Shown: positions 1-64,000 of the stretch, piece by piece | How positions within the stretch are numbered: the stretch's first letter is position 1 | Layout: the number at the start of each line of letters is the position of its first letter | Source of the DNA: Halorussus caseinilyticus | GTDB lineage: Archaea; Halobacteriota; Halobacteria; Halobacteriales; Haladaptataceae | Direction of reading: 5' to 3' | Length of the DNA stretch: 64,000 bases | Assembly: GCF_029338395.1 (NCBI RefSeq) | Contig: NZ_CP119809.1 | Span: forward strand, 496,001 to 560,000 | Position numbers and translations under genes: made by a program | Notes under the pieces: generated by a model | What the model saw: only the letters and a program-made list of their open reading frames with translations | Database searches by the model: none | Told to the model about the DNA's origin: nothing

Positions 1-63
1 GAACAGGAGCGTCGAGTCGTCGGGAACCTCGCTCACGTCGGCGATGCGACTGTCCTCGTCCAT
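1..63 (-). CDS. N-terminus of a probable Rieske 2Fe-2S protein (cut by window edge)
   Basis: Only the first 21 codons are visible, starting at the ATG whose complement is at 61-63. The peptide begins MDEDSRIADVSEVPDDSTLL, which resembles the N-terminal strand of small haloarchaeal Rieske-type ferredoxins (a short acidic start, then R-I-A-D-hydrophobic-x-E-V-P). The iron-sulfur ligands would lie outside the window, so the family call is an inference from this short stretch. It runs in the same direction as the CinA-type gene that follows it in this view, separated by about 110 bases. Confidence 0.45.
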   Translation of the reverse strand, partial: MDEDSRIADVSEVPDDSTLLF

Positions 64-174
64 CTACCCGGTTCTATCCGACCCGCGCTTTTCAGTGTTC
101 CCATCGCGTCTCCCCGGCGGGCAGGCACGTCGCTGGCGCGGGCGCGCCTCCGGCCCCCAGCGGTCGGCGTCCGC

Positions 175-684
175 TCACCGGTCGGTCTCGACTTCGGCCA
201 GCAGGTCCCGCAACGCTCGGCGGGCGATTCGGGCCTTGATTTCCCGGCGCGTGCCGTCGAACTCGTAGCGCGAGACCGTCGCGTACGACGCTTGGGTCCC
301 CCAGTCGCCCGCGTAGGCGACCCCGACGAAGACGGTGCCGACTGGTTTCTCGTCGCTCCCGCCGGTGGGTCCCGCGATGCCCGTCGTGGCGACGCCCCAC
401 GTCGTCCCCGCGGCGTCCCGGACGCCGCGGGCCATCCGGCGCGCGACGGGTTCGCTAACCGCGCCTCGGTCGTCCAGCACCTCGCGGGCGACGCCGAGTT
501 CCTGCAGTTTGGCGTCGTAGGAGTAGGTGACGAACCCCCGGTCGAAGTATTCGCTGGACCCCGGCACGTCGGTCAGCATCGACCCGACGAGTCCGCCGGT
601 GCAGGACTCGGCGACGGCAACGGTGTGGTCGGCGTCTCGCAGGGCGTCTCCGATTCGCTCCTCGACTGGCGAGTCGTCGGTCAT
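175..684 (-). CDS. CinA C-terminal domain protein (nicotinamide-nucleotide amidase)
   Basis: A 169-residue stand-alone CinA C-terminal domain. The family deamidates nicotinamide mononucleotide in pyridine-nucleotide salvage. Visible hallmarks are [10 protein letters not shown] near residue 24 (catalytic Ser), the central VTYSYDAK stretch, and [20 protein letters not shown] near residue 115. Length equals that of the single-domain bacterial and archaeal forms; the N-terminal MoaB-like domain of full CinA is absent. The frame stays open upstream to 939, but the ATG at 684 is chosen because homology begins about ten residues later and the upstream part translates hairpin-rich intergenic DNA. Well supported as a family; the substrate is inferred. 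Confidence 0.9.
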
Positions 685-1070
685 GTCCGAGTCTGAGGGG
701 ACCGACTCGGATGAAGGTACGGGAGAGTCGCCGTGGCGAACGCCCCCGCTCGCGAGCGGCCGCTTTCTCTCGCCCGAAAGTCGGATTCGGAAAGTTCGAC
801 GAGGCTTAGAGAAATATAATCCGTATTCTAAGAAAGAAAATAATTGCTCTAGAGATTGTATACAATCGTCTCGCGGTTCGGGCCGTCCGCGCGGACGCGC
901 GGACGGCCCTCCGCGGACGACCGGACGGACGAGGCGCACACGCGGCCGGGCGTGGAACGCACGCGGCCGGGCGGGACACGCACGCGGACGGAGAAAGAAA
1001 AGTTCAGACGGAGAAGGGAAAACCTTGAGTCGTGGCCGGATAAGGAATCGGACATGACCGAGGACGAACC
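685..1070. other. Intergenic region with AT-rich palindrome and GC-rich repeats
   Basis: No gene is evident in these 386 bases between two divergent genes. Positions 800-870 are strongly AT-rich and contain a perfect 14-base palindrome GATTGTATACAATC at 854-867, which looks like a regulator-binding site. It is followed at once by a very GC-rich inverted repeat (880-909) and a short 21-base imperfect tandem repeat starting at 940, 961 and 982 (ACGCGGCCGGGCG core). A TATA-like GATAAG near 1040-1045 lies about 28 bases before the ATG at 1071, fitting a leaderless start for that gene. Confidence 0.6.
880..909. repeat. 12-bp inverted repeat (hairpin)
   Basis: GGGCCGTCCGCG at 880-891 pairs perfectly with CGCGGACGGCCC at 898-909 across a six-base loop. 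It directly follows the AT-rich palindrome at 854-867. It could be a transcription terminator-like or protein-binding structure, but archaeal termination rarely needs hairpins, so its role is unknown. Confidence 0.7.
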
Positions 1071-1553
1071 ATGAACAAGGAGGGCCACGTTCTGAACGCA
1101 GTGCTGTTGAGCATCGGGTTGGGTTTCGTGTTCCACCCCTCGGCGGACGTGCCGACGCTCCGGGCCATCGCCGAGATGTCGGTGCCGGTCGTACTCGGGG
1201 CGTTGTTCCCCGACGTTGACACCGCGTTCGGCAAGCACCGCAAGACGCTCCACAACCTGCCGGTGCTGGCGGTGTTCTACGCCTACCCCGTCTTCTTCGA
1301 CAACCTCCACTTCGTCTGGATTGGCGTGGCGACTCACTACGTCCTCGACATGTTGGGGAGCAAGCGCGGCATCGCGCTGTTCTACCCCTACACGCAGGAG
1401 TACAACCTGCCGGTCGGCGTCCCCGTCTCCAGCAAGTGGGCCACCGGCGTCACCGTCGCAATCTCGGCGCTTGAGGTCCTGCTGGTCGCCGCCGTCGTTC
1501 ACCTCGAACTGCCGGTTCAGGACCTCTCGACCACCGTGACGGGACTGGTTTAG
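1071..1553 (+). CDS. DUF457/YdjM-like membrane-bound metal-dependent hydrolase
   Basis: 160 residues with four or so hydrophobic segments. The pattern N-terminal [11 protein letters not shown], then [20 protein letters not shown] (metal-ligand-like Asp and His residues near 45-65) and [13 protein letters not shown] near residue 95 is that of the DUF457 (YdjM, LexA-regulated inner membrane) family, predicted to be membrane metal-dependent hydrolases. The reaction is unknown. A six-codon mini-ORF (MTEDEP, 1054-1074) ends with a TGA overlapping this ATG, so translation may be coupled. Its 3' end overlaps the tail of the convergent PHP gene by four bases. Confidence 0.85.
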
Positions 1554-2386
1554 TAAACGCTCTCGAACCGGTCGTCGTAGGCGATGTGGTCGGGATGGGT
1601 GGGTTCCATCCCCGAGAGGAAGAGTCTGTCAATCTTCTCGTAGGAGTTCTCCCACCCGAGGTGGGCGAACTCCGCGGCACACCGCAGGTCGTGGTCCCAC
1701 CCCGACCTGCGGACGATTCGCCGGGGAACGCCTTCCCTCAGCGCCGCGACCAGTTCGTCCGCGGAGTCGAACGTCCGGTCGAACTCGGTCCACGCTTCGC
1801 CGACCGACCCGGCGAGGTGGGCGTACGACGAGGTGAACCCCGGCAGGTCGAACTCGTCGGCGAGTTCCCGCGCCCGCCGGTTGTGGTGGGACCAGTGCTT
1901 GGGGTTGTACACCTCCACGGCGTCGATTCGGTCTCGGTAGGCGGCGAGGTCCCCCGCCGAGACGCTGACGTTGAGAAATTCTGGATGGGGCGCGAGTATC
2001 GCGGCGTCCTGTCGGTCGAACTCGTCCATCGCGTCGTCGAGGGTGATGAAGTCGGGCACCGGGTCGTCAAGACCCAACGCGAGGAGGTGTCTGCGGTTGC
2101 GCCAGTCGCCGGTGAACACCTCGCGGCCGGGGACGACGAGCAAGTCGTCGTCCGAGAAGCGCGCCGCTCGCTCGCGCACGTCCGACAGTCGCGTGAAGTG
2201 GGGCGCGTAGACGAGGGCGTCGAGTCCGCGGGCCTTCGCTCTCGTCACTATCCGCTCGTCCAACACTTTCGCGTGGAAGTCCACGCGGAACGACTCGCCT
2301 GCGGTCACGTCTGTCTGTTCGTTGCCAGACGCCGCTGTTAACGATTCTGATTCGAGGGCTTCGGTTGCGGAATCGTAGCAAACCAT
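1550..2386 (-). CDS. PHP domain-containing phosphoesterase
   Basis: 278 residues. Metal-binding PHP features visible are VDFHAKV near residue 35, the central GREVFTGDWRNRRHLLALG segment, ILAPHPEF near residue 130 and TSSYAHLAGSVG near residue 190, matching haloarchaeal PHP-type metal-dependent phosphoesterases and PHP-associated proteins. The substrate is not deducible. The ATG at 2386 (MVCYDS) is preferred over one seven codons upstream because it leaves room for a promoter with the divergent acyl-CoA synthetase that begins only 26 bases away; both genes probably have leaderless or near-leaderless mRNAs. Confidence 0.85.
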   Translation of the reverse strand: MVCYDSATEALESESLTAASGNEQTDVTAGESFRVDFHAKVLDERIVTRAKARGLDALVYAPHFTRLSDVRERAARFSDDDLLVVPGREVFTGDWRNRRHLLALGLDDPVPDFITLDDAMDEFDRQDAAILAPHPEFLNVSVSAGDLAAYRDRIDAVEVYNPKHWSHHNRRARELADEFDLPGFTSSYAHLAGSVGEAWTEFDRTFDSADELVAALREGVPRRIVRRSGWDHDLRCAAEFAHLGWENSYEKIDRLFLSGMEPTHPDHIAYDDRFESVY

Positions 2387-2412
2387 AAGGTGTCGAAGGA
2401 AGGACAACGTGT

Positions 2413-4071
2413 ATGGGTGGAACTGACCCCACGCTCCGACCGTTTCTCTGGCGCGCGACCAAACTGTACCCGGACACCGAAATCGTCTCTCGGACCGGAC
2501 AGGGCATCGAGCGGTACGACTACGCCGAGTTCGAGGACCGCACCGGCCAGTTGGCGAACGCGCTCGACGCGGCCGGAATCGAGTCGGGCGACCGGGTGGC
2601 GACGTTCTGCTGGAACCACCACCGCCACTTCGAGACGTACTTCGGCGTGCCCAACTCGGGCGCGCAGTTGCACACCATCAACCCGCTTCTGCCCGACCAC
2701 CACGTCGAGTACATCGTGGAGAACGCCGCCGACCGACTCGTCTTCGTGGACCCCTCGCTGGTCGAGAAACTAGAGGGTCCGGCCGACTCCGAGTCGTTCG
2801 AGAGCGTCGAGCAGTTCGTCGTGATGGGCGAGTCGGTGCCCGACACGTCGCTCGAACCCGTCACCGACTACGAGTCGTTCGTCGGCGGCCGACCCACCGA
2901 CTACGACTGGCCGGACCTCTCGGGCGACACCAAAGCCGGGATGTGCTACACCTCGGGGACGACGGGCAAGCCGAAAGGCGTCGAGTACACCCAGCAGATG
3001 CTCTGGTCGCACACGATGGCGACCCTGACGCCCCAAGGTCTCGAATTCGACGAGTCGGACGTAATCATGCCGGTCGTGCCCATGTTCCACGTTAACGCGT
3101 GGGGGATGCCCTACTCGGCGACTGCGGCCGGGGCCAAGCACGTCTATCCCGGTCCCGCGCCGGAACCCGCGGACCTCGCCAAACTCATCGAAGAGGAGGG
3201 CGTCACGTTCACCGCGGGCGTCCCGACGGTTTGGCTCGGTCTCCTCGAATATTTGGACGAGAACGACGCCGACCTCTCGTCGCTCGAAACCATCGTCATC
3301 GGCGGGAGCGCCGCGCCCGAGGCGGTCATCCGGCGATTCGACGAGGAGTACGACGTGGACGTGCTTCACGCGTGGGGCATGACCGAGACCGCACCCATCG
3401 GCACCGTCTCGCACCTCAAACACGAGATGGAGGACTGGGACGCCGACCGGCGCTACGAGAAGCGGGGCAAGCAGGGACTGGTCGTCCCCGGACTGGAGTT
3501 CAAGGTCGTGGACGACGACGGGAACGAGGTCCCGTGGAACGGCGAGGACTTCGGCGAGATGTACATCAAAGGACCGTGGGTGACTCAAACCTACTTCGAG
3601 CGCCCCGAGGCCAACGAGACCGACTTCGAGGACGGATGGCTCAAGACCGGCGACGTGGTGACAGTCGATACCGACGGCTACGTCAAAATCGTGGACCGCG
3701 CGAAGGACGTAATCAAGAGCGGCGGGGAGTGGATTTCCTCGCTCGAACTCGAAAACGCGCTGATGGCCCACGAACAGGTCTCGGAGGCGACGGTCATCGG
3801 TGTCCCCCACGAACGCTGGCAGGAGCGACCCGTCGCGTTCGTGGTCCCTGTCGAAGGGACCGACGAGGACGCCCTGCGCGAGACCATCATGGCCGACATC
3901 CGCGAGGAGTACCCGCGGTGGTGGGCACCCGACGAACTCGTCTTCATCGACGAGGTGCCAAAGACCGCGACCGGGAAGTTCGACAAGAAGGTCCTGCGCG
4001 AGGAGTACAGCGACGAATCGCTGGTCGAAGGGTCGGTTCCGGACGAGGCCGCCCCCGAAGAAGACGAGTGA
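2413..4071 (+). CDS. Long-chain acyl-CoA synthetase (AMP-forming)
   Basis: 552 residues of the acyl-adenylate-forming superfamily. The P-loop-like signature YTSGTTGKPKGVEY is near residue 178, HAWGMTETAP near 318 (ATP/AMP binding), GWLKTGDVV near 412, and the catalytic lysine motif KTATGKFDKK near 522. It would convert a medium- or long-chain fatty acid plus CoA and ATP to acyl-CoA in the cytosol. It sits divergently from the PHP gene and 370 bases upstream of an acyl-CoA dehydrogenase in the same direction, consistent with beta-oxidation. Chain-length preference cannot be read from sequence. Confidence 0.92.
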   Translation: MGGTDPTLRPFLWRATKLYPDTEIVSRTGQGIERYDYAEFEDRTGQLANALDAAGIESGDRVATFCWNHHRHFETYFGVPNSGAQLHTINPLLPDHHVEYIVENAADRLVFVDPSLVEKLEGPADSESFESVEQFVVMGESVPDTSLEPVTDYESFVGGRPTDYDWPDLSGDTKAGMCYTSGTTGKPKGVEYTQQMLWSHTMATLTPQGLEFDESDVIMPVVPMFHVNAWGMPYSATAAGAKHVYPGPAPEPADLAKLIEEEGVTFTAGVPTVWLGLLEYLDENDADLSSLETIVIGGSAAPEAVIRRFDEEYDVDVLHAWGMTETAPIGTVSHLKHEMEDWDADRRYEKRGKQGLVVPGLEFKVVDDDGNEVPWNGEDFGEMYIKGPWVTQTYFERPEANETDFEDGWLKTGDVVTVDTDGYVKIVDRAKDVIKSGGEWISSLELENALMAHEQVSEATVIGVPHERWQERPVAFVVPVEGTDEDALRETIMADIREEYPRWWAPDELVFIDEVPKTATGKFDKKVLREEYSDESLVEGSVPDEAAPEEDE

Positions 4072-4130
4072 GAAAGTACGTCTGAAGACGCCTCAGACTG
4101 CCTATTTCGACTGACCTCGGCAACCATCTC

Positions 4131-4333
4131 GGCGCGTGCTGGTCCGACGCTCTGTGCGTCGGACCAACCGCGCGAGGGACGAGGACCGGAGGGAGCGAAG
4201 CGACCGAGGACCGCAGGAGGTTGGGGAGGTGTGAGGTCCGCGGTTGCGATGCGGTTGCGATGCGGTTGCGATGCGGTTGCGATGCTGTGCGGCCGCGGTG
4301 ACTCCGTTGCTCAAGCCTGAAGCTAGCGTCTCG
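4131..4333 (+). repeat. Element A, copy 1 (dispersed intergenic structured repeat)
   Basis: One of three copies in the window (others 9821-10024 reversed, 30651-30812). Order of parts: a GCGCG arm, a copy-specific perfect hairpin (GGTCCGACGC at 4141-4150 with GCGTCGGACC at 4156-4165), CCGCGCGAGG, a second variable hairpin zone, a conserved core GGTTGGGGAGG at 4219-4229, GGTCCGCGGTTGCG, then TCAAGCCTGAAGCTAGCG at 4311-4328. The same blocks recur in the other copies while the hairpin arms differ in sequence. It fills most of the 369-base gap between the acyl-CoA synthetase and the acyl-CoA dehydrogenase. Function unknown. Confidence 0.75.
4240..4283 (+). repeat. Four tandem copies of an 11-bp unit inside element A1
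   Basis: GCGGTTGCGAT is repeated exactly four times (4240, 4251, 4262, 4273). The other two copies of element A have only one or two partial units here, so this is a local expansion, probably by replication slippage. Confidence 0.9.
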
Positions 4334-4440
4334 CTGTTTTCCGGTCTCGTTTCTTCTCGACTTGCGACCTCCAGCTCGAATTCTGTCTGCGTCTACCGAC
4401 CAGCCCCGAAGTATATCCTCACGCAGTCCTTGCATTCCAT

Positions 4441-5595
4441 ATGGAACTGCTCGCCGACGACATCGTTCCGGAGTACGCCCGCGAAGTCAAACACGAGGCC
4501 CGCGAGTTCGCCGAGGAGTACATCGCGCCCAACGCCGAGGAGCGATTCCGAGAAGCCGAGTATCCCCACGACATCCTCGAAGCGGGCCAAGACGCCGGAC
4601 TCGTCGCCCAAGACATCGGCGAGGAGTTGGGCGGTCGCGGCCTCGACGTGGTGCAGATGCTCGCCGTCGCCGAGGAGTGGTTTCGCGCGGACGCCGGTAT
4701 CGCGCTGTCGCTCCAACTCGCCAGTTTCGGCGCGGAGATAGTCGAGAAGTACGGCACCGACGAGCAGAAGGAGGAGTTCCTCCGTCCGGTCGCGGAGGGC
4801 GACCAAATCACCGGTCTCGCCGTCTCGGAACCCGACACCGGGAGCGACCTCTCGGGGATGCAGACCACGGCAGAGCGGGACGACGAGACCGACGAGTGGG
4901 TGCTGAACGGCGAGAAGTACTGGATAGGCAACGGCGTCGAGGGCGACTGGCTGACCGTCTACGCCAGAACCGGCGACGACGAGGACAACCGCTACGGCAA
5001 CCACTCGCTGTTCGTCGTCCCCACCGACGCCGAGGGGTACGAGGCCGAACACATCCCCGAGAAGATGGGGATGCGCGCGAGCAAGCAGGCCCACATCGTC
5101 TTCGACGACTGCCGGATTCCGGCGGAGAATCTGGTCGGGAGCGAGGGCGCGGGGTTCATGCTACTGGCGGAGTTTTTCAACCACGGCCGGGTGGTCGTGG
5201 CGGGCCACGGTCTCGGACTCGCCGCCGCCGCGTTCGAGGAAGCGTGGGAGTTCGTCCACGGCCGCGAGGAGTTCGGCCGCACCATCGCGGACTTTCAGGC
5301 GGTCCAACACGGTCTGGCCGACATGCGCACGGAGTTCGAGTCGTCCCGCGCGCTGACGTATCGCGCGGCCGAGAAGGTCCGCGACGGCGACAATCCCGGT
5401 CTCTGGGCGGCGATGGCCAAGACGAAGGCCACCGAAACCGCGACCGACTGCGCAGAGCAGGGGATGCAGTTCCACGGCGGGCGCTCGATTCTGACCGACC
5501 GCCGCATCGCGCGGGTGTACCGCGACGTGCGCATCCCGGTCGTCTACGAGGGCGCGAACGAGATACAACGAAATCTAGTGTATAGACAATCGTAG
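4441..5595 (+). CDS. Acyl-CoA dehydrogenase
   Basis: 384 residues, the usual length of FAD-dependent acyl-CoA dehydrogenases that introduce the trans-2 double bond in beta-oxidation and pass electrons to electron-transfer flavoprotein. Visible are GLAVSEPDTGSDLSG near residue 124 (FAD/substrate binding) and YEGANEIQRN near 370, where the catalytic glutamate lies. A TATA box GTATATCC at 4411-4418 sits about 27 bases before the ATG, indicating a leaderless transcript separate from the upstream synthetase. Substrate chain length is not deducible. Confidence 0.93.
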   Translation: MELLADDIVPEYAREVKHEAREFAEEYIAPNAEERFREAEYPHDILEAGQDAGLVAQDIGEELGGRGLDVVQMLAVAEEWFRADAGIALSLQLASFGAEIVEKYGTDEQKEEFLRPVAEGDQITGLAVSEPDTGSDLSGMQTTAERDDETDEWVLNGEKYWIGNGVEGDWLTVYARTGDDEDNRYGNHSLFVVPTDAEGYEAEHIPEKMGMRASKQAHIVFDDCRIPAENLVGSEGAGFMLLAEFFNHGRVVVAGHGLGLAAAAFEEAWEFVHGREEFGRTIADFQAVQHGLADMRTEFESSRALTYRAAEKVRDGDNPGLWAAMAKTKATETATDCAEQGMQFHGGRSILTDRRIARVYRDVRIPVVYEGANEIQRNLVYRQS

Positions 5596-5711
5596 ATGCG
5601 TCTTTAGAATAGCTTTCTCATTCCTAGAGCGTTGACTTCGTTTCCCTACCGGCGGCGTGGGACCGTCGGGGCGACGGACCTCCGGAGTGCGCTCGGCCGA
5701 CCAACCGCCGT

Positions 5712-5781
5712 GGGTGAAAGGCCCGACCGCTCGCAGTCGCGGCGCGACTGCGAGCGGTCACGCGACCGGGCGGGAGCTTTC
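5712..5781 (+). repeat. Element B, reduced copy (B4)
   Basis: Carries only the outer parts of element B: a left edge GGGTGAAAGG and a right edge GGGCGGGAGCTTTC, matching the full copies at 51435, 60199 and 61242. Between them is a different, perfect 16-bp hairpin (GACCGCTCGCAGTCGC at about 5724-5739 with its complement at 5743-5758). The flanking AACCGCCG just before it also matches the other copies. It occupies the middle of the 299-base gap after the acyl-CoA dehydrogenase; I see no gene in that gap. Confidence 0.55.
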
Positions 5782-5894
5782 TGCACCGTCGCCCTCACGA
5801 TACCCGCGGACTTCCCCGCGTTCCCGGCGATAGGAAACGCACGGCTACGCCGTCGAAATCGAAAAGAAGCGGCCGGGAATCGACTCGCGTCGAT

Positions 5895-6758
5895 TCAGTA
5901 GAACTCGCGCACGAGGTCCATCGCGTCCTCGGGCGCGCCGTCCGGAATGTCGGCCATGTTCGAGTCGAGACCGTGGAGTTCCGAGTAGGGAACGCTCTCC
6001 TCGTTCTGGTAGAGGACGCCCTGATACTCCTTGTCGGCGTCGAGAATCTTCGTCTTCGCCGCGTCTCGGTCGGTCGGGTCGTGGTCCTCCTCGGCGAGGT
6101 CCACGATGGAGTCGCGGAAGTAGTCGTAGGTGTCCACGTCGTTGAACGTCACGCACGGACTGAAGACGTTCACGAAGCCGAAGCCGTCGTGTTCGATGGC
6201 CTTCTGGACGATTTCGGTGTGGCGCTGGGCGTCCGTCGAGAACGACTGGGCGATGAAGCTACCGCCCGCCGAGAGCGCCAGCGCGAGGGGGTTGACCGGC
6301 GGTTGCTTCGGTCCCTCGGGCGTGGTCGAAGTCTCGAAGTCCTCGCGCGAGGTCGGCGAGGCCTGCCCCTTGGTCAGGCCGTAGATGCGGTTGTCCATGA
6401 CGACGTAGGTCATGTCCACGTTCCGGCGGACCGCGTGGATGAAGTGACCCGCGCCGATGGAGTAACCGTCGCCGTCGCCGCCCGCGACCATCACTTCGAG
6501 GTCGGGGTTGGCGAGCTTGACGCCCGTCCCCACGGGGAGCGCGCGGCCGTGGACGCCGTGAAGCGCGTAGCTGTGCATGTAGGTGCCGATTTTGCCGGAA
6601 CAGCCGATGCCCGCCACGACGAAGGTGTTGTCGGGGTCGTTGCCCGTGTTCGCCAGCGCCTTCATCATGCCGTTCATCGTGCCGAAGTCGCCGCATCCGG
6701 GGCACCACGTCGGCTGTTTGTCGGACTTGAAGTCCGTGAATCGAATGTCAGAACTCAT
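5895..6758 (-). CDS. korB: 2-oxoacid:ferredoxin oxidoreductase, beta subunit (2-oxoglutarate type)
   Basis: 287 residues. Binds thiamine diphosphate and, with KorA, oxidatively decarboxylates a 2-oxoacid to the acyl-CoA while reducing ferredoxin. The CPGCG motif is at residues 19-23 and the thiamine-diphosphate/Mg motif GGDGDGYSIGAGH near residue 97. Length (about 287) matches haloarchaeal KorB rather than the longer PorB (about 312), so 2-oxoglutarate is the likely substrate, in the TCA cycle. The start codon overlaps the korA stop by four bases, so the two are translationally coupled. Confidence 0.92.
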   Translation of the reverse strand: MSSDIRFTDFKSDKQPTWCPGCGDFGTMNGMMKALANTGNDPDNTFVVAGIGCSGKIGTYMHSYALHGVHGRALPVGTGVKLANPDLEVMVAGGDGDGYSIGAGHFIHAVRRNVDMTYVVMDNRIYGLTKGQASPTSREDFETSTTPEGPKQPPVNPLALALSAGGSFIAQSFSTDAQRHTEIVQKAIEHDGFGFVNVFSPCVTFNDVDTYDYFRDSIVDLAEEDHDPTDRDAAKTKILDADKEYQGVLYQNEESVPYSELHGLDSNMADIPDGAPEDAMDLVREFY

Positions 6759-8515
6759 GCTGTGACCTCCTCTGCTTGGAGACTCTCTTTGATTTCCTCT
6801 GCCAGTTCGTCGGCCTTGAAGCGAACGCCGTTGTACTTGTTCACGCGCTTGACGCGGGTGAGGGCGTCGTGTTCAAGGATGTCGGCGAACTGTCCGTTCG
6901 CGTTACACTCGACGACGACTACCTCGTCGGCGGCCTCGATGTCGTCGCTGAGGTCGGGTCGCGGGAAGATGTACGGCACGGAGATGAACCGGACGCTCAC
7001 GTCGTCTTCTTCGAGGAAGTCGAGGGCTTCGCGCATCGCGCCCTCGTTGGACCCCCACGAGATGACGAGGTTGTCCGACTCTTCGTCGCCGAACTCCCGC
7101 GGCGACCAGTCTTCTTCCTCCTGTGCCGTCTGGACCTTCCGGTTTCGCTTGTCCACCTGCTCGATGCGAACGTCGGTGTCCTCGGTCCGACGACCCAGCG
7201 AGTTGTGTTCGAGACCCGTGGACATGTGCGCGCCGTCGGTCGTGCCGGGGAGCGCCCGCGGACTGATACCGTCGGCCGTCGGGAAGTGGGGCTGGAACCG
7301 GCCCTTCTCGTCGGTCCACGCTTCCACTTCGTCCTCGTCCACGACCTTGCCGCGGTCGATTTCCACGGCGTCCATGTCGAACACTTCGGGTTCGAAGGTC
7401 TGCTCGGTGACGGCCATCGAGAGGTCCGCCAGCAGGAAGACGGGCGTCTGGTACTTCTCGGCGAGGTTGAACGCCTCGACGGTCTTCTGGAAACACTCGG
7501 CGACGTTGGTCGGCGCGAGGACGAACCGCGGAATCTCGCCGTGGCCGCCGTAGAGGGTCATGTTCAGGTCGCCCTGCTCCTGTTTGGTCGGCATCCCGGT
7601 CGAGGGACCCGAGCGCATCACGTCGGCGATGACCAGCGGCGTCTCGCTGGTGGCGACGAGACCGAACGTCTCGGTCATCAGGTCGATGCCCGGCCCGGAG
7701 GTAGCGGTCATCGAACGCGCTCCGGCGCGCGCGGCACCCAGCGCCATGTTGATTGCCGAGAGTTCGTCCTCGGCCTGCACGACTTCGCCGCCGTACTGCT
7801 CGATGCGTCCCGTCAGATACTCCATCACGTCGGTCGCCGGGGTGATGGGGTATCCGGCGTAGAAGCGACATCCGGCCGCGATTGCGCCCATGCCGATGGC
7901 TTCGTCGCCGTTCAGGAGAACGTAGTCGTTGTCGGTGGTGTCGATGTCGTAGTCGAACTCGTGGTCGAACTCCTCGGCCACGAACTCCTGCCCTTTCCGG
8001 GCGGCCTCCTTGTTGTTGTCAACGATGGACTCGCCCTTGGTCCCGAACTTCTTCTCCAGCGCGGAGTCGAGGTTCTCGATGGGGAAGTTCGTCACTTCGC
8101 AGGCCGCGCCGAGCGCGACGATGTTCTGCATGATGGCTCCGCCCGCCTCCTCCGCGAGACGCTGGAGGGGGACCGACAGACCAATCATGCCCTCGGGAAC
8201 GTCCACGTCCTGCATCTCGGTGCGCTCGCCGTCGTAGATGATGACGCTCCCTTCGTGGAGTTCGTCGAGGTTCTCCTCGATGGTTCGCTCGGTCAGCGCC
8301 ACGAGGATGTCGAGTCGGTCCACGACGCTCTCGACCTTGTCGGTCGAGCTTCGAATCTTGTACGCAGTGTAGCCGCCGCGGATTCGGGACGCGAAGTCCT
8401 TTGAAGTGAATACGTGTCGTCCTGCACGGGAAAGTGCTTGCGCGAAGATTTTCCCGGTGGAGTCGATGCCATCGCCAGCCTCGCCGCCGATGGCCCAGTT
8501 GAGGTCGTCTGGCAT
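6755..8515 (-). CDS. korA: 2-oxoacid:ferredoxin oxidoreductase, alpha subunit (fused gamma-alpha)
   Basis: 586 residues, combining an N-terminal gamma domain (residues 1 to about 185, with AIGGEAGDGIDSTGK and SRIRGGYTAYK) and a C-terminal alpha domain (from about 200, with FYAGYPITPATDVMEY and TATSGPGIDLMTET). This two-subunit archaeal layout is typical of halophiles, which use ferredoxin-linked 2-oxoacid oxidation instead of the pyruvate/2-oxoglutarate dehydrogenase complexes for this step. First gene of a korA-korB operon; its promoter is in the 137-base divergent gap shared with the flavin reductase gene. Length matches KorA rather than PorA (about 630). Confidence 0.93.
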   Translation of the reverse strand: MPDDLNWAIGGEAGDGIDSTGKIFAQALSRAGRHVFTSKDFASRIRGGYTAYKIRSSTDKVESVVDRLDILVALTERTIEENLDELHEGSVIIYDGERTEMQDVDVPEGMIGLSVPLQRLAEEAGGAIMQNIVALGAACEVTNFPIENLDSALEKKFGTKGESIVDNNKEAARKGQEFVAEEFDHEFDYDIDTTDNDYVLLNGDEAIGMGAIAAGCRFYAGYPITPATDVMEYLTGRIEQYGGEVVQAEDELSAINMALGAARAGARSMTATSGPGIDLMTETFGLVATSETPLVIADVMRSGPSTGMPTKQEQGDLNMTLYGGHGEIPRFVLAPTNVAECFQKTVEAFNLAEKYQTPVFLLADLSMAVTEQTFEPEVFDMDAVEIDRGKVVDEDEVEAWTDEKGRFQPHFPTADGISPRALPGTTDGAHMSTGLEHNSLGRRTEDTDVRIEQVDKRNRKVQTAQEEEDWSPREFGDEESDNLVISWGSNEGAMREALDFLEEDDVSVRFISVPYIFPRPDLSDDIEAADEVVVVECNANGQFADILEHDALTRVKRVNKYNGVRFKADELAEEIKESLQAEEVTA

Positions 8516-8652
8516 TCCTAACTAGCCGGTAACCCACGCCAAATCAAAAGCCTTCTGAAGCGACCCTGTGACGTGGAGAACCGCGGTAATATTTGTCACG
8601 TTCTCCCCGGCCAGTCGCAGATTCTTTAGTCGCGCCCCGGCAAGTCACGGCT

Positions 8653-9300
8653 ATGGACGGAACCGAAGTTGCAGTTCGCGGAGTCGAGACAGTCGGAACC
8701 GACACGGTTGCGCTGACGCTGGAGACGCCCGAGGGGTTCGACGCGCGTCCGGGCCAGTTCGTGCAACTCGCGGCGACCGTAGACGGCGAGGAGATTACGC
8801 GCCACTACACCCTCTCGTCGCCGGACGCCGACCAAACCTTCGAGGTGACGGTCGAAATCGACCCGGAGGGGTCGCTCAGCCCCTATCTCGCCGACCTCGA
8901 ATCCGGGGATACGGTCGAAGTCGCGGGTCCGTTCGGCGATTCCTTCTACGAGAGCGAGGAGCGCGTCGTCGTTCTCGCGGGCGGGCCGGGCGTCGGTCCT
9001 GCGGTCGGCATCGGCGAACGCGCTCACGGCGAGGGGGCCACCGTCACCGTGGTCTACGAGGACGACGAACCGGCCCACGAAGAGCGTCTGACCGCGCTCG
9101 CGGAGGCCGGTGCGTCGGTCGTCGTCACCGACGACGTGAGTAGCGAGGACGTACTTGAAATTCTTGCGGACGCGCGAGGCCAGACGTTCATCTACGGCTT
9201 CGCCGACTTCCTCGACCGGGCGCACGCCGCACTCGACGCGGCGAACGTGGACGCCGAGGAAGCCAAGTCCGAGAACTTCGGTCCCGCGCCGGACAGCTAG
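8653..9300 (+). CDS. FAD-dependent oxidoreductase of the ferredoxin-NADP reductase family
   Basis: 215 residues. The FAD-binding barrel contains RHYTLSSP near residue 52 and the NAD(P) domain has LAGGPGVGPAVG near 112; the ending is short and acidic. Electron donor and acceptor are not known, but placement divergent from ferredoxin-dependent KorAB makes a role in ferredoxin/NAD(P)H balancing plausible (inference). The frame is open 20 codons further upstream, but the ATG at 8653 is used because family homology begins there and a TTTAG promoter-like sequence at about 8624-8628 lies close to 27 bases ahead. A second paralogue lies at 34572. Confidence 0.85.
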   Translation: MDGTEVAVRGVETVGTDTVALTLETPEGFDARPGQFVQLAATVDGEEITRHYTLSSPDADQTFEVTVEIDPEGSLSPYLADLESGDTVEVAGPFGDSFYESEERVVVLAGGPGVGPAVGIGERAHGEGATVTVVYEDDEPAHEERLTALAEAGASVVVTDDVSSEDVLEILADARGQTFIYGFADFLDRAHAALDAANVDAEEAKSENFGPAPDS

Positions 9301-9309
9301 ATTCTCCGG

Positions 9310-9693
9310 TCAGTGTTCCACGAACTCTATCAGGACGCCCCCGGTTGATTTGGGGTGGAGAAAGGCAACGTCGTGGCCCCACGCGCCGGGACGGGGTTCG
9401 TCGTCGATGAGTTCGACGCCGTGGTCGCGGGCGGTGTCGAGGGCCGCCTCGATGTCGTCGGTTTCGAGCGCGACGTGGTGGATGCCCGGTCCGTTCGCGT
9501 CGAGGTAGCGCGCGACGGTGCCGCCTTCGAGGGGTTCGAGCAACTCGAAGTAGCTGTCGCCGAATTCGAGGAAGACGACCTGCAGGCCGTCGAACTCCTC
9601 TTCGTGGACGACGGGCGCGTCGAACAGGTCGGCGTACAGGTCGGCGAGGTCCGCGGCGTCCTCGGTGGCGATTCCAACGTGGTCGATGTGCAT
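9310..9693 (-). CDS. mce: Methylmalonyl-CoA epimerase
   Basis: 127 residues of the vicinal-oxygen-chelate fold. It begins MHIDHVGIA, carries GIHHVALETDDIE near residue 77 and ends TGGVLIEFVEH, giving the expected two His and one Glu metal ligands. It interconverts the 2S and 2R epimers of methylmalonyl-CoA so that the mutase can make succinyl-CoA. The mutase large subunit is 2.5 kb away on the same strand, with two unrelated genes between. The ATG at 9693 is chosen because the 32 codons upstream are not conserved-looking. Confidence 0.93.
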   Translation of the reverse strand: MHIDHVGIATEDAADLADLYADLFDAPVVHEEEFDGLQVVFLEFGDSYFELLEPLEGGTVARYLDANGPGIHHVALETDDIEAALDTARDHGVELIDDEPRPGAWGHDVAFLHPKSTGGVLIEFVEH

Positions 9694-9820
9694 GCGCGGG
9701 GCTACGGAGGTGTCGGGTTTAGTTTCGACGGTCCGCCGGTGACGTGATTGTCGTGGCGGGATTGGAGTTTGACTGCTCGAGCCAATCAAACGTCACTCGA
9801 AGGACGAACGCGACGACGAA

Positions 9821-10024
9821 GCTAGCTTCAGGCGTGAACCGATGAGGACCGCAACCGCCACCGCACGGCACCGCCCCGCACCTCGAACCTCCCCAACCTC
9901 CTCGCTCGCTTCGCTCGCTCGTCCACCGGCAGACAAACCGCGTCTGCCGAGCAGTCGGTCGCTTCGCTCCCGACGACCTCGCGCGGTTGGCGCGGCCACT
10001 TGCGGGCCGCGCCAGCGCGCGCCG
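9821..10024 (-). repeat. Element A, copy 2 (reverse orientation)
   Basis: Read on the minus strand it has the same order of blocks as copy 1: CGCGCGCTGG arm, a copy-specific perfect 9-bp hairpin (GGCGCGGCC/GGCCGCGCC, plus-strand 9989-9997 and 10005-10013), CCGCGCGAGG, a zone with its own hairpins (CGGCAGAC/GTCTGCCG and a GAGCGAAGCG tip), the core GGAGGTTGGGGAGG, and CGCCTGAAGCTAGC at the end. The core is shared with copy 1; the hairpin arms are not. It occupies nearly half of the 450-base gap between mce and the aminotransferase gene. Confidence 0.75.
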
Positions 10025-10155
10025 GAGTGATAGGAAGCCATCTCTCGGGGACAGACATAGAAACGTTATAGACAACTACGTATAGCTTTCACAATCATAA
10101 AGTTGTCTCTCGACCGCCGACAGCACTTATCACGCAGTCCGTCGTGGACGTGTTC

Positions 10156-11277
10156 GTGACGCCGACCGAACTCAGAGCCGCGATTCCGGCGCTCGACCGC
10201 ACGACCTACCTCAACACCGGGGCCGCCGGGCCGAGTCCGACCCGCGTGGTCGAGGCCGTCGAGGACTGCGTGGAGCGCCACGAGTACGACGCGCCCGCCG
10301 AGGAGGGGATGTACCCCTGCGCGTTCGACGTGTTCGACCGGACGCGGGAAGTCGTCGCCGACCACCTCGGCGCGACTGCGGCGGAAGTCGCGCTGACCCA
10401 GAGTACCACCGACGGCATCAACCGCGTCGCGGCGGGACTCGACTGGGAGCGCGGCGACACCGTGGTCCGGACGGACCTCGAACACTCGTCGGGCATCCTG
10501 CCGTGGAAGCGCCTGAAGCGCCACGGCGTCGAAGTCGAGGTGGTCGAAAGCGACGCTGGTCGCCCCGATACGGACGCGATGGCCGACGCCGTGCGCGGGG
10601 CGAAACTCGTCTGCCTGAGTTCGCTGACGTGGAGTCACGGCACGCTCCTGCCCGTCGCCGACGTGGTGGAGATGGCCCACGACGCGGGCGCGCTGGTCCT
10701 CGTGGACGCCGTGCAGTGCCCCGGCCAGATGCCGGTGGACGTGTCGGAGTGGGGAGCCGATTTCGTCGCTGGCGCGGGCCACAAGTGGCTACTCGGTCCC
10801 TTCGGCGCGGGATTCGTCCACGTCGCCCCCGGCGCGGAGGACCGCCTCGAACCGGCCCACGTCGGCTATCGGAGCGTCGAGGACCCCGACGCCGAGGAGT
10901 ACGCCTACGAACCCGGCGCGCACAGACTGGAGGTCGGCACCGTCTCGCCCGCGCCCTACGCGGGCCTGCGGGAGGCAATCGAGACCGTCGAGGAAATCGG
11001 CTACGACGCGATTCAGCGCCGAATCGAGACGCTGACCGACCGACTGAAGGAGGGCGTCGAGGATTCCGAGAGCGCCCGCCTGCTGAGTCCCCGCGAGTAC
11101 GAGTCGGGACTGGTGACGTTCGCCGTCGCGGACCCCGACCCCGAGGCGTTCGTGGAGGAGTTGGCCGACGACGGGGTGCGGATTCGGTCGCTCCCGTTCC
11201 CCGAGAACGCGGTCCGGGCGTCGGTTCACGCCTTCAACACGGAGGGGGATGTCGAGGAGTTGGTGGGGTGGTTGTGA
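10156..11277 (+). CDS. Class V aminotransferase-fold PLP enzyme (cysteine desulfurase/isopenicillin epimerase-like)
   Basis: About 373 residues of PLP fold type I. TYLNTGAAGPSP near residue 16 and SQSTTDGINRVAAGL-like segment near 80 bind cofactor phosphate; the PLP lysine is K210 in GAGHKWLLGPFG. Family members act as cysteine desulfurases, selenocysteine lyases or epimerases; the reaction here is open. Three in-frame GTG codons (10144, 10150, 10156) can start it. I choose 10156 because the protein then begins MTPTELR, as in relatives, and an ACTTAT promoter element at 10125-10130 lies 26-29 bases upstream. Confidence 0.85.
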   Translation: MTPTELRAAIPALDRTTYLNTGAAGPSPTRVVEAVEDCVERHEYDAPAEEGMYPCAFDVFDRTREVVADHLGATAAEVALTQSTTDGINRVAAGLDWERGDTVVRTDLEHSSGILPWKRLKRHGVEVEVVESDAGRPDTDAMADAVRGAKLVCLSSLTWSHGTLLPVADVVEMAHDAGALVLVDAVQCPGQMPVDVSEWGADFVAGAGHKWLLGPFGAGFVHVAPGAEDRLEPAHVGYRSVEDPDAEEYAYEPGAHRLEVGTVSPAPYAGLREAIETVEEIGYDAIQRRIETLTDRLKEGVEDSESARLLSPREYESGLVTFAVADPDPEAFVEELADDGVRIRSLPFPENAVRASVHAFNTEGDVEELVGWL

Positions 11278-11285
11278 AAACGGGT

Positions 11286-12128
11286 TCAGTCGGAAGTTGA
11301 GGACGCCGCTCGCCGGGACCAGACGAGAGCAGATTCCTCGGGTTCGGTGACGCGAACCGCGACGTATACCGTCGAGACGATGGCGGCGTACTCGACGACG
11401 CCGACGAGCAGGTGTAACTCGGCAGGAACGCTCACCGTGACGACGAACGGCGGTTGGTTCATCGTCGCGTGAAACAGGGCGACCAGCCAGAGATTACCAG
11501 TCAACGCGTACACGACGCCGTAGGCGATACCCATGAGCGTCAGTCCGAGGAGTCGAACCGCCAGCGCGGTGCCGACTCCGTGTCCCGACCCGAGAAACCA
11601 CCGCGGGAGGTGGAAGAGTGCGAACAGGACCGCCGCGACCGCGACGCCGGTGGCGACTGTCCGGCGGGTCTCGCCATCTGCCAGCGCGGTGAACTTCTGC
11701 TGGAGGTACGCGCGGAAGACGAGTTCCTCCGGAATCGCGGTGAACAGGAGCGAACTGAGGAGGGCCCCGAGATACAACGCCGGATGAGCGGCGGCTTTCG
11801 ACCCCGTGGTCTCGAATCCGGAAACGCCACCCAGAGCGAGACCGAACGCGACGAGATTGTACAGCGCCCAGAACGCGACGAGAACCGCAATCGCGGGAAC
11901 GAGCGTGCGAACCGGCGGGAGTATCGAGCGGGGCGAGATGCCCTCGACCGTGAGCGCTCCGACGCCGAGTCCGACGAGGAAGACGCCCCAAACCATCCCC
12001 AAGACGGGGGAGTGCGACGGAGAGACGAGCAACAGTCCGGTCAAGACGGCGATTGTTACGACGTACGTTGCGACGGGAACCACCGACCGACGCTCGAACG
12101 TCGGCGGGTTCGTATCAGAACGTAACAT
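11286..12128 (-). CDS. CPBP-family intramembrane metalloprotease
   Basis: 280 residues, about eight transmembrane helices. The CAAX-protease/bacteriocin-processing signature is present: IPEELVFRAYL near residue 137, FALFHLPRW near 170 and LFHATMNQ near 220, supplying the Glu and His residues of the site. Archaeal members cleave or modify membrane substrates; the target is unknown. It converges on the aminotransferase gene with an eight-base gap and reads in the same direction as the mutase gene. The assignment to the family is firm, the role is not. Confidence 0.88.
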   Translation of the reverse strand: MLRSDTNPPTFERRSVVPVATYVVTIAVLTGLLLVSPSHSPVLGMVWGVFLVGLGVGALTVEGISPRSILPPVRTLVPAIAVLVAFWALYNLVAFGLALGGVSGFETTGSKAAAHPALYLGALLSSLLFTAIPEELVFRAYLQQKFTALADGETRRTVATGVAVAAVLFALFHLPRWFLGSGHGVGTALAVRLLGLTLMGIAYGVVYALTGNLWLVALFHATMNQPPFVVTVSVPAELHLLVGVVEYAAIVSTVYVAVRVTEPEESALVWSRRAASSTSD

Positions 12129-12203
12129 CCGGTCGAAGTTCGATGGTTTCAGACAAAATATCTTCTATTTATCGACGAGATAGTGCAAGAATAAGCGGCG
12201 AGT

Positions 12204-13886
12204 TTACACCGCCGCGCCGGGCTTGTACTCCCCGAACGTGTCGCGCATCACGCCGCAGATTTCGCCGACCGTCGCGTAGGCTTTCACCGCGTCGATGATG
12301 TAGGGCATCAGGTTCTCCTCGCCCTCGGCGGCGTTCCGTAGCGCGTCGAGTTTCGCCTCGACTGCCTCGTCGTCGCGGTCGGCCTTCACGTCGTTCAGGC
12401 GGTCGATTTGGCGCTGTTCGTCCTCCTCGGTGACTTCCTGAATATCGACCTCGGGTTCCTCGTCCACCTCGAACTCGTTGACGCCGACGATGATGCGCTC
12501 TTCCTCTTCGATTTCGCGCTGGCGCTCGTAGGCAACGTCCTGAATCTGGCGCTGGACCCACTGGTCCTCGATGGCCTGCAACATTCCGCCCTTCTCGTCG
12601 ATGGTGTCGAGCAGGTCGAACGCCTCTTCCTCCACGCCGTCGGTCAGACTCTCGACGTAGTAACTCCCCGCGAGGGGGTCGATGGTGTCGGCCGCGCCCG
12701 ACTCGTGGGCCAGAATCTGTTGGGTCCGCAGGGCGGTCCGGACGCTCTCTTCGGTCGGGAGCGCTAGCGCCTCGTCTTTCCCGTTGGTGTGGAGACTCTG
12801 GGTTCCCCCCAGAACCGCCGCGAGCGCCTGATACGCCACGCGGACGATGTTGTTGTCCACCTGCTGGGCGGTCAGCGTCGAACCCGCGGTCTGGGTGTGG
12901 AACTTGAGTTGTTTGGACTTAGGGTTCTCCGCGCCGAATCGTTCCTCCATAATCTCGGCCCACATCCGGCGGGCGGCGCGGAACTTCGCCACTTCCTCCA
13001 GAATGTTGTTGTGGGCGTTGAAGAAGAACGACAACTGCGGCGCGAAGTCGTCCACGTCGAGACCCGCGTCCGTCGCCGCCTCGACGTACTCGATGCCGTT
13101 GCCGAGCGTGAACGCCAACTCTTGGGCGGCGGTCGCGCCCGCCTCCCGGACGTGGTAGCCCGAGATGGAGATGGTGTTGAACTTCGGGGTCTCGGCCGCG
13201 CAGAACTCGAAGATGTCGGTGATGATTCGCATCGAGGGTTCCGGCGGGTAGATGTAGGTGTTGCGCGCGACGTACTCCTTCAGGAGGTCGTTCTGGATGG
13301 TCCCGCGCAACTCCTCCCTATCGACGCCCTGCTTGTCGCCGACCGCGATGTACATCGCCAGCAGGACCGACGCGGGCGCGTTGATGGTCATCGACGTACT
13401 CACTTCGTCCAGCGGGATGCCGTCGAAGACCGTCTCCATGTCGTCGAGCGAGTCGATGGCGACCCCGGACTTGCCCACCTCGCCCACGGCCATCTCGTCG
13501 TCGGAGTCGTAGCCCATCTGGGTCGGCAGGTCGAACGCCATCGAGAGACCCGACGACCCGTTCTCGATGAGGTACTCGAATCGCTCGTTGGTCTCCTCGG
13601 GCGTCCCGAACCCGGCGTACTGACGCATGGTCCAGAGTCGCCCGCGGTGCATCGTGGAGTACGGGCCGCGGGTGTAGGGTTCCTCGCCGGGGAAGCCCAA
13701 GTCCCCGTCGTAGTCGAGGTCGGACACGTCGTCGGGCGTGTAGAGGCGCTTTACCGCTTGGCCGCCCGTGTCCGTGGTGAACTCCTCTTTGCGCTCGCCG
13801 AACCGCTCGACCGTGGGACCGACCGTCTCGTCTTCCCACTCCTCGCGTGCCTCGCGTATCTCCTCGAGGTCGTCGGCGTCGAACAT
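12204..13886 (-). CDS. mcmA: Methylmalonyl-CoA mutase, large (substrate-binding) subunit
   Basis: 560 residues forming the substrate-binding TIM barrel only; the C-terminal B12-binding domain of bacterial MutB is missing, as in archaea where a separate small subunit supplies it. Recognisable segments include [12 protein letters not shown]-like text ([12 protein letters not shown]) near residue 84, [17 protein letters not shown] near 120, [13 protein letters not shown] near 245 and [13 protein letters not shown] near 355. It isomerises (R)-methylmalonyl-CoA to succinyl-CoA. The ATG at 13886 is chosen over an upstream in-frame codon because relatives begin [11 protein letters not shown]. No small subunit is seen in this window. 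Confidence 0.94.
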
Positions 13887-14100
13887 TGTCTGAACTGATG
13901 GGGTGGTCGGTCTTAACAATTGTCGGATTGCGCTCGGGGAACGTGTGGTTGTAGTTACCAAATATCACTGGAAAGCCGCCCGGCGACCGACGAATAGTTA
14001 TTTCTGAGACACAAACTCATAAAATTACCAACAGTAGGTTACAACACTAGTAGTAAACGTACCAAAATTATTTAAACCCTATGTTTGTGTAACTCTACCT

Positions 14101-15579
14101 ATGGCGGACGACCAATCCCCCAAATCTGACGGAACAGTTTCAAGACGGCGGTTCGTTCAGGCGGCCGGAGCGACCGGAACGACGCTGACGCTCGCCGGTT
14201 GTACCGGCGGCGACGGCGATGATGACGGAACGGCAACCACTACGTCGGGCGGTTCTTCGGGCGGCGGAACCACGACTGTCCAGATGGCGACGGACTCGGA
14301 CTTGGACGGCATCCAGTCGAAGTTCAACAAGTGGCTCCATCAGGCGGGTCTCTCGAAGGACATCGAAGTCGAAACTATCGCTGGCTCCGACATTACGGGC
14401 AAGCGACAGGACAAGTACACCCAGTGGCTCTCCTCGGGCCGAAAGAAGCCCTCGTTGCTGATGATGGACAACGGGTGGACGCTCCCGTTCATCGTGCGCG
14501 ACCAGTTGCTCAACCTGAGCGAGGAGATTCCGGACACGACCAGCATGGTCGAAGACGAGTACTTCGGTGCGAGCGTGGACACCACGAAGGGACCGAACGG
14601 CGACATGTACGCCGTCCCGATGTTCCCGGACCTACCGACGATGCAGTACCGTAAGGACCTCGTGCAGGACGCCGGATACGACACTTCCGACTGGTCCACG
14701 AACTCGATGACGTGGAAGCGGTTCTCGGAGATTACCGCCGACGTGAAAGGGCAGAGCGACGTGGACTACGGCTTCACCTTCCAGTTCAAGTCCTACGCGG
14801 GACTGTCGTGCTGTACGTTCAACGAGTTCCTCTCCAGTTACGGCGGGGCGTACTTCGGCGAACTCGACAACCTCTTCGGACCGGTCGGCGACCGACCCAT
14901 CACGGTAGACGAGAAACCCGTCGTGGACTCGCTCCGGATGCTCCGGACGTTCGTCAACGGTGAGGACGACAAGCACGCGCTAGATGGCGTTACGGGCGAC
15001 ATCTCGCCCGAGGCGGTCCTCCAGTGGTCCGAGGAACCGTCTCGCAAGCCGTTCACCAGCGGTAACGCAGTGATGCACCGCAACTGGCCCTACGCGGTCA
15101 ACACCAGCGGTGCCGAGGAGAACCTCGGCGAGAACCTCGGCGTCATGCCAATCCCCCACGGCGTCTCCCCGGAGAAGGCCAAGTACGAGGGAACCGGCGG
15201 CGCAGTCGCCGCCCTCGGCGGATGGCACACCACGGTCAACCCGAACACGACGAAGAAAGAGGCAGCGCTGGAAGTGGTCAAGACGATGACTAGTAAGGAC
15301 ATCCAGTACAAGCTCCTCGAAGAAATCGGCTGGATGCCGCCCCGACCGCCGATGCTGAAGTCTGACAAGGCCAAGAACATCCCCATCATGGGCCGGTACA
15401 TGGAGACGTTCCGGAAGGTCGGTCAGAACGCGATTCCCCGGCCCGTGACCGCGGTGTGGCCCCAACAGCGGAGCAAAATCGCTCAGGAGGCCAACGCCAC
15501 CGTCGCCGCGCAGAAGGCCCCCGACAAGGCGATGTCGGACCTGAAGAGTACGCTGAAACAAATCGAGAACAGCGTCTAA
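14101..15579 (+). CDS. ABC transporter substrate-binding lipoprotein (carbohydrate, CUT1 type)
   Basis: 492 residues. The N-terminus has a Tat signal (SRRRFVQAAG, residues 14-23) and a lipobox LAGC with Cys34 as lipid anchor, followed by a Gly/Thr/Asp-rich linker; the rest is an extracellular solute-binding family 1 domain. It would capture a sugar or oligosaccharide outside the cell for the permeases that follow. A TATA-like TTATTTAAAC at about 14068-14077 lies near 28 bases before the ATG, the promoter of the whole operon (14101-20169). The 214-base AT-rich upstream gap may hold operators. The sugar is not identifiable from sequence. Confidence 0.92.
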   Translation: MADDQSPKSDGTVSRRRFVQAAGATGTTLTLAGCTGGDGDDDGTATTTSGGSSGGGTTTVQMATDSDLDGIQSKFNKWLHQAGLSKDIEVETIAGSDITGKRQDKYTQWLSSGRKKPSLLMMDNGWTLPFIVRDQLLNLSEEIPDTTSMVEDEYFGASVDTTKGPNGDMYAVPMFPDLPTMQYRKDLVQDAGYDTSDWSTNSMTWKRFSEITADVKGQSDVDYGFTFQFKSYAGLSCCTFNEFLSSYGGAYFGELDNLFGPVGDRPITVDEKPVVDSLRMLRTFVNGEDDKHALDGVTGDISPEAVLQWSEEPSRKPFTSGNAVMHRNWPYAVNTSGAEENLGENLGVMPIPHGVSPEKAKYEGTGGAVAALGGWHTTVNPNTTKKEAALEVVKTMTSKDIQYKLLEEIGWMPPRPPMLKSDKAKNIPIMGRYMETFRKVGQNAIPRPVTAVWPQQRSKIAQEANATVAAQKAPDKAMSDLKSTLKQIENSV

Positions 15580-15591
15580 GCTACTCACACT

Positions 15592-16623
15592 ATGGCGACT
15601 GAACACCCGACAGACGGAACCGACCGCGAGAGCCGTCGGAGCGGCCCGTACGTCCGCGCGATTCGCTGGATGGAGAATCTCGGCGAAACGTCGTTCGCGT
15701 ACCTGCTGCTCTCGCCAGCGTTGCTCGTCCTCGCCGTCATCGCGTTCTGGCCGTTGCTCCGGACGTTCGAACTCTCGCTCCACGCCGACCAACTCGTCGG
15801 CACCGGAACGGTCGGCGAGTTCGTCGGCCTGACGAACTACGTCGAACTACTCACCGGACAGCGCGCCGCGTTACTGGTTCGGCCGTTGCTCCCCACCGTC
15901 GTCTGGAGCGGGGACTTCCCCTTCGTTCACGGCATCAAAGAACCGTTCCACGCGGCGCTGACGGTGACGTTCATCTTCACCATCGTGAGCGTCTTCTTCG
16001 AGACGCTCATCGGTCTGGGACAGGCGTTGGTGCTGGACCAAGACTTCCGCGGTCGGCGATGGGTGCGAGTCGCCATCATCCTGCCGTGGGCGGTGCCAAT
16101 CGTGATTCAGGGGATGATTTTCTACCTGCTGTTCCAACCGAACATCGGCTTCCTCGTCGAACCGCTCCAGACTCTCGGGGTCTTCACCAGTACCCCCCTG
16201 TCGAACAGCGTCGATTCGATGATTATCCTCGTCTTCGCGGACGTGTGGAAGACTTCGGCGTTCATGGCGTTGCTCATCCTCGCGGGGCTACAGAGCATCG
16301 ACCGCAACCTCTACGAAGTCGCTCGCGTCTCGGGCGCGACCCGGTGGCAACAGTTCAAGATGATAACGCTACCGCTCATCCTCCCGACGGTGATGGTGGC
16401 GATGCTGTTCCGCACCATCGGCGCGCTCCGAATCTACGGTCTCATCGAGACCGTGACGAGTTGTAGCACGGTCCCCTCGCTGTCGTGTCTGGTCGTCTCG
16501 TCGTTCAGTTCGCGCCAGTACGGGACCGCCGCCGCAATCGCGTTCATCACGGCGGCGATAATCGCCGTCGCGGTGTCGGTGTACATCGCCAAGTTCGCCG
16601 ACACGCAGGGAGGTGGCTTCTGA
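15592..16623 (+). CDS. Carbohydrate ABC transporter permease (MalF-like)
   Basis: 343 residues with about six to seven membrane helices. The cytoplasmic EAA loop that docks to the ATPase is visible as EVARVSGATRWQQFKMITLP near residue 242. A large loop (residues 95-130) separates the first helices, as in MalF-type subunits. Twelve bases after the binding-protein gene and sharing one base with the next permease gene (TGATG), so the three are co-translated. It forms the membrane channel with the following subunit. Confidence 0.92.
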   Translation: MATEHPTDGTDRESRRSGPYVRAIRWMENLGETSFAYLLLSPALLVLAVIAFWPLLRTFELSLHADQLVGTGTVGEFVGLTNYVELLTGQRAALLVRPLLPTVVWSGDFPFVHGIKEPFHAALTVTFIFTIVSVFFETLIGLGQALVLDQDFRGRRWVRVAIILPWAVPIVIQGMIFYLLFQPNIGFLVEPLQTLGVFTSTPLSNSVDSMIILVFADVWKTSAFMALLILAGLQSIDRNLYEVARVSGATRWQQFKMITLPLILPTVMVAMLFRTIGALRIYGLIETVTSCSTVPSLSCLVVSSFSSRQYGTAAAIAFITAAIIAVAVSVYIAKFADTQGGGF

Positions 16624-17618
16624 TGGCCCAGTCCGACACCGCCGGACTCGACGCGTCGGAGACCGACGCGTCGAAGGGTCCGTTCTCGCGGTGGGCCTCC
16701 CGCGCCATCCGGAACCCCGAACGGGTCTACCGGTCGATGTTCTACGTCGTGACCGCGTTCTTCCTGTTCACGACGCTGTTCCCGTTCTACTGGCTGTTGG
16801 TGCTTGCGGTGACGCCCAACGAGGCCATCACGAACTTCGGCTTCCCGCCGGTTCCCCACGGCTTCAACCCCGAGGCGTTCGTCACCATCTTCCAGACGGT
16901 GCCGTTGCACATCTACGTGCTGAACAGCTTCGTCCTCGGACTGGCGACGACGGTGTTCGTGCTGATAATCTCCAGTCTCGCGGGCTACGTGTTCGGCCGA
17001 CTCGACTTCCCCGGAAAGGGACCGCTGATGTTGCTCGTCCTCGCGGTGTCGTACTTCCCGCCAGCGGCGTTCCTACTGCCGCTGTTCCGGTTGTTCACGG
17101 GGAACGTCACCATCGGCCTGTTCGGGGTCGGGATTTCGAGTCCCAACCTCTACAACACGCCGCTCCCGATGACGTTGCCGTTCACCGCGCTGTTCATGCC
17201 CCTGTCCATCTTCATCCTGACGACGTTCTACAGTCAGATTCCGGACGGGTTGGAGGACGCCGCGCGCATCGAGGGGACGACGCGACTCGGCGCGCTGTTC
17301 CGGGTCATCATGCCCCTGTCCGCGCCGGGCGTGGCGACGGCGGGCGTGCTGACGTTCATCTCGGTGTACAACGAGTTCTTCTTCTCGTTCCTGATGAACG
17401 ACGGGCAGGTCGCGAACACGCTCACCGGGTTCTTCTCCTCGCAGAACCACTGGGCACCGCTCGTGCAGGGCATCCTCGCGTATCAGGGACAGTATTCGCA
17501 GATGTACAACCTCATGGCCGCGGCGAGCATCGTCGGCGTCCTACCGGTCGCCATCCTCGTCGTGATAGCCCAAGAGAAAATCGTGAGTGGCCTGACGGCA
17601 GGAGCGCTCAAGGAGTGA
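16623..17618 (+). CDS. Carbohydrate ABC transporter permease (MalG-like)
   Basis: 331 residues, about six membrane helices. The EAA motif reads EDAARIEGTTRLGALFRVIM near residue 216. The ATG at 16623 overlaps the stop of the upstream permease by one base; the frame is open further upstream inside that gene but has no signal there. Second half of the channel in a CUT1-type importer. Confidence 0.92.
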   Translation: MAQSDTAGLDASETDASKGPFSRWASRAIRNPERVYRSMFYVVTAFFLFTTLFPFYWLLVLAVTPNEAITNFGFPPVPHGFNPEAFVTIFQTVPLHIYVLNSFVLGLATTVFVLIISSLAGYVFGRLDFPGKGPLMLLVLAVSYFPPAAFLLPLFRLFTGNVTIGLFGVGISSPNLYNTPLPMTLPFTALFMPLSIFILTTFYSQIPDGLEDAARIEGTTRLGALFRVIMPLSAPGVATAGVLTFISVYNEFFFSFLMNDGQVANTLTGFFSSQNHWAPLVQGILAYQGQYSQMYNLMAAASIVGVLPVAILVVIAQEKIVSGLTAGALKE

Positions 17619-17624
17619 TTCCAG

Positions 17625-18815
17625 ATGGGAGACGTTAACCTAGACGACGTGACAAAGGAGTACGGAGACGTTATCGCGGTGAACGAGATGAACCTCGACA
17701 TAGAGGACGGCGAGTTCGTCACCTTCGTCGGCCCGTCGGGGTGCGGGAAGTCCACGACGCTGGAGACCATCGCCGGACTGACGAAACCCACGTCCGGCAC
17801 CATCTCCATCGCGGACCGAGACGTGACGACCCTGCCGCCGAAAGACCGGGGGATAGCGATGGTGTTCCAGAACATCGCGCTGTTCCCCCACATGGACGTG
17901 TACGACAACATCAGCTTCGGCCTGCGGTTGCGCGACTACCCGAAGGAGGAAATCGACCGGCGGGTCGAACACGCTTCCGACGTGGTGCAACTGGAGGGGA
18001 TGTTAGACCGGATGCCCGACGAACTCTCGGGCGGCCAGCGCCAGCGCGTGGCGATTGCGCGGGCCATCGTCCGGGAACCCGAGGTGTTCCTGATGGACGA
18101 ACCGCTGGCGAACTTGGACGCGAAACTCCGGGTCCACATGCGGACGGAACTCCAGCGACTCCACAAGGAGTTGGACACTACCATCATCTACGTCACCCAC
18201 GACCAAGCCGAGGCGATGACCATGTCCGACCGCATCGCGGTCATCGACGGCGGCGAACTCCAGCAAATCGCGCCGCCGCTGACCTGCTACAACGAACCCG
18301 CCAACCTCTTCGTCGCGGGATTCATCGGGTCGCCGAGCATGAACTTCGTGGAGGGAGAAGTCACGTCCGGCGGTCTCTCGACGCCGGACTTCGACGTGGC
18401 GTTCGACCCCGACCGACTCTCGGGCGTCGAGGTGGGCGACCACCTGACGCTCGGGGTCCGGCCCGAAGACGTGCATCTCCGCGAGCAGGGCGGCGGGGTC
18501 GCTAACCCCACCCAACCCATCGAGGCGCGGACGGACGTGCTGGAACCGATGGGCGACGAGATATTCGTCTACCTCCTCACGGGCGAGCAGTCCGCCGACC
18601 GGGGCATGGGCGAGACGGCCGGGACCGACCAGATGCTGATGTCGGTGGACCCGGACGCGGACCTCGACGCCGACGAGTCCGTCGAAGTCGTCCTCGACCG
18701 CGAGCGAGTCCACCTGTTCGACACCGCATCGGGCGAGGCCATCACCCACTCGGTGACGGCCGAGACCGGCACCGAGACCGACGAGCAACCGACCGCCGCG
18801 GAGGGCGACGACTGA
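17625..18815 (+). CDS. Carbohydrate ABC transporter ATP-binding protein (MalK/UgpC-like)
   Basis: 396 residues. The ATPase domain has Walker A GPSGCGKST (residues 36-44), the signature LSGGQRQRVAIARA near 132 and Walker B VFLMDEPLANLD near 152, then the H-loop YVTHDQAEAM near 190. The C-terminal part (from about 240) is a TOBE/regulatory domain with an acidic, unusually long insertion near residues 325-355. It powers the two permeases upstream; such subunits can also serve several importers in the cell. Confidence 0.93.
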   Translation: MGDVNLDDVTKEYGDVIAVNEMNLDIEDGEFVTFVGPSGCGKSTTLETIAGLTKPTSGTISIADRDVTTLPPKDRGIAMVFQNIALFPHMDVYDNISFGLRLRDYPKEEIDRRVEHASDVVQLEGMLDRMPDELSGGQRQRVAIARAIVREPEVFLMDEPLANLDAKLRVHMRTELQRLHKELDTTIIYVTHDQAEAMTMSDRIAVIDGGELQQIAPPLTCYNEPANLFVAGFIGSPSMNFVEGEVTSGGLSTPDFDVAFDPDRLSGVEVGDHLTLGVRPEDVHLREQGGGVANPTQPIEARTDVLEPMGDEIFVYLLTGEQSADRGMGETAGTDQMLMSVDPDADLDADESVEVVLDRERVHLFDTASGEAITHSVTAETGTETDEQPTAAEGDD

Positions 18816-18816
18816 C

Positions 18817-19017
18817 ATGGTGTCGGGAACGCTCGTCTACGTCGGCGCGTTCAGTCTGCTGTTCGTCTTCTGGGCGTACGGCATCGTCTCGTTCGCGCTC
18901 GACTGCAAGAACAAGTTCCTCCCGGCGCTGGCCCGCCTCGTCGCCAACTGGCGGGCGAGTCGGCGCGAGCGAACGGAAGAATCGGAACGAGAACAGCGCG
19001 AACGACAGTTGTACTGA
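18817..19017 (+). CDS. Small single-pass membrane protein in the sugar-transport operon
   Basis: 66 residues: one N-terminal hydrophobic helix (about residues 5-27, LVYVGAFSLLFVFWAYGIV) followed by a strongly charged Arg/Glu-rich cytoplasmic tail ending ERQLY. It starts one base after the ATPase stop and is followed 39 bases later by the dehydrogenase, so it belongs to the operon. I do not recognise the family. It could be an accessory subunit or regulator of the importer; nothing in the sequence proves this. Confidence 0.7.
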   Translation: MVSGTLVYVGAFSLLFVFWAYGIVSFALDCKNKFLPALARLVANWRASRRERTEESEREQRERQLY

Positions 19018-19056
19018 CCACAGCGAACCACACGGAAGACAACAATTCGACACACC

Positions 19057-20169
19057 ATGACGAAAGACGCTTCAGAAGAGACGATTCGAGTCGGCATCGT
19101 CGGACTCGGCGGCATCGGCCACCACCACGCGGACCGCATCACCGACCTCAGCGAGACGCTCGTCGGCGGCGTGGACGTGAGCGCCGACGCCCGCGACCGG
19201 TTCGAGAGTACCTACGGCGTTCCGGCGTTCGAGACGTACGACGCGCTTCACGACGAAGGCATCGACGCGGTTATCGTCACGACGCCCAACAAGTTCCACG
19301 AGGAGTACGCGGTGGAGGCGCTGGAATCCGGCGTCGATGTCCTGTTGGAGAAACCCCTCGCCGACACGCTCGAAAGCGCCGAGCGCATCGCCGAGGCGAA
19401 CCGAGACGCCGACAACTTCTGCATGGTCGGGTTCAACAACCGGTTCAACCCGGCGGTCGAGGTGTTCAAGTCCTATCAGCGACAGGGCAGATTCGGCGAC
19501 GTGACCCACATCGATGCCAACTGGGTCCGGCGGCGGGGCATCCCCGGTCGCGGGACGTGGTTCACCACCGAGGACGTGTCGGGCGGGGGTGCCCTGCTCG
19601 ACATCGGGGTCCACGTCATCGACTTGGCGCTCCACTTCCTCGACTTCCCGGAAATCGTCGAAGTGACCGGCGACACCCGGTCGGAGTTCGGTGACCGCGA
19701 CGACTACACCTACCTCGAAATGTACGGCGAGGACGTATCGGACGCCGAGTTCGACGTGGACGACCACGCCTCGGCCTACGTCCGGACCGCCGACGGCCAG
19801 TCCATCTCGCTCGAAATCGCGTGGGCGACCAACCGTCCGCCCACCAACGAGTTCGTCGTACAGGGTACCGAAGGCGGTGCCACCTTCGACCGGGAGACCG
19901 GCGACCTGAACTTCCACCTCGTGAGCGACGAGGGCGCGCCCCACGTCGTGAACGCCGACGTGGAGACCCGTTCGAACGACACCCACAAGCGCGAACAGCG
20001 GGCGTTCTTCGACGCCGTGCGCGCGGGCGAAGCGCCCGCTCGAAACACCGTCGAGCAAGCGCTGGAAGTCCAGCGCGTCATCGACGCCATCTACCGGTCG
20101 GCCGAAACCGGGCGCGCGGTGGCCCTCACCGGGACGGACGCGGCGCGCGAGAAACCGCAGATGCAGTAA
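19057..20169 (+). CDS. Gfo/Idh/MocA-family NAD(P)-dependent oxidoreductase
   Basis: 370 residues. The Rossmann motif VGIVGLGGIGHHHADRI is near residue 10 and the family's EKPLADTLESAERI near residue 102; the C-terminal alpha/beta domain follows, with GGALLDIGVHVIDLALHF near 175. Members oxidise or epimerise sugars, inositols and sugar acids. As the last gene of the carbohydrate-import operon it probably carries out the first step on the imported compound (inference from context). Substrate not deducible. Confidence 0.9.
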   Translation: MTKDASEETIRVGIVGLGGIGHHHADRITDLSETLVGGVDVSADARDRFESTYGVPAFETYDALHDEGIDAVIVTTPNKFHEEYAVEALESGVDVLLEKPLADTLESAERIAEANRDADNFCMVGFNNRFNPAVEVFKSYQRQGRFGDVTHIDANWVRRRGIPGRGTWFTTEDVSGGGALLDIGVHVIDLALHFLDFPEIVEVTGDTRSEFGDRDDYTYLEMYGEDVSDAEFDVDDHASAYVRTADGQSISLEIAWATNRPPTNEFVVQGTEGGATFDRETGDLNFHLVSDEGAPHVVNADVETRSNDTHKREQRAFFDAVRAGEAPARNTVEQALEVQRVIDAIYRSAETGRAVALTGTDAAREKPQMQ

Positions 20170-20235
20170 CCTCGGTACAGTAGCGCAGGGACGGGAACGC
20201 GGCGGTCGCCCGTCGTTCGCGTTCGCTTTCCCGGT

Positions 20236-20814
20236 TCACCCGGTGTCGTACTTGTAAGTCGCGCTGTTGGGGTCGATGCCGAAGTCCTCGGCGGACTCCT
20301 CGGGTTCCGGTTCCGCCTCGTGAGGCCGGGCGGTCTTGAACCGCTCGCGGAGGCGGTCGGGCATGACGAACGCCTCGGCGTTCAGAGCCATTCCGACCGC
20401 GTTCGGGTCGATGTTGTCGCGTTTGGTTTCGAGGCGCTCGCGGAGTCGGTCGGGCAGATTGCTGGTCTCGACGCCGCGGAAGCCGAACTGCGCGAGGTAG
20501 TCGGTCGAACTCGTGAGCGCGTACACTCGCTCGAATCCGTCGTCGCGGGCGTGTTCGACCAGTCGCTCCACGACGTGCGCGCCGACGCCCTGCCCGCGCC
20601 ACGACCCCAACACGCCGATGCTGGTGAGTTCGCACACCTCGCCGTCGTCGGTCTTGTGGATGCGGATACGACCGAATCCCGCCTTCTCGCCGGAGGTCTC
20701 GTCGATTGCGACCACGTAATCGCGGGAGCGGAACGCGGTTTCGTCCAGACCCATCTCCTCGATGTGGTCCAACAGCCAGACTTCCTCCCGATTTTTCGCG
20801 TCCCGAACGTACAT
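20236..20814 (-). CDS. GNAT-family N-acetyltransferase
   Basis: 192 residues. The acetyl-CoA binding motif appears as SIGVLGSWRGQGVGAHVVERL near residue 67, preceded by the strand carrying GFGRIRIHK. The C-terminal 55 residues are an extra charged extension that does not look like the core fold. Acceptor substrate unknown. It stands alone, converging on the sugar operon from the right. Confidence 0.85.
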   Translation of the reverse strand: MYVRDAKNREEVWLLDHIEEMGLDETAFRSRDYVVAIDETSGEKAGFGRIRIHKTDDGEVCELTSIGVLGSWRGQGVGAHVVERLVEHARDDGFERVYALTSSTDYLAQFGFRGVETSNLPDRLRERLETKRDNIDPNAVGMALNAEAFVMPDRLRERFKTARPHEAEPEPEESAEDFGIDPNSATYKYDTG

Positions 20815-21135
20815 GGGTGTGAGTTGGTTGTCAGAACGTAAAAAGGTGTGGCGCTCGGTGGAGCGTCCGGCCCTTTCGCCTTCTTCGTTCGCTCCTGTTC
20901 CGCGCTCGAATCACGACCGCGGGACGGCGGTTTCCGAAACTTCTTCTCTCGGTTCCCGCCGTCGCGGTCCGGAGCGCAGTCGGGGCCGCGAGGCAATCAG
21001 ACTACGACCGACGACTGCACTGCCAACGACTGTGACGCTTGAACCAATCAGACTGCACCGCCACCGCGACCACCACAGCGACCGCGACCACCACAGCGAC
21101 GACTGCGACGGTCCCCGACACCACCCTCTCCGTCC
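20815..21135. other. Intergenic region with short tandem repeat
   Basis: 321 bases without a recognisable gene, upstream of the acetyltransferase gene. It contains two exact copies of an 18-base unit GCGACCACCACAGCGACC-like at 21066-21083 and 21084-21101 (last base differs) in a CGAC-rich, low-complexity stretch, and an inverted pair GGACGGCGG/CCGCCGTC around 20932-20966. It has a loose resemblance to the far end of element A but I could not align it convincingly. Confidence 0.5.
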
Positions 21136-21441
21136 CTACAACCCGCCCGTAACCTCGTCCAGTCGGTTCACGACCTGCTGGAGGTCGGCCTCGTCCTCGA
21201 TGGCGTCTCGGACTCGCTCTCGCTGGCGGACTTCCGCGGCGCTCGCGCCGTAGGCCCGGACGTACTCCGCGCGGGAGTGTTCGTTGAACGCGTGTCGGAT
21301 GGCGAAGTAGCCGTCGGGGACGACCGACCCGCAGACCTTGCACTCGCGGCGCTTGTGGTCGGTGGTCTGGTGGACGATGGCTTCCTCTACGTCGTCGAAC
21401 TCCTCACTGCAACCGTCGATGCCGCACTCCCAGTCTGTCAT
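21136..21441 (-). CDS. Small two-zinc-finger protein
   Basis: 101 residues. Two finger-like modules are visible: CGIDGCSEEFDDVEEAIVHQ followed by TTDH (residues 5-28) and CKVCGSVVPDGYFAIRHAFN followed by EH (residues 33-54), each with two Cys and two His. The remainder is helical and charged. Haloarchaea have many such small C2H2-like proteins, mostly of unknown role; nucleic-acid or protein binding is likely. The ATG at 21441 begins MTDWECG; ten upstream codons are not supported. Confidence 0.8.
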   Translation of the reverse strand: MTDWECGIDGCSEEFDDVEEAIVHQTTDHKRRECKVCGSVVPDGYFAIRHAFNEHSRAEYVRAYGASAAEVRQRERVRDAIEDEADLQQVVNRLDEVTGGL

Positions 21442-21497
21442 TACCGGGTGGTCGAATCGCCGCGACAACAACCTTTCGACCGATTTGCTCGGAAGCC

Positions 21498-22229
21498 TTA
21501 CCCGAGCAAGTCGGGAACCTCCCGGAGCGACGTGACCGCGAAGTCGGCGCGGTGGGTCGCGACCGACTGGTTCTCGCCGCCTTCGCCCGCGTCCTCGCCG
21601 ACGTAGACCCCGGTGAATCCGGCTTCTTGGGCGGGAAGTACGTCGCGTTCGAGGTCGTCGGCCACGAAGACGTACTCGTCGGCCGGAATCGCTTCCCTCG
21701 CGGCCGCGAAGATTTCCGAGTCCGGCTTGCCAGCGCCGACATCGCCGGAGACGACCACGGCGTCGAAGTCGGCGGCGATGTCGTGGTGGACGAGTTTGCG
21801 GCGCTGAGCGCGGGCCGCGCCGTTGGTCAGCACGCCGAGGGCGGTGTCGGCGGCGACCGGCGCGGCCTCACTTCCGGACGGCGAGTCGGGGGCGGGCGAG
21901 TCCGCGGACTCGCCCGCCGCGAGCGCGTCCAACGCCTCTCGGACGCCTGATTCGAGAGTGGTCGCCTCGGCCTCGCGTTCGACGTAGGTCTCGGCCAGTG
22001 CGTCGGCACTCGGGTCGAGACCGTACTCCGCCCGGAGGTCGGCCATCGCCGCCCGGTAGGGGTCGTCGCGGCACTCGCCGAGATACTCGAAGAACGATTC
22101 GGTGTAGAACTCGCACTGCTCTCCGTCGGCGTCGATGCCGTGGTCGGCCAGCGCCGTCTCGAAGAGGCCGAGGAAGTCCTCGGGGAGTTCGACCAGCGTT
22201 CCGTCGAGGTCGAAGAAGACTGCTCGCAT
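21498..22229 (-). CDS. HAD-superfamily hydrolase
   Basis: 243 residues. Motif I FFDLDGTLV (residues 5-13) gives the nucleophile Asp; motif II LGVLTNGAARAQR near 130; motif III lysine and motif IV FVADDLERDV near 192. The alpha-helical cap lies between motifs I and II (subfamily IA). A small acidic linker rich in Ser, Pro and Ala (ADSPAPDSPSGSEAAP) near 107-122 is an unusual insertion. Likely a phosphatase of small phosphorylated metabolites; substrate unknown. Confidence 0.88.
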   Translation of the reverse strand: MRAVFFDLDGTLVELPEDFLGLFETALADHGIDADGEQCEFYTESFFEYLGECRDDPYRAAMADLRAEYGLDPSADALAETYVEREAEATTLESGVREALDALAAGESADSPAPDSPSGSEAAPVAADTALGVLTNGAARAQRRKLVHHDIAADFDAVVVSGDVGAGKPDSEIFAAAREAIPADEYVFVADDLERDVLPAQEAGFTGVYVGEDAGEGGENQSVATHRADFAVTSLREVPDLLG

Positions 22230-22305
22230 ACCGCGGGGTTCTCGCCCGCCCGCGAAAAAGGCCGGGGGAGCGTGCTATCGCGTGACGGTCGCCCGACGGC
22301 GACGA

Positions 22306-22339
22306 GTATCCGTGCGCGCAGTCCTGCGCGCACGGATAC
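22306..22339. repeat. 14-bp hairpin with AGTCCT loop
   Basis: GTATCCGTGCGCGC (22306-22319) pairs perfectly with GCGCGCACGGATAC (22326-22339) around the loop AGTCCT. The same tip, GCGCGC-AGTCCT-GCGCGC, recurs at 34456-34483 and as the apex of element B at 51501-51524. It lies between the HAD gene and the start of a Tat-exported protein gene. Confidence 0.8.
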
Positions 22340-22414
22340 CGCGAGCGCTTGCGAGCGCTTCCGGACGCGAGCGACCCCACAAAGCGTATCCGCGGTAGCG
22401 TCGTGCGGTAGTCC

Positions 22415-23338
22415 ATGCATCGACGGGAACTACTGGGGGCCGTCGGACTGGGAGCGACCGGAATCGCGGGGGTCGTCGGGACGCGAGCGACCGGCGCGCA
22501 GGAGACGACTACGACCGGAACGACCACCGCCGGAGACGGTTTCACCGGCATCGAGTCGGAATCCGACCGGCCGTTCACCACGATTTCGGTCGGGACTCGC
22601 GCGGGCGTCTCGACTCCCGAGAGCCACCGACCCCACCGCGTCCGAGTGTGGAACGACAGCGACGAGTCGCGGACAGTCGGGTTGCGACTGGTTCGGGACG
22701 AGTCGGCGGTTCTCGACAGGTCGGTCGAGTTCCCGGCGGACGGATACCTGACGCTCCGACTGCTCGAACCCGCGCGTTACGCGCTGGAACTCCGGCCCGG
22801 CGGTGAGGTCGGCGAGACGGCCACGACCGGCGACGCGGGTGGCGCGGGCAGTGGGACCGTCGAGATTTCGCGAGCGCGCTTCGACTGCAACGACTCGCGG
22901 ACCGACGTGCGAGTCGCGGCCGACGGCGCGGTCCAGACGGCGACGACCACGACGAACGCCGCCTGTCCGCCCGAACTCACCGACCGGACGTTCACCGCGT
23001 TCCGGGGGTCCTGCGGGTCGGCCGACGACGCCAGCGTCTCGTTCGCCGAGGAGTCGGTCGCAGTCGATGGGTCGATACAGGTACCGAACCCCTGCTACGG
23101 TGCGCGACTCGCCGAGGTTTCGGTCCCCTCGGCAGACACCCTCCGGGTGGCGGTCGCCGCCACGGAACCGACCGCGGGCGTCTGCGTCCAGTGCGTCGGG
23201 ACCGTCGAGTATCGGACGACCCTCGCGTTCCGCGACCGAGTGCCCGAAACCGTCGAGGTGGTCCACCGGCGCGGCGACGCGTCCGAGACGGTGGCGACGG
23301 TCACGCGCGGCGCGGCGACGACGACCGGAGCGAGTTGA
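22415..23338 (+). CDS. Tat-exported protein of unknown function
   Basis: 307 residues. The N-terminus MHRRELLGAVGLGATGIAGV is a twin-arginine signal, followed after about residue 28 by a Thr/Gly-rich linker (TTTTGTTTAG). The mature part looks all-beta, has repeated RPHRVRVWNDSDESRTVGLR-type strands typical of extracellular immunoglobulin-like domains, and contains cysteines at about residues 156, 188, 205 and 229, plus a VCVQC pair, which may form disulfides outside the cell. I recognise no named family. Stand-alone gene. Confidence 0.75.
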   Translation: MHRRELLGAVGLGATGIAGVVGTRATGAQETTTTGTTTAGDGFTGIESESDRPFTTISVGTRAGVSTPESHRPHRVRVWNDSDESRTVGLRLVRDESAVLDRSVEFPADGYLTLRLLEPARYALELRPGGEVGETATTGDAGGAGSGTVEISRARFDCNDSRTDVRVAADGAVQTATTTTNAACPPELTDRTFTAFRGSCGSADDASVSFAEESVAVDGSIQVPNPCYGARLAEVSVPSADTLRVAVAATEPTAGVCVQCVGTVEYRTTLAFRDRVPETVEVVHRRGDASETVATVTRGAATTTGAS

Positions 23339-23359
23339 TAGGGCGGCGTTGGTCCGGTC

Positions 23360-24376
23360 TCAGTCGTCCGAGCGCGTCTGCTGGCGGTCGAGGTCGTAGT
23401 TCCGGCGGACCGTCACCTTCGGGTCGGTCGCGCGGTAGAGCGTCCCGCCGTCGGCGAGTTGCTGGATATCCTCGTCGTCCGGGATTTCGTCGGTGGGGAC
23501 CGGTTCCAGTCCCGCGTCGGCAGTCGAGACAGACCCGCCGTTGAGCGACTCGATGTTGCCCATCGGGTCCACGCTGACCGTCCACGAGATGGACGTACTC
23601 GTCGATTTGTCGCCGACCGCGAGGTTGCTCACGTCGAAGTGGGCCGAGGAGTATCCGGGGTCGTTCTCGATTTTGAAGTCGCACGAGTTCGCCGCTTTGA
23701 CCGGGAGGTTGCTCGGTGCTCGCGCGCTGTAGTTCCAGCGGAACTCCTTGTAGTCGTTGCCCTCGTCCTCGTCGGCGTCGCCGAGGAGTGCGTCCACGAT
23801 TTCCGCCGCCGTCATCAGGTAGTTGAACTTCTTGTTGACTTCCGAGACTGCGGCCTTCATCGCGGTGAATGCGGCGTCGCCGAAGTTGTTCCCGCCGTCT
23901 TGGTCTTGGGGAATCGGGTCCGCACCCGTCCGGTCGTCCTTGGTTGAGGCGAGGATGTAGGACGTACTCGCGTTCCGGTTGTAGATGCCAATCTTGTGTC
24001 GATACACGTCCTCGCACTCGGACCACGCGCTCGAACCTTCCCACGTCTGCTTGCTCATAATCTGGGCGGTACCACCCATGTTGAAGTGGTGAACCCAGTC
24101 GCCGTTCCCGTCGGTGTAGGATTCGAGATACGCGAGCGAGGAAGTCAGTTCGAGTTCGTACTCCGTACTGCTTCCGCTGGGACTGTAGGACGCGAGTTGT
24201 CGGTCCTGCTTGCGCCACTCGTAGTTCTCTTCGGTGTACGCCGCCGCACTCCCGGCCAGTCCGCCGAGCGCACCGAGACTCGTGAGCGTCGTCGCCGCTC
24301 CCGTCGCTCCAACTCCTTGCAAGAAGTCGCGTCGGTCGTCATCGATTCGCTGATTCGAGTCGTCTTTCTCGGACAT
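23360..24376 (-). CDS. Tat-exported protein of unknown function (338 aa)
   Basis: The N-terminus is hydrophilic for 13 residues, then DDDRRDFLQGVGATG (twin-arginine, residues 12-26) and a hydrophobic stretch ending GSAAAY near residue 47, a clear Tat signal with probable cleavage. The mature protein is rich in Tyr, Trp, Ser and Asn, with a helical segment near residues 165-195 (AFTAMKAAVSEVNKKFNYLM) flanked by beta-rich parts. No conserved domain is recognised. It converges on the preceding exported protein with a 21-base gap, and the AT-rich upstream region is shared divergently with a third exported protein. Confidence 0.75.
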   Translation of the reverse strand: MSEKDDSNQRIDDDRRDFLQGVGATGAATTLTSLGALGGLAGSAAAYTEENYEWRKQDRQLASYSPSGSSTEYELELTSSLAYLESYTDGNGDWVHHFNMGGTAQIMSKQTWEGSSAWSECEDVYRHKIGIYNRNASTSYILASTKDDRTGADPIPQDQDGGNNFGDAAFTAMKAAVSEVNKKFNYLMTAAEIVDALLGDADEDEGNDYKEFRWNYSARAPSNLPVKAANSCDFKIENDPGYSSAHFDVSNLAVGDKSTSTSISWTVSVDPMGNIESLNGGSVSTADAGLEPVPTDEIPDDEDIQQLADGGTLYRATDPKVTVRRNYDLDRQQTRSDD

Positions 24377-24735
24377 CGTTTACTTAGAATTCAGACACAT
24401 TAATCAGTGTTTTGGCTAATTAAATTAATATCTTCGAAATAGACAATAAAGGAGCTACTACCCAGACGAACGAGACGGCAGCGATGGCTTCCCGTTCGAC
24501 GGCGACACGACCGACCCGCGGTGCGACGACGACGTGAGCGCCTCCCCGACGGACGGAATTTCGATTGGTAGAGATAGAGATGCGTTTTCTTGGCGATTGT
24601 ATATCTATTTTAGAGCAACGCAATTACGTCTGAGATTCGCGGGTCCGGTCGCGCACCGTCTTCGAGTACCCGGACTATTATTCATATAGTTATTAGTGGA
24701 AAGATTAAAATTCCAGCTTTCGTTATCATGCAGGT
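24377..24735. other. AT-rich divergent promoter region
   Basis: 359 bases between two divergent Tat-protein genes, without a gene. Both ends are AT-rich (for example TTAATCAGTGTTTTGGCTAA at about 24399-24418 and TATTATTCATATAGTTATTA at about 24675-24694) while the middle, 24465-24560, is GC-rich. The low GC contrasts with ordinary neighbours and fits recently acquired or strongly regulated exported-protein genes. Confidence 0.5.
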
Positions 24736-25479
24736 ATGTCGGAAGAAAATCAGTCGAACGACTCGAACCGTCGAACCTTCCTCCAACTGGCCGGACTCGC
24801 GGGCCTTCCGCTCGCGCTATCGGGAACCGCGTCGGCGGCGACCGACCACGACCACCTCGGCGAAACGTGGTCGGTGGACAGCACCTTCGACCAGACCGGT
24901 CTGAAAATCGAGACCGGAGACACGACGGCGTTCAAGGGGACGACCGACACCGGGTCCACCGCTATCTCGGCCCTCAACCTGTCGGACAACGGTGGGTACG
25001 GTATCTACGGCTACTCCAGCGCCTCCGACGGCCACGCCGTCCACGGACTCAACAACAGCGGCGGATACGCCGTCTACTCCGACGGCGACCTGCACGTAGA
25101 CGGCGACTTCACCGCCTCCGGCACCAAGAACTTCGTCCAGACCGTCGATACCGCCGACGGCGAGAAGCGGGTCGCCTACACCGCAGTCGAGGCCGACCGA
25201 GCGCAGACCGAGACGACTGGCGTCGCCGAACTCGAAGACGGCCGGGCCGAAATCGACCTCCCCGAACACTTCGGGATGGTCACGTCCGACGACGAGGACC
25301 TTGTGGTCCAACTCACGCCGTACGCTGTCGATGTCCCCGGTCTCGCGGTCACGGAGCGAACGACCGACCACATCGTCGTCGAGTCCCGCGAGGGCACCGG
25401 CGACTTCGAGTTCTCCTACACCGTCCGCGGCGTCCGAGAAGGGTACGAGAACGCCGAAGTCGTCCGCGACTCGGAGTGA
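24736..25479 (+). CDS. Tat-exported protein with phage-tail/surface-fibre-like repeats and C-terminal module
   Basis: 247 residues. Tat signal NRRTFLQLAGLAGLPLALSG (residues 11-30) ending in ASAA. Residues 60-115 have Gly/Tyr/Asp-rich beta-roll-like text (GGYGIYGYSSASDGHAVHGL) as in many bacterial surface and tail-fibre-like proteins. The C-terminal 110 residues (from SGTKNFVQTVDTADGEKRVA, via EIDLPEHFGMVTSDDEDLVV, to YTVRGVREGYENAEV) match in layout a C-terminal module common in bacterial repeat-rich extracellular proteins. Role unknown; attachment or a surface structure is a guess. The module suggests transfer between domains. Confidence 0.75.
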   Translation: MSEENQSNDSNRRTFLQLAGLAGLPLALSGTASAATDHDHLGETWSVDSTFDQTGLKIETGDTTAFKGTTDTGSTAISALNLSDNGGYGIYGYSSASDGHAVHGLNNSGGYAVYSDGDLHVDGDFTASGTKNFVQTVDTADGEKRVAYTAVEADRAQTETTGVAELEDGRAEIDLPEHFGMVTSDDEDLVVQLTPYAVDVPGLAVTERTTDHIVVESREGTGDFEFSYTVRGVREGYENAEVVRDSE

Positions 25480-25607
25480 CTCCGCGGGAACGCGACCGCT
25501 ACCGGCACTGACACATACGTTCTTTTGCCCACCTCGCGCCAACAGGATTCCCGTGCGAGAGTGTTTGCGTCCGTTTTTTATGGAAGAGGTGTCTACCAGC
25601 AGTAGAG

Positions 25608-25862
25608 ATGACTGCGGACGAAAACGACACCGGCGGGGTAACCTCGCCGACTATCCGGACGCGGTCCGGTGACATCGACGCCGGAGGGACGACGGGGAGT
25701 CGGCCCGCTCCGGCGACCCTCTCGAACGGGAGTTCTACTGCCGAACGAACTCGTCGGACGCGACAATCCGGTCGCGGTTTCGACGGCAGTTCGGTCCGCG
25801 CTTCACGAATCGCAGACGAGAAGCTGTCTTCTACCTCCTCCGGAGCGACACGCCATGACTGA
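25608..25862 (+). CDS. Possible leader ORF upstream of geranylgeranyl reductase
   Basis: 84 codons starting 29 bases after the centre of a TTTTTTATGG promoter-like element (25574-25583), that is, at the expected leaderless start. It ends in a TGA at 25860-25862 that overlaps the reductase start (ATGACTGA), the arrangement of translational coupling. The peptide is Thr/Ser/Arg/Gly-rich and low in complexity, resembles no family, and its second half has weak GC-third-position bias, so it may instead be a 250-base untranslated leader. Confidence 0.3.
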   Translation: MTADENDTGGVTSPTIRTRSGDIDAGGTTGSRPAPATLSNGSSTAERTRRTRQSGRGFDGSSVRASRIADEKLSSTSSGATRHD

Positions 25863-27084
25863 CCACTTCGACGTTGTGATTGCGGGTGCGGGACCGGCGG
25901 GCGCGCAGTGCGCCCGAGACGTTGCCGAACGGGGCTACGACGTTGTTCTCCTCGAAACCGAGGGCGAAGACGAGTTCCCCGCCCAGAGCAACAAGTCCAC
26001 GGCCGGGACGTTCCCGTCGATGATGGGCGCGTTCGGGATTCCCGACGACGTGGTGATGAACTACACCGACGACGTGGTACTGGAGTCGCCGAACGAACAC
26101 TTCGTCCGGCGACAACCCGGTGCCGTCCTCGAATTCGCCGACTTCAAGAACTTCCTCGTGGACGACGCCCGCGAGGACGGCGCGGAGTGCTGGTTCGACG
26201 CTCGCGTCTCCAGACCCATCATGGAAGACGGCGACATCGTGGGCGTCCGGTACAACGGCGACCAAGAGGTGTACGGCGACATCGTTATCGATGCGACCGG
26301 ACCGGCCGCACCGCTCGCCAAGAAACTCGGCGTGACCGGTCTCCAGCGCGAACATCAGGCCATCGGCGTCGAGTACGAACTCGAAGGCATCGACATCGAC
26401 GCCGACGGGTACGCCGACCTCACCGACACGATGATGCTCCGCCTCGACCACGAACTCGCACCCGGCGGCTACTCGTGGATTTTCCACACCGGCGAGGACA
26501 CCGCGAAGGTCGGTCTCTGCTACATCCAGAACGAGGCCCACCGCGACTACGCCCAAGACGGGATGGGCATCGACGACTACCTCCAGTACTGGTTGGACAC
26601 GGACCCCCGGTTCGAGGACGCCGAACGCATCGCGGGCAAACAGCACCGCGGGTCGGCCCACATCCAGATGCCCGACGGCTTCAGCACCGACAACTTCATG
26701 GCAATCGGTGACACGGTGCCGACCATCGACCCGCTCTGGGGCGAGGGCATCCACACCTGCATGAAGTCGGGGCGCGCGGCGGCCGTCACCGCCGACCGGT
26801 GTTTCATGTCGAGCGACCGGGACACCTCCGCCGAGAAGCTCTCCATCTACGACGACCTCTGGCACGAGCGGGTGGCCCCGAAGATGCGGACCCGCCTGCT
26901 GATGACCCAACTGCTCTATCTCGTGCCCAACGAGCGCTACGACACCCTCATCCGAGACCTGAATCGAGTGGACGGTGACGCACTTCGGAAGGCCAACGCC
27001 GGGAGCATCCGCGGCGTCCTGAAACTGCTCCACACCGACGACATCCCGACGCTCGCCCAGTTCGCCAAGGAACGACTCTTCTGA
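25855..27084 (+). CDS. Geranylgeranyl reductase family flavoprotein (archaeal lipid saturation)
   Basis: 409 residues. The FAD-binding motif DVVIAGAGPAGAQCARDVAE is near residue 5 and the second flavin motif NFMAIGDTVPTIDPLWGEGI near 280, with IVIDATGPAAP near 145. Haloarchaeal relatives reduce the isoprenoid double bonds of geranylgeranyl lipids (digeranylgeranylglycerophospholipid reductase) or menaquinone side chains. Several paralogues exist in halophiles, so which prenyl substrate is used is uncertain. The ATG at 25855 is where homology begins; no promoter is visible just upstream, suggesting transcription from about 25606 through the leader ORF. Confidence 0.85.
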   Translation: MTDHFDVVIAGAGPAGAQCARDVAERGYDVVLLETEGEDEFPAQSNKSTAGTFPSMMGAFGIPDDVVMNYTDDVVLESPNEHFVRRQPGAVLEFADFKNFLVDDAREDGAECWFDARVSRPIMEDGDIVGVRYNGDQEVYGDIVIDATGPAAPLAKKLGVTGLQREHQAIGVEYELEGIDIDADGYADLTDTMMLRLDHELAPGGYSWIFHTGEDTAKVGLCYIQNEAHRDYAQDGMGIDDYLQYWLDTDPRFEDAERIAGKQHRGSAHIQMPDGFSTDNFMAIGDTVPTIDPLWGEGIHTCMKSGRAAAVTADRCFMSSDRDTSAEKLSIYDDLWHERVAPKMRTRLLMTQLLYLVPNERYDTLIRDLNRVDGDALRKANAGSIRGVLKLLHTDDIPTLAQFAKERLF

Positions 27085-27322
27085 CGACGCCGACGTTCGG
27101 CAGTCGGCCGACTCGTTTCGGCGTGCCGGTACTGCCGTAAACGACGGTCTTCGGACGCTCTATGAGGGGGGTCGGATGTGGCTCGGTCGTCGTCATTGGT
27201 TCGTCCGGTTCGTCGCCGCGACTGCCGTTTAGTTCGTCGGAAACTGGACCTATAATCGCGTCGCCCCGCCGATTATCCAAACAGCGACAACGATAGCCGA
27301 CAGAATCTCGCTCGGCTTTGCA

Positions 27323-27688
27323 GTGACTCCCGTCGTGACGTTTCTCGAAAGCAATCCCGTCTTGGTGTTCGTACAGTTCGTGACTATTCTCGTCGCGGCT
27401 GTCGTCGGACAGAACCGAATACACACCCGGAAGCTTAACACGATAGAGGGTAAATTGACTACTATGACGAACGAACCCGCCGGGGTCACTGACGGCGGAG
27501 CCAGCGAACTACCGCCGACTGGTGGCCGCGCAATCGCCGGTGGTGCCATCGGCGTCACGTTCGGGCCGGGTGGCCTGCTCGCAGGTATCTTACTCGGATT
27601 CACCATCGGCGACCGACGCGACATCCGGACCTACGAGCGCAGTTCTCACACCCCGGACCCGAGTGACGAATCGAAGGCCGACCAGTGA
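27323..27688 (+). CDS. Small membrane protein of unknown function
   Basis: 121 residues from a GTG start. Two hydrophobic segments are seen, about residues 4-28 (VVTFLESNPVLVFVQFVTIL) and 68-93 (AIAGGAIGVTFGPGGLLAGI), separated by a polar Glu/Thr linker and followed by a charged tail. A TATAAT at about 27250-27255 may be its promoter. No other upstream in-frame ATG is available after the TAG at about 27231; an internal ATG at 27464 would remove the first helix. The second helix resembles glycine-zipper membrane segments. Function unknown. Confidence 0.6.
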   Translation: MTPVVTFLESNPVLVFVQFVTILVAAVVGQNRIHTRKLNTIEGKLTTMTNEPAGVTDGGASELPPTGGRAIAGGAIGVTFGPGGLLAGILLGFTIGDRRDIRTYERSSHTPDPSDESKADQ

Positions 27689-27689
27689 C

Positions 27690-29276
27690 CTACTCCTCGC
27701 CGAACTCGGCTTTCACGGCCTGTCGGTCTATCTTCGAGGGACCGGACATCGGCATCTCCGCGACGAACGCGAGGTGTCGCGGGCGCTTGAACCGGGCGAG
27801 CTTCCCGTCCAGAAAGTCGGTCAGTTCTTCGAGAGTCAGCGACTCGTCGCCCTGCACGACGGCCTTCCCGACCTGCCCCCACTGGTCGTTGGACACCGGG
27901 ACGACGACGACTTCCTCGACTTTCGGGTGGTCGGCGATGCGGTCCTCGACCGCGGCGGGGTAGACGTTCTCGCCGCCCGAGACGTACATGTTCTTCTTGC
28001 GGCCTTCGATGTAGACGTAGCCGTCGTCGTCCTTGCGGGCCAAGTCGCCCGTCGAGACCCACCCGTCGCCGAAGGTGGTCTCGGTCTCTTGCTCGTTGCG
28101 CCAGTAGCGGTCGGCGGCGTGGGGACTCGCCAGTTCGAGTTCTCCGATTTCGCCCGGCGGGAGTTCCCCGCCGTCCTCGTCCGCGATGCGCGCGTCCACG
28201 TGCATCGCGGGCACGCCCACGCTGTCTGCCTTCTCGGTGGGCCACCCGTCGGGCATCGTGAAGTTGTTCGGGCCGCACTCGGTCAGGCCGTAGCCCTGCG
28301 AGAGGTCAACGTCGCGGGACCACCACGCCTCCATGACCGACTCCCGGCAGGGACCGCCGCCGGACTTGGCGAACCGGAGCGTCGAGAGGTCGGTGTCGGC
28401 CCAGTCGTCGTGGTTCGCCATCATCCGGAGGACCGCCGGGACCGCCACGAGGACCGTCGCGCCTTCGGACTCCACGAGGTGGAGGACCTCGCGGGGTTCG
28501 AACTCGCGGGCGAGGACCACCGTCGCCCCGAGGTGGAACAGGGGTACCGTCAGCACGTTCCACCCACCGGTGTGGAACATCGGGAACACCATCGGCGTCA
28601 CGTCCTCGGGCCGAAGCCCCCACGCGGTGATGGTGTTGAACGAGTTCCAGAGAATAGAGCCGTGAGTCACGACGGTCTCTTTCGGGACGCCGGTCGAACC
28701 CCCGGTGTGGAGAAAGAGGTGCGGGTCGTCCATCGACACGTCGGCCGCCTCGACCGGCGAGTCGTCGTCGGGGAGCGCGTCGGTCCACGGAGAGCACCGG
28801 GCCGTCGCCTGCGACGCGGACGCCGACGTGTCGGCGTCCGAGTCGTCAGCGGGAAGCGACCGGACCGGACAGTCGAACTCCCGGCCCTCGCGGTCCAGTA
28901 CGTCCGCCGCGAGGTCCGCGAAGGGTTCCTCCACGACGAGCAGAGAGGGTTCCACGTCGTTGAGCATCTCGACCAACTCGCCCGCGGCGAGGCGGTGGGA
29001 GAGGGGCGCGAGAATCCCGCCGGTCTTCCCGGTGGCGAAAAAGAGGTCCACGAGTTCCGGGCGGTTGCGCGAGAGGACCGCCACCCGGTCGCCCCGCCCG
29101 ACTCCTTCGGACCGAAGGAGTCGGGCGGTGCGGTTCGCTCGGCGGTCCAACTCGGCGTAGGTGTAGCGCTGGCCGGTCGTCGCGTCCACGAGTCCCACCG
29201 CGTCGGGCGAGAGACCGGCGCGCTTCTCGCTCCACGCGCCCACCCAGTCGTAGGGTCGCTCGTCGTGGCTAAACAT
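27690..29276 (-). CDS. Acyl-CoA synthetase (AMP-forming), second paralogue
   Basis: 528 residues. The nucleotide-binding signature is LHTGGSTGVPKETVVTH near residue 190, slightly unlike the usual YTSGTTG form; QGYGLTECGPNN near 325, GWVSTGDLARKDDDG near 410 and the C-terminal GPSKIDRQAVK with the catalytic lysine near 515 complete the family pattern. Activates a carboxylic acid to its CoA thioester. The following alpha/beta hydrolase overlaps its start by eight bases, so they form an operon (hydrolase first). Substrate unknown; a medium-chain or aromatic acid is possible. Confidence 0.9.
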   Translation of the reverse strand: MFSHDERPYDWVGAWSEKRAGLSPDAVGLVDATTGQRYTYAELDRRANRTARLLRSEGVGRGDRVAVLSRNRPELVDLFFATGKTGGILAPLSHRLAAGELVEMLNDVEPSLLVVEEPFADLAADVLDREGREFDCPVRSLPADDSDADTSASASQATARCSPWTDALPDDDSPVEAADVSMDDPHLFLHTGGSTGVPKETVVTHGSILWNSFNTITAWGLRPEDVTPMVFPMFHTGGWNVLTVPLFHLGATVVLAREFEPREVLHLVESEGATVLVAVPAVLRMMANHDDWADTDLSTLRFAKSGGGPCRESVMEAWWSRDVDLSQGYGLTECGPNNFTMPDGWPTEKADSVGVPAMHVDARIADEDGGELPPGEIGELELASPHAADRYWRNEQETETTFGDGWVSTGDLARKDDDGYVYIEGRKKNMYVSGGENVYPAAVEDRIADHPKVEEVVVVPVSNDQWGQVGKAVVQGDESLTLEELTDFLDGKLARFKRPRHLAFVAEMPMSGPSKIDRQAVKAEFGEE

Positions 29277-30087
29277 GGGCGAGGAACTCCACGAGTCGGT
29301 CGTTTACCGCGTCGGCCTGTTCGATGAAGAAGAGATGCGGGCCGCCCTCGAAGACGGCGAGTTGGACGTTCGAGAGTTTCTCGTAGATGAGGTCGGCGTT
29401 CTCGACCGGAAGCACCCGGTCGTCGGTGCCGTGGGCGACGAGGACCGGCACGTCTACGTCGGCGAGTCGGTCGCTCGAATCGAAGGCCATCACGCCCGCG
29501 GCCTGTGCCTCCCGGCCCGCGTCGGTCGCGTCGCCCTTTAGTCGCCAGTCCACGATGTCCTCTATGAGGTCGTCGTTGTCCGCCCAGAAATCGTCGGACA
29601 TCGCGGGTTCCATCTTGTACCGGATTGCCTCGCGTTCGTCGGCGTCGTCGGGCACGCCGAACATCCGGGCTTGGGTCTCCTCGGGCACGTCGAGGGCCTC
29701 CTCGCCGCCGTGACTGGTGCAGAGCAGGCCGAGCGATTCGGCCCGGTCGTAGTCGAGGGCGTACTGCTGGGCAATCATCCCGCCCATGCTCGCGCCGACC
29801 ACGTGGGCGCGCTCGACGCCCGCGTCCGCGAGGACCGCCTCCAAGTCGCTCGCCATCTCCGCGATGGTGTAAGGACCCTCGGGCGCGTCGGAGTCGCCGG
29901 TGCCGCGGTTATCGAAGACCACGACGCGGTAGCCCTCGTCGGCGAGTCGGTCCCTCTGCCAGCGCCACATCCACCGGCCGTAGCCGAGTCCTTCCACGAG
30001 AGCGACGGTTTCGGTGTCGCTCCCGTGGGTGGCCGGAGCGGTGGTCTCGTAGTAGAGCGAGACCCCATCGTTGTCTGCGTATGACAT
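29269..30087 (-). CDS. Alpha/beta-fold hydrolase
   Basis: 272 residues. The nucleophile elbow VVGASMGGMIAQ is near residue 93 (Ser), the acid and base follow in VPVLVAHGTDDRVLP near 215 and EGGPHLFFIEQ near 250, and the oxyanion HG-type segment lies in VALVEGLGYG. It resembles enol-lactonase and haloperoxidase-like esterases. First gene of an operon with the acyl-CoA synthetase, so it may release the acid that the synthetase activates (inference). The ATG at 30087 (MSYADNDG) is chosen; ten upstream codons lack conservation-like character. Confidence 0.87.
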   Translation of the reverse strand: MSYADNDGVSLYYETTAPATHGSDTETVALVEGLGYGRWMWRWQRDRLADEGYRVVVFDNRGTGDSDAPEGPYTIAEMASDLEAVLADAGVERAHVVGASMGGMIAQQYALDYDRAESLGLLCTSHGGEEALDVPEETQARMFGVPDDADEREAIRYKMEPAMSDDFWADNDDLIEDIVDWRLKGDATDAGREAQAAGVMAFDSSDRLADVDVPVLVAHGTDDRVLPVENADLIYEKLSNVQLAVFEGGPHLFFIEQADAVNDRLVEFLAHV

Positions 30088-30175
30088 GGCTGAACCCACG
30101 GAGGACGCCGCCTTCAAAACCCCGTTTCACATGTTAACCCCCGGATTGATTCGACGCGCGCCGCGAGGTTCGACC

Positions 30176-30592
30176 ATGCCAGTCGCATCCGTAGACGACA
30201 CCGCCGAGGCCACGCTGACGGTCACGGGAGACACCATCGACGCCTACGCCGACCTGACGGGCGACGACAACCCCATCCACCGCGACGACGACTACGCCGC
30301 CGAGACGTTCTTCGGCGGACGGGTCGCCCACGGGATGCTGTCGGCGGGAGTCGTCAGCGCCGCCCTCGCGGACCTGCCCGGCGACGTAATCTACCTCGCG
30401 CAGGACCTCGACTTCGAGAACCCGGTCCGACCGGGCCAGACCGTGACCGCGACGGTCACGGTCGAGGAGGACTTGGGCGACGACCGACTCCGCGTCGAGA
30501 CCGTCGCGGCGGCCGAGGGCGACGGCGAGAGCCAACAGGTGTTGTCGGGCGAAGCGGTCGTCATGTCGGTGCCCCACGAGAGCCGGGACTAA
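30176..30592 (+). CDS. MaoC-like (R)-specific enoyl-CoA hydratase
   Basis: 138 residues, a single hot-dog fold. The hydratase-2 motif is clear: YADLTGDDNPIHRDDDYA near residue 22, giving the catalytic Asp and His, then FFGGRVAHGMLSAGVVS near 42. It would hydrate trans-2-enoyl-CoA to the (R)-3-hydroxyacyl-CoA, used in polyhydroxyalkanoate synthesis or a beta-oxidation branch. Divergent from the hydrolase/synthetase operon with 88 bases between. ATG at 30176 chosen since upstream in-frame codons cover the promoter of the other gene. Confidence 0.9.
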   Translation: MPVASVDDTAEATLTVTGDTIDAYADLTGDDNPIHRDDDYAAETFFGGRVAHGMLSAGVVSAALADLPGDVIYLAQDLDFENPVRPGQTVTATVTVEEDLGDDRLRVETVAAAEGDGESQQVLSGEAVVMSVPHESRD

Positions 30593-30650
30593 CTATACGT
30601 TTCTCTGAGCAATATTTTTGTTTCTCAAAGAAATGATTTCAATTTTCAAC

Positions 30651-30812
30651 ACCGGCGCGCGCTGGCGCGGCCTCCGTGCCGCGCCCGTCCGCGCGAGGGA
30701 CGACTGAGCGAGTGCCGGAGGCACGAGTGAAGGAGTCGGTTGGGGAGGGTGTGGTCCGCGGTTGCGGTCGCGGTGCGGTCTTCATCGGTTCAAGCCTGAC
30801 GTAGCGTCTCGG
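30651..30812 (+). repeat. Element A, copy 3
   Basis: Same block order as copies at 4131 and 9821: CGCGCGCTGG arm, copy-specific hairpin GGCGCGGC (30664-30671) with GCCGCGCC (30678-30685), CCGCGCGAGG, a second hairpin (GTGCC/GGCAC near 30712-30724 within GACT/AGTC), the core GGTTGGGGAGG, GGTCCGCGGTTGCGG, and GGTTCAAGCCTGACGTAGCG at about 30787-30806. It follows an AT-rich tract (30610-30650) that could terminate or start transcription. It fills the 403-base gap before the surface glycoprotein gene. Confidence 0.75.
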
Positions 30813-30814
30813 CG

Positions 30815-30866
30815 TCTCTTCCACCTCTCCGAAGCGGTTCTCTCTTCCACCTCTCCGAAGCGGTTC
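30815..30866 (+). repeat. 26-bp exact tandem duplication
   Basis: The 26 bases at 30815-30840 (beginning TCTCTTCCACCTCTCC) are repeated exactly at 30841-30866, just after element A copy 3. A simple local duplication with no coding content. Confidence 0.9.
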
Positions 30867-30995
30867 TTCGGCGGTTCGCCCCCTTCCCTAGTCCCCTCGA
30901 CAGTTTCCGTAATCGCGGTCTTTCCGTCCGCTACCGCGTCTCCGCCGCCGGACCCCATCACAAAGTATTTTCCCGACTAGTTAGCAGTCCGAAAT

Positions 30996-32918
30996 ATGTC
31001 GCTCGCCCTCCACCTGCGACGTTCGGCGTCCTGTCTGGTAGCTATCTTGCTCGTGACGGCCGGAGTTCCGGCCGCGGCGGTCGGAACGACCGCCGCGGCC
31101 TCGCCCACCGGAACCCCGACCGGTGCGTCTCCGACCGGTGCGTCTCCGACCGCGGTCCCCTCCGTCGAATCCTCGTCGGCCGCAACACCCTCCACCGCGT
31201 CCCCCTCCACCGCATCCCCGGTCTCCCACGCCCCGTCGTTCGAGGGTGGCATCGAACACGTCGCTCGCGGCGGCGTCGCCGCGATACCCGTCTCGATGGC
31301 CGAGGGCGCGAACGCGACGATTTCGGTCTCGGGCGACGATTACTCGGCCACGCTCGCGGTCCGGGACCGGGACGGCGACGGGTCAGCGACGGTGCGTCTG
31401 AACACCTACGACGCCACCTACCGCGCCGGAGACGGCGACGACCTGACCGTCCGGTCGGCGTCGGACGGACCGACGCCGCTGGCGGTCGGTACCTACGAGG
31501 TGCTGGCCTGCGCGGGTGACGCCTCGGCGTGCGACGGCGAGTCGGCCACCGCCGAGACGCAAGTGACCGTCGGCGAGCGGTCCACCGACGCCCTCCGGAC
31601 CTACGTCGCGCCCCCGTCCGCGAACCTCTCGTCCCTGCGGGCCATCGACGCGGCGCGGTCGTCGGGCGACTTCACCCGAACCCGAACGGTGGTCACGAAC
31701 GGCACGCTCGTCCTCGAACTCCGGGCCTCGGGGTTGGACGGCGCGATTGCCGCCCGGAACGGGTCGAACGTGACCGCGCGCTTCTTCGACTTCCTCGCCA
31801 CCGACGCGGCGCGACTCCGCGTCGAGCAACTGAATCCCGGCGCGGAGATTCGTGCGGCGGTGATGCACTTCGCGCCCGACTCGACGCGCGTGGTCGCCGA
31901 CCCCCGAAACCGTAGCTACTACCTCGTCGCCGACCCCGCCGACGTGAACGTCACGGGCGGGCGCGACGGGACGGTGAAACCGGGCTATCACTTCCGCGCG
32001 AACTTTTCGGTGGCGGCGTCGTCCACGCTCGCGGACGACGCCGAGTCCGTGACCGACGAGTTCGAGTTCTGGGACCGCGACGCCGACTTCGAACCGGCCG
32101 GGAACGTCGCCGACGGCGAGTTCGAACCGGACGGCGGCGTCGAGACGGTCCGGGTCGGGTCGGCCCCGAACCGGACGGTTCGCGTCGAGACCACGCTCCC
32201 GCCGCGCTCGAACGTCACCGTCGTCGTCGAGGGCGCGAACGACACTTTCCGCTTCGAGGAGTCCGGCCGGGTACGGAACGCGAGCGAGGGGTTCGTCTTC
32301 GCGCCGACGTTCGATTTCTCTGACGTGCCGCCGGGAACCGACTTCGACGTGACGCTCCGCCACCGCGACGAGTCGGTGATGGGCTACGGCGGCCCGGACC
32401 CCGGCGTGGTGGTCGAACCCGAGGCGGACGTGCGAATCGCCGCCGTCGGCGCGTCGGCCGCGAACGTCACCGCGAAACTCCCCTCGGGCGGGTTCGTCGT
32501 CGTCCGCCGGGACTCCGTGGACGGCGACCGACTCGGCGCGTCCGACCGCCTCGCCCCCGGCCAGCGGAACGTCTCGGTGGAGTTCGACGCCGACCTCGGA
32601 GCGAACGCGACGCTGTTCGCCGTGGCGTTCCGCGACGCCGACGGAGACGGCGAGTTCGACCGCGAGACCGACGAACCGTACACCGGCGGGAAGTCGGACC
32701 ACCGCGTCGCCGCCTCGAAGTCGGTCGCGTTCGCTCGGTCCGGGGTTACCGAGACCACCACCGAGACGACCCGGATGACTGACGGTCCCGAGACGGCCGG
32801 GACCACCTCGCCGCCCTCGACCGACACCTCGCTTCCGGGTCTCGGCGCTGGCGCGGCGCTACTCGCGCTTCTGGCGGGTCTCGCGCTCGCGCGGAGAAAA
32901 ACACAAGGAGAGCGGTGA
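30996..32918 (+). CDS. Secreted surface glycoprotein-like protein with C-terminal anchor
   Basis: 640 residues. N-terminal signal peptide (residues 1-29, LVAILLVTAGVPAAAVG) followed by a Ser/Thr/Pro-rich stretch (31-75), likely O-glycosylated, with repeats of PTGASPTG. The body has beta-rich domains of the BGTF/haloarchaeal S-layer-associated type and many N-glycosylation sequons (NAT, NVT, NGT, NRS). Residues about 480-560 (KLPSGGFVVVRRDSVDGDRL, then AVAFRDADGDGEFDRETDEP) match the DUF7282 type. The end is a Thr-rich linker, LPGLGAGAALLALLAGLALA and RRK, a variant of the PGF-CTERM sorting signal processed by archaeosortase. Located on the outer face of the cell envelope. Confidence 0.85.
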   Translation: MSLALHLRRSASCLVAILLVTAGVPAAAVGTTAAASPTGTPTGASPTGASPTAVPSVESSSAATPSTASPSTASPVSHAPSFEGGIEHVARGGVAAIPVSMAEGANATISVSGDDYSATLAVRDRDGDGSATVRLNTYDATYRAGDGDDLTVRSASDGPTPLAVGTYEVLACAGDASACDGESATAETQVTVGERSTDALRTYVAPPSANLSSLRAIDAARSSGDFTRTRTVVTNGTLVLELRASGLDGAIAARNGSNVTARFFDFLATDAARLRVEQLNPGAEIRAAVMHFAPDSTRVVADPRNRSYYLVADPADVNVTGGRDGTVKPGYHFRANFSVAASSTLADDAESVTDEFEFWDRDADFEPAGNVADGEFEPDGGVETVRVGSAPNRTVRVETTLPPRSNVTVVVEGANDTFRFEESGRVRNASEGFVFAPTFDFSDVPPGTDFDVTLRHRDESVMGYGGPDPGVVVEPEADVRIAAVGASAANVTAKLPSGGFVVVRRDSVDGDRLGASDRLAPGQRNVSVEFDADLGANATLFAVAFRDADGDGEFDRETDEPYTGGKSDHRVAASKSVAFARSGVTETTTETTRMTDGPETAGTTSPPSTDTSLPGLGAGAALLALLAGLALARRKTQGER

Positions 32919-32925
32919 ACCGCGT

Positions 32926-34383
32926 TCAGTACGACTTGGCGAAGTAGGCCGTCTCGCAGGCCTCGTCGCCGCAGACGCCGCACTCCTCGCCGATGGGTTC
33001 CTCGTCGCGGTCCATCGGGACCATCACGATTTCGGCCGCGATTTCCTCCTTGATGACCTGCTCGCAGGCCTCGTCGCCGCACCACGGCGTCTTGACGTAG
33101 CCGCCGTAGCGACCGATGGTGCCGAGAATCTCGGAGGTCTCGTAGGCCTCGCGGACGTTCTCCTCCAGATTCTCCTTGGCCGCGTCGTAGAGTTTGGCGT
33201 ACACTCGGTCGAAGTGCGATTGGATGGTCTCGTCGATTCGCTCGCGGTCCTCCACCGCGTCCTCGCCGTCGGGTCGGTGGACCACCGTGACCTCGCGGTC
33301 TTCGACCTCGTTGGGACCGATTTCGAGTCGGACGGGGACGCCCTTCAGTTCCCACTCGTTGAACTTGAAGCCCGGATTGCGCTCGTCGCGGTCGTCCAAC
33401 TCGACGCGCACGTCGGCGGCGTCCAAGTCGTCGGCCACGCTCTCGGCGTACTCCAGCACTTTCTCGCGGTTGTCCTCGTTCCAGATGGGGACGATGACGA
33501 CCTGCTCGGGCGCGATTTTCGGGGGGACGACCAGCCCTTGGTCGTCGGAGTGAGTCATGATGAGCGCGCCGAGTGCGCGCCACGAGAGACCCCACGAGGT
33601 GGTGTGAGCGACCCGCTCGTCCTCGTTCTCGTCTGTGTAGGTCAGGTCGTAGGCTTCCGCGAATCCTTGGCCGAGGTAGTGGGAAGTCCCGCCTTGGACC
33701 GACTTGCCGTCGGGCATCAGCGCCTCGACGGTCGTGGTGGTGTCCGCGCCGGGGAACTTGTCGTGTTCGGGCTTGCGACCGCGGAGAACGGGGATGGCCA
33801 GCACGTCCTCGTAGAGGTTCTCGTACTGGTCCAAGCGGGTCATCGTCTCGTCCCACGCCTCGTCTTCGGTCTCGTGGGCGGTGTGGCCCTCCTGCCAGAG
33901 GAACTCCTTCGTTCGGAAGAACGGCTTCGTTTCCGTCGCTTCCCACCGGATGACGCTACACCACTGGTTCAGGCGCAGAGGCAGGTCGCGGTGGCTTCGG
34001 ACCCAGTTGCTCATGAACGGCGTGATGATGGACTCGCTGGTGGGCCGGAAAGCCAGTCGCTCTTCGAGTTCGTCGTGGCCGCCGTGAGTCACCCACGCAA
34101 CCTCGGGGTCGAAGCCTTCCACGATGTCGCTCTCGCGTTCGAGGTAGCTCTCGGGGATGAGCGCGGGGAAGTAGGCGTTCTGCGCGCCGGTCTTCTTGAA
34201 CCACGAGTCGAGGTGGTCCTGTAGCCCCTCCCAGAGGGCGTACCCGCGGGGCCGGGTGACGATGAACCCGCCCATGGGCGCGTAGTCGGCGAGTTCGGCC
34301 TTCGTGACTACTTCCGCGTACCAATCTCCGGGACTGTGTTCTTTGGACTCGGTGATGCCGAGTTCCTGCTCGTCGTCGCTCAT
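32926..34383 (-). CDS. proS: Prolyl-tRNA synthetase
   Basis: 485 residues, class II synthetase of the archaeal/eukaryal type without the bacterial editing insertion. Visible are motif 2-like text VIRWEATETKPFFRTKEFLW near residue 137, HTTSWGLSWR near 255 (motif 3 region), and a C-terminal zinc-binding domain with WCGDEAC and CGVCGDEAC, ending in the conserved Tyr (FAKSY). It charges tRNA-Pro. The frame is open 34 codons upstream, but the ATG at 34383 (MSDDEQELG) lies at the start of homology. Essential housekeeping gene. Confidence 0.96.
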   Translation of the reverse strand: MSDDEQELGITESKEHSPGDWYAEVVTKAELADYAPMGGFIVTRPRGYALWEGLQDHLDSWFKKTGAQNAYFPALIPESYLERESDIVEGFDPEVAWVTHGGHDELEERLAFRPTSESIITPFMSNWVRSHRDLPLRLNQWCSVIRWEATETKPFFRTKEFLWQEGHTAHETEDEAWDETMTRLDQYENLYEDVLAIPVLRGRKPEHDKFPGADTTTTVEALMPDGKSVQGGTSHYLGQGFAEAYDLTYTDENEDERVAHTTSWGLSWRALGALIMTHSDDQGLVVPPKIAPEQVVIVPIWNEDNREKVLEYAESVADDLDAADVRVELDDRDERNPGFKFNEWELKGVPVRLEIGPNEVEDREVTVVHRPDGEDAVEDRERIDETIQSHFDRVYAKLYDAAKENLEENVREAYETSEILGTIGRYGGYVKTPWCGDEACEQVIKEEIAAEIVMVPMDRDEEPIGEECGVCGDEACETAYFAKSY

Positions 34384-34455
34384 TGGGTAGGAGTTTCTTC
34401 GATGTGGTCTTAAATGCGATGAAGCTTTGGTAGCGTTTCGAGCGAACTGGGATTG

Positions 34456-34483
34456 GCGGCGCGCGCAGTCCTGCGCGCGCCGC
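34456..34483. repeat. 11-bp hairpin with AGTCCT loop
   Basis: GCGGCGCGCGC (34456-34466) pairs with GCGCGCGCCGC (34473-34483) around AGTCCT. It lies in the divergent gap between proS and the flavin reductase gene and shares its tip with hairpins at 22306 and 51501. Confidence 0.8.
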
Positions 34484-34571
34484 ATAAACTCCGGCGGAAC
34501 TCCCGCGGTGGAGTCCCGCGGTCGGCCACCCGAGTTATCCCCGCGTCCGTCGTAGCACCCTCGATTCCACG

Positions 34572-35324
34572 ATGGCCGACACCCACGAAGTCACGGTCAC
34601 GTCCGTCCACCGGATGACGCCGAACGTCAAGCAGTTCGTGTTGGAGTCCGACGGCTACACCTTCGAGTTCGACCCCGGCCAGCACACCCACGTCCACTTC
34701 CCGCGGGCGGAGAGTCCGGCGGAGGACGAGGGAGGCGACAGCGAGGACGAGGCAGTCGTCAGACCCTACACCGCCACGGCCATGCCGGGGAGCGAGCGCA
34801 TCACCCTCGCCATCAAGCGCTACCCCGACGGCACCGCCTCGACGTGGATGCACGAGCGCACGCCCGGCGACACCATCGAAATCGAGGAGTTAGGCGGGAA
34901 CCTCTACCTCCGGAATATCGACTCGGACGTGGCCTTCGTCTCGACCGGAACCGGCATCACGCCGATGATAGCGATGGCCAAGCAGTACGTCCGGGAGGGG
35001 ACCGGAAACGCCCACTTCTTCTTCGGCGAGAAGGACGAGGAACACGTCATCTACCGCGAAACTCTCGACCAACTGGCGGCCGACTCCCCGGACTTCGACG
35101 TGACCTACGTCCTCTCGGAGGCCGACGACTGGGCCGGACCCGAGGGCCACGTACAGAACCACCTCGCGGACTACTTGGACGACTTCGAGGGCCGGGACTT
35201 CTACGTCTGCGGCGTGCCCGAGATGGTGGTCGAGACCCGAGAGTATCTGGACGAGCAGGGCGTGGCCGACGACCGGATGTACGTCGAAGGCTGGGAGGGC
35301 GACGAGGTGTCGGACGAGGGATAA
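34572..35324 (+). CDS. FAD-dependent ferredoxin/flavodoxin reductase-like oxidoreductase
   Basis: 250 residues. Flavin-binding RPYTATAMPGS near residue 63 and the dinucleotide-binding FVSTGTGITPMIAMAKQYV near 128, followed by FYVCGVPEMV near 215 and a short acidic tail. Compared with the paralogue at 8653 it has an acidic insertion (AESPAEDEGGDSEDEA) near 48. Partners unknown; it likely moves electrons between NAD(P)H and a ferredoxin or oxygenase. Stand-alone gene, 188 bases from proS. Confidence 0.85.
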   Translation: MADTHEVTVTSVHRMTPNVKQFVLESDGYTFEFDPGQHTHVHFPRAESPAEDEGGDSEDEAVVRPYTATAMPGSERITLAIKRYPDGTASTWMHERTPGDTIEIEELGGNLYLRNIDSDVAFVSTGTGITPMIAMAKQYVREGTGNAHFFFGEKDEEHVIYRETLDQLAADSPDFDVTYVLSEADDWAGPEGHVQNHLADYLDDFEGRDFYVCGVPEMVVETREYLDEQGVADDRMYVEGWEGDEVSDEG

Positions 35325-35327
35325 GCA

Positions 35328-35822
35328 CTACTCCGGGCCGCCGACCGAAAACGGACTCTCGGTCTCTCGCCAGTCCCACCCCGGCAGTCGCGTCTGGAAC
35401 CCGGCGGCGAGGGCGGCGTCCAAGTCGTCCGCGCCCGCGGTCTCGCGGTCCGCCTCGGCGTGGACAGACACGTCCGCGTAGTGGAAGGTGGCCTCCCCGA
35501 GGAGTCGAAGTGGCTGGTTCCCGGCGATGGTCCCGGCGAGTTCGCGCCCGAGGAGTTCGTCCACCACGAACCCCGGATAGTCGCCTTCCACGTCCAACTC
35601 CCGGAGGACGGCCACCAGCGCGGCGACGTTGACCGCGCAGTCGCCGTCGGCGAAGAGTGCGTCCACCTCCTCGCGGTAGGCGTCGGCGCTCACGTCGTCT
35701 ACGTCGGTGTCGAACAGGTCGCCGAGGTCCGCGCGAACGTCGTTCACTAGCGGTACCACCGTATCGGCCCGGCCCCGGACCCACTCGTACTCGTCGGCGA
35801 CTCGCTCGGGAGTCAGTCGCAT
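35328..35822 (-). CDS. Conserved haloarchaeal-type protein of unknown function
   Basis: 164 residues, acidic, soluble and largely helical. It begins MRLTPERVADEYEWVRGRAD and has an alternating helical pattern with FVVDELLGRELAGTIAGNQP near residue 88; no family is recognised. ATG at 35822 is chosen; a TATA-like TTATAAAAGC (minus strand, about 35871-35880) lies about 50 bases upstream, implying a short leader. It converges on the reductase gene with a three-base gap. Confidence 0.7.
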   Translation of the reverse strand: MRLTPERVADEYEWVRGRADTVVPLVNDVRADLGDLFDTDVDDVSADAYREEVDALFADGDCAVNVAALVAVLRELDVEGDYPGFVVDELLGRELAGTIAGNQPLRLLGEATFHYADVSVHAEADRETAGADDLDAALAAGFQTRLPGWDWRETESPFSVGGPE

Positions 35823-36174
35823 GCCGGAGGAGACGGCTTCCGGGACCTTGGGTTTGCCCACTTTGGGAAGGCTTTTATAATATCGGGGACTAATGGCCGA
35901 TAAGCGGGTTTTCCTGCGTCCCCGAGTGAGCGTCCGGTCTTCCCCGGTATCTCCGGGGACGTGGACGACTCGCAGACGCGCGAGTTCCAACATCCCGCGG
36001 AGAAGCGAAATCTATGCTGTGCTGTACTCTAAATCGTAGTCCTGACGGCATTCCGACCGGTTCGACCTGCCCCCGCGAGCAAGTAGCCCGCAGTGGCGGG
36101 TCCGACGAGACGCCGGTCGGACGCGACGCCCCGACACGGAGGACAGCACCGACAGACGGAACGACTTTTTCACT
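35823..36174. other. Intergenic region upstream of aCPSF1
   Basis: 352 bases without a gene. Contains the AT-rich promoter-like TTTTATAATATC at about 35873-35884, which could serve either strand, and nothing else I can name. A TTTTTCACT just before the aCPSF1 ATG is the only AT-rich stretch near that gene. Confidence 0.5.
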
Positions 36175-38094
36175 ATGAGTAAAGTAGACCAGCAACTCGA
36201 GGACCTGCGAGCAGAGATTACGAGCGAGTTACCGAGCGACATTTCGGTGTCGGACGTGAAGTACGAAGGCCCGGAACTGGTCGTGTACACGCGCGACCCC
36301 AAGAAGTTCGCCCGGAACGGCGACCTCATCCGGCAGTTGGCGAGTCAACTCCGAAAGCGAATCACCGTCCGCCCCGACCCCGACGTGTTGTCGCGGCCCG
36401 AAGACGCCCGCGAGGACGTAATGGCGGTCATTCCCGACGAAGCGGGCGTGACCGACCTCGACTTCCACGCCGACACGGGCGAGGTGGTCATCGAAGCCGA
36501 GAAGCCCGGCATGGTCATCGGCAAGCACGGTTCGACCCTCCGGGAGATAACCCAAGAAGTCGGCTGGACGCCCGAAGTCGTCCGGACGCCGCCCATCGAG
36601 TCTTCGACGGTCTCGAACGTCCGGAACTTCCTGAAACAGGAACGTGACGACCGCCGGAACATCCTCGAAAAGGTGGGCCGCCAGATTCACCGCGAGGAGA
36701 TGTCCAACGACGAGTACGTCCGGGTAACGACGCTCGGCTGTTGCCGGGAGGTCGGTCGGGCCTCGTTCATCCTCTCGACGCCCGAGACCCGCATCCTCAT
36801 CGACTGCGGCGACAAACCCGGCGCGGAAGGCGAAGTGCCGTATCTCCAAGTCGAGGAGGCGCTCGGCGCGGGTGCCCAGACCATCGACGCGGTGGTGCTG
36901 ACCCACGCCCACCTCGACCACTCGGCGCTGATTCCACTGCTGTTCAAGTACGGCTACGACGGCCCGATTTACACCACCGAACCGACCCGCGACCTGATGG
37001 GTCTGCTCCAACTGGACTACCTCGACGTGGCCGCCAAGGAGGGCCGCGCGCCGCCCTACGAGTCCGAGATGGTCCGTGAGGCCATCAAGCACACCATCCC
37101 GCTGGAGTACGGCGACGTGACCGACATCGCGCCCGACGTGAAACTCACGCTCCACAACGCGGGCCACATCCTCGGGTCGGCCGTCTCGCACTTCCACATC
37201 GGCGACGGCCTGTACAACGTCGCGTTCTCCGGTGACATCCACTACGACGACACCCGCCTGTTCAACGGCGCGGTCAACGACTTCCCGCGGGTCGAGACGC
37301 TCATCCTCGAATCGACTTACGGCGGTCGCAACGACTACCAGACCGACCAAGAGGACTCCGAGCGCAAACTCAAGCGCGTCATCAACGAGACCTACGAGAA
37401 GGGCGGGAAAGTCGTCATCCCGGCGTTCGCGGTGGGTCGCTCCCAAGAGATGATGCTCGTCATAGAGGAGGCGATGCGCGAAGGCGACATCCCCGAGATG
37501 CCAGTCCACCTCGACGGCATGATTTGGGAGGCGACGGCCATCCACACGACGTATCCCGAGTACCTGCGCGACGACTTGCGCGACCGCATTTTCCACGAGG
37601 ACGAGAACCCATTCCTCGCCGACCAGTTCAACCACATCGACGGCGGCGAGGAGGAGCGACAAGAGGTGGCCGACGGCGACCAGTGCATCATCCTCTCGAC
37701 TTCCGGCATGGTCACGGGCGGCCCCATCATGTCGTGGCTCGAACACGTCGGCGGCGACCCCGACTCGCGGATGGTCTTCGTCGGCTATCAGGCACAGGGA
37801 ACCCTCGGCCGACGTATCCAGAACGGATGGGACGAGATTCCGATGAACCGCGGCGGCGGCCGGAACGGTAAGCTCTCGCTGAAACTCGACGTGGAGACGG
37901 TGGACGGCTTCTCCGGCCACGCCGACCGGCAGGGCCTGATGAACTTCGTGAAGACGATGAACCCGCGCCCGGAGAAGATTCTGTGCGTCCACGGCGACGA
38001 GTCGAGCGTCCAAGACCTCTCGTCGTCGCTCTACCACGAGTTCAACATGCGAACGTTCGCGCCCAAGAATCTGGAGACCTTCCGGTTCAAGTAG
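36175..38094 (+). CDS. aCPSF1: aCPSF1, beta-CASP ribonuclease and transcription-termination factor
   Basis: 639 residues. N-terminal KH-type RNA-binding region (to about residue 150, with GMVIGKHGSTLREI near 112), then a metallo-beta-lactamase domain with AVVLTHAHLDHSALIPLL near residue 240 (zinc ligands H-x-H-x-D-H), and the inserted beta-CASP domain with IILSTSGMVTGGPIMSW near 508 and a final GFSGHADRQGL near 578. Archaeal members cut 3' ends of transcripts at U-rich sites and drive termination, together with Spt4/5. Length is normal. Stand-alone gene on the plus strand; highly conserved. Confidence 0.96.
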   Translation: MSKVDQQLEDLRAEITSELPSDISVSDVKYEGPELVVYTRDPKKFARNGDLIRQLASQLRKRITVRPDPDVLSRPEDAREDVMAVIPDEAGVTDLDFHADTGEVVIEAEKPGMVIGKHGSTLREITQEVGWTPEVVRTPPIESSTVSNVRNFLKQERDDRRNILEKVGRQIHREEMSNDEYVRVTTLGCCREVGRASFILSTPETRILIDCGDKPGAEGEVPYLQVEEALGAGAQTIDAVVLTHAHLDHSALIPLLFKYGYDGPIYTTEPTRDLMGLLQLDYLDVAAKEGRAPPYESEMVREAIKHTIPLEYGDVTDIAPDVKLTLHNAGHILGSAVSHFHIGDGLYNVAFSGDIHYDDTRLFNGAVNDFPRVETLILESTYGGRNDYQTDQEDSERKLKRVINETYEKGGKVVIPAFAVGRSQEMMLVIEEAMREGDIPEMPVHLDGMIWEATAIHTTYPEYLRDDLRDRIFHEDENPFLADQFNHIDGGEEERQEVADGDQCIILSTSGMVTGGPIMSWLEHVGGDPDSRMVFVGYQAQGTLGRRIQNGWDEIPMNRGGGRNGKLSLKLDVETVDGFSGHADRQGLMNFVKTMNPRPEKILCVHGDESSVQDLSSSLYHEFNMRTFAPKNLETFRFK

Positions 38095-38176
38095 GCCACT
38101 TCGAGCGGTCACGGTCGCGGCTTTCGCTTCTCCGTCCTTCGGGTCCGGTAGCGCGTAGTGGCAAGTCCGTCAGCGC

Positions 38177-38205
38177 GGCGAATCGCGCCGACGGCGCGAT
38201 TCGCC
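38177..38205. repeat. 13-bp hairpin between aCPSF1 and mre11
   Basis: GGCGAATCGCGCC (38177-38189) pairs perfectly with GGCGCGATTCGCC (38193-38205) across a GAC loop. It stands in the 173-base gap; role unknown. Confidence 0.75.
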
Positions 38206-38267
38206 AGCACGTACCGGGGTCGGCCGTCACGGAATGCCTTTAGGCCCCGGACGCAAACGACGACTCG

Positions 38268-39512
38268 ATGACACGGGTGATACACACGGGGGACACCCAC
38301 CTCGGGTATCGACAGTACCACTCCCCCGAGCGACGGGCGGACTTTCGGCGGGCGTTCGAGCAGGTAATCGACGACGCAATCGCCGAGGACGTGGACGCCG
38401 TGGTCCACGCTGGCGACCTGTTTCACGACCGTCGTCCGGACCTCGACGCGCTCCACGGCACCATCTCGCTGTTGGGCCGACTCCGGGACGCCGACGTGCC
38501 TTTTCTCGCCATCGTCGGCAACCACGAGGGCACGCGGGGCCGCCAGTGGCTAGACCTCTTCGAGATGCTCGGACTCGCCACGCGACTCGGCGACGACCCC
38601 GAAGTCGTCGGCGAAACCGCCTTCTACGGTCTCGACCACGTACCGAAGTCCAAGCGCGACGAGTTGGACTACCAGTTCGAGTCCCACGACGCCGACCACG
38701 CCGCGCTGGTCAGTCACGGCCTGTTCAAGCCCTTCGACATCGGCGACTGGGACGCCGAGGAGGTGCTGACCGAGGCCAACGTCGATTTCGACGCGATGCT
38801 TCTGGGCGACAACCACAAGCCCGACACCAAGGAAGTCGCCGAGACGTGGGTGACGTACTGCGGTTCGACCGAACGCTGTAGCGCCGACGAGCGCGAGGAC
38901 CGGGGGTACAACATCGTGGAGTTCGACGGCGACGTGACCATCACCCGCCGAGGGTTGGACGCGACCCGCGACTTCGCGTACGTCGAAGCGACACTCGCCG
39001 AGGGTGAGGGCATCGACCGCGTGCGCGAGAAGTTGCGCGAGCGGGACCTCGAAGACGCCGTGGTCGTCGTGGAAATCGACGGCGAAGGCGAGCAAGTCAC
39101 GCCCGCCCGCGTCGAGGAGTTCGCGCTGGAGCGTGACGCACTGGTCGCGCGCGTCGTGGACCGCCGGGAAGTCGAAGACGACGACGGCGAAGTCGAAGTC
39201 TCGTTCGCCGACCCCGACGACGCGGTGCGCCAGCGAGTCCGGGACCTCGGCCTGAGCGAGGCCGCACGGGGAATCGACGAGACGGTCCGTGCGAGCAAAA
39301 TCGCCGACTCGAACGTCCGGGAGTCGGTCCGGAACCGAGTCGCCGAACTGGTCGAGGACGGCGACCGGTCGGCGTTCGAGTCTGCGCCCGGCGACGAGGG
39401 CGGGGATTCTGCCGCGGCAGAATCCCCGCCGGAGACCGATTCGACCGCGGCGACCGATTCGGTCCCCGACGCCGATTCGGACGACGACGGAACGCTGGAG
39501 GAGTACCTATGA
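38268..39512 (+). CDS. mre11: DNA double-strand-break repair nuclease Mre11
   Basis: 414 residues. Calcineurin-like phosphoesterase motifs in order: [14 protein letters not shown] (residue 5), [13 protein letters not shown] (45), [11 protein letters not shown] (82), ALVSHGLF (145), LLGDNHKP (178), which provide the dimanganese site. The C-terminal third is a Rad50-binding and disordered acidic segment ending [10 protein letters not shown], longer than in many archaea. With Rad50 it processes broken DNA ends. Its stop overlaps the rad50 start by four bases. Confidence 0.96.
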
Positions 39513-42175
39513 AGTTCGACCGCGTGCGCCTCCGGAACTTCAAGTGCTACGCCGACGCCGACCTGCGTCTGGACCGCGGCGTCACCGTCATCCACGGGTT
39601 GAACGGGAGCGGGAAGTCCTCCCTGCTGGAGGCTTGTTTCTTCGCGCTCTACGGCGCGAAGGCGTTAGACCGGACGCTGGACGACGTGGTGACAATCGGC
39701 GAGGAGGAGGCCGAAATCGAACTCTGGTTCACCCACGACGGCGGCGACTACCACGTCCGGCGACGGATTCGCGCGACCGGCGAACGAGCGACCACCGCCG
39801 AGTGCGTCCTCGAAACCCCCGGCGACCCCGTGGAAGGTGCCCGCGACGTGCGCCGGACCGTGACGAACCTCTTCCGGATGGACTCCGAAGCGTTCGTCAA
39901 CTGCGCGTACGTCCGACAGGGCGAGGTCAACAAACTCATCAACGCCACGCCGACCCAACGCCAAGACATGATAGACGACCTCCTCCAACTCGGCAAACTG
40001 GAGGAGTACCGCGAGCGCGCCAGCGACGCCCGACTGGGGGTCAAGTCGGTGCTTGACGACAAGCGCGGCAGTCTCTCGGAGCTTGAGACCCAAATCGACC
40101 AGAAGGAGGCCAAGAACCTCCACGAGCGCCTGAACCAGCGCAAGTCCGACCTGAAAGAGACCGAGGGCGAAATCGAGCGGTTCGAAGAGAACGAAGAGAC
40201 CGCCGAGAAGACCCGAAAGCAAGCCGTCGAAGTGCTGGAGAGCTACGACGAGAAGCGCGAAGAACTCGACGCTCTCGCCGACGACATCGAGCAGTTGGAG
40301 TCCGAAATCGGCCGGACCGAGCGAGAACGGGCCGACCACCGCGAGCGAGTCCGGGAACTCCGCGAGCGAGTCGAGGACATCGACGCGGAAGTCGAGTCCC
40401 TGCTGGCCGACACCGAACTCGACTCGGCCGACGCCGAGGCAATCGAGGCGCGACTTGACGAACTCGACGCCGCGGACGACGAACTCCAGTCGGACCTCGG
40501 AGACGCCCGGACGCAGGCCAAGATGTTCGGCAATCAGGCCGACAATCTGGCTCGGCGGGCCGACGAGATGGAGTCGCGCGCGAGCGAGAAGCGCGAGCGC
40601 GCCGACCGACTCGACGCCGAGGCCGACGACGCCGAATCGGACCTCGAAGACCGCCGCGGAAAGCTCGACCGGTTGGACGACGACGTGGACGCGAAGAAGG
40701 CGGCGTTCGAGGACGCGCCCGTCGAGTTCGGCGCGGCCGAGTCGTACCTCGAAGACCGTCGCGAGGCGAAGGCCGACCTCCAGAGCCGAATCGAGGACGC
40801 GAAGGCCGCCCTCCAGAGCGCCCGCGACAGCGTGGCCGAGGCCGAGCAACTGCTCGACGCTGGCAAGTGTCCCGAGTGCGGCCAACCCGTCGAGGACTCG
40901 CCGCACGTCGATTCGCTGGCCGAGGACCGCGAGCGCGTGGCCGAACTCGAAGCCGAACTGGAGGACCTGCGCGAGACGCGAGAGACCGTCGCCAGAGAAG
41001 TCGAGACGGCCGAGCGACTCCGCGAGACCGAACGCGAAGTCCGGAACCTCCGGGACCGCCGCGAGAACGTCGAGCAGTTGGTCGCGGACAAAGAGGAGGC
41101 CGTCGCCGACAAGCGCGCGGACGCCGACGAGTTGCGCGAGGAGGCCGACGAACTCGAAACCGACGCCGAGGACAAGCGCGCGGACGCCGACGAACTCCGC
41201 GAGAAGGCCGACGACCGGGAGGCCCGCGTCGAGGAACTGGAGACCGAGCGCGAGGAGATTGCCGACAAGCGCGAGCGACTGGACGAGATTCGAGACCTGC
41301 GCGAGGAGATTGCCGACGCCGAGAGCGAAATCGAGCGCCACCGCGAGAAGCGCGCCAGCCTCGAAGACCAGAACGACCTCCGGCGAGAACAACTCGAAGA
41401 CAAGCGCGAGCGCCGAAACGACCTGCGGGAGAGCTACGACGACCAGAAAGTGCAGTCCGCCCGCGAGGACAAGCGCGAGGCCGAAGAGTATCTACAGAAA
41501 GTCGAAGTGAAGTTGGACGAACTCCGGGAGCGGCGCGACGACCTGCAGAGCGCGATTGGCGGCATCCGGAGCGAAATCGAGGAACTCGAACGCCTCCGAG
41601 AGCGCCGCGAGGACCTCGCGGCGCGCGTCGAGTCGCTCGAATCGCTTCGCGACGAGACCGCCGACCTACAGGAGATGTACGGCGACCTCCGGGCGGAACT
41701 CCGCCAGCGAAACGTCGAACACCTCGAAGCGATGCTGAACGAGGTGTTCGACCTCGTGTATCAGAACGACTCGTACGCCCGTATCGAACTCGACGGCGAG
41801 TACGAACTCACCGTCTACCAGAAGGACGGCGAACCGCTCGACCCCGAGCAGTTGTCGGGCGGCGAGCGCGCGCTGTTCAACCTGAGTCTGCGGTGTGCCA
41901 TCTACCGACTGCTCTCGGAGGGCATCGAGGGAACCGCGCCGATGCCGCCGCTGATTCTGGACGAACCAACCGTCTTCCTCGACTCGGGCCACGTCTCGCA
42001 ACTCGCGGAACTGGTCGAGTCGATGCGGGACCTCGGTGTCGAGCAAATCGTGGTCGTGAGCCACGACGACGAACTCGTCGCGGCGGCCGACGACGTGGTG
42101 TACGTCGAGAAGGACGCGGTGTCGAACCGCTCGACGGTCGAGCGCCGCGAGAGCCTGTTAGAGACCGCGGACTGA
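39509..42175 (+). CDS. rad50: DNA double-strand-break repair ATPase Rad50
   Basis: 888 residues. N-terminal half of the ATPase with Walker [15 protein letters not shown] near residue 30, long Glu/Arg-rich coiled coils (about 160-450 and 470-720) joined by a zinc hook CPEC (Cys454 and Cys457), and the C-terminal half with signature [14 protein letters not shown] near 782 and Walker [12 protein letters not shown] near 815. Acts with Mre11 to tether and process DNA ends. Four-base overlap with mre11 shows coupled translation. Coiled-coil codons are highly repetitive (GAG/CGC), as expected. Confidence 0.97.
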
Positions 42176-42226
42176 GACAACGAAATAGGTTGCTCTCGGA
42201 ATTGAAATTGTTTCTCTTACAATCCA

Positions 42227-42661
42227 CTACCTATCTCGTTCGCCGGTGAGCAGTGCGAGTCCGTCGTCGGCACGGTCGGTCGTCGCGTACCCGCGCTCGC
42301 CCAGCACGCGGGTCTCTTCGACCAGTCCAGCGGCGCGAAACTCCGTCAGCACGCCGAGCAGGTCGCTCTCGCAGAGGTCGGTGGCGTCGAGCAGGTGTCT
42401 GACCGAGTGGGGACCGCGCTCGCGCAGTTCCACGAGCAGGCCGAGCGCGCGCTCGTTCGGGGTCGCGGTCAGGACGCGTCGGGCGGGTTCGGGGACGGCC
42501 CGCGCCGTCGTCGCCAGCGCCGACTCGCCGGACGCAGGTTCGAGTTCGTCGCTCTCCCGATAGCTCTCCTCGCCGGTCTCGGGGTCCCGAACTTTACAGG
42601 AGTCGCCGGACTGCTTGACGAGCAGGTAGACGCTCCCGGAGTCGTCCCGGACGGTTCGCAT
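42227..42661 (-). CDS. Small winged-helix-like protein of unknown function, next to rad50
   Basis: 144 residues. N-terminal 60 residues form a basic/acidic beta-rich head (VYLLVKQSGDSCKVRDPETG); the C-terminal 80 residues (ERALGLLVELRERGPHSVRH through TEFRAAGLVEETRVLGERGY) have the pattern of a winged helix-turn-helix. Haloarchaeal genomes often have such a gene beside rad50; a DNA-binding or regulatory role is plausible but not shown. It converges on rad50 with 51 bases between. Confidence 0.7.
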   Translation of the reverse strand: MRTVRDDSGSVYLLVKQSGDSCKVRDPETGEESYRESDELEPASGESALATTARAVPEPARRVLTATPNERALGLLVELRERGPHSVRHLLDATDLCESDLLGVLTEFRAAGLVEETRVLGERGYATTDRADDGLALLTGERDR

Positions 42662-42686
42662 GGCCGGTCGTAGGCCCGACGCGCGG

Positions 42687-43136
42687 TTAGTCCTTCCGTT
42701 CGGGGTCGGCCGCGTCCTCGGTCCCCGAGGACGCGGCGTCGTCGTGGGCGTCCTCGCTCTCGCCGTTATCTCCCCCGTCCGCTCCGAAGCCGTCCGTCAC
42801 CTTCCGGTACCGACGCCACCCGCGGAGGAACGCGAACGCGCCCACGGCGACCATCGCGCCGCCGACCTGCCACCGGCGCTCGAAGCCGACGAGCATCAGG
42901 CCGAAACTCACGCCGAACAGCGCGACGTTGAAGATGAGGACCAGCGACCAGAACTGGCGCTTGAGTTCGGGACTGGCGTCGTTTTTCGCGGTGTCGGGCA
43001 CCCGCGGCGGTTCCGGCGCGAGACCCTCCGAGGGGTCGTCGGGGAGCAGGTCGGTCTCGGCCTCCGGCGGGTCCTCGGGGAGCAACTCGGCTACCGAGTC
43101 GTCGCTGTCGTCGGCCTTCGAATCGTCGGATGCCAC
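42687..43136 (-). CDS. Small two-helix membrane protein
   Basis: 149 residues from a GTG start. A very acidic N-terminal region (residues 1-55), two membrane helices (about 68-90 and 94-115, LVLIFNVALFGVSFGLMLVG and VGGAMVAVGAFAFLRGW) and an acidic tail. The frame runs 90 codons further upstream but that part overlaps the next gene, so the GTG at 43136 (VASDDSKADD) is preferred. Matches the layout of an uncharacterised haloarchaeal family; function unknown. Confidence 0.7.
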   Translation of the reverse strand: MASDDSKADDSDDSVAELLPEDPPEAETDLLPDDPSEGLAPEPPRVPDTAKNDASPELKRQFWSLVLIFNVALFGVSFGLMLVGFERRWQVGGAMVAVGAFAFLRGWRRYRKVTDGFGADGGDNGESEDAHDDAASSGTEDAADPERKD

Positions 43137-43186
43137 TGTTCGACAGTCGAAACGGAACGAGCAAAAGGGCTTCGTCCCGCCGCGGG

Positions 43187-43372
43187 TCAGACTTGCTCTT
43201 TGAGCGTGAGCGGTTCCCCCGCCTTCAACCACGCCAACGGGTTGTCCGCGTCGTAGAATACGACGCCGTCCTCCGTCTGATAGGACTCGACGGTCGCTTC
43301 CGGGTCGGCGGGTTCGGGAAGCGCCGCTTCCGCACGGTCCAGCTCGTCGCCGGGGTTGACGTGGTCGGACAT
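43187..43372 (-). CDS. Small acidic haloarchaeal protein (DUF7331-like)
   Basis: 61 residues, no membrane segment, very acidic: MSDHVNPGDELDRAEAALPE at the start and GVVFYDADNPLAWLKAGEP near the end. The Asp-Asn-x-x-Ala-Trp pattern is seen in a family of haloarchaeal micro-proteins and, in looser form, in the 41-residue gene at 58601 (PDAWIIAEDP). Function unknown. Starts at the ATG at 43372; divergent from polB. Confidence 0.7.
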   Translation of the reverse strand: MSDHVNPGDELDRAEAALPEPADPEATVESYQTEDGVVFYDADNPLAWLKAGEPLTLKEQV

Positions 43373-43509
43373 TGGCGTCACCTACTCCCGTGGTAAGTGT
43401 TAACACATTATATGTCTTTCCATTCCGGAAACCCTTTCGACGCCCGTCGATACCCCCGCAGTCCGGCGAAAGCGAGGGTTTTTAGCCGAAAGCGCCAAAC
43501 CCCGAATAC

Positions 43510-46500
43510 ATGAGCGATTCGGGGTCTACGACGACACTTGGCGATTTCTCCGACGGTGGTGACGGCGGGCGCGACGTGGAGGCAGAGGCCCGCGCCGTCG
43601 CCGGGAGCGACCACCAGCACGCCGATTCGGTCGTCGGCGACGACGACTGGCTTCCCGACCCTGACGGCGAGGTCGAACTCTCGGTCGTACAGGTCGATTA
43701 CACCGTCGAAGGGTCGGGCGACGACGAGGAGCCAATCGTCCACGTCTTCGGCCGCACGTCCGACAACGAACTCGAACACGTCCGCGTCGTCGGGTTCAAA
43801 CCGTACTTCTACGCGCCGACCGACTCGCTGGACGCCCCGCCCGAAGAGAGCTACGACGTGCTGACCGGGAGCGAGACCACCGACGAGGACGGCGACCCCT
43901 ACGAGAGCATCCGCGGCGAGAAACTCACCAAGATTTTCGGTCGGACGCCGCGGGACGTTGGGAACGTCCGCGACGACTTCGACCACTACGAGGCCGACAT
44001 CCTCTTTCCCAACCGGTTTCTCATCGACAAGGACATCAAAAGCGGCATCCGAATCCCCGAGCGCAGAGACGACGACGGCGTCCTCTACTTCCACGACGAG
44101 TTGGACCGCCTCGAACCAATCGAAGTCGAGGCCGACCCCCGCGTCCACTACTTCGACATCGAGGTGGACGACCGGTCGGGATTCCCCGAAGACGGCGAAG
44201 AGCCGATTATCTGCCTGACGACCTTCGACTCCTACGACGACGAGTACGTCGCGTGGCTCTCCGACGCTCCGGAGGGAGACGCCGACCTTCCGGACGCCCT
44301 CCCCGGCTACGACCCCATCGAGGACATCGACATCGAAGTTCGAAGCTTCGGCGACGAGCGCGCGATGCTCGAAGCCTACCTCGATTACATCAACGAAACG
44401 GACGTAGATATTATGACTGGATGGAATTGTCTTCCGGCGGACAGCGACATCCAGATGGCCGACGGGACGGAGAAAGAAATTCAGAACGTCGAAGTCGGTG
44501 ACGAAGTGGTCGGGTCGAACGACCAGGAAACCACGACTGCGACGGTCACGAACAAATGGCGAAGTGAAAAGGAAGTTCTCGAATTCGACTTGGCAGACGG
44601 AACGACGCTACGCTCTTCGGAGGAGCATCGCATTATGGTCGGGGATGACGAAACAGTCGATTGGAAAGAAGGCGGTGAAATCGAGACTGGCGAGTACGTT
44701 CTCAAACCACGTAGCCTGAACGTCGATGACCCGACTGTTCCATCGCTCGCCGAACTCGTCCCTGAGGAGTGCCAACGGTTCGAGACCGAAGAGACGGTCA
44801 AAGAATTTAAAGAGCGCCTTCCTTACGGTGCAGTTACCGAGCTAGCCACCGAATTCGACGCCTCGAAAGGAACACTCTACCACTCGGAAACGAGTGTTTG
44901 GACACCGAAACGATGTTCGCACGTTGCAGAGAAATATGACCTCGCCATCCCTGACGGCGGAACGGTCTACCGACGAACAGGTGTTGATTTGGAGCGGTCG
45001 ATTACTCAGCACGAACTCTACTTAGCCGGGCTTGTCCTCACGGACGGAAGCATGTCGAAGTCGGACGGCATTCGCTTCTACAACACTCGCAAGGAGCTAC
45101 ACGAACAGTTCGATGACGACCCTCATCTGGAACCGGATGGTAAGGGTTGCTACAAGCAGAACGTTCTGGACTATGCGTCGATGTACGGTTTCAACGGACT
45201 TGGCATCCCATTCGGCGATAAAAACGCCGTTGAGGTTGACCTCTCTCCTGTCTACCAAATGCCCGAAGAGTACATCGCCTCGTTCCTTGCTGGTGTCATA
45301 GACGGAGATGGATGGGTGGATACCGATGTTTCGGTAGCCGTCGCAAATCCGAGTACCGGCGACTGGTTCGTGAAGCTCTTCAAGCGTCTCGGTATTTATG
45401 CCGAGCGGAACGGGCAAGTCGTACGTATTCCGAACGCGGAACGCGAGATTTCGGTTCTACGAGAGCGTGTCGCTCCTCACATGAACCACTCAACGAAAGT
45501 CGAACGACTCGCCACATTCGACACTGGAAAAAGCGGGCGAACGGAGAATATTCCGTACGCACTATTCGAAGCCGAAACGGGCACTGACGCGAAGCGTATC
45601 GGACGTGACAAACATCGTCGCGGAATCCACCTGAAACGGCACGAGACGGATTCCGAGGACTGGGCGGACTACGTTTTCGTCGCTGTCGAAGACGTAAATG
45701 TCGTCGGGACTGAGACTACCTACGACATCGAGACGACGACTCACAACTTCATTGCCGAGAACTGTTTGGTTCACAACTGCGACGATTTCGACACCCCGTA
45801 TCTAATTGATAGGTTGGACAGACTCAACAAGCGCAACACTTCGACCGAGTACGACCTCGATTCGGACCGCCTCTCGCGCGTGAACGAGGTCTGGGATTCG
45901 GATTGGGGCGCGCCGACGGTCAAGGGCCGAGTCGTCTTCGACCTGCTGTACGCCTACAAGCGCACCCAGTTCTCCGAACTCGAATCCTACCGCCTCGACG
46001 CGGTAGGGGAAGTCGAGTTGGGCGTCGGCAAGGAGCGCTACCCCGGTGACATCGGCGACCTCTGGGAGAACGACCCCGAGCGTCTGCTTGAGTACAACGT
46101 CAGAGACGTGGAGTTGTGCGTCGAACTCGACCGCAAGCAGGACATCGTATCCTTCTGGGAGGAGGTGGCCTCCTTCGTCGGATGCAAACTCGAAGACGCC
46201 ACGACGCCCGGCGACGCGGTGGACCTGTACGTCCTCCACAAGGCCCACGGGGAGTTTGCACTCCCCTCGAAAGGCAAACAGGAGAGCGAGGACTACGAGG
46301 GAGGCGCGGTGTTCGAACCCATCACGGGGGTCAAAGAGAACGTGACGGTGCTGGACTTGGCCAGCCTCTACCCCATGTCGATGACCACCATCAACGCCTC
46401 GCCCGAGACCAAGGTGGACCCCGACGAGTACGATGGCGACACCTACCGCGCGCCGACGGGCACCCACTTCCGGAAGGAACCCGACGGCATCATCCGCGAA

Positions 46501-47604
46501 ATCATCGACGAGACGCTGGCCGAGCGCGAGGAGAAAAAATCCCTCCGGAACGAGCGCGAACCCGACACCCCCGAGTACGAGCGGTTCGACCGCCAGCAGA
46601 GAGCTGTCAAGGTAATCATGAACTCTCTGTACGGGGTCTTGGGATGGGAACGGTTCCGCCTCTACGACAAGGCGATGGGTGCCGCGATTACAGCTACTGG
46701 TCGGGACGTCATCGAATACACCCAACAGACGGCCAAAGAGATGGGCTACGAAGTGGCCTACGGGGACACCGACTCGGTGATGTTGGAACTCGGCGACGAC
46801 GTTTCCAAGGGCGAAGCCATCGACCAGTCCTTCCAAATCGAGGAACACATCAACGAGGCCTACGACGACTTCGCACGCGAGGAACTCAACGCCGAGGAAC
46901 ACCGCTTCCAAATCGAGTTCGAGAAGCTCTACCGACGGTTCTTCCAAGCTGGCAAGAAGAAGCGCTACGCCGGACACATCGTCTGGAAGGAGGGCAAGGA
47001 CGTAGACGACATAGACATCACGGGCTTCGAGTACAAGCGCTCGGACATCGCGCCCATCACGAAGGAGGTCCAGAAGCGGGTCATCGACATGATTGTCCAC
47101 GGCGAGCAGTTGGACGACGTGAAGGAGTACGTCCACGACGTTATCGAGGACTACCAAGCCGGGAACGTGAATCTGGACGACGTGGGTATCCCCGGCGGCA
47201 TCGGCAAACGCCTCGACGCCTACGACACCGATACCGCGCAGGTCCGGGGCGCGAAGTACGCCAACCTCCTGTTGGGCACCAACTTCCAGCGCGGAAGCAA
47301 GCCAAAGCGCCTCTACTTGGAGGGCGTCCACCCCGACTTCTGGCAGCGGATGGAGAACGAGGAGGGCTTCGAACCCAGCGGCAACTCCCGCGAGGACCGA
47401 CTCTACCGCGAGTTCAAACAGGACCCCGACGTTATCTGCTTCGAGTTCGCCGACCAAGTGCCCGAGGAGTTCGATGTCGATTGGGACAAGATGCTCGAAA
47501 AGACCCTCCAAGGACCCATCGAGCGCATCCTCGAAGCACTCGGCATCTCGTGGGACGAGGTGAAGTCGGGCCAAGAACAGACCGGACTCGGCAGTTTCGT
47601 CTGA
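43510..47604 (+). CDS. polB: Replicative DNA polymerase, family B, interrupted by an intein
   Basis: 1364 codons as written; removal of the 450-residue intein (residues 307-756) leaves a 914-residue polymerase. Exonuclease I motif YFDIEVDD is near residue 214; exonuclease II spans the intein (TGWN, then CDDFDTPYL); exonuclease III is EYNVRDVELC. Polymerase motif A is DLASLYPMSM, motif B KVIMNSLYGVLG, motif C YGDTDS, all uninterrupted. The C-terminal QTGLGSFV is a PCNA-binding (PIP) motif. It copies the genome with proofreading. The first 45 residues are an acidic extension common in halophiles. Begins at ATG 43510, divergent from the small acidic protein gene. Confidence 0.96.
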   Translation: MSDSGSTTTLGDFSDGGDGGRDVEAEARAVAGSDHQHADSVVGDDDWLPDPDGEVELSVVQVDYTVEGSGDDEEPIVHVFGRTSDNELEHVRVVGFKPYFYAPTDSLDAPPEESYDVLTGSETTDEDGDPYESIRGEKLTKIFGRTPRDVGNVRDDFDHYEADILFPNRFLIDKDIKSGIRIPERRDDDGVLYFHDELDRLEPIEVEADPRVHYFDIEVDDRSGFPEDGEEPIICLTTFDSYDDEYVAWLSDAPEGDADLPDALPGYDPIEDIDIEVRSFGDERAMLEAYLDYINETDVDIMTGWNCLPADSDIQMADGTEKEIQNVEVGDEVVGSNDQETTTATVTNKWRSEKEVLEFDLADGTTLRSSEEHRIMVGDDETVDWKEGGEIETGEYVLKPRSLNVDDPTVPSLAELVPEECQRFETEETVKEFKERLPYGAVTELATEFDASKGTLYHSETSVWTPKRCSHVAEKYDLAIPDGGTVYRRTGVDLERSITQHELYLAGLVLTDGSMSKSDGIRFYNTRKELHEQFDDDPHLEPDGKGCYKQNVLDYASMYGFNGLGIPFGDKNAVEVDLSPVYQMPEEYIASFLAGVIDGDGWVDTDVSVAVANPSTGDWFVKLFKRLGIYAERNGQVVRIPNAEREISVLRERVAPHMNHSTKVERLATFDTGKSGRTENIPYALFEAETGTDAKRIGRDKHRRGIHLKRHETDSEDWADYVFVAVEDVNVVGTETTYDIETTTHNFIAENCLVHNCDDFDTPYLIDRLDRLNKRNTSTEYDLDSDRLSRVNEVWDSDWGAPTVKGRVVFDLLYAYKRTQFSELESYRLDAVGEVELGVGKERYPGDIGDLWENDPERLLEYNVRDVELCVELDRKQDIVSFWEEVASFVGCKLEDATTPGDAVDLYVLHKAHGEFALPSKGKQESEDYEGGAVFEPITGVKENVTVLDLASLYPMSMTTINASPETKVDPDEYDGDTYRAPTGTHFRKEPDGIIREIIDETLAEREEKKSLRNEREPDTPEYERFDRQQRAVKVIMNSLYGVLGWERFRLYDKAMGAAITATGRDVIEYTQQTAKEMGYEVAYGDTDSVMLELGDDVSKGEAIDQSFQIEEHINEAYDDFAREELNAEEHRFQIEFEKLYRRFFQAGKKKRYAGHIVWKEGKDVDDIDITGFEYKRSDIAPITKEVQKRVIDMIVHGEQLDDVKEYVHDVIEDYQAGNVNLDDVGIPGGIGKRLDAYDTDTAQVRGAKYANLLLGTNFQRGSKPKRLYLEGVHPDFWQRMENEEGFEPSGNSREDRLYREFKQDPDVICFEFADQVPEEFDVDWDKMLEKTLQGPIERILEALGISWDEVKSGQEQTGLGSFV
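44428..45777 (+). mobile_element. Intein with LAGLIDADG homing endonuclease inside polB
   Basis: 450 codons from Cys307 (CLPADSDIQMADGTEKEIQN) to Asn756 (block F/G text HNFIAENCLVHN), with Cys757 as the first residue after it. Splicing block B has SSEEHRIMV with its His at residue 373. Two dodecapeptide endonuclease motifs are visible, LYLAGLVLTDGS near residue 506 and LAGVIDGDGWVD near 594, with both acidic residues present, so the endonuclease may be active. Codon use is distinctly more AT-rich than in the polymerase. It interrupts the exonuclease II motif rather than polymerase motifs A, B or C. Confidence 0.95.
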
Positions 47605-47747
47605 CCGTCGTGGCCGACGAACACCTTCGATTCCCCTATTTTTCGTGGTGACTTTTCACATTCCAAAAAGTAAGTTCACTCTCCACGAAACTATTTACGT
47701 GTGAATGCGAAAGTATTATGCGTCGGACAACCCTTCTTCCGAACGAC

Positions 47748-47761
47748 TTAGGTGAACCTAA
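47748..47761 (+). promoter_or_regulatory. Candidate DtxR/SirR operator at the suf start
   Basis: TTAGGTGAACCTAA is a perfect 6-2-6 palindrome ending two bases before the sufC ATG at 47764. TTAGG half-sites facing each other are the known core of DtxR/IdeR iron boxes. It overlaps a GGTGA ribosome-binding-like sequence and lies downstream of a TATA-like TATTATGC at 47714-47721, so a bound repressor would block the start of transcription or translation. A matching palindrome precedes the SirR-like gene (58087-58100). Confidence 0.6.
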
Positions 47762-47763
47762 CA

Positions 47764-48657
47764 ATGGCAACGCTCGAACTCAAAAATCTACATGCAGAGG
47801 TCGTCGAAGCCGACGAGAAGATTCTCGACGGCGTCGACCTCGAGGTCAAATCCGGCGAGATTCACGCCCTGATGGGTCCCAACGGGAGCGGGAAGTCCAC
47901 CACGGCGAAAGTAATCGCTGGCCACCCGGCCTACGAGGTAACGGAGGGTGAGGTACTGCTTCACCTCGACGACGAGGACGTTCCCGAGGACAAGCGGTCG
48001 TGGGACCTGCTGGAACTCGAACCGAACGAGCGCGCCGCGCTCGGCGTCTTCCTCGGCTTCCAGTACCCGGCCGAAATCGAAGGCGTCACGATGGTCAACT
48101 TCCTCCGACAGGCACTGAACGCCAAACTCGAAGAGCGCGAGGAACTCTTCGAGGACGAAGAGGAAGCCGAGACTGACGAGGAAGACGACGCTGGCTACGA
48201 CACCAGCCCCATGGAAGGTCCCGCCGACGAGGGCGAAGTCGGCGTCGCGGAGTTCCAGCAGATTCTCTCCGAGAAAATGGAACTGCTCGACATGGACGAG
48301 AAGTTCGCACAGCGCTACCTCAACGCGGGCTTCTCCGGCGGCGAGAAGAAGCAAAACGAGGTGCTTCAGGCCGCCATCCTCGAACCGTCCATCGCGGTGC
48401 TTGACGAAATCGACTCCGGTCTCGACATCGACCGACTACAGGACGTGTCCAACGGCATCAACGCCCTGCGCGACGAGCAGGGCACCGGCGTCCTCCAGAT
48501 TACCCACTACCAGCGGATTCTGGACTACGTGGAACCGGACCACGTTCACGTCATGCTCGACGGCGAAATCGCCATGAGCGGCGGTGCAGAACTCGCCGAG
48601 AAACTCGAAGACAAGGGGTACGACTGGGTCCGCGACGAAGTGTACGAGGCCGCGTAA
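47764..48657 (+). CDS. sufC: Fe-S cluster assembly ATPase SufC
   Basis: 297 residues. ABC ATPase with Walker A MGPNGSGKSTTAK near residue 35, signature GFSGGEKKQNEVLQA near 190 and Walker B SIAVLDEIDSGLD near 210. An acidic insertion (EEREELFEDEEEAETDEEDD) near 124-145 lengthens it compared with bacterial SufC, as usual in halophiles. It drives conformational changes of the SufBD scaffold on which Fe-S clusters are built. ATG at 47764 is preferred over a GTG four codons earlier. First gene of the sufCBD operon. Confidence 0.95.
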   Translation: MATLELKNLHAEVVEADEKILDGVDLEVKSGEIHALMGPNGSGKSTTAKVIAGHPAYEVTEGEVLLHLDDEDVPEDKRSWDLLELEPNERAALGVFLGFQYPAEIEGVTMVNFLRQALNAKLEEREELFEDEEEAETDEEDDAGYDTSPMEGPADEGEVGVAEFQQILSEKMELLDMDEKFAQRYLNAGFSGGEKKQNEVLQAAILEPSIAVLDEIDSGLDIDRLQDVSNGINALRDEQGTGVLQITHYQRILDYVEPDHVHVMLDGEIAMSGGAELAEKLEDKGYDWVRDEVYEAA

Positions 48658-48666
48658 GGTGATAGC

Positions 48667-50097
48667 ATGAGTTCCGAACAAGACCAACTGAAAGAGACAA
48701 ACACGGAAGAGCGCTTTTCGTTCAAGAAAGACGAGAGCGCGGCGGTGAAATCCGAGAAGGGGCTGACCGAAGAGGTCGTACGCCTCATCAGCGAGGACAA
48801 GGACGAACCGGAGTGGATGCTGGAGCGGCGGCTCCGGGCGTTGGAACACTGGAAGAAGATGCCGATGCCGACCGACTGGCCGGGCCAACCCGACCTGTCG
48901 GAACTCGACGTAGAGGAAATCGTGCCGTACATCCGGCCGGACGTGGACAAGCGCGAGGGCGCGGATAGCTGGGACGACCTGCCCGAAGACATCCAAGACA
49001 CCTTCGAGAAACTCGGCATCCCGGAAGCCGAGCGCAAGGCGCTGTCGGGCGTCGGTGCCCAGTACGAGTCGGAGGTCGTCTACCAGAACATGCAAGAGCA
49101 GTGGGAGGAGAAAGGCGTCGTGTTCTGCAACATGGACGAAGCCGTCCAAGAACACGAGGACCTCGTGAAGGAGTACTTCATGACCTCCTGTGTCCCGCCG
49201 AGCGACAACAAGTTCGCCGCGCTTCACGGTGCCGTGTGGTCGGGTGGCTCGTTCGTCTACGTCCCCGAGGACGTGACGGTCGAGATGCCGGTACAGGCGT
49301 ACTTCCGGATGAACTCGGAAGGCATGGGCCAGTTCGAGCACACGCTCATCATCGCTGAACCCGGCAGTGAAGTCCACTACATCGAAGGGTGCAGTGCGCC
49401 GAAATACGGCACGCACAACCTCCACAGCGGAGGTGTGGAAGTGTTCGTCAAGGAAGACGCGCACGTCCAGTACTCGACGGTGCAGAACTGGTCGAAGAAC
49501 ACGTTCAACCTCAACACCAAGCGCTCCATCGTGGAGAAGGGCGGCCGGATGGAGTGGGTGTCGGGGTCGATGGGGTCGAAGGCGACGATGCTGTACCCCT
49601 GCACGATTCTGAAGGGCCGGGGGGCGTCGGCGAACAACATCACCATCGCGTTCGCGGGCGAGGGCCAGAACATCGACACGGGCGCGAAGGTCTACCACAA
49701 CGCGCCTCACACCAAGTCCACCATCGAGTCCAAATCCATCTCGAAGGACGGCGGCCGCACCAACTACCGGGGTCTGGTCCACATCTCGGAGGGCGCCGAA
49801 CACTCCTCCACGTCGGTGGAGTGTGACGCGCTGATGTTCGACAACGAGAGTACGTCGGACACGATGCCGTACATGGAAATCGACGAGTCGAAAGTGGACG
49901 TGGCTCACGAGGCGACGGTCGGGAAAATCGGCGACGAAGACGTGTTCTACCTCCAGTCGCGCGGTCTGGACGACGACGACGCCAAGCAGATGATTGTCTC
50001 GGGGTTCATCGAGCCGATTACGGAGGAGTTGCCCATCGAGTACGCCGTCGAGTTGAATCGGCTCATCGAACTCGAAATGGAGGGGAGTCTCGGATGA
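48667..50097 (+). CDS. sufB: Fe-S cluster assembly scaffold SufB
   Basis: 476 residues, normal length. The beta-helix core is recognised by EPGSEVHYIEGCSAPKYGTH near residue 235 (with the conserved Cys), NTKRSIVEKGGRMEWVSGSM near 278 and the C-terminal EATVGKIGDEDVFYLQSRGL near 416. It forms a complex with SufC and SufD that assembles and transfers Fe-S clusters. Nine bases after sufC and overlapping sufD by four bases. Confidence 0.96.
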   Translation: MSSEQDQLKETNTEERFSFKKDESAAVKSEKGLTEEVVRLISEDKDEPEWMLERRLRALEHWKKMPMPTDWPGQPDLSELDVEEIVPYIRPDVDKREGADSWDDLPEDIQDTFEKLGIPEAERKALSGVGAQYESEVVYQNMQEQWEEKGVVFCNMDEAVQEHEDLVKEYFMTSCVPPSDNKFAALHGAVWSGGSFVYVPEDVTVEMPVQAYFRMNSEGMGQFEHTLIIAEPGSEVHYIEGCSAPKYGTHNLHSGGVEVFVKEDAHVQYSTVQNWSKNTFNLNTKRSIVEKGGRMEWVSGSMGSKATMLYPCTILKGRGASANNITIAFAGEGQNIDTGAKVYHNAPHTKSTIESKSISKDGGRTNYRGLVHISEGAEHSSTSVECDALMFDNESTSDTMPYMEIDESKVDVAHEATVGKIGDEDVFYLQSRGLDDDDAKQMIVSGFIEPITEELPIEYAVELNRLIELEMEGSLG

Positions 50098-51308
50098 CCG
50101 CCACACAGGTACACGAGACCATCTCGGAAGAGACGGTCCGAGAGATTTCCGACGAACTCGGCGAACCCGACTGGCTGTTGGAGACGCGCCTCGACGCGCT
50201 GTCGGCGCTCGGCGAGTTGGACATGCCCGACGTGATTCGGACGCCGGGCCGGGACTGGACCAACCTCGACGCCCTCGACTACGAGGGCTTCGTGGACCCG
50301 CTGAACGCCGCCGAGGAGAAAGACCAAGTGGGTCCCGAGGACGCCGAAGTCCTGCCTATCTCGGAGGCAGTCTCCGAGCGCGAGGACCTCCTGAAAGAAC
50401 ACTTCGGGTCGGTCATCGACCCGCAGGAGAACTATCTGACCGCGCTCTCGACGGCCCTGTTCAGCACGGGGACGCTCGTCTACGTCCCGAAGAACGTAGA
50501 CGCCGAGGACGTGACCATCCGGACGACTCAGCACTCCCAGTCGCTGTTCAACTACACGCTGGTCGTAACCGAGCAGTCGAGTTCGGTGACGATTCTCGAA
50601 CGCCAAGACACGGGCGAATCCGTCGAAGGCGAACGGTACTACAGCGGCATCGTGGAAGTCGCCGCGGGCGAGAACAGTCACGTCCAGTACGGGTCCCTGC
50701 AGGACTTGGACGAAGAGACGTACAACTACACGCTAAAGCGCGGTGACGCCGACGACTACGCCACGGTCAACTGGGTCGAGGGTAACCTCGGGTCGCGTCT
50801 CACCAAGTCTTCGGTCGAGACCGAACTCAACGGCGAAGGCTCCGAGACCAAGACGGTCGGGGCGTTCTTCGGCCACGACGACCAGCACTTCGACATCGCG
50901 GCCCGCGTCTGGCACAACACGGCCCACACGACGGCGGACCTCGTGACCCGCGGCGTGTTGGACGACGAGGCCCGGTCGGTCTACGAGGGCGTCCAAGACG
51001 TTGGCCGGGACGCGTGGGATACCAACTCCTACCAGCGCGAGAACACCCTGATGCTCTCCGACGAGAGCGAGGCCGACGCCTCGCCGAAACTCATCATCAA
51101 CAACCACGACACCGAGGCCAGTCACTCGGCCACGGTGGGCCAAATCGACGAGGAGGACATGTTCTACATGACCTCCCGCGGGCTTGACGACGAGTCGGCC
51201 CGCAACATGCTCGTGGAAGGCTTCTTCGTGCCCGTCCTCGAAGAGGTCGAAGTCGAGGAACTCCGCGAGGACCTCCAGATTCGCATCGAAGAACGGCTTC
51301 ACGAGTAG
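50094..51308 (+). CDS. sufD: Fe-S cluster assembly protein SufD
   Basis: 404 residues, paralogous to SufB: similar N-terminal helices and a beta-helix ending EASHSATVGQIDEEDMFYMT near residue 342, with the metal-ligand His of SufD in the same segment. Partner of SufB on the scaffold. ATGA overlap with the sufB stop. After the stop a T-rich run (TTCTCTTTTCGTCTTTCTCC at about 51309-51328) is a likely U-tract terminator for the operon. Confidence 0.95.
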   Translation: MTATQVHETISEETVREISDELGEPDWLLETRLDALSALGELDMPDVIRTPGRDWTNLDALDYEGFVDPLNAAEEKDQVGPEDAEVLPISEAVSEREDLLKEHFGSVIDPQENYLTALSTALFSTGTLVYVPKNVDAEDVTIRTTQHSQSLFNYTLVVTEQSSSVTILERQDTGESVEGERYYSGIVEVAAGENSHVQYGSLQDLDEETYNYTLKRGDADDYATVNWVEGNLGSRLTKSSVETELNGEGSETKTVGAFFGHDDQHFDIAARVWHNTAHTTADLVTRGVLDDEARSVYEGVQDVGRDAWDTNSYQRENTLMLSDESEADASPKLIINNHDTEASHSATVGQIDEEDMFYMTSRGLDDESARNMLVEGFFVPVLEEVEVEELREDLQIRIEERLHE

Positions 51309-51434
51309 TTCTCTTTTCGTCTTTCTCCCTTTCGCTCGACTGAGTAGCGGTCGCTCTCGCCGTCGGACCATCCGACCACGTAACGGCGGCCGACCGAATC
51401 ACCGGGGTTGAGCTATCTCGTCCAGTCCACTGTG

Positions 51435-51567
51435 GGGTGGATAAAGGGGCCGCCCGCTCGCGGGCCGGAGGCCCGTGGTCGTCTCAGCGTGGCTCTATTC
51501 CGGGCGCGCAGTCCTGCGCGCCCGAAATATCCCGCGGAGCGACCGCGAGCGGGCGGGGGCTTTCGAG
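51435..51567 (+). repeat. Element B, copy 1 (structured repeat)
   Basis: Begins GGGTGGATAAAGGGG and ends GGGCGGGGGCTTTCGAG. Paired parts: outer arm CCGCCCGCTCGCG (from 51450) with CGCGAGCGGGCGG (to 51556); small side hairpin GGGCC-GGA-GGCCC; arm GGTCG (51477-51481) with CGACC (51540-51544); and a copy-specific distal arm ending in the hairpin CGGGCGCGC-AGTCCT-GCGCGCCCG (51501-51524). The same layout is seen at 60199 and 61242. It lies in the 475-base gap between sufD and the ferritin-like operon, which otherwise holds only the short leader ORF at its end. Confidence 0.75.
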
Positions 51568-51745
51568 GCGTTCGTCGCTACGAGTTCCCCGGTGTCCCGA
51601 TTCCGCCGCGGACAGGGGACTCCCGAAACGGGACTCGCCCACGAGACCGAGAGCGCAGCGAAACCATCGACGTACCCCGCGAACGACGGCGAGACCGGAG
51701 TCCGGACCAAACTTGTTAAGTCTCCCAACTCCCGACAGTGTACCA

Positions 51746-51787
51746 ATGATAGCCGTACCGACGACCGACCACGGGAGGTCGAGATGA
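51746..51787 (+). CDS. 13-codon leader ORF before the ferritin-like gene
   Basis: MIAVPTTDHGRSR. Its ATG lies about 29 bases after the centre of a promoter-like CTTGTTAAG (51712-51720), the expected leaderless start point, and its TGA overlaps the next gene's ATG (ATGA at 51784-51787). The leader ORF also contains the GGGAGG ribosome-binding sequence (51773-51778) for that next gene. The arrangement, not the peptide, is the evidence. Confidence 0.4.
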   Translation: MIAVPTTDHGRSR

Positions 51788-52275
51788 CCGTCAACGACCG
51801 GGTCTCGACCGACACCCAACTCGCCCGCCTGCTCCAAATCGGCATCGTGCTGGAGGAGGTCGTCGAGGTCCGCGCGGCGCGTCACTACGAGACGCTCTCG
51901 CCGGAAGAGCGCGACGACGACATCGAGGCGTTGCTCGAAGACGCCCGCGAGGAGTCGGCGGACCACCGTCGGCGACTGGAGTCGCTCATCGACCAGTTGG
52001 ACGCCGATGCGGTCCCCCTCGAAGAAGTCGAGTCGATGGTCGAAGCCACCTACGCCCAGACCGGTCCGGAGGACTTCGACGGCATCCTCTACGACCAACT
52101 CCACGGCGAGGAGACCGCCTACAAGTTCTACGACGACCTCATCGGGGCCGTCGAAGCCAGCGAGACGACGTTCGCGCTCGACCGGGAGGAGTTGCTCGCC
52201 ACGCTGAAGGCGATTCGGGAGGAAGAAGCCGAGGGCGTCGAGGAAGTCACCGAGGTCATGGAGGCCCGAGAATGA
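51784..52275 (+). CDS. Ferritin-like/rubrerythrin-type protein
   Basis: 163 residues, almost all helical. Four-helix diiron pattern: EEVVEVRAARHYE near residue 24, EESADHRRRLESLID near 57 and HGEETAYKFYDDLI near 109 give Glu and His ligands with ferritin-like spacing. Likely handles iron or peroxide. The start ATG has a Shine-Dalgarno GGGAGG five bases upstream, unusual for this mostly leaderless genome, because it is the second cistron behind a leader ORF. Its stop overlaps the following DtxR-type regulator by four bases, tying it to metal control. Confidence 0.8.
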   Translation: MTVNDRVSTDTQLARLLQIGIVLEEVVEVRAARHYETLSPEERDDDIEALLEDAREESADHRRRLESLIDQLDADAVPLEEVESMVEATYAQTGPEDFDGILYDQLHGEETAYKFYDDLIGAVEASETTFALDREELLATLKAIREEEAEGVEEVTEVMEARE

Positions 52276-52703
52276 ACACCGCAGACCAGTACCTGAAAGC
52301 GATTTACCTCGTCCAGCGGATGGAAAACGGTCCCGCTTCGACCGGCGCGCTGGCCGACCGACTCGACGTGAGTCCCGCCAGCGTCAACGAGATGATTGGG
52401 AAGCTACAGGACCGGGGTCTCGCCGACCACGAGAAGTACAAGGGCGTCTCGCTGACCGACGAGGGAATCGAGCAGGCCCGCGACGCCCTCCAGACCTACT
52501 GCATCATCGAGCGGTTCCTCCACAACGTCCTCGAAGTCGAGGAGTTCCCGAGCGAGGCGAAGGCCCTCGAAAGCGTCATCGACGAGACCGTCGCCGAGCG
52601 ACTCGACACCATCATCGACCGGGAACCCCAGTGCCCGGACTGCTTCGACGCCGAGGCCGACATGTGCGCCGAGTTAGTGGGTTCGGAAGGCGAAGCGGAC
52701 TGA
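52272..52703 (+). CDS. DtxR/MntR-family metal-dependent regulator, short form
   Basis: 143 residues. N-terminal winged helix (ALADRLDVSPASVNEMIGKL, residues 27-46), then the metal-binding dimerisation helices (ERFLHNVLEVEEF near 78). No C-terminal FeoA/SH3 domain. It ends with a cysteine cluster CPDCFDAEADMCAEL near residues 122-137 that is not part of the usual DtxR metal sites and might bind iron or zinc. Co-transcribed and translationally coupled with the ferritin-like gene, which it may control in response to iron or manganese. Confidence 0.87.
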   Translation: MNTADQYLKAIYLVQRMENGPASTGALADRLDVSPASVNEMIGKLQDRGLADHEKYKGVSLTDEGIEQARDALQTYCIIERFLHNVLEVEEFPSEAKALESVIDETVAERLDTIIDREPQCPDCFDAEADMCAELVGSEGEAD

Positions 52704-52774
52704 GTTTGCGGGTCGTTCTCGGGGGCTTTCGATTGCGATACGTTCAAGTGGTTCATCGCGTTAGAGATAGGTGA

Positions 52775-52823
52775 AGTCCCGTGGTGGTGAGAGAATCCGG
52801 AGGATTCTCGATGCTCACGGGAC
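52775..52823 (+). repeat. Hairpin carrying a duplicate of the tRNA-Gln 5' end
   Basis: The 12 bases AGTCCCGTGGTG at 52775-52786 are identical to the first 12 bases of the tRNA gene at 52843. Here GTCCCGTG (52776-52783) pairs with CACGGGAC (52816-52823), and an inner perfect hairpin GAGAATCC-GGA-GGATTCTC lies at 52791-52809. It may be a trace of recombination at the tRNA or a processing signal. Confidence 0.6.
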
Positions 52824-52842
52824 AAACGAGCGAAGCGAGTGC

Positions 52843-52946
52843 AGTCCCGTGGTGTAGTGGCCAATCATATGGGCCTTTGGACGTAGCGGGTTACGAGTCG
52901 TTACGGAAGCAAGCCCATGACGGCGGTTCGAATCCGCCCGGGACTA
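52843..52946 (+). tRNA. tRNA-Gln(TTG) with 31-nt intron
   Basis: Acceptor stem AGTCCCG (52843-52849) pairs with CGGGACT (52939-52945), discriminator A at 52946. T arm GGCGG-TTCGAAT-CCGCC at 52922-52938. Anticodon stem TGGGC (52870-52874) pairs with GCCCA (52913-52917); the loop CTTTGG is interrupted after position 37 by an intron at 52881-52911, and A38 follows at 52912. The anticodon TTG (52877-52879) reads CAA, glutamine. A 31-nt intron at 37/38 is also known in haloarchaeal tRNA-Gln(UUG) and is cut by the archaeal splicing endonuclease. CCA is not encoded. Confidence 0.93.
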
Positions 52947-52989
52947 TATTTTCAAAAAACTAAATTTAGAACAGTTCTATCTAACAACC

Positions 52990-53268
52990 CTATTTTGCGT
53001 GAATAACGGTCTTGAATTCTCCACAGGTGACATTTAGGTGAGAGGTAGTCCCAAGAAGCTCCCATGTGTAGTCACGGCGTATGGTGAGTGCAGGAGAGAA
53101 TTCATCATCTCCCACGAGTGTTACGTTCGGGTGATTTTCTGGGGATTTGACTACGATACGAACGTATTTATCAGCACGTTCGCGCACAACCCCACAAATC
53201 TGAGTTGGGGTTTTGTCGTTGGTGATAGCGAACTCAACTTCGTCACCTGCTTCAAGACGGTCAATCAT
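52990..53268 (-). CDS. Small protein of unknown function in an AT-rich island
   Basis: 92 residues, predicted all-beta, soluble: MIDRLEAGDEVEFAITNDKT at the start and YVRIVVKSPENHPNVTLVGD in the middle, compatible with a small barrel. Codon use is AT-rich, unlike the genes left of the tRNA. Its start overlaps the stop of the upstream regulator-like gene by four bases, so they are an operon. No family is recognised. Confidence 0.65.
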   Translation of the reverse strand: MIDRLEAGDEVEFAITNDKTPTQICGVVRERADKYVRIVVKSPENHPNVTLVGDDEFSPALTIRRDYTWELLGTTSHLNVTCGEFKTVIHAK

Positions 53269-53801
53269 GTGTAGTTATTCACTTTGTTATTGGGATTTTC
53301 GAGTTCCTTAAGCTTCTTTTCACCGTAATCACTGATTTCGTATTTGTAGTATGGATTCGCAACATCCTCAACACGCTCTCGCTCCGCGAGTTTGCGTTCC
53401 CATAACTGAGTAAGTGCAGGGTAAATCGATGACTCAGAAATATCCTTAATACGCTTTTTTACTTCTTTTGCCGAAACTGGATCGTCCTTTGTTATATCAC
53501 GTAACACCTCTAATACTCGATGATGGCTAGTATTTGCGCGGATGTCTCCCTTCTTCCGCTCCTTTTGTGTGGTGTTTGTCTTCTTTTCTTCTTCCTTATC
53601 TTCGGCATTATGTGGGGTATTGTCTCTGGTTGTGTCACGAGTGTCTCCTTTTATCGGCTCACTTCCGGAATCGTCAACCTCTTTCATAACTGAGATACTG
53701 ATTGTCTCTACCTCTGAATCACCCGCATACTTATCCAAAATGCGACGAGCATGTGTTGCTGGGTCACTTCCTGAAATTTTAAGTTCGATTTCTTCCTTCA
53801 T
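53265..53801 (-). CDS. Winged-helix (PadR-like) DNA-binding protein in an AT-rich island
   Basis: 178 residues. N-terminal 45 residues form a beta/alpha piece (MKEEIELKISGSDPATHARR), residues 50-95 a Lys/Glu/Thr-rich disordered linker, and the C-terminal 80 residues (HRVLEVLRDITKDDPVSAKE, SIYPALTQLWERKLAERERV, YYKYEISDYGEKKLKEL) a winged helix of PadR type. Likely the regulator of its small operon or of a lost mobile element. ATG at 53801 chosen; TATA-like TTTAAATG (minus strand) lies about 24 bases upstream. Low GC and tRNA proximity suggest horizontal acquisition. Confidence 0.7.
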   Translation of the reverse strand: MKEEIELKISGSDPATHARRILDKYAGDSEVETISISVMKEVDDSGSEPIKGDTRDTTRDNTPHNAEDKEEEKKTNTTQKERKKGDIRANTSHHRVLEVLRDITKDDPVSAKEVKKRIKDISESSIYPALTQLWERKLAERERVEDVANPYYKYEISDYGEKKLKELENPNNKVNNYT

Positions 53802-54016
53802 ATCCACCACATGGAGATAAAGGCATTTAAATCTTGGCACGTGCCGGGCTTATGCAGGATGTATGCAGGAGATATGTGATATGGAATGCTAGATACGAAC
53901 TCACTACACACTCAAGTTCAAGAAATCGGTTGATATGCTCTAATACGCGGATTATGATTCTAGCTCAATTCCCCACAGTAACCTATTTCTTGTCCCACGT
54001 TGACTAGTAGCATCCT

Positions 54017-54226
54017 ATGGCCCTCCCGGTCAAACTCGGTCTCGGCGTCGTCTTGCTCGCGTGGGGGTTCGCCGACTACCTGTTTCCACAGACCGTCCTC
54101 CGCGCGCAGTCGAACCTGCTGAACGTCCCGCCCGAACCCGAGGCCGGTCTCGCCCGGCACAAGCGCCGGGTCGGACTCGTCTGCATCCTCGCGGGGGTCG
54201 TCGCCGTCGTCGCGGCGTTCGGTTGA
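54017..54226 (+). CDS. Small two-helix membrane protein
   Basis: 69 residues with hydrophobic helices at about 5-23 (VKLGLGVVLLAWGFADYLF) and 49-68 (VGLVCILAGVVAVVAAFG), and a polar middle RAQSNLLNVPPEPEAGLARH. GC-rich, normal codon use, so it marks the right edge of the AT-rich island. The layout is that of a small uncharacterised haloarchaeal membrane family. Function unknown. Confidence 0.65.
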   Translation: MALPVKLGLGVVLLAWGFADYLFPQTVLRAQSNLLNVPPEPEAGLARHKRRVGLVCILAGVVAVVAAFG

Positions 54227-54405
54227 GGGTGCCTAACCCGATTCAGACACTGTTTACTCCCTATATAATTTTTCCATTACATAAATGAAAGAATTATAAA
54301 ACCTTATCAGGCAACACATAACAAAGCAACTACGCACCGTCGGTACGCTCGTATGGTCCCCACTCGTCCGTCTCGAATCGACCGCCGCCCCCGACCCCGA
54401 GAGCG

Positions 54406-54693
54406 ATGGAACTGACGTGGCTGGTCCCCGCTTCGATACTCCTCGTCGGCGTCGGGTACGCCTGCTTCCGGTTGGCACAGCGAACGCTCGCCGTCGGGTG
54501 GACGCTCCTCGGCGCGTCGTTGTTCGCGCTCGCCACCCGCGACCTGTTCCGGTCGCGCGAACAGGGTCGGCCAGCGGCGTCTCCGGTCGGCGACTCTCCG
54601 ACCCGGCGCTCCGACCGAACCCGCGACGACGACCGGCGGCGGGGGTCGCTGTTCGTCCGACTCCGCAGGCGGGTCGCCGGATGGCTCAACTGA
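54406..54693 (+). CDS. Small membrane protein with basic tail
   Basis: 95 residues: an N-terminal helix (residues 5-22, WLVPASILLVGVGYACFRLA), a second hydrophobic stretch (28-44) and a highly charged Arg/Asp tail ending RRRVAGWLN. The AT-rich region upstream (54255-54310) would hold the promoter. No family recognised; coding status rests on the ordered hydrophobic pattern and GC-third bias. Confidence 0.5.
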   Translation: MELTWLVPASILLVGVGYACFRLAQRTLAVGWTLLGASLFALATRDLFRSREQGRPAASPVGDSPTRRSDRTRDDDRRRGSLFVRLRRRVAGWLN

Positions 54694-54831
54694 CCCGGTG
54701 ACGCCGTTCGCTCCGGGTCGTCTTCGGCGTTCGTGTGGTCTCGGCGTCGTCTTTCCGTGGTCCATCTTGCCGAGCGCGTCCCGGTTTCCGCCAGCGCACC
54801 GATTAAGCCTCTCGGTCGCTTCTCCCCGAGT

Positions 54832-55557
54832 GTGACCGAGCAACGCTACCTTCCCGACGAGGACGACGTGACCGAGTTCGAAGCGACCGTCACCGAGGTC
54901 GGAGACGACTTCCTCGTACTCGACGGCACCTACTTCTACCCCGAAGGCGGCGGCCAACCCGCCGACCGCGGCGAACTCTCGTGGGGCGGCGGGCGCGCCG
55001 CGGTGACGAAAGTGCGCAAGAACCACGGCGACGTTCGTCACTACGTCGAGGACGTGGACGGCGACTTGCCGGACCCCGGCGACGGCGTGCGCGGCGACAT
55101 CGACGCCGACCGGCGCGAGGCCCACCGACGGATGCACACCGCCCAACACGTCGTCTCGCGCGTGGTGCTGGACGAGTACGGCGCTGAGACCGCGGGCAAC
55201 CAGATTCACGCCGACCGGTCGCGAATCGACTTCGAACCCGCCGACTTCTCGGAGGACGATGTGGACCGAATCGAGCGCCTGTCGAACGAAGCCATCGAGC
55301 GCGACTTCGAGGTCACCAAGGCCGAACGCCCGCGTGAGCAAGCCGAAGAGCGCACCGAGGAGGGCCGCGCCCTCCTCGACCTCATCCCCGACCACGTGGA
55401 CCCGCTCCGGGTGGTCGAAATCGAGTCGTTCGACTACTGTCCCTGCGGCGGCACCCACGTCGATAGCCTCGGCGAGGTCGGCCGCGTCGAAATCACGAAT
55501 CGGAAGTCGAAGGGCGAGGCGACCGAGCGAATCGAGTTCGTCCTCGGCGAGGCGTAG
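54832..55557 (+). CDS. alaX: Alanyl-tRNA editing protein AlaX
   Basis: 241 residues from a GTG start. The editing site is visible as RRMHTAQHVVSRVVL near residue 100 (HxxxH) and CPCGGTHV near 203 (CxxxH), which bind zinc. The N-terminal barrel has YFYPEGGGQPADRGEL near 33, as in the AlaRS editing domain. It hydrolyses Ser- or Gly-tRNA(Ala) made in error. GTG at 54832 is chosen because a TTAA promoter element at 54803-54806 lies about 28 bases upstream and homology begins there. Confidence 0.9.
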   Translation: MTEQRYLPDEDDVTEFEATVTEVGDDFLVLDGTYFYPEGGGQPADRGELSWGGGRAAVTKVRKNHGDVRHYVEDVDGDLPDPGDGVRGDIDADRREAHRRMHTAQHVVSRVVLDEYGAETAGNQIHADRSRIDFEPADFSEDDVDRIERLSNEAIERDFEVTKAERPREQAEERTEEGRALLDLIPDHVDPLRVVEIESFDYCPCGGTHVDSLGEVGRVEITNRKSKGEATERIEFVLGEA

Positions 55558-55798
55558 AACCGAGTCAGTCCGTCGAGTTCTCGCTGGTCGCGGTCCGTCC
55601 CCGAAATTACCCGCCAACTGTCGCTGGAAAAACACGACGTGGCGAGGGGAACGCCGGTCGAAGAGTCCAGAGTGGTTTCGAACGTACGCGGCGAAACCGC
55701 CGAACTGTCGGGGGTCCCTTCGTCGTAAGTCTAAAGAGTCAATCATTCGTTTATACGAGTAAGAATGAGTACGGACATCTGCGAATCGAGGTGGTTCT

Positions 55799-56509
55799 GT
55801 GGGAGTCGAAATTAAGGAGTCACCGGTCTCCGACACCGAGTTCGAGGAGATGAAGGACTTCGTGTACGAGTACCTCGCCGCCAGCGTCGAGAACGAGGAC
55901 GGCGGCGGGCGGATGCGGTGGTACCCGTGGCACTCCGCGGAGTACCGATTCAACCACATCCTCAACGTGGTGGACCTCGCGGGCACCATCGCCGAGAAGG
56001 AGGGTGCGAACGAGGACGTGGCGCGCGTGGCCGCTCTGTTCCACGACATCGCCAAACTCGACGCCGACCAAGAGGTCCACGCCGAGGAGGGCGCGCGCAT
56101 CGCCCGGAAGTACCTCGAAACCCACGGAGACTTCCCCGAGTCGTTCATCGAGGAGGTCTGCAAGGCCGTCGAGAACCACTCCTATCAGGGCGATTTGACC
56201 GACCTGCCCAAGGAGACCCAGTGTCTCATCGAGGCCGACCTGCTGGACAAGGTGGGCGCGAACGGCACCGCCCTGATGTTGCTACGGATGGGTTACGAGG
56301 CCCGCACCCACATGGACGCCGCCGAGATGGTCGATAGGGTGATGGAACGGGGTAAGGACGCCGCCAAGCGCGTCCAGAGCGAGACCGCGGAGGGAATCGC
56401 CCACAAGCGACTCAAGCGCGTCAAGTGGTTCCGGGAGTGGTTGGAGGGCGAGGTCCCCGAGATGGACCGCGAGGAGTCGCCGGACCGCCGAACTCAGCGA
56501 CGGCCGTAA
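55799..56509 (+). CDS. HD-domain phosphohydrolase
   Basis: 236 residues. Metal site residues are seen in RFNHILNVVDLA near residue 50, ALFHDIAKLD near 79 (the HD pair), EVHAEEGARIARKYL near 92 and KAVENHSYQGDL near 121. Likely a nucleotidase or phosphodiesterase; substrate unknown. A GTG start is used; TTTATA at 55750-55755 is the promoter and GAGGTGG (55788-55794) a possible ribosome-binding site. A 16-codon ORF (55765-55812) overlaps the start out of frame. Confidence 0.87.
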   Translation: MGVEIKESPVSDTEFEEMKDFVYEYLAASVENEDGGGRMRWYPWHSAEYRFNHILNVVDLAGTIAEKEGANEDVARVAALFHDIAKLDADQEVHAEEGARIARKYLETHGDFPESFIEEVCKAVENHSYQGDLTDLPKETQCLIEADLLDKVGANGTALMLLRMGYEARTHMDAAEMVDRVMERGKDAAKRVQSETAEGIAHKRLKRVKWFREWLEGEVPEMDREESPDRRTQRRP

Positions 56510-56596
56510 CGTCGCTTCGACTTCGAAGTCGGAGTTTTTCGCGGGGGAAGTAGCGTCGGCGTCGTCGCGGGCGCAACCTGCGACCCGTGGAAATCG

Positions 56597-57271
56597 CTAC
56601 GCCACGAGTCCGGTCGCCTTCGAGAGGAACGAGAGTCCGGCCAACACCAACACGAGGGCGCTGAGGTACGCGACGGCGGGCGCGAAGGTGTCCACGCGCC
56701 GCCCGACGGTCGTCAGCGCGGCCGGGAAGCCGGTAATCCAGAGCGCGATGCCGCCGAAGAACCCGACCACGATGACCGGATTCCCCGTCGAGACGGCGAG
56801 ACCGCCGAGCGCATCGATGGCGAAGGTGCCGGGGTCTAGCAGGCCGACGCCCGCCGTCAGCCACCAGAGAATCTGGTAGGGATTGGTCAGCGCCAGCACG
56901 AACGCCTTCCGGAAGCCCTTGCTCTTCTCGCCGCCGACTTCGGAACCGGTCCCGTCCGCGGCGTCACCGCCGAATGCGGCGCTGGCGTCGGTGGCCGCTC
57001 CGTAGGCGAAGTACAGCATCAGCAGGCCGCCGAACCCGAACAGCACTTGCTGGACGACCGGCACGTCGCGGACGACGGCGACGACGCCGAGAAGCGCGAG
57101 GACGAAGAAGCAGGCGTCGGCCGTCATCGCGCCGAGACCCGCCCGAAAGCCCGAACCCCACCCGCGGAGGACGCTCTCCTCGGCGATGATGGCGTTCATC
57201 GGACCCGGCGGGGCCGCCAGCGAGAGACCGAGCGCGACCCCCGCGAGCGCAGACGCGACTGCGTGAAGCAT
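56597..57271 (-). CDS. LysE-family exporter
   Basis: 224 residues with about six membrane helices. The LysE/RhtB pattern is clear: LGLSLAAPPGPMNAIIAEES near residue 16, GLGAMTADACFFVLALLGVV near 48, and FVLALTNPYQILWWLTAGVG near 123 (conserved N-P). An acidic loop lies near 95-115. The family exports amino acids or, in some members, other small solutes. Same strand as, and downstream of, the SirR-like regulator (70 bases between), so they may be co-transcribed. Confidence 0.88.
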   Translation of the reverse strand: MLHAVASALAGVALGLSLAAPPGPMNAIIAEESVLRGWGSGFRAGLGAMTADACFFVLALLGVVAVVRDVPVVQQVLFGFGGLLMLYFAYGAATDASAAFGGDAADGTGSEVGGEKSKGFRKAFVLALTNPYQILWWLTAGVGLLDPGTFAIDALGGLAVSTGNPVIVVGFFGGIALWITGFPAALTTVGRRVDTFAPAVAYLSALVLVLAGLSFLSKATGLVA

Positions 57272-57341
57272 CGGTCGAAGGTAGGGAGCGCGGCCGAGAA
57301 AAAGCTGTCTGTCCGACAAGAGCGGCCGGGGAGTGGGTCGC

Positions 57342-58073
57342 TCAGGGTTTGGCGCCCTGTGCGCTTCCGCCGAGACCGTTCTCGGCGTCGTCCTCTCGCT
57401 CCGGATTGTCGTCGTCCGCGGGTCGAACGCGGATGGAGCGAGCGACGTTCTCGGGGAGGCTTTGCTCGCCGTCGTCGGCGAGTCGCACCGTCACCATCCC
57501 GAACGGGGCCACGTCCACGACTTCGAGTTCCGTCTCGGGCGCGATGCCCGCGTCCGCGAGGTAGCGCAGTTCTTCCTCGTCGCGGTCGCTGACCCGCGCG
57601 ACCACGAGTCGGTCGCCGGGACCGAACTCCGAGAGCGGCGCGGTGTCGTCCTCCTCGGGGGGCGTGAGGTCGGCGCTCGGGATTGGGTCGCCGTGGGGGT
57701 CCACCTCGGGGTCGCCGAGTGCGTCGGCAACGCGCTGTTCGAACTCCTCGCTGATGTGGTGTTCGAGGGTGTCGGCCTCCTCGTGGACCTCGCTCCACGA
57801 GTAATCGAGGTGTTCGGTCAAGTACGACTCCAGCAGGCGGTGGTGGCGAAGCACTTCGAGCGCGACGGTTTCGCCCTCCGCGGTGAGTTCGACCCCCTTG
57901 TACTTCTCGCGTTCGACCAACCCTCGGTCTTCGAGTTTCTCGACCATGCTCGTCACCGTCGGCGGCGTCACGTCGAGGTAGTCGGCGATGGCCGAGGTCG
58001 AGACCGGCCCACCGTCCTCCTTCTGTAGGGCGTATATCGACTTCAGGTAGTCCTCCATCACGTCGCTCAACAT
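57342..58073 (-). CDS. DtxR-family iron-dependent regulator with FeoA domain (SirR-like)
   Basis: 243 residues. Winged helix with AIADYLDVTPPTVTSMVEKL near residue 28, metal-binding dimerisation region HHRLLESYLTEHLDYSWSEV near 77 and HEEADTLEHHISEEFEQRV near 96, and a C-terminal FeoA/SH3-like domain from about 150 (GDRLVVARVSDRDEEELRYL to GMVTVRLADDGEQSL). Long-form SirR/IdeR type: with ferrous iron or manganese bound it represses transport or Fe-S genes. A TTAG-N6-CTAA palindrome sits between its TATA box and start, suggesting autoregulation. Confidence 0.92.
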   Translation of the reverse strand: MLSDVMEDYLKSIYALQKEDGGPVSTSAIADYLDVTPPTVTSMVEKLEDRGLVEREKYKGVELTAEGETVALEVLRHHRLLESYLTEHLDYSWSEVHEEADTLEHHISEEFEQRVADALGDPEVDPHGDPIPSADLTPPEEDDTAPLSEFGPGDRLVVARVSDRDEEELRYLADAGIAPETELEVVDVAPFGMVTVRLADDGEQSLPENVARSIRVRPADDDNPEREDDAENGLGGSAQGAKP

Positions 58074-58086
58074 TTCCTACTCCGAA

Positions 58087-58100
58087 TTAGGCACGTCTAA
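58087..58100 (-). promoter_or_regulatory. Candidate DtxR/SirR operator in the regulator's own promoter
   Basis: TTAGGCACGTCTAA, a near-palindrome with outer TTAG and CTAA, same length and spacing as the site at 47748-47761. Read on the minus strand it follows a TATA-like AATATAAG at about 58102-58109 and ends 14 bases before the ATG at 58073, the classic position for a repressor. Confidence 0.6.
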
Positions 58101-58283
58101 AACTTATATTTGTCCCGGTCCACGTCGGCCGTTCGACTCCGGTCCCGCCGAGACGCGGGTCGATTATCCCGTAGCTACGTCGTCATTACATGGTGACTAC
58201 GCCGCGCCAGTGCCGGAAAATGCCGGGGCTACGTCCCGACTAGACGGTTTATAACTAACAGTCGCGTCGCCGTAGCACGGGTC

Positions 58284-58454
58284 ATGCCGAACTCAGAGAT
58301 GAGTATCGGGTGTCCGAACTGCGACGGTCGGGTCGTGGAAGTCGCCACCGACGGCGGCGACCCCGACGCGACGTTCAGGGGGACCGACCGACTCACGGGA
58401 ACCACGGTAGACTGTAGCAACTGCGGCGACGAGTTCGAAGTGTACTATTACTGA
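58284..58454 (+). CDS. 56-residue zinc-ribbon micro-protein
   Basis: Begins MPNSEMSIGCPNCDGRVVEV and contains a second pair CSNC at residues 44-47, so two CxxC knuckles bind one zinc. Haloarchaea have many such micro zinc fingers, several with effects on growth or biofilms, mostly without known partners. A clear promoter TTTATAACTA at 58248-58257 lies about 30 bases before the ATG, which supports it as a real gene despite its size. Stand-alone. Confidence 0.75.
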   Translation: MPNSEMSIGCPNCDGRVVEVATDGGDPDATFRGTDRLTGTTVDCSNCGDEFEVYYY

Positions 58455-58600
58455 CGCCCGGCCGTCCGTTCTCCCGCCCGGTCTTCCCGGCAATTCCGGC
58501 TTACGTCCGAGTAGACCGGGCGTATCGCCGGGAAGACTGTCTGTACTCCCGGCGTAGACGGCGTATAGTAATGGACGGGTCTCGCGTAGCGACCAACAGG

Positions 58601-58726
58601 ATGTCAGAGACCGAGACGAGCGAACGAATCACCGCTCACTTCCACGACGGGAGTCTCGAACTCCGGTCGAAGGAATCGCCCGACGCGTGGATTATCGCCG
58701 AAGACCCCGTGAGCGTCGAACAGTAA
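58601..58726 (+). CDS. 41-residue acidic micro-protein
   Basis: MSETETSERITAHFHDGSLE at the start, then SPDAWIIAEDPVSVEQ. A TATA-like TATAGTA at 58564-58570 lies about 33 bases upstream. The ending resembles the DUF7331-like protein at 43187 (DNPLAWLKAGEP). Its stop codon abuts that of threonine synthase on the other strand. Function unknown. Confidence 0.6.
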   Translation: MSETETSERITAHFHDGSLELRSKESPDAWIIAEDPVSVEQ

Positions 58727-59920
58727 TCAGATTCCCTTGCTCATCAGGTGACTGCGGAGTACGTCGTCGTCCTTGTTGCCAGCGCCGGTGTTGAGCAGGA
58801 CGACGGTATCGTCCTCGTCGAACTCGCCGCGTCGGGCGAGTTCCCACGCGCCGCTTGCGGCCGCGGCGCAGGTCGCGCCCATCTCCAAGCCCTCGTGCTG
58901 AGCGACCGTAATCGCGCTGTCGAGGATGTCCTCGTCGCTGGTGGCGACCGCGCCGCCGTCGCTCTCTTCGAGGGCGTCGAGAATCATGGGACTCGCGCCG
59001 GGGTCGGGAATCTCGATGCCGCCACAGATGGTGTCGGGCGTCTCCCACACCTCGTGGACTTCCGCGTCGTTCTCCCACGCCTCCACGACGGGCGCGCACC
59101 CCGACGACTGGGCCGCGTACATCGACGGAATCTCGTCGGTCAGGCCCAACTCGCGCAGTTCCTCTGCGGCCTTGTGCATCCCGACGAGTCCGACGCCCCC
59201 GCCGGTCGGGTAGACCACCGCGTCGGGGACCTCCCAGTCGTTCTGCTCGACCACTTCGTAGAGCATCGTCTTCTTGCCCTCGTGGCGGTAGGGCGTCACG
59301 AACGTCTTGACCGAGTACCAGTCGTCGTGGTCGTCCATCGCGTCGGCGTAGGCCTCGCCCGCGTCGCCGATGCGACCCTCGACGACCGTCAGGTCGCCGC
59401 CGTGGACGTTGACCATCGCCTTGTTGGTGAACCCGGCCCGCGAGGGCAGGAAGACGTGGGAGTCGAGTCCGGCGCGCGCGGCGTAGGCCGACGCCGCCTG
59501 TCCCGCGTTGCCCGCGGAGTTCAGCGCCACGTCGGTCGCGCCGTGTTGGACCGCCGCCGTAATCGCGGCGGTCTGGCCGCGGTCCTTGAACGTCCCGGTC
59601 GGGTTGCGCCCCTCGTCCTTGAAGAGGACGCGCCCGACGCCCAACTCGTCGGCGAGAGTCGGGCACTCCACGAGTTGGGTCGCGCCCTCGTCCATCGACA
59701 CCGCCGCCGACTGGGGGAACGGCAGGAGTTCCTCGTAGCGCCACATCGACTCGAACGGTCGGGATTCGAGTTCCTCCCGCGAGAGGTCGATGGCGTCGTA
59801 GTCGTAGTCGGGGTCCAAAATTCCGCCGCAGTCGGGACAGCGGTGGGTCGTCTCGGCGGCGTCGAACGTCTCGCCGCAATCGACACACGTCAGGCCGACG
59901 AACGCGTCGGTGGTTTCCAT
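58727..59920 (-). CDS. thrC: Threonine synthase
   Basis: 397 residues of PLP fold type II. An N-terminal zinc ribbon (CVDC and CPDC, residues 11-32), the PLP lysine in NPTGTFKDRGQT near residue 107, NSAGNAGQAASAYAARAG near 133 and the phosphate-binding VYPTGGGVGLVG near 227. It makes threonine from O-phosphohomoserine. The ATG at 59920 (METTDAF) is preferred over an in-frame TTG nine codons upstream. Confidence 0.93.
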   Translation of the reverse strand: METTDAFVGLTCVDCGETFDAAETTHRCPDCGGILDPDYDYDAIDLSREELESRPFESMWRYEELLPFPQSAAVSMDEGATQLVECPTLADELGVGRVLFKDEGRNPTGTFKDRGQTAAITAAVQHGATDVALNSAGNAGQAASAYAARAGLDSHVFLPSRAGFTNKAMVNVHGGDLTVVEGRIGDAGEAYADAMDDHDDWYSVKTFVTPYRHEGKKTMLYEVVEQNDWEVPDAVVYPTGGGVGLVGMHKAAEELRELGLTDEIPSMYAAQSSGCAPVVEAWENDAEVHEVWETPDTICGGIEIPDPGASPMILDALEESDGGAVATSDEDILDSAITVAQHEGLEMGATCAAAASGAWELARRGEFDEDDTVVLLNTGAGNKDDDVLRSHLMSKGI

Positions 59921-60198
59921 GTCCGGGGGTTCGGAGTCGAGCGACAAATCCCTACTCCTTCGGCCGCGGGCGTCGGGTCGGTTCTGACTCGCGGTGGTGC
60001 GTCGCGTGGTCGGGTGGTCGTCGGCGACGGAGCGAAGGACGAGAGACTCCGGAAATAATTGTATACCAACGTCTAAGATAGAGAAAGATTTTTCTAAGCA
60101 TCATTTTTGTTGCTCGAACGCGGACCAGTAGCGCTCGGCGAACCGAACCACTGGACCGTGAGCGCCCGACCACCCACCGGCGAACGCTCGACCCGACC

Positions 60199-60368
60199 AA
60201 CCGCCGGGACGCGCCCGGCCGACCAGACCACGAGTTTGGGTGGATGAAAGGGGCCGCCCGCTGGCGGGCCGCAGGCCCGTGGTCGTCTGACCGACCCCTA
60301 TCCGGAGTGAGCGAAGCGAACGGAGGATATGTCGGTCAGCGACCGCCAGCGGGCGGGGGCTTGAAGCC
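60199..60368 (+). repeat. Element B, copy 2 (left inverted copy flanking uspA)
   Basis: Full copy: a leading small hairpin CCGGG-ACGCG-CCCGG (60204-60218), GACCAGACC, GGGTGGATGAAAGGGG, outer arm CCGCCCGCTGGCGG (60254-60267) paired with CCGCCAGCGGGCGG (60343-60356), side hairpin GGGCC-GCA-GGCCC, arm GGTCG/CGACC, copy-specific arm CTGACCGAC (60287-60295) with GTCGGTCAG (60331-60339), and a GAGCGAAGCG-type tip. Ends in GGGGGCTTGAAGCC. Nearly identical at both ends to the inverted copy at 61242-61412. Confidence 0.8.
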
Positions 60369-60379
60369 GTCGTCTCTCC

Positions 60380-60640
60380 GACTCCGACGAGGACAGAGAC
60401 GACAGCGACAGAGACGACAGGGACAGAGACGACTCCGACGACAGAGACAGCAACGACAGAGACGACTCCGACGACAGAGACGACAGGGACAGAGACGACT
60501 CCGACGACAGAGACAGCAACGACAGAGACGACTCCGACGACAGAGACAGCAACGACAGAGACGACTCCGACGACAGAGACAGCAACGACAGAGACGACAA
60601 CGACAGCGACGACAACGACAGCGACGACAGCGACCACGAC
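60380..60640 (+). repeat. 33-bp minisatellite beside element B2
   Basis: Five consecutive 33-base units begin GACTCCGACGACAGAGAC at 60431, 60464, 60497, 60530 and 60563 (the second unit differs inside), within a wider purine-rich stretch of GACGACAG/GACAACG repeats from 60380 to 60640. The unit length is a multiple of three, so long open frames cross it on both strands, but their products are monotonous and unlike proteins; I treat it as non-coding. It ends 45 bases before uspA. Confidence 0.9.
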
Positions 60641-60684
60641 CACCTACCACCCGACTACTTGTGACCCGGCGTGCAACGTCCCGC

Positions 60685-61116
60685 ATGGAACCGACCCACG
60701 TCCTCGTCCCGCTGGACGGGTCGCCGCTCGCGGACGACGCGCTGGCGTTCGCGCTCGACACCTTCGACTGCCGCGTCACGGTGCTGAACGTCGTCACCCC
60801 CCTCGACGCGCCGATGAGCGAGGGCGGCGTCCTCGACGCCGACGAGGACCGTCGCGAGGGAGCGCGCGAACGCACCACTGCCGTCATCGACCGCGCGAAG
60901 CGCCGCGCCGCGGGCGCCGACCGGAGCGTCGAGACGGCCGTCGAGACCGGCGACCCCGCCGAGACCATCCTCGACTTCGCGGACGCCAACGACGTTGACC
61001 ACGTGGTGATGGGCGGCCACGGCGGTGAGCGCGGCGAAATCGCGCGTCGGCTTCTCGGGACGGTTGCGACGAAGGTGGTCGGCGAGGCTCCGGTGTCGGT
61101 GACGGTGGTCCGGTAG
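60685..61116 (+). CDS. Universal stress protein (UspA family)
   Basis: 143 residues. Starts MEPTHVLVPLDGSPLADDAL and carries the ATP-binding motif VVMGGHGGERGEIARRLLGT near residue 106, ending APVSVTVVR. ATP-binding type of the Usp fold. ATG at 60685 is used; the frame extends upstream through the minisatellite but that is not coding-like. The gene sits alone between two inverted copies of element B (60199-60368 and 61242-61412). Confidence 0.92.
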   Translation: MEPTHVLVPLDGSPLADDALAFALDTFDCRVTVLNVVTPLDAPMSEGGVLDADEDRREGARERTTAVIDRAKRRAAGADRSVETAVETGDPAETILDFADANDVDHVVMGGHGGERGEIARRLLGTVATKVVGEAPVSVTVVR

Positions 61117-61241
61117 GGGGTCCCGGCTTTTCGCTCGGGTGGGAGAGGACGGAATTGCGGTGTCGTCTCGGAAGTCTCCGTCTACTCGGTCTACACCCTG
61201 TCTACTCGCTCCGCAACTGCAGGCACCGCCGAGAAGAAGGT

Positions 61242-61412
61242 CTCGAAAGCCCCCGCCCGCTGACGGTCGCTCTGCGGGATATTCTCGCTCGCTTCGCTCG
61301 CTCGAATAGTGCCCGCAGAGACGACCACGGGCCTGCGGCCCGCCAGCGAGCGGCCCCTTTCATCCACCCAAACTCGGGGTCTGGTCGGCCGGGCACGTCC
61401 CGGCGGTTCGGC
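61242..61412 (-). repeat. Element B, copy 3 (right inverted copy flanking uspA)
   Basis: Read on the minus strand: small hairpin CCGGG-ACGTG-CCCGG, GACCAGACC, GGGTGGATGAAAGGGG, outer arm CCGCTCGCTGGCGG with CCGTCAGCGGGCGG (two G-T pairs in place of the G-C pairs of copy 2), side hairpin GGGCC-GCA-GGCCC, GGTCG/CGACC, distal arm CTCTGCGGG/CCCGCAGAG (plus-strand 61312-61320 and 61270-61278), and a GAGCGAGCGAAGCGAGCGAG tip. It fills about half of the 330-base gap between the convergent uspA and phosphate-permease genes; the rest has no gene. Confidence 0.8.
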
Positions 61413-61446
61413 CACCGGCGACGAGTCGTTTCGGTCGTCGCCGGTC

Positions 61447-62661
61447 CTAAATTGCCGCCCCGCCCAACACCTGCGCGAACGCCCAGTAGACGCCGTATCC
61501 CACCGCGACCGACGAGACCAGCGTGACGACCCAGAACGCGAGCGTCACCCCGATTTTCCGTCGGGAGACGCCCGCCGACCCTCCGGCGAGACCCCCGCCG
61601 ATGACGCCCGAGATGATGATGTTGTTGAACGAGATGGGGATGCCGAGCGCGATGGCCGCCTGCGCGATGACGAACCCCGGCACCAGCGCGGCGATGGACC
61701 GCCGAATCCCGAGTTGGGCGTACTCCCGAGAGGTCGCCTGCAACAGTCGCGGCGCGCCCATCCACGCTCCGGCGAGAATTCCGGTCGCGCCGATTGCGAG
61801 CAGGACGATTCCCGGCAGGCCGAGTTCCGCCCGGTAGAGGTTCTCCAGCGGTCCGGTCGCCAGTCCGACCTGACTCCCGCCGCTGGAGAACGCCACCACG
61901 CTCCCGAGACCCACCAGAAACGTCTTGACGCCCTTCTCGACCGAGACCTGCGTCCGCCGCCGGACGAACCCGAAACTCGCCGCGGCCACGACCAGCGTCA
62001 CGACGCCCGCCGCGAGTTCCACGCCCGCGACTGCCGGGGTGTCCGCGAGACCCGCGAGGAACCCCGCAATCGAACCCTGCTCCTCGCCGGGCGGTGCGGG
62101 AATGATGCTCAACTCGACGTTCGCCACGATGGCGCCGACCAACCCGGCCAACAGCGGAACGCTCGTCGTCTCGGGGATGTCGTCGCGCCGCAGGACCGTC
62201 GCGGTGAGGTAGGCCAGTCCGCCCGAGACCGGCGGGACGAGCGCCCAGAACGTGGCGATTCGTCGGTAAGTGTCGAACGCGGGCGTGCCGCCCAGCGACA
62301 GGCCGACGCCTATCATCGCTCCGGTGGTCGCGAACGCCGCCGGAACCGGATAGCCGGTGTAGACGCCGAACGCCATGAACGCCGTGGCGGTCAGCAGGCC
62401 CGCCGTCGCCGCCAGCGAGGTGATGGCCACGCCGTCGATGAGACCCGCGCCCACGGTGTCCGAGATGCTCCCGCCCTGCGTGAGCGCACCCAGCGCGGCC
62501 AAAATCCCGATGAGGAACGCCGCCCGCATCGTGGAGATGGCGTTCGCGCCGATGGCCGGAGCGAACGGCGGCGAGTTGCTGTTCGCGCCGAGCGCCCACG
62601 CGGTGAACAGTCCCGTCACCGTCGCTAGCACGACCAGCGCCCAGAACAGGAGTCCCGTCAC
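61447..62661 (-). CDS. Inorganic phosphate transporter (PiT family)
   Basis: 404 residues, ten or so membrane helices in two repeats. The PiT signature appears twice: ALGANSNSPPFAPAIGANAI near residue 23 and GIPISFNNIIISGVIGGGLA near 338. An extracellular loop with a Pro/Glu cluster (IPAPPGEEQGSIA) lies near 190. Takes up phosphate (or metal phosphate) with cations. Stand-alone; no PhoU-like partner gene is next to it in this window. Confidence 0.9.
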   Translation of the reverse strand: MTGLLFWALVVLATVTGLFTAWALGANSNSPPFAPAIGANAISTMRAAFLIGILAALGALTQGGSISDTVGAGLIDGVAITSLAATAGLLTATAFMAFGVYTGYPVPAAFATTGAMIGVGLSLGGTPAFDTYRRIATFWALVPPVSGGLAYLTATVLRRDDIPETTSVPLLAGLVGAIVANVELSIIPAPPGEEQGSIAGFLAGLADTPAVAGVELAAGVVTLVVAAASFGFVRRRTQVSVEKGVKTFLVGLGSVVAFSSGGSQVGLATGPLENLYRAELGLPGIVLLAIGATGILAGAWMGAPRLLQATSREYAQLGIRRSIAALVPGFVIAQAAIALGIPISFNNIIISGVIGGGLAGGSAGVSRRKIGVTLAFWVVTLVSSVAVGYGVYWAFAQVLGGAAI

Positions 62662-62763
62662 TGTCGCTCCGGTCCTCCGGACCGTGCGTCCGCGACGGGA
62701 CCGGTCGTCGCGCTCACGGCCGTTCGAACGCGCTCGGGGCGCGGGAGGGGCGGGGGACTCACG

Positions 62764-62892
62764 TCACCACTCTTCGGGCGGCGGAAGTTCTTCGCCACAG
62801 CGCCGACAGTAGCGCATCGGTGCGCTCGACGCTCGCTCGTCGCTGTCCACCGTGGCCTTCCGCCCGCAGTTCTCGCATTCTATTTTCGTCAT
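62764..62892 (-). CDS. 42-residue zinc-ribbon micro-protein
   Basis: MTKIECENCGRKATVDSDER at the start and YCRRCGEELPPPEEW at the end: two CxxC pairs form a zinc ribbon. ATG at 62892; an in-frame start 33 codons upstream would add an unsupported hydrophobic piece. Upstream of the phosphate permease on the same strand, 102 bases away. Function unknown. Confidence 0.65.
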   Translation of the reverse strand: MTKIECENCGRKATVDSDERASSAPMRYCRRCGEELPPPEEW

Positions 62893-63026
62893 CGTTCCTC
62901 CGTGGTCGTCGGCGCTCCGCCGACAGTCGAGGTGTAGAATACCCCACGGTACGACCCCGAATATGATAAACTTACCCACGGCTACTGCCACAACCGTCTT
63001 GGCCGCACGCGCCTTCGTCTCTACGA

Positions 63027-64000
63027 ATGGGACTGTTCGGCACGGACCGGCGAGTGTTGACCCTCGCGTTCGCCCGGATGATAGACGCGGTGGGCAACTC
63101 GTTTCTCATCGTGGTCCTGCCGCAGTTTCTCGACGAGGTGATTCTCGACGCGCCGGGCGGCGGCGGGGAGATTCTCGGTGTCGCCGTCGCCCAGTCGGTC
63201 CTCATCGGGGTCGCGCTCTCGCTGTTCGGCTTCCTCAACAGCTTCGGCCAGCCGTTCACCGGGCGACTCTCCGACCGGACCGGCAAGCGCAAGGCGTTCA
63301 TCCTCGTCGGTCTCGCCCTGCTCGGGGTCGCCAGCGGAGCCTACGTCTTCGCCGACAGCTACGTCGAAATCCTCGTCCTCCGGATGTTGCAGGGCGTCGG
63401 CGCGGCGCTGGCGATTCCCGCGACCGTGGCGCTGGTGAACGAACTGGCGACGGACGCGACCCGCGGGGGCAACTTCGGCGTGTTCAACACCTTCCGGCTA
63501 ATCGGGTTCGGGTTCGGACCGCTCGTGGCGGGGTTCATCCTCGAATTCGGGCCGTACCCGACCCCGGTCGGCACCGTCTCGGGGTTCGTGGCCGCGTTCG
63601 GGGTCGCCCTGCTCGGCGCGGCGACGAGTTTCGCGCTGGTGGCCACCTTCGTCTCGGACCCCGAGCGCGCGGCCGCGAGCGCGGGCGACGAACTCGCCGT
63701 CTCCGTGACCGACCCCGAGGATTCGGGGCTGGACCCGGTGTTCACCCTCGGCGTGGCGACCCTGTTCATGGCAATCGGCATCGGTCTCTTCGCGACCTTG
63801 GAGCCGCAACTTTCGGACCGACTCTCGCAGGGGTCGGTGCTGTTCAGCCTCGAATTCGCCGCGGTGGTCATCGCCAACGTCGTGTTTCAGGTGCCGGTCG
63901 GCCGGGCCAGCGACACCTACGGACGGCGGCCCTTCCTCGTCGCCGGGTTCGCGTTGCTGGTGCCCGCCCTGTTCGCGCAGGGGTTCGTGACGACGCCCGC
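63027..64000 (+). CDS. MFS transporter (3' end beyond window)
   Basis: 324 codons visible from ATG 63027 to the window edge, with about nine membrane helices so far. The MFS motif A between helices 2 and 3 is GRLSDRTGKRKAF near residue 80 and its second-half echo GRASDTYGRRPF near 295. It begins MGLFGTDRRVLTLAFARMID, a pattern common in haloarchaeal drug/sugar-type MFS exporters. An AT-rich GAATATGATAAAC (about 62958-62970) may be its promoter with a leader. Substrate unknown. Confidence 0.88.
   Translation, partial: MGLFGTDRRVLTLAFARMIDAVGNSFLIVVLPQFLDEVILDAPGGGGEILGVAVAQSVLIGVALSLFGFLNSFGQPFTGRLSDRTGKRKAFILVGLALLGVASGAYVFADSYVEILVLRMLQGVGAALAIPATVALVNELATDATRGGNFGVFNTFRLIGFGFGPLVAGFILEFGPYPTPVGTVSGFVAAFGVALLGAATSFALVATFVSDPERAAASAGDELAVSVTDPEDSGLDPVFTLGVATLFMAIGIGLFATLEPQLSDRLSQGSVLFSLEFAAVVIANVVFQVPVGRASDTYGRRPFLVAGFALLVPALFAQGFVTTP

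Follow-up and report, generated by a model that had tools for sequence, protein, structure and literature searches.

The genome of Halorussus caseinilyticus contains well over a hundred unannotated copies of a structured, non-coding sequence, element A, which has relatives across the order and no match in Rfam release 15. The preferred reading, held at a probability of about 0.48, sees in element A an old element of the order Halobacteriales that has been kept vertically, lies dispersed between genes, is not autonomous and behaves in the manner of a REP/REPIN or a PATE. It is perhaps already a functional RNA. Three copies lie in the window, by which is meant the whole 64,000 bp stretch analysed. 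The original prediction described these as members of a dispersed family without coding capacity, having blocks in a fixed order and swapped, paired hairpins. The genome copies, their alignment and the covariance search agree with this description, and no coding version was present among the copies inspected.

Copies and anatomy of element A

The three window copies are at the predicted places, both by direct reading and by covariance matches (Table 1). The covariance model was built from 39 module-poor genome copies (alignment A1), whose rows include window copies 1 (L017) and 3 (L019); its next match in the window has an E-value of 0.012. As predicted, hairpin 1 differs between the copies and has perfectly paired arms in each. 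The block order was also correctly described, but one of the blocks said to be shared, GGTCCGCGGTTGCG, is not found as such in copy 2, where there is GGTGCGGGGCGG...GGCGGTTGCGG; copy 2 reads TCACGCCTGA.

Table 1. Positions of element A, its parts, and element B in the window
Feature	Position	Strand	Remarks
Element A copy 1	4129..4327	+	two bases before GGCGCGTGC to end of AAGCTAGC; read directly
Covariance match to copy 1	4131-4237	+	E 3.8e-12
Copy 1 outer stem P1, 5' strand = GGCGCGTGC	4131..4139	+	P1 pairs counted in 39 copies
Copy 1 hairpin 1 = GGTCCGACGC-TCTGT-GCGTCGGACC	4141..4165	+	
Copy 1 block CCGCGCGAGG	4168..4177	+	P1 3' strand + AGG
Copy 1 internal stem, type GAGxAyCGCA / GAGuvwCGCA	4178..4218	+	encloses GAGCGAAGCGA hairpin
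Copy 1 G-rich core GGTTGGGGAGGTGTGAGGT	4219..4237	+	
Copy 1 3' block GACTCCGTTGCTCAAGCCTGAAGCTAGC	4300..4327	+	with CTAG palindrome
Element A copy 2	9821..10025	-	read directly
Covariance match to copy 2	10023-9880	-	E 9e-8
Copy 2 hairpin 1 = GGCGCGGCC-CGCAAGT-GGCCGCGCC	9989..10013	-	
Copy 2 block CCGCGCGAGG	9977..9986	-	
Copy 2 GA stem (GAGCGAGCGAAGCGAGCGAG) and two optional hairpin modules	9899..9976	-	
Copy 2 G-rich core	9880..9898	-	
Copy 2 3' block GGTTCACGCCTGAAGCTAGC	9821..9840	-	
Element A copy 3	30652..30805	+	3' end without CTAG; read directly
Covariance match to copy 3	30654-30755	+	E 3.8e-17
Copy 3 hairpin 1 = GGCGCGGC-CTCCGT-GCCGCGCC	30664..30685	+	
Copy 3 class I GA stem	30699..30737	+	GAC-GA-CT-GA-GC-GA-GTGCC(GGA)GGCAC-GA-GT-GA-AG-GA-GTC
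Copy 3 G-rich core GGTTGGGGAGGGTGTGGT	30738..30755	+	
Element B	51443-51576	+	dispersed structured repeat of the window
Element B	60241-60362	+	
Element B	61247-61367	-	

The order of the blocks is CC-GGCGCGYGC, hairpin 1, GCGCGAGGGAYGA, a stem, TCGGTTGGGGAGG..GTGG, (T)GCGGT repeats and ..AAGCTAGC. In alignment A1, hairpin 1 is followed by CGCGCGAGGGAYGA, the stem, (A/G)TCGGTTGGGGAGG and then either NNGTGG or NNGTGAGG. GCGGT-type repeats come after the core, and the 3' block mostly ends in AAGCTAGC or in GTAGCTAGC and pyrimidines. The internal stem is composed of 2 bp Watson-Crick steps alternating with tandem G.A pairs, and is preceded by 0 to 3 extra hairpins. In parsing, the internal stem of copy 1 falls outside both of the GA-stem classes described below, CGGA replacing CGCA.

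The median length is 166 bp (range 127–295 bp, from the 64 of 83 copies whose 3' end could be recognised), which is too short for a transposase gene. Palindromes are present near both ends, these being hairpin 1 and the CTAG palindrome, which terminates copies 1 and 2 and is absent from copy 3. CTAG is found 40–200 nt past the core start in 63 of the 83 copies, while the window as a whole is poor in CTAG, with 25 occurrences where a Markov model predicts 78; copies fused to element B mostly have none. No terminal inverted repeats were seen by eye, and the longest matches between flanks, as would be left by target duplication, were no better than with permuted flanks. The analyses of ends, of length and target duplication, and of CTAG left out loci in which the 5' part or the 3' end was not recognised. 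The search for a coding parent returned 5'-only matches (L084, L255–L257) that are complete elements with extra modules or element B fusions, with no ORF inside by eye. Short tandem duplications of about 25–105 bp were also seen by eye outside or across the ends of many copies, on both sides (L019, L023, L082, L094), as if replication had slipped at the structure.

A genome-wide search for the core found at least 134 exact copies, and the blocks of the family keep their order rather than occurring as independent GC-rich words. The pattern, GGTTGGGGAGGN{4,5}GG, has 58 forward and 76 reverse matches, and its reversal has none. The same pattern matches 21, 32, 57, 21 and 57 times in five sister genomes, with reversed-pattern totals of 0–2. 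With 2 mismatches, GGTTGGGGAGGNNNGNGG occurs 235 times in the genome against 61 for a control. In the window alone, the core word GGTTGGGGAGG with up to 1 mismatch has 3 matches where 1.36 are expected, and 16 of 100 shuffles reach 3. The core word is therefore decisive genome-wide and not significant within the window. Searching the genome by blastn with copies 1 to 3 gave at least 45, 58 and 44 matches, counts that rest on the best 40 of 220–354 candidates per search, and at least 99 clustered places in union. The sequences of these loci were taken together with their flanks. Parsing identified 100 copies with the core and the GCGAGG block, 96 of them with a recognisable 5' part; one, L107, duplicates L097 and was dropped from the counts after the gene-placement step. 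Two identical copies with identical flanks are located on the second contig (C2:3188-3353 and C2:386481-386646), for which a duplicated segment or assembly redundancy is possible.

Element A had been called the second dispersed family of the window. That it is a dispersed family holds, but it is not always separate from the other family, element B. Element B has a closing stem, GAAAGGGGC.../...GGGGGCTTTC, with inner hairpins, and a GAGTGAGCGAAGCGAACGGA-type hairpin in one copy. In two copies in this genome (L072 and L084) the element A core runs directly into GGGTGGACTGAAAGGGGC, the start of element B. A word search found the core followed by element B in 8 of 43 matches in other haloarchaeal genomes, one of which (L233) is doubtful; the fusions extend to several other genera. 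In such cases A and B are two halves of one composite. Both are dispersed and structured with GAGCGAAGCGA-type tandem-GA hairpins, yet element B has another sequence and closing stem and usually lies apart from element A in this genome. At some loci, of Natrialbaceae type and others, TCCCC comes after the core, whose GGGGA might base-pair with it; a simple word test finds this in 6 of the 43 matches. At 60373-60675 of the window there is a tandem GACGACAGAGACGAC-type repeat (Asp/Arg/Ser/Asn) in the N-terminal part of an ORF with a universal stress domain as its C-terminal half.

The fold and its strand

Hairpin 1 was parsed in 85 copies, which have 39 distinct 5' arms. These contain 806 Watson-Crick pairs, 12 G.T, 5 A.C and 2 others, from a parser that favours G.T over A.C. 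Of 99 copies, 34 have the class I GA stem and a further 6 have a shorter form of it. Here 2 bp Watson-Crick steps alternate with GA/GA steps, as in GAC-GA-CT-GA-GC-GA-CC(GGA)GG-GA-GC-GA-AG-GA-GTC. The variable steps are Watson-Crick in 149 of 156 cases, compared with a mean of 63% (maximum 75%) when the 3' arms are permuted among copies. Class II, GAGxAyCGCA/GAGuvwCGCA, is present in 20 copies; 39 of its 40 x:w and y:u pairs are Watson-Crick, against 34% when permuted. The other 39 copies are outside both classes, some having a fully paired hairpin instead (L042, L068 and L079). Alignment A1 has 97.7% paired cells against 90.5% when shuffled, and in 9 pairs both partners have changed, against 3.6, while slid structures pair at 52% or less. 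Tandem G.A steps are known from structural work to adopt sheared pairing. Most class I hairpin loops are of the GNA type (GGA 14, GAA 14, GCA 3 and GAC 3 in 34 copies), GNA loops being stable DNA triloops.

A fold on the element strand would tolerate G.T above A.C, and a fold on the opposite strand would do the reverse. The G.T:A.C ratio is 14:0 in the GA stems and 21:4 over all A1 pairs, with 16 other mismatches. It is 16:5 in 29 parsed matches from other haloarchaeal genomes, the 14 unparsed of the 43 being left out. Since the copies are related, these counts are not independent, although several positions contribute. The excess of G.T suggests that it is the element strand that folds single-stranded. 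With RNA parameters ViennaRNA recovered the class I stem in 3 of 14 copies folded, and with DNA parameters it was not recovered. Covariation and mismatch bias together show a fold that has been selected or preserved on one strand. They favour a '+' strand that would fold single-stranded, as RNA rather than DNA. A single-stranded DNA fold was considered and is less preferred, given the results with the two parameter sets and the G.T excess.

Sites, neighbours and distribution

Site 1 (4131-4333) was compared in 11 stretches among 17 sister species, with no call for G013. It is occupied at the same place and in the same orientation in G007, G015, G006, G010 and G017. A degenerate element is present in G004 and only a 3' remnant in G009, and the site is empty in G003, G014 and G008. 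Site 2 (9821-10024), also compared in 11 stretches, is occupied in the same orientation in G003 and G006 and empty in G001, G010, G008, G002, G014, G015 and G005. For site 2, G004 and G017 are without a call, the G017 stretch having a 65 nt match to the element. Orientation is shared at all 7 occupied sites. The occupants differ in their hairpin arms and modules, and the intergenic flanks are at the shuffled level of identity in most comparisons. The 34 nt core is nevertheless 0.68–0.91 identical against about 0.54 when shuffled, and the GCGAGG block is 0.62–0.93 identical. As far as sequence comparison can tell, this shows vertical sharing with losses or gains, and apparent hairpin turnover at fixed sites. 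Alternatively, there may have been independent insertion at the same site, and the empty sites could be deletions. The sister species are too diverged for a clean insertion with alignable flanks to be seen. In the site 2 intergenic region of G002 (L170) and, twice, of G014 (L173) there are short ORFs after GAGGTGA(G/T)..ATG. These encode peptides of about 20 aa, M(F/I)xxxPF..xC...C, which recur in the two species.

The median identity between nearest-neighbour copies is 85%. Most copies are therefore old, and present mobility is not proven. The pair L074 and L075, which are 94% identical, 4 kb apart and inverted, with flanks that differ by eye, is probably the result of recent copying or conversion.

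The copies are intergenic and have no preference in gene orientation. Using a simple codon-usage gene finder, both neighbours were called for 89 of the 100 parsed copies: 27 (+,-), 22 (+,+), 20 (-,+) and 20 (-,-). One of the 100 overlaps a gene (L107, a called open-ended ORF). The 31 matches placed in other haloarchaeal genomes are divided into 11 (+,+), 8 (+,-), 8 (-,+) and 4 (-,-), none within genes. The composition upstream of 83 copies has no TATA-like AT peak near -27 that would indicate an element promoter. Orientation by replication fork was considered for the 128 chromosomal copies and rejected (runs test z -0.64; best four-block agreement p 0.08). Eleven '+' copies followed by eight '-' copies around the orc1 gene at 3.06 Mb are suggestive, the whole set not being significant. 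The original prediction linked the window copies to acyl-CoA metabolism. Such neighbours are indeed present at two of them: copy 1 is between the genes for an AMP-binding enzyme of the acyl-CoA ligase type and an acyl-CoA dehydrogenase, and copy 3 comes after a MaoC protein gene. Neighbouring genes are varied. For 20 loci picked at random, the first 20 of their 36 neighbour proteins were scanned with Pfam and include no acyl-CoA enzyme. The association is a coincidence of the window.

Within the genus, 16 of 17 relatives have matches to element A, and none was detected in G008. The covariance model matches at least 33 of 392 genomes of the phylum, all from the same order; this is a lower bound because the best 10 candidates per genome were scored with strict filters. 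An exact 21-mer was found in 42 stretches, all 42 haloarchaeal, from Halorussus, Haladaptatus, Halolamina, Halapricum, Natronococcus, Haloterrigena, Natrinema, Halogranum, Haloarcula and Halobacteriales MAGs. Four plasmid records match, three from Halorussus and one from Haloarcula. In viral contigs the core pattern has 5 chance matches and the longer pattern 0, and there is no match in the phage collection. Copy number is very uneven, from 0 detected in G008 to 134 in the H. caseinilyticus genome.

Origin, rival explanations and known systems

The Y1 transposase (PF01797) is absent from the H. caseinilyticus genome, and the reverse transcriptase (PF00078) that a SINE-like retroelement would require is absent from all 18 genus genomes; control genomes were positive in both searches. 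There are 9 TnpB genes in the genome. Five words of element A were looked for at 30 TnpB loci of the genus, and one locus (L195) has a degenerate copy, 86 nt after the stop codon. At a few others, isolated words that are short or resemble the core occur, and the remainder of the element is missing. Some loci were not in gene orientation, so that some ends were left out of the comparison of TnpB ends. The 3' hairpins of TnpB differ from element A in ending in GGGTGGGGTAGTTCAC, but their inner part, GC-GA-..-GA-GC followed by GGGTGGGG, is in the same tandem-GA style as the element A stem. Eight of these 3' ends (L178, L185, L187, L196, L197, L202, L204 and L206) have a CCCCACCCT..AGGGTGGGG hairpin with a GTCA loop. 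In Rfam release 15, the 9 element loci searched at E <= 1 have no match on the elements, and the window has a tRNA as its only match at the gathering threshold. This tRNA gene (52843-52946) is 104 nt long against a 71-position model and probably contains an intron. No description of the family was found in the literature searched, coverage of which is incomplete.

If element A is an old non-autonomous element, its '+' strand would fold into the outer stem P1, the exchangeable hairpin 1, the GA stem, a G-rich core that stays unpaired, and a 3' block carrying the CTAG palindrome. A putative trans-acting protein would recognise the folded strand and the core, and would occasionally copy the element to new intergenic sites. 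Copies cutting promoters or genes would be lost. At old sites, the hairpins may turn over by template switching and by module gain and loss, while selection or gene conversion would maintain the core. That the core is conserved throughout the order could equally mean a host function. It is possible, though doubtful, that element A is instead a family of structured RNAs with a function for the host, included in transcripts that run on from neighbouring genes. Its folded domain of hairpin 1, GA stem and G-rich core would then be bound by a protein conserved in haloarchaea and might serve, for instance, in RNA stability or localisation. The strand-specific pairing with wobble intermediates fits this, as does a core that is kept across the order and at orthologous sites with randomised flanks. 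Against it are the fact that neither of two data sets shows a preferred orientation towards genes, the lack of a promoter signal, the very uneven copy number, the optional modules and the empty orthologous sites.

The heterogeneous copies, near-terminal palindromes, lack of terminal inverted repeats by eye and lack of target duplication above chance would also be expected of a heterogeneous PATE, a non-autonomous IS200/IS605 (IS1341) derivative moved as single-stranded DNA by TnpA in trans. PATEs of IS200/IS605 origin are described from haloarchaea, in Haloquadratum (PMC3119063), and the TnpB 3' ends of the genus share the tandem-GA hairpin style. This origin is quite unlikely, however, in a genome without a Y1 transposase, with the different TnpB 3' hairpin ends, the single degenerate copy at 30 TnpB loci, and an order-wide core that is not a terminal feature. 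A mutational by-product is very improbable. Here replication would stall at strong hairpins and template-switch copies would keep the arms paired without selection, making compensation uninformative on function. Template switching can create and fix a perfect stem in one event (PMC8794818). The short tandem duplications flanking many copies and the fully paired stems that replace the GA stem in some are consistent with it. Template switching would, however, turn GA/GA into GA/TC, and 40 of 99 copies keep GA/GA mismatched while the 2 bp steps between covary, which only selection would do. The GA stem therefore separates the two, and template switching can probably explain the one-step changes of the hairpins but not the GA stem. 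Conservation of unpaired core words across the order and the G.T excess on one strand also speak against it. Least credible is a DNA-level chromosome element, such as a site for a nucleoid protein, a methylase or a quadruplex, in which the CTAG palindrome or G-rich core is active. It is in keeping with the frequency of CTAG in the 3' region despite its rarity in the window, and PMC8281068 calls CTAG methylases widely distributed in haloarchaea. However, copy 3, about a quarter of all copies and most element B fusions have no CTAG, pairing is strand-specific, and the chromosomal orientation blocks are not significant.

A bolder and unlikely proposal takes element A for what can be seen of a mobile RNA system that spans the haloarchaeal order and would spread without reverse transcriptase or Y1 transposase. 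The G-rich core and the tandem-GA stem would be bound by a protein, and the target or outcome would depend on 3' domains that can be exchanged, the CTAG end or element B. Archaea would then have their own equivalent of REPINs, based on an unusual helix of alternating Watson-Crick and sheared G.A pairs.

The copies provide a natural series of hundreds of compensated helices in which to see how hairpins stay paired. They also raise the question of what copies element A when neither a Y1 transposase in this genome nor a reverse transcriptase in the genus was detected.

Element A resembles a REPIN or a heterogeneous PATE but lacks tested features of both, having no Y1 gene and unlike ends. It is short, non-coding, dispersed and intergenic, as MITEs are, but has no terminal inverted repeats by eye and target duplication is at chance. 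REP sequences are shorter than element A, which is also modular and archaeal, and no RAYT-type Y1 protein was found in its genome. Like the REP, BIME and REPIN sequences associated with RAYT in bacteria, element A has more than 100 copies per genome, is extragenic, hairpin-based and non-autonomous, and has apparently been inherited vertically for a long time (PMC3116915 and PMC2817692). It is alike with PATEs in being transposase-free, of high copy number and heterogeneous, with palindromes near both ends and neither terminal inverted repeats nor target duplications (PMC3119063). Terminal palindromes like those of IS605-type transposons and a Y1 TnpA available in trans are PATE features that element A and its genome do not have, and its ends do not resemble the TnpB elements of the genus. 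What element A has, unlike PATEs, is a long conserved single-strand fold and an internal G-rich core common to the whole order.

Follow-up and report, generated by a model that had tools for sequence, protein, structure and literature searches.

Three full copies of a branched palindromic repeat, element B, lie in the 64,000-nt stretch of the Halorussus caseinilyticus genome analysed here (the window), where an earlier note on this DNA had placed them, and each is matched by a covariance model. The plan that the note had read from them is borne out: an outer arm, a side hairpin with a 3-nt loop, a GGTCG/CGACC arm, a bulged T, a distal arm and a variable tip. The fold of copy 2 has a z-score of -4.9, and its parts are listed below with the other copies in the window.

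60132..60234, + strand: 5′ flank of copy 2, made of 26-bp repeat units in tandem (CGCTCGGCCGACCAACCGCCAGCGAA type) that have diverged; it belongs to the inserted unit (pattern matches)
60235..60371, + strand: structured core of copy 2 (covariance model R1, 149 bits)
60237..60253, + strand: conserved 5′ motif TGGGTGGATGAAAGGGG; the consensus in other genera is GGGTGG(G)ACTGAAAGGGGC
60254..60265, + strand: 5′ arm of helix P1, partner 60345-60356 (pair counts)
60266..60278, + strand: side hairpin P2, GGGCC-GCA-GGCCC, optional among copies
60281..60285, + strand: 5′ arm of P3, GGTCG, partner CGACC at 60340-60344; the bulged T is 60286
60287..60295, + strand: 5′ arm of P4, CTGACCGAC, partner 60331-60339; the helix with the strongest covariation
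60299..60329, + strand: P5 (TATCC/GGATA) and the variable tip
60331..60344, + strand: 3′ arm of P4, GTCGGTCAG, followed by the 3′ arm of P3, CGACC
60345..60356, + strand: 3′ arm of P1, GCCAGCGGGCGG
60357..60362, + strand: conserved 3′ motif GGGCTT (GGGGGCTTTC in most copies), whose CTT is able to pair with AAG at 60248-60250
60363..60640, + strand: 3′ flank of copy 2, whose last part is a tandem array of 33-bp units
61238..61372, - strand: structured core of copy 3 (152 bits)
51431..51571, + strand: structured core of copy 1 (113 bits), distal arm imperfect, within an insertion missing from 15 relatives
51380..51700, + strand: approximate extent of the lineage-specific insertion that bears copy 1, between a SufBD-family gene and the next gene
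5690..5788, + strand: reduced copy, with an exact unit of the 26-bp repeat (5690-5707), a P1-like hairpin and GGGAGCTTTC
731..778, - strand: P1 alone, perhaps another reduced copy (27.5 bits, E 6e-5)

Although the plan is common to all three full copies, in copy 1 the distal arm is damaged, with several non-standard pairs. On inspection, the note's description of the compensatory arm exchanges between copies and of the G-T wobbles in copy 3 holds. The blocks that it took to be single-stranded and fixed do hold conserved motifs, but the AAAG and CTTT at their edges are able to pair (P0), and the lengths of these two tracts tend to shorten together (Fisher p=0.009, a modest signal from a crude parser). 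The reduced copy was located at 5709-5788, with the exact repeat unit 5′ of it, but its structure score is weak (27 bits).

The helices P1, P2, P3, the bulged T, P4 and P5 were taken as first proposed and pairs were then counted over copies. Among 19 copies from this genome (mean column identity 78%), 97.8% of the paired cells are standard, 12 of the 36 pairs are changed on both sides and 56 cells are compensatory; standard pairs fall to 34-44% when the partners are slid by 1-3 columns, and none of 500 shuffles reached the covariation score. With 91 copies, both-side changes are found in 20 of the 36 pairs and compensatory cells number 294. In an alignment of copies from other genera (A5) they are found in 31 of the 36, with 94.2% of cells paired against 26-45% in the slid controls, a percentage that leans towards structure because A5 was fitted to the model structure; P1 sequences in A5 such as CACGCCGCTGGC/GCCAGCGGCGTG lie outside the training set of the model. 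Over all three alignments 94-98% of cells are paired compared with 26-47% in slid controls, the cells not being independent events. What is kept in other families is a frame, GGGTGG(G)ACTGAAAGGGGC, TGGTCG, CCTATC...GATATGTC, GCGACCGC and GGGGCTTTC; the sequences of P1 and P4 are replaced there, with pairing intact.

The interior of the element is exchangeable. A recognisable P1 was found in 90 of 107 copies, in which P1 and its interior span 30-283 bp; P2 is sometimes absent, extra hairpin modules occur between P1 and P1′ or in the P4/P5 tip, one such module lies within the 5′ motif (L329) and some copies consist of P1 only. One hairpin-pair module (GTCTGCGG..CGCAGAC CTCGGAAGTCGCACGCCCGC..GAGCAGGAACGTCTTCCGG) occupies varying positions inside the element at L026 and L027 (C1:463907 and C1:472364), L019, L024 and L139 and is also found inside a second dispersed repeat, so that it looks like a separate mobile hairpin. 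That second structured repeat, at 30652-30815 (+) in the window, has the form GGCGCGCGCTGG..GCGCGAGGGATGA..TCGGTTGGGGAGG..GCGGTTGCGGTGCGG with the tail TCAAGCCTG; it is widespread in Halorussus, with further loci at L183, L190, L136, L044, L053, L056, L057 and L059, and in some loci it stands directly 5′ of element B. In genus g26 (L334, L336, L339, L340, L361) an inverted copy of the 5′ motif stands ahead of it (GCCCCTTTCAGTCC ... GGACTGAAAGGGGC), which gives a second hairpin upstream of the core.

The conserved unit proved to be larger than the hairpin. One to several tandem 26-bp units precede the core, and the 26-bp repeat has 138 genome matches at two or fewer mismatches, compared with 0 for the reversed pattern; downstream are units of ~60-66 bp that repeat the P1′ end together with GGGGGCTTTC. 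By eye, both flanking repeats are more alike within than between loci and therefore look like local tandem duplications. Arrays of flanking repeats that have no palindrome also exist (L308, L313, L328), as expected if the palindrome is deleted across the hairpin or if such sites have not yet been filled. The 33-bp tandem array (GACAGAGACGACTCCGACGACAGAGACAGCAAC) at 60392-60628 lies immediately 3′ of copy 2, and several other copies are followed by GACTCC/GACAGAGAC arrays like it. Protein coding from an ATG in the 5′ motif was rejected, since this codon varies between ATG, ACG and ATA from copy to copy and single-base differences in length occur.

Three copies, the number given in the earlier note, is far too low for the genome, in which model R1 finds 113. 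The main contig (C1) carries 102 of the 107 mapped copies, above the expectation from its length (p=4e-6). Among congeners the copy number is 0 (G018), 1 (G016), 7, 10 and up to at least 118 (G021), all of these being lower bounds. A DNA pattern shared by many copies was found in Halorussus, Haladaptatus and another halophilic archaeon, and a covariance-model search of haloarchaea, a step the note had suggested, matched 66 of 195 genomes and 20 of 66 genera of the order with an E of at most 1e-6; one matching group is Haloarcula, recognised via plasmid records. Pattern scans of viral contigs gave no element B. The element corresponds to no known RNA family in Rfam: the scan of the window returns a tRNA alone, and permissive scans of the loci in this genome and in relatives return only chance-level matches. 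The tRNA gene, at 52843-52946 (+), is not called by ARAGORN and, at 104 nt, probably contains an intron. A literature search on haloarchaeal palindromic repeats and Halorussus repeats found only work on Haloquadratum. Somewhat more probably than not, element B represents a family of structured palindromic repeats, hitherto undescribed and spread across the haloarchaea, that are non-autonomous and conserve their fold.

Comparison with related genomes, which the note had seen as a way to recognise a mobile repeat, showed lineage-specific insertions with matching empty sites, as such a repeat would leave. The site of copy 1 (51435) is empty in all 15 relatives compared, with the conserved gene anchors 161-270 bp apart as against 512 bp here. 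In G024, which is ~90% identical in a shared gene and was compared over a 400-kb stretch, five sites that hold the element in our genome are empty (547431, which is copy 1, 571422, 727009, 755664 and 826959). The gap at 571422 is 10 bp in G024 and 276 bp in our genome, and that at 727009 is 84 bp as against 686 bp, a difference that also takes in a long 3′ repeat array; two further sites in G024 hold the element in a clearly different version. The empty sites examined are plain intergenic spaces in the relatives, and the flanking repeats were inserted along with the core. Taken together, the insertion data speak for a dispersed mobile repeat and against a regulatory RNA tied to particular genes.

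These results also bear on the possibility that the palindrome is a regulatory DNA site or insulator, a cruciform or protein-binding site in cis upstream of genes with a REP/BIME-like role, spread by ectopic gene conversion. Such a site would suit the chromosomal enrichment and intergenic placement, the near-identical cores with differing flanks that lie within 7 kb of one another (L006-L008), and the orientation of the downstream gene, which has the same sense as the element in 85 of 126 cases (85 vs 41, p=1e-4). However, the flanks insert along with the core, and because the element is absent at orthologous sites no given gene can require it as a regulator; we regard this account as improbable.

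No consistent target-site duplication was seen at the G024 junctions, which are blurred at 90% identity, and since no transposase, target-site duplication or sharp ends were found for element B, its mobility is deduced from between-species insertion differences alone. The Y1 transposase domain (Y1_Tnp, PF01797) has 0 matches in this genome, control genomes being positive, and a reverse transcriptase (RVT_1) was found in 0 of 18 Halorussus genomes. The genome has eight TnpB genes, none flanked by a full element; a model search of nine TnpB loci gave matches of at most 25 bits, all minimal P1 hairpins, and at the one locus inspected (L034) the right end is unrelated, a minimal P1 lying past it. 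With no Y1, no RVT_1 and different TnpB ends, REP/RAYT, IS605/PATE and retrotransposition are not supported. A retrotransposed RNA repeat was accordingly rejected, there being no RVT_1 in the genus, as was a TnpB omegaRNA or PATE, there being no Y1_Tnp in the genome and no full element at the TnpB loci. Palindrome-associated repeats of this kind are abundant in Haloquadratum (PMC3119063) and Y1 enzymes act on hairpins, yet 113 copies in a genome devoid of any Y1_Tnp match make it highly unlikely that the element is an IS200/IS605-derived repeat (PATE or REP) or a TnpB omegaRNA end moved by a Y1 (HUH) transposase.

The earlier note had left two readings, a folded RNA and a palindromic transposable repeat. 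The chromosomal copies favour the second; the first is weakened but alive. Selection on a one-strand transcript should make G-U variants exceed A-C variants, and these are equally common in Halorussus (57 vs 54 cells among the copies of this genome, 25 vs 19 in relatives), so that no signal of a one-strand RNA is seen there. In the A5 alignment G-U exceeds A-C (67 vs 25 cells), a count that still includes inherited columns. The chromosomal copies show no promoter signature, upstream TATA-like words being present in 10% overall and in 0 of 14 at convergent sites. Of 75 copies between co-directional genes, 54 are oriented in the sense direction (72%, 54 vs 21, p=2e-4); this count and that of the downstream genes rest on heuristic gene calls (acidic composition, GC3). 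Together with the conservation of unpaired motifs across genera, the sense bias suggests that the element is under a constraint beyond what pure selfishness would require of a palindrome.

A structured non-coding RNA, transcribed by read-through in Halorussus or from its own promoter on plasmids, with the copies as dispersed RNA genes or as a 3′/5′ UTR element, could draw on that bias, on the very strong covariation and the unpaired motifs conserved across many genera, on the G-U excess in A5 before inherited columns are removed and on a promoter-like box found on Haloarcula plasmids (below). The chromosomal copies speak against it: they have neither a G-U excess nor upstream promoters in Halorussus, their sites are not conserved between species and nested insertions would break a precise RNA. 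A copy number that ranges from 0 to more than 100 means that the chromosomal copies are not essential. We judge such an RNA rather unlikely, though it is the strongest of the competing accounts.

The covariation could also have arisen in the absence of function. Two-sided changes (294 cells, direct C-G/G-C exchanges included) far exceed one-sided ones (57 G-U and 54 A-C), and replication template switching, or quasipalindrome correction, is known to yield paired two-sided changes (PMC8794818). That this process alone pairs the arms of old, immobile repeats is, in our view, very unlikely, as it leaves unexplained the empty sites, the differences in copy number and the conservation of unpaired motifs across families.

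On plasmids the element keeps different company. In Haloarcula it occurs with an OB-fold gene on pNG500, pHH126, CBA1115 unnamed4, H. pelagica unnamed2 and JP-L23 unnamed2, as a single-copy domain ~480-620 bp from the start of the divergent gene; on JP-L23 unnamed3 the element is present and the OB-fold gene is not in the stretch shown. The C-terminal part of the protein, which is annotated as 'SOSS complex subunit B family' in three of these Haloarcula plasmids, matches RPA/SSB OB folds. At five Haloarcula plasmid loci a conserved TTAG(T/C)ATATAAA box lies ~300-400 bp upstream of the element and points into it. Homologous OB-fold genes adjoin the element in Haladaptatus-type loci and on a plasmid contig of our own genome (C5, 57631-58515); there a highly conserved region of ~400 nt is followed by a frame like that of element B with another interior, the frame being present, by eye, in 14 of 23 aligned loci. 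The ~400-nt region is itself a hairpin-rich non-coding sequence (L390; L372-L401), divergent from the RPA-like OB-fold gene on Halorussus and Haladaptatus-type plasmids; its consensus fold has 64 pairs, with 98% of cells paired and 14 pairs changed on both sides, and Rfam gives no match to it. On the Haloarcula plasmids (L366-L370), ~450-500 bp 3′ of the element, a conserved GTCAGTCCCAC is perfectly complementary to the element's motif GTGGGACTGA, a possible long-range pairing.

With this context, element B may have originated as an RNA. It may belong, as one domain, to a structured RNA or an origin region carried by plasmids, loci from which the chromosomal copies would descend. More specifically, and with a probability well short of even, a large structured non-coding RNA (~0.5-0.6 kb) of a new class could have element B as its 3′ domain. 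This RNA would act together with the divergent RPA-like OB-fold protein in the replication or maintenance of haloarchaeal plasmids, and its hairpin domain would have escaped and multiplied as a mobile, module-swapping chromosomal repeat.

Among known systems, the SMR-A and SMR-B repeats of Haloquadratum walsbyi are short and non-coding, with prominent inverted repeats, many copies, nesting of element in element, no known mobiliser and no target duplication seen (PMC3119063), properties that element B shares; at ~110 bp, SMR-A is also similar in size to the ~130-bp core of element B, which likewise has inverted ends and is dispersed. However, identity among SMR copies is commonly >95%, and the near-terminal palindromes of IS605/PATE elements serve as targets of SMR-A (PMC3119063), whereas copies of element B have a mean column identity of 78%, with covarying stems, and the empty sites examined are plain intergenic spaces. 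Unlike the SMRs, the element extends over many genera and is not found in TnpB elements. PATEs and IS605-type ends are likewise non-coding, palindromic and dispersed in haloarchaeal genomes, but PATEs have palindromes near both termini and no terminal inverted repeats (PMC3119063), in contrast to the one central branched palindrome that spans the core of element B. Unlike IS605-type elements, element B occurs in a genome that lacks a Y1 transposase, and it is absent from the inspected TnpB right end. Bacterial REP/BIME repeats with their RAYT are intergenic, chromosomal, palindromic and gene-oriented and number ~100 copies, as does element B, which differs from them in length, motifs and covariation pattern and in the lack of a RAYT (Y1) protein in its genome. 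As it fails the defining features of SMR-A, PATE, REP and TnpB ends, we file it under none of these.

Yeast mitochondrial GC clusters (PMC4478555) and the repetitive hairpin-forming elements of sponges (PMC2800124) spread with no known transposase and are similar to element B in being GC-rich or hairpin-forming, scattered and subject to fast turnover; the yeast clusters, like element B, merge and shuffle palindromic modules (PMC4478555). Unlike either, element B resides on an archaeal chromosome, has a larger branched fold and unpaired motifs kept across families, and has a plasmid locus with an RPA-like gene. The closest known systems in behaviour are the Haloquadratum SMRs, the mitochondrial GC clusters and the repetitive hairpin elements.

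On balance we favour, by a modest degree of confidence, a reading in which element B in Halorussus is a non-coding, non-autonomous, mobile palindromic repeat. A unit of ~220-330 bp, made up of the 5′ 26-bp repeats, the folded core and the 3′ repeats, would enter intergenic spaces of the main chromosome, where it would take in smaller hairpin modules and, at some sites, appears to lose its palindrome. The folded single strand would be the recognised object, and putative trans-acting machinery would copy or insert the hairpin. The frame of GGGTGG(G)ACTGAAAGGGGC, P1, exchangeable interior hairpins, P1′ and GGGGCTTTC stays constant, and within it the two sides of the stems change in step, the arms probably being held complementary by arm-to-arm template switching at replication and by selection for a mobilisable hairpin. 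The plasmid loci beside the RPA-like OB-fold gene are the likely source or parent context.

On this reading, Archaea too have GC-rich hairpins of the type familiar mainly from mitochondria, which spread, nest and change in sequence yet keep their fold, with no recognised transposase. Since a single genome can hold more than 100 copies and the order as a whole many more, one can ask directly how much of the apparent RNA covariation comes from template switching on DNA palindromes at replication and how much from selection on RNA, and the plasmid RPA-like protein is a concrete candidate partner of the element. If true, the plasmid-RNA reading would mean that in Archaea part of an RNA has become a mobile element.
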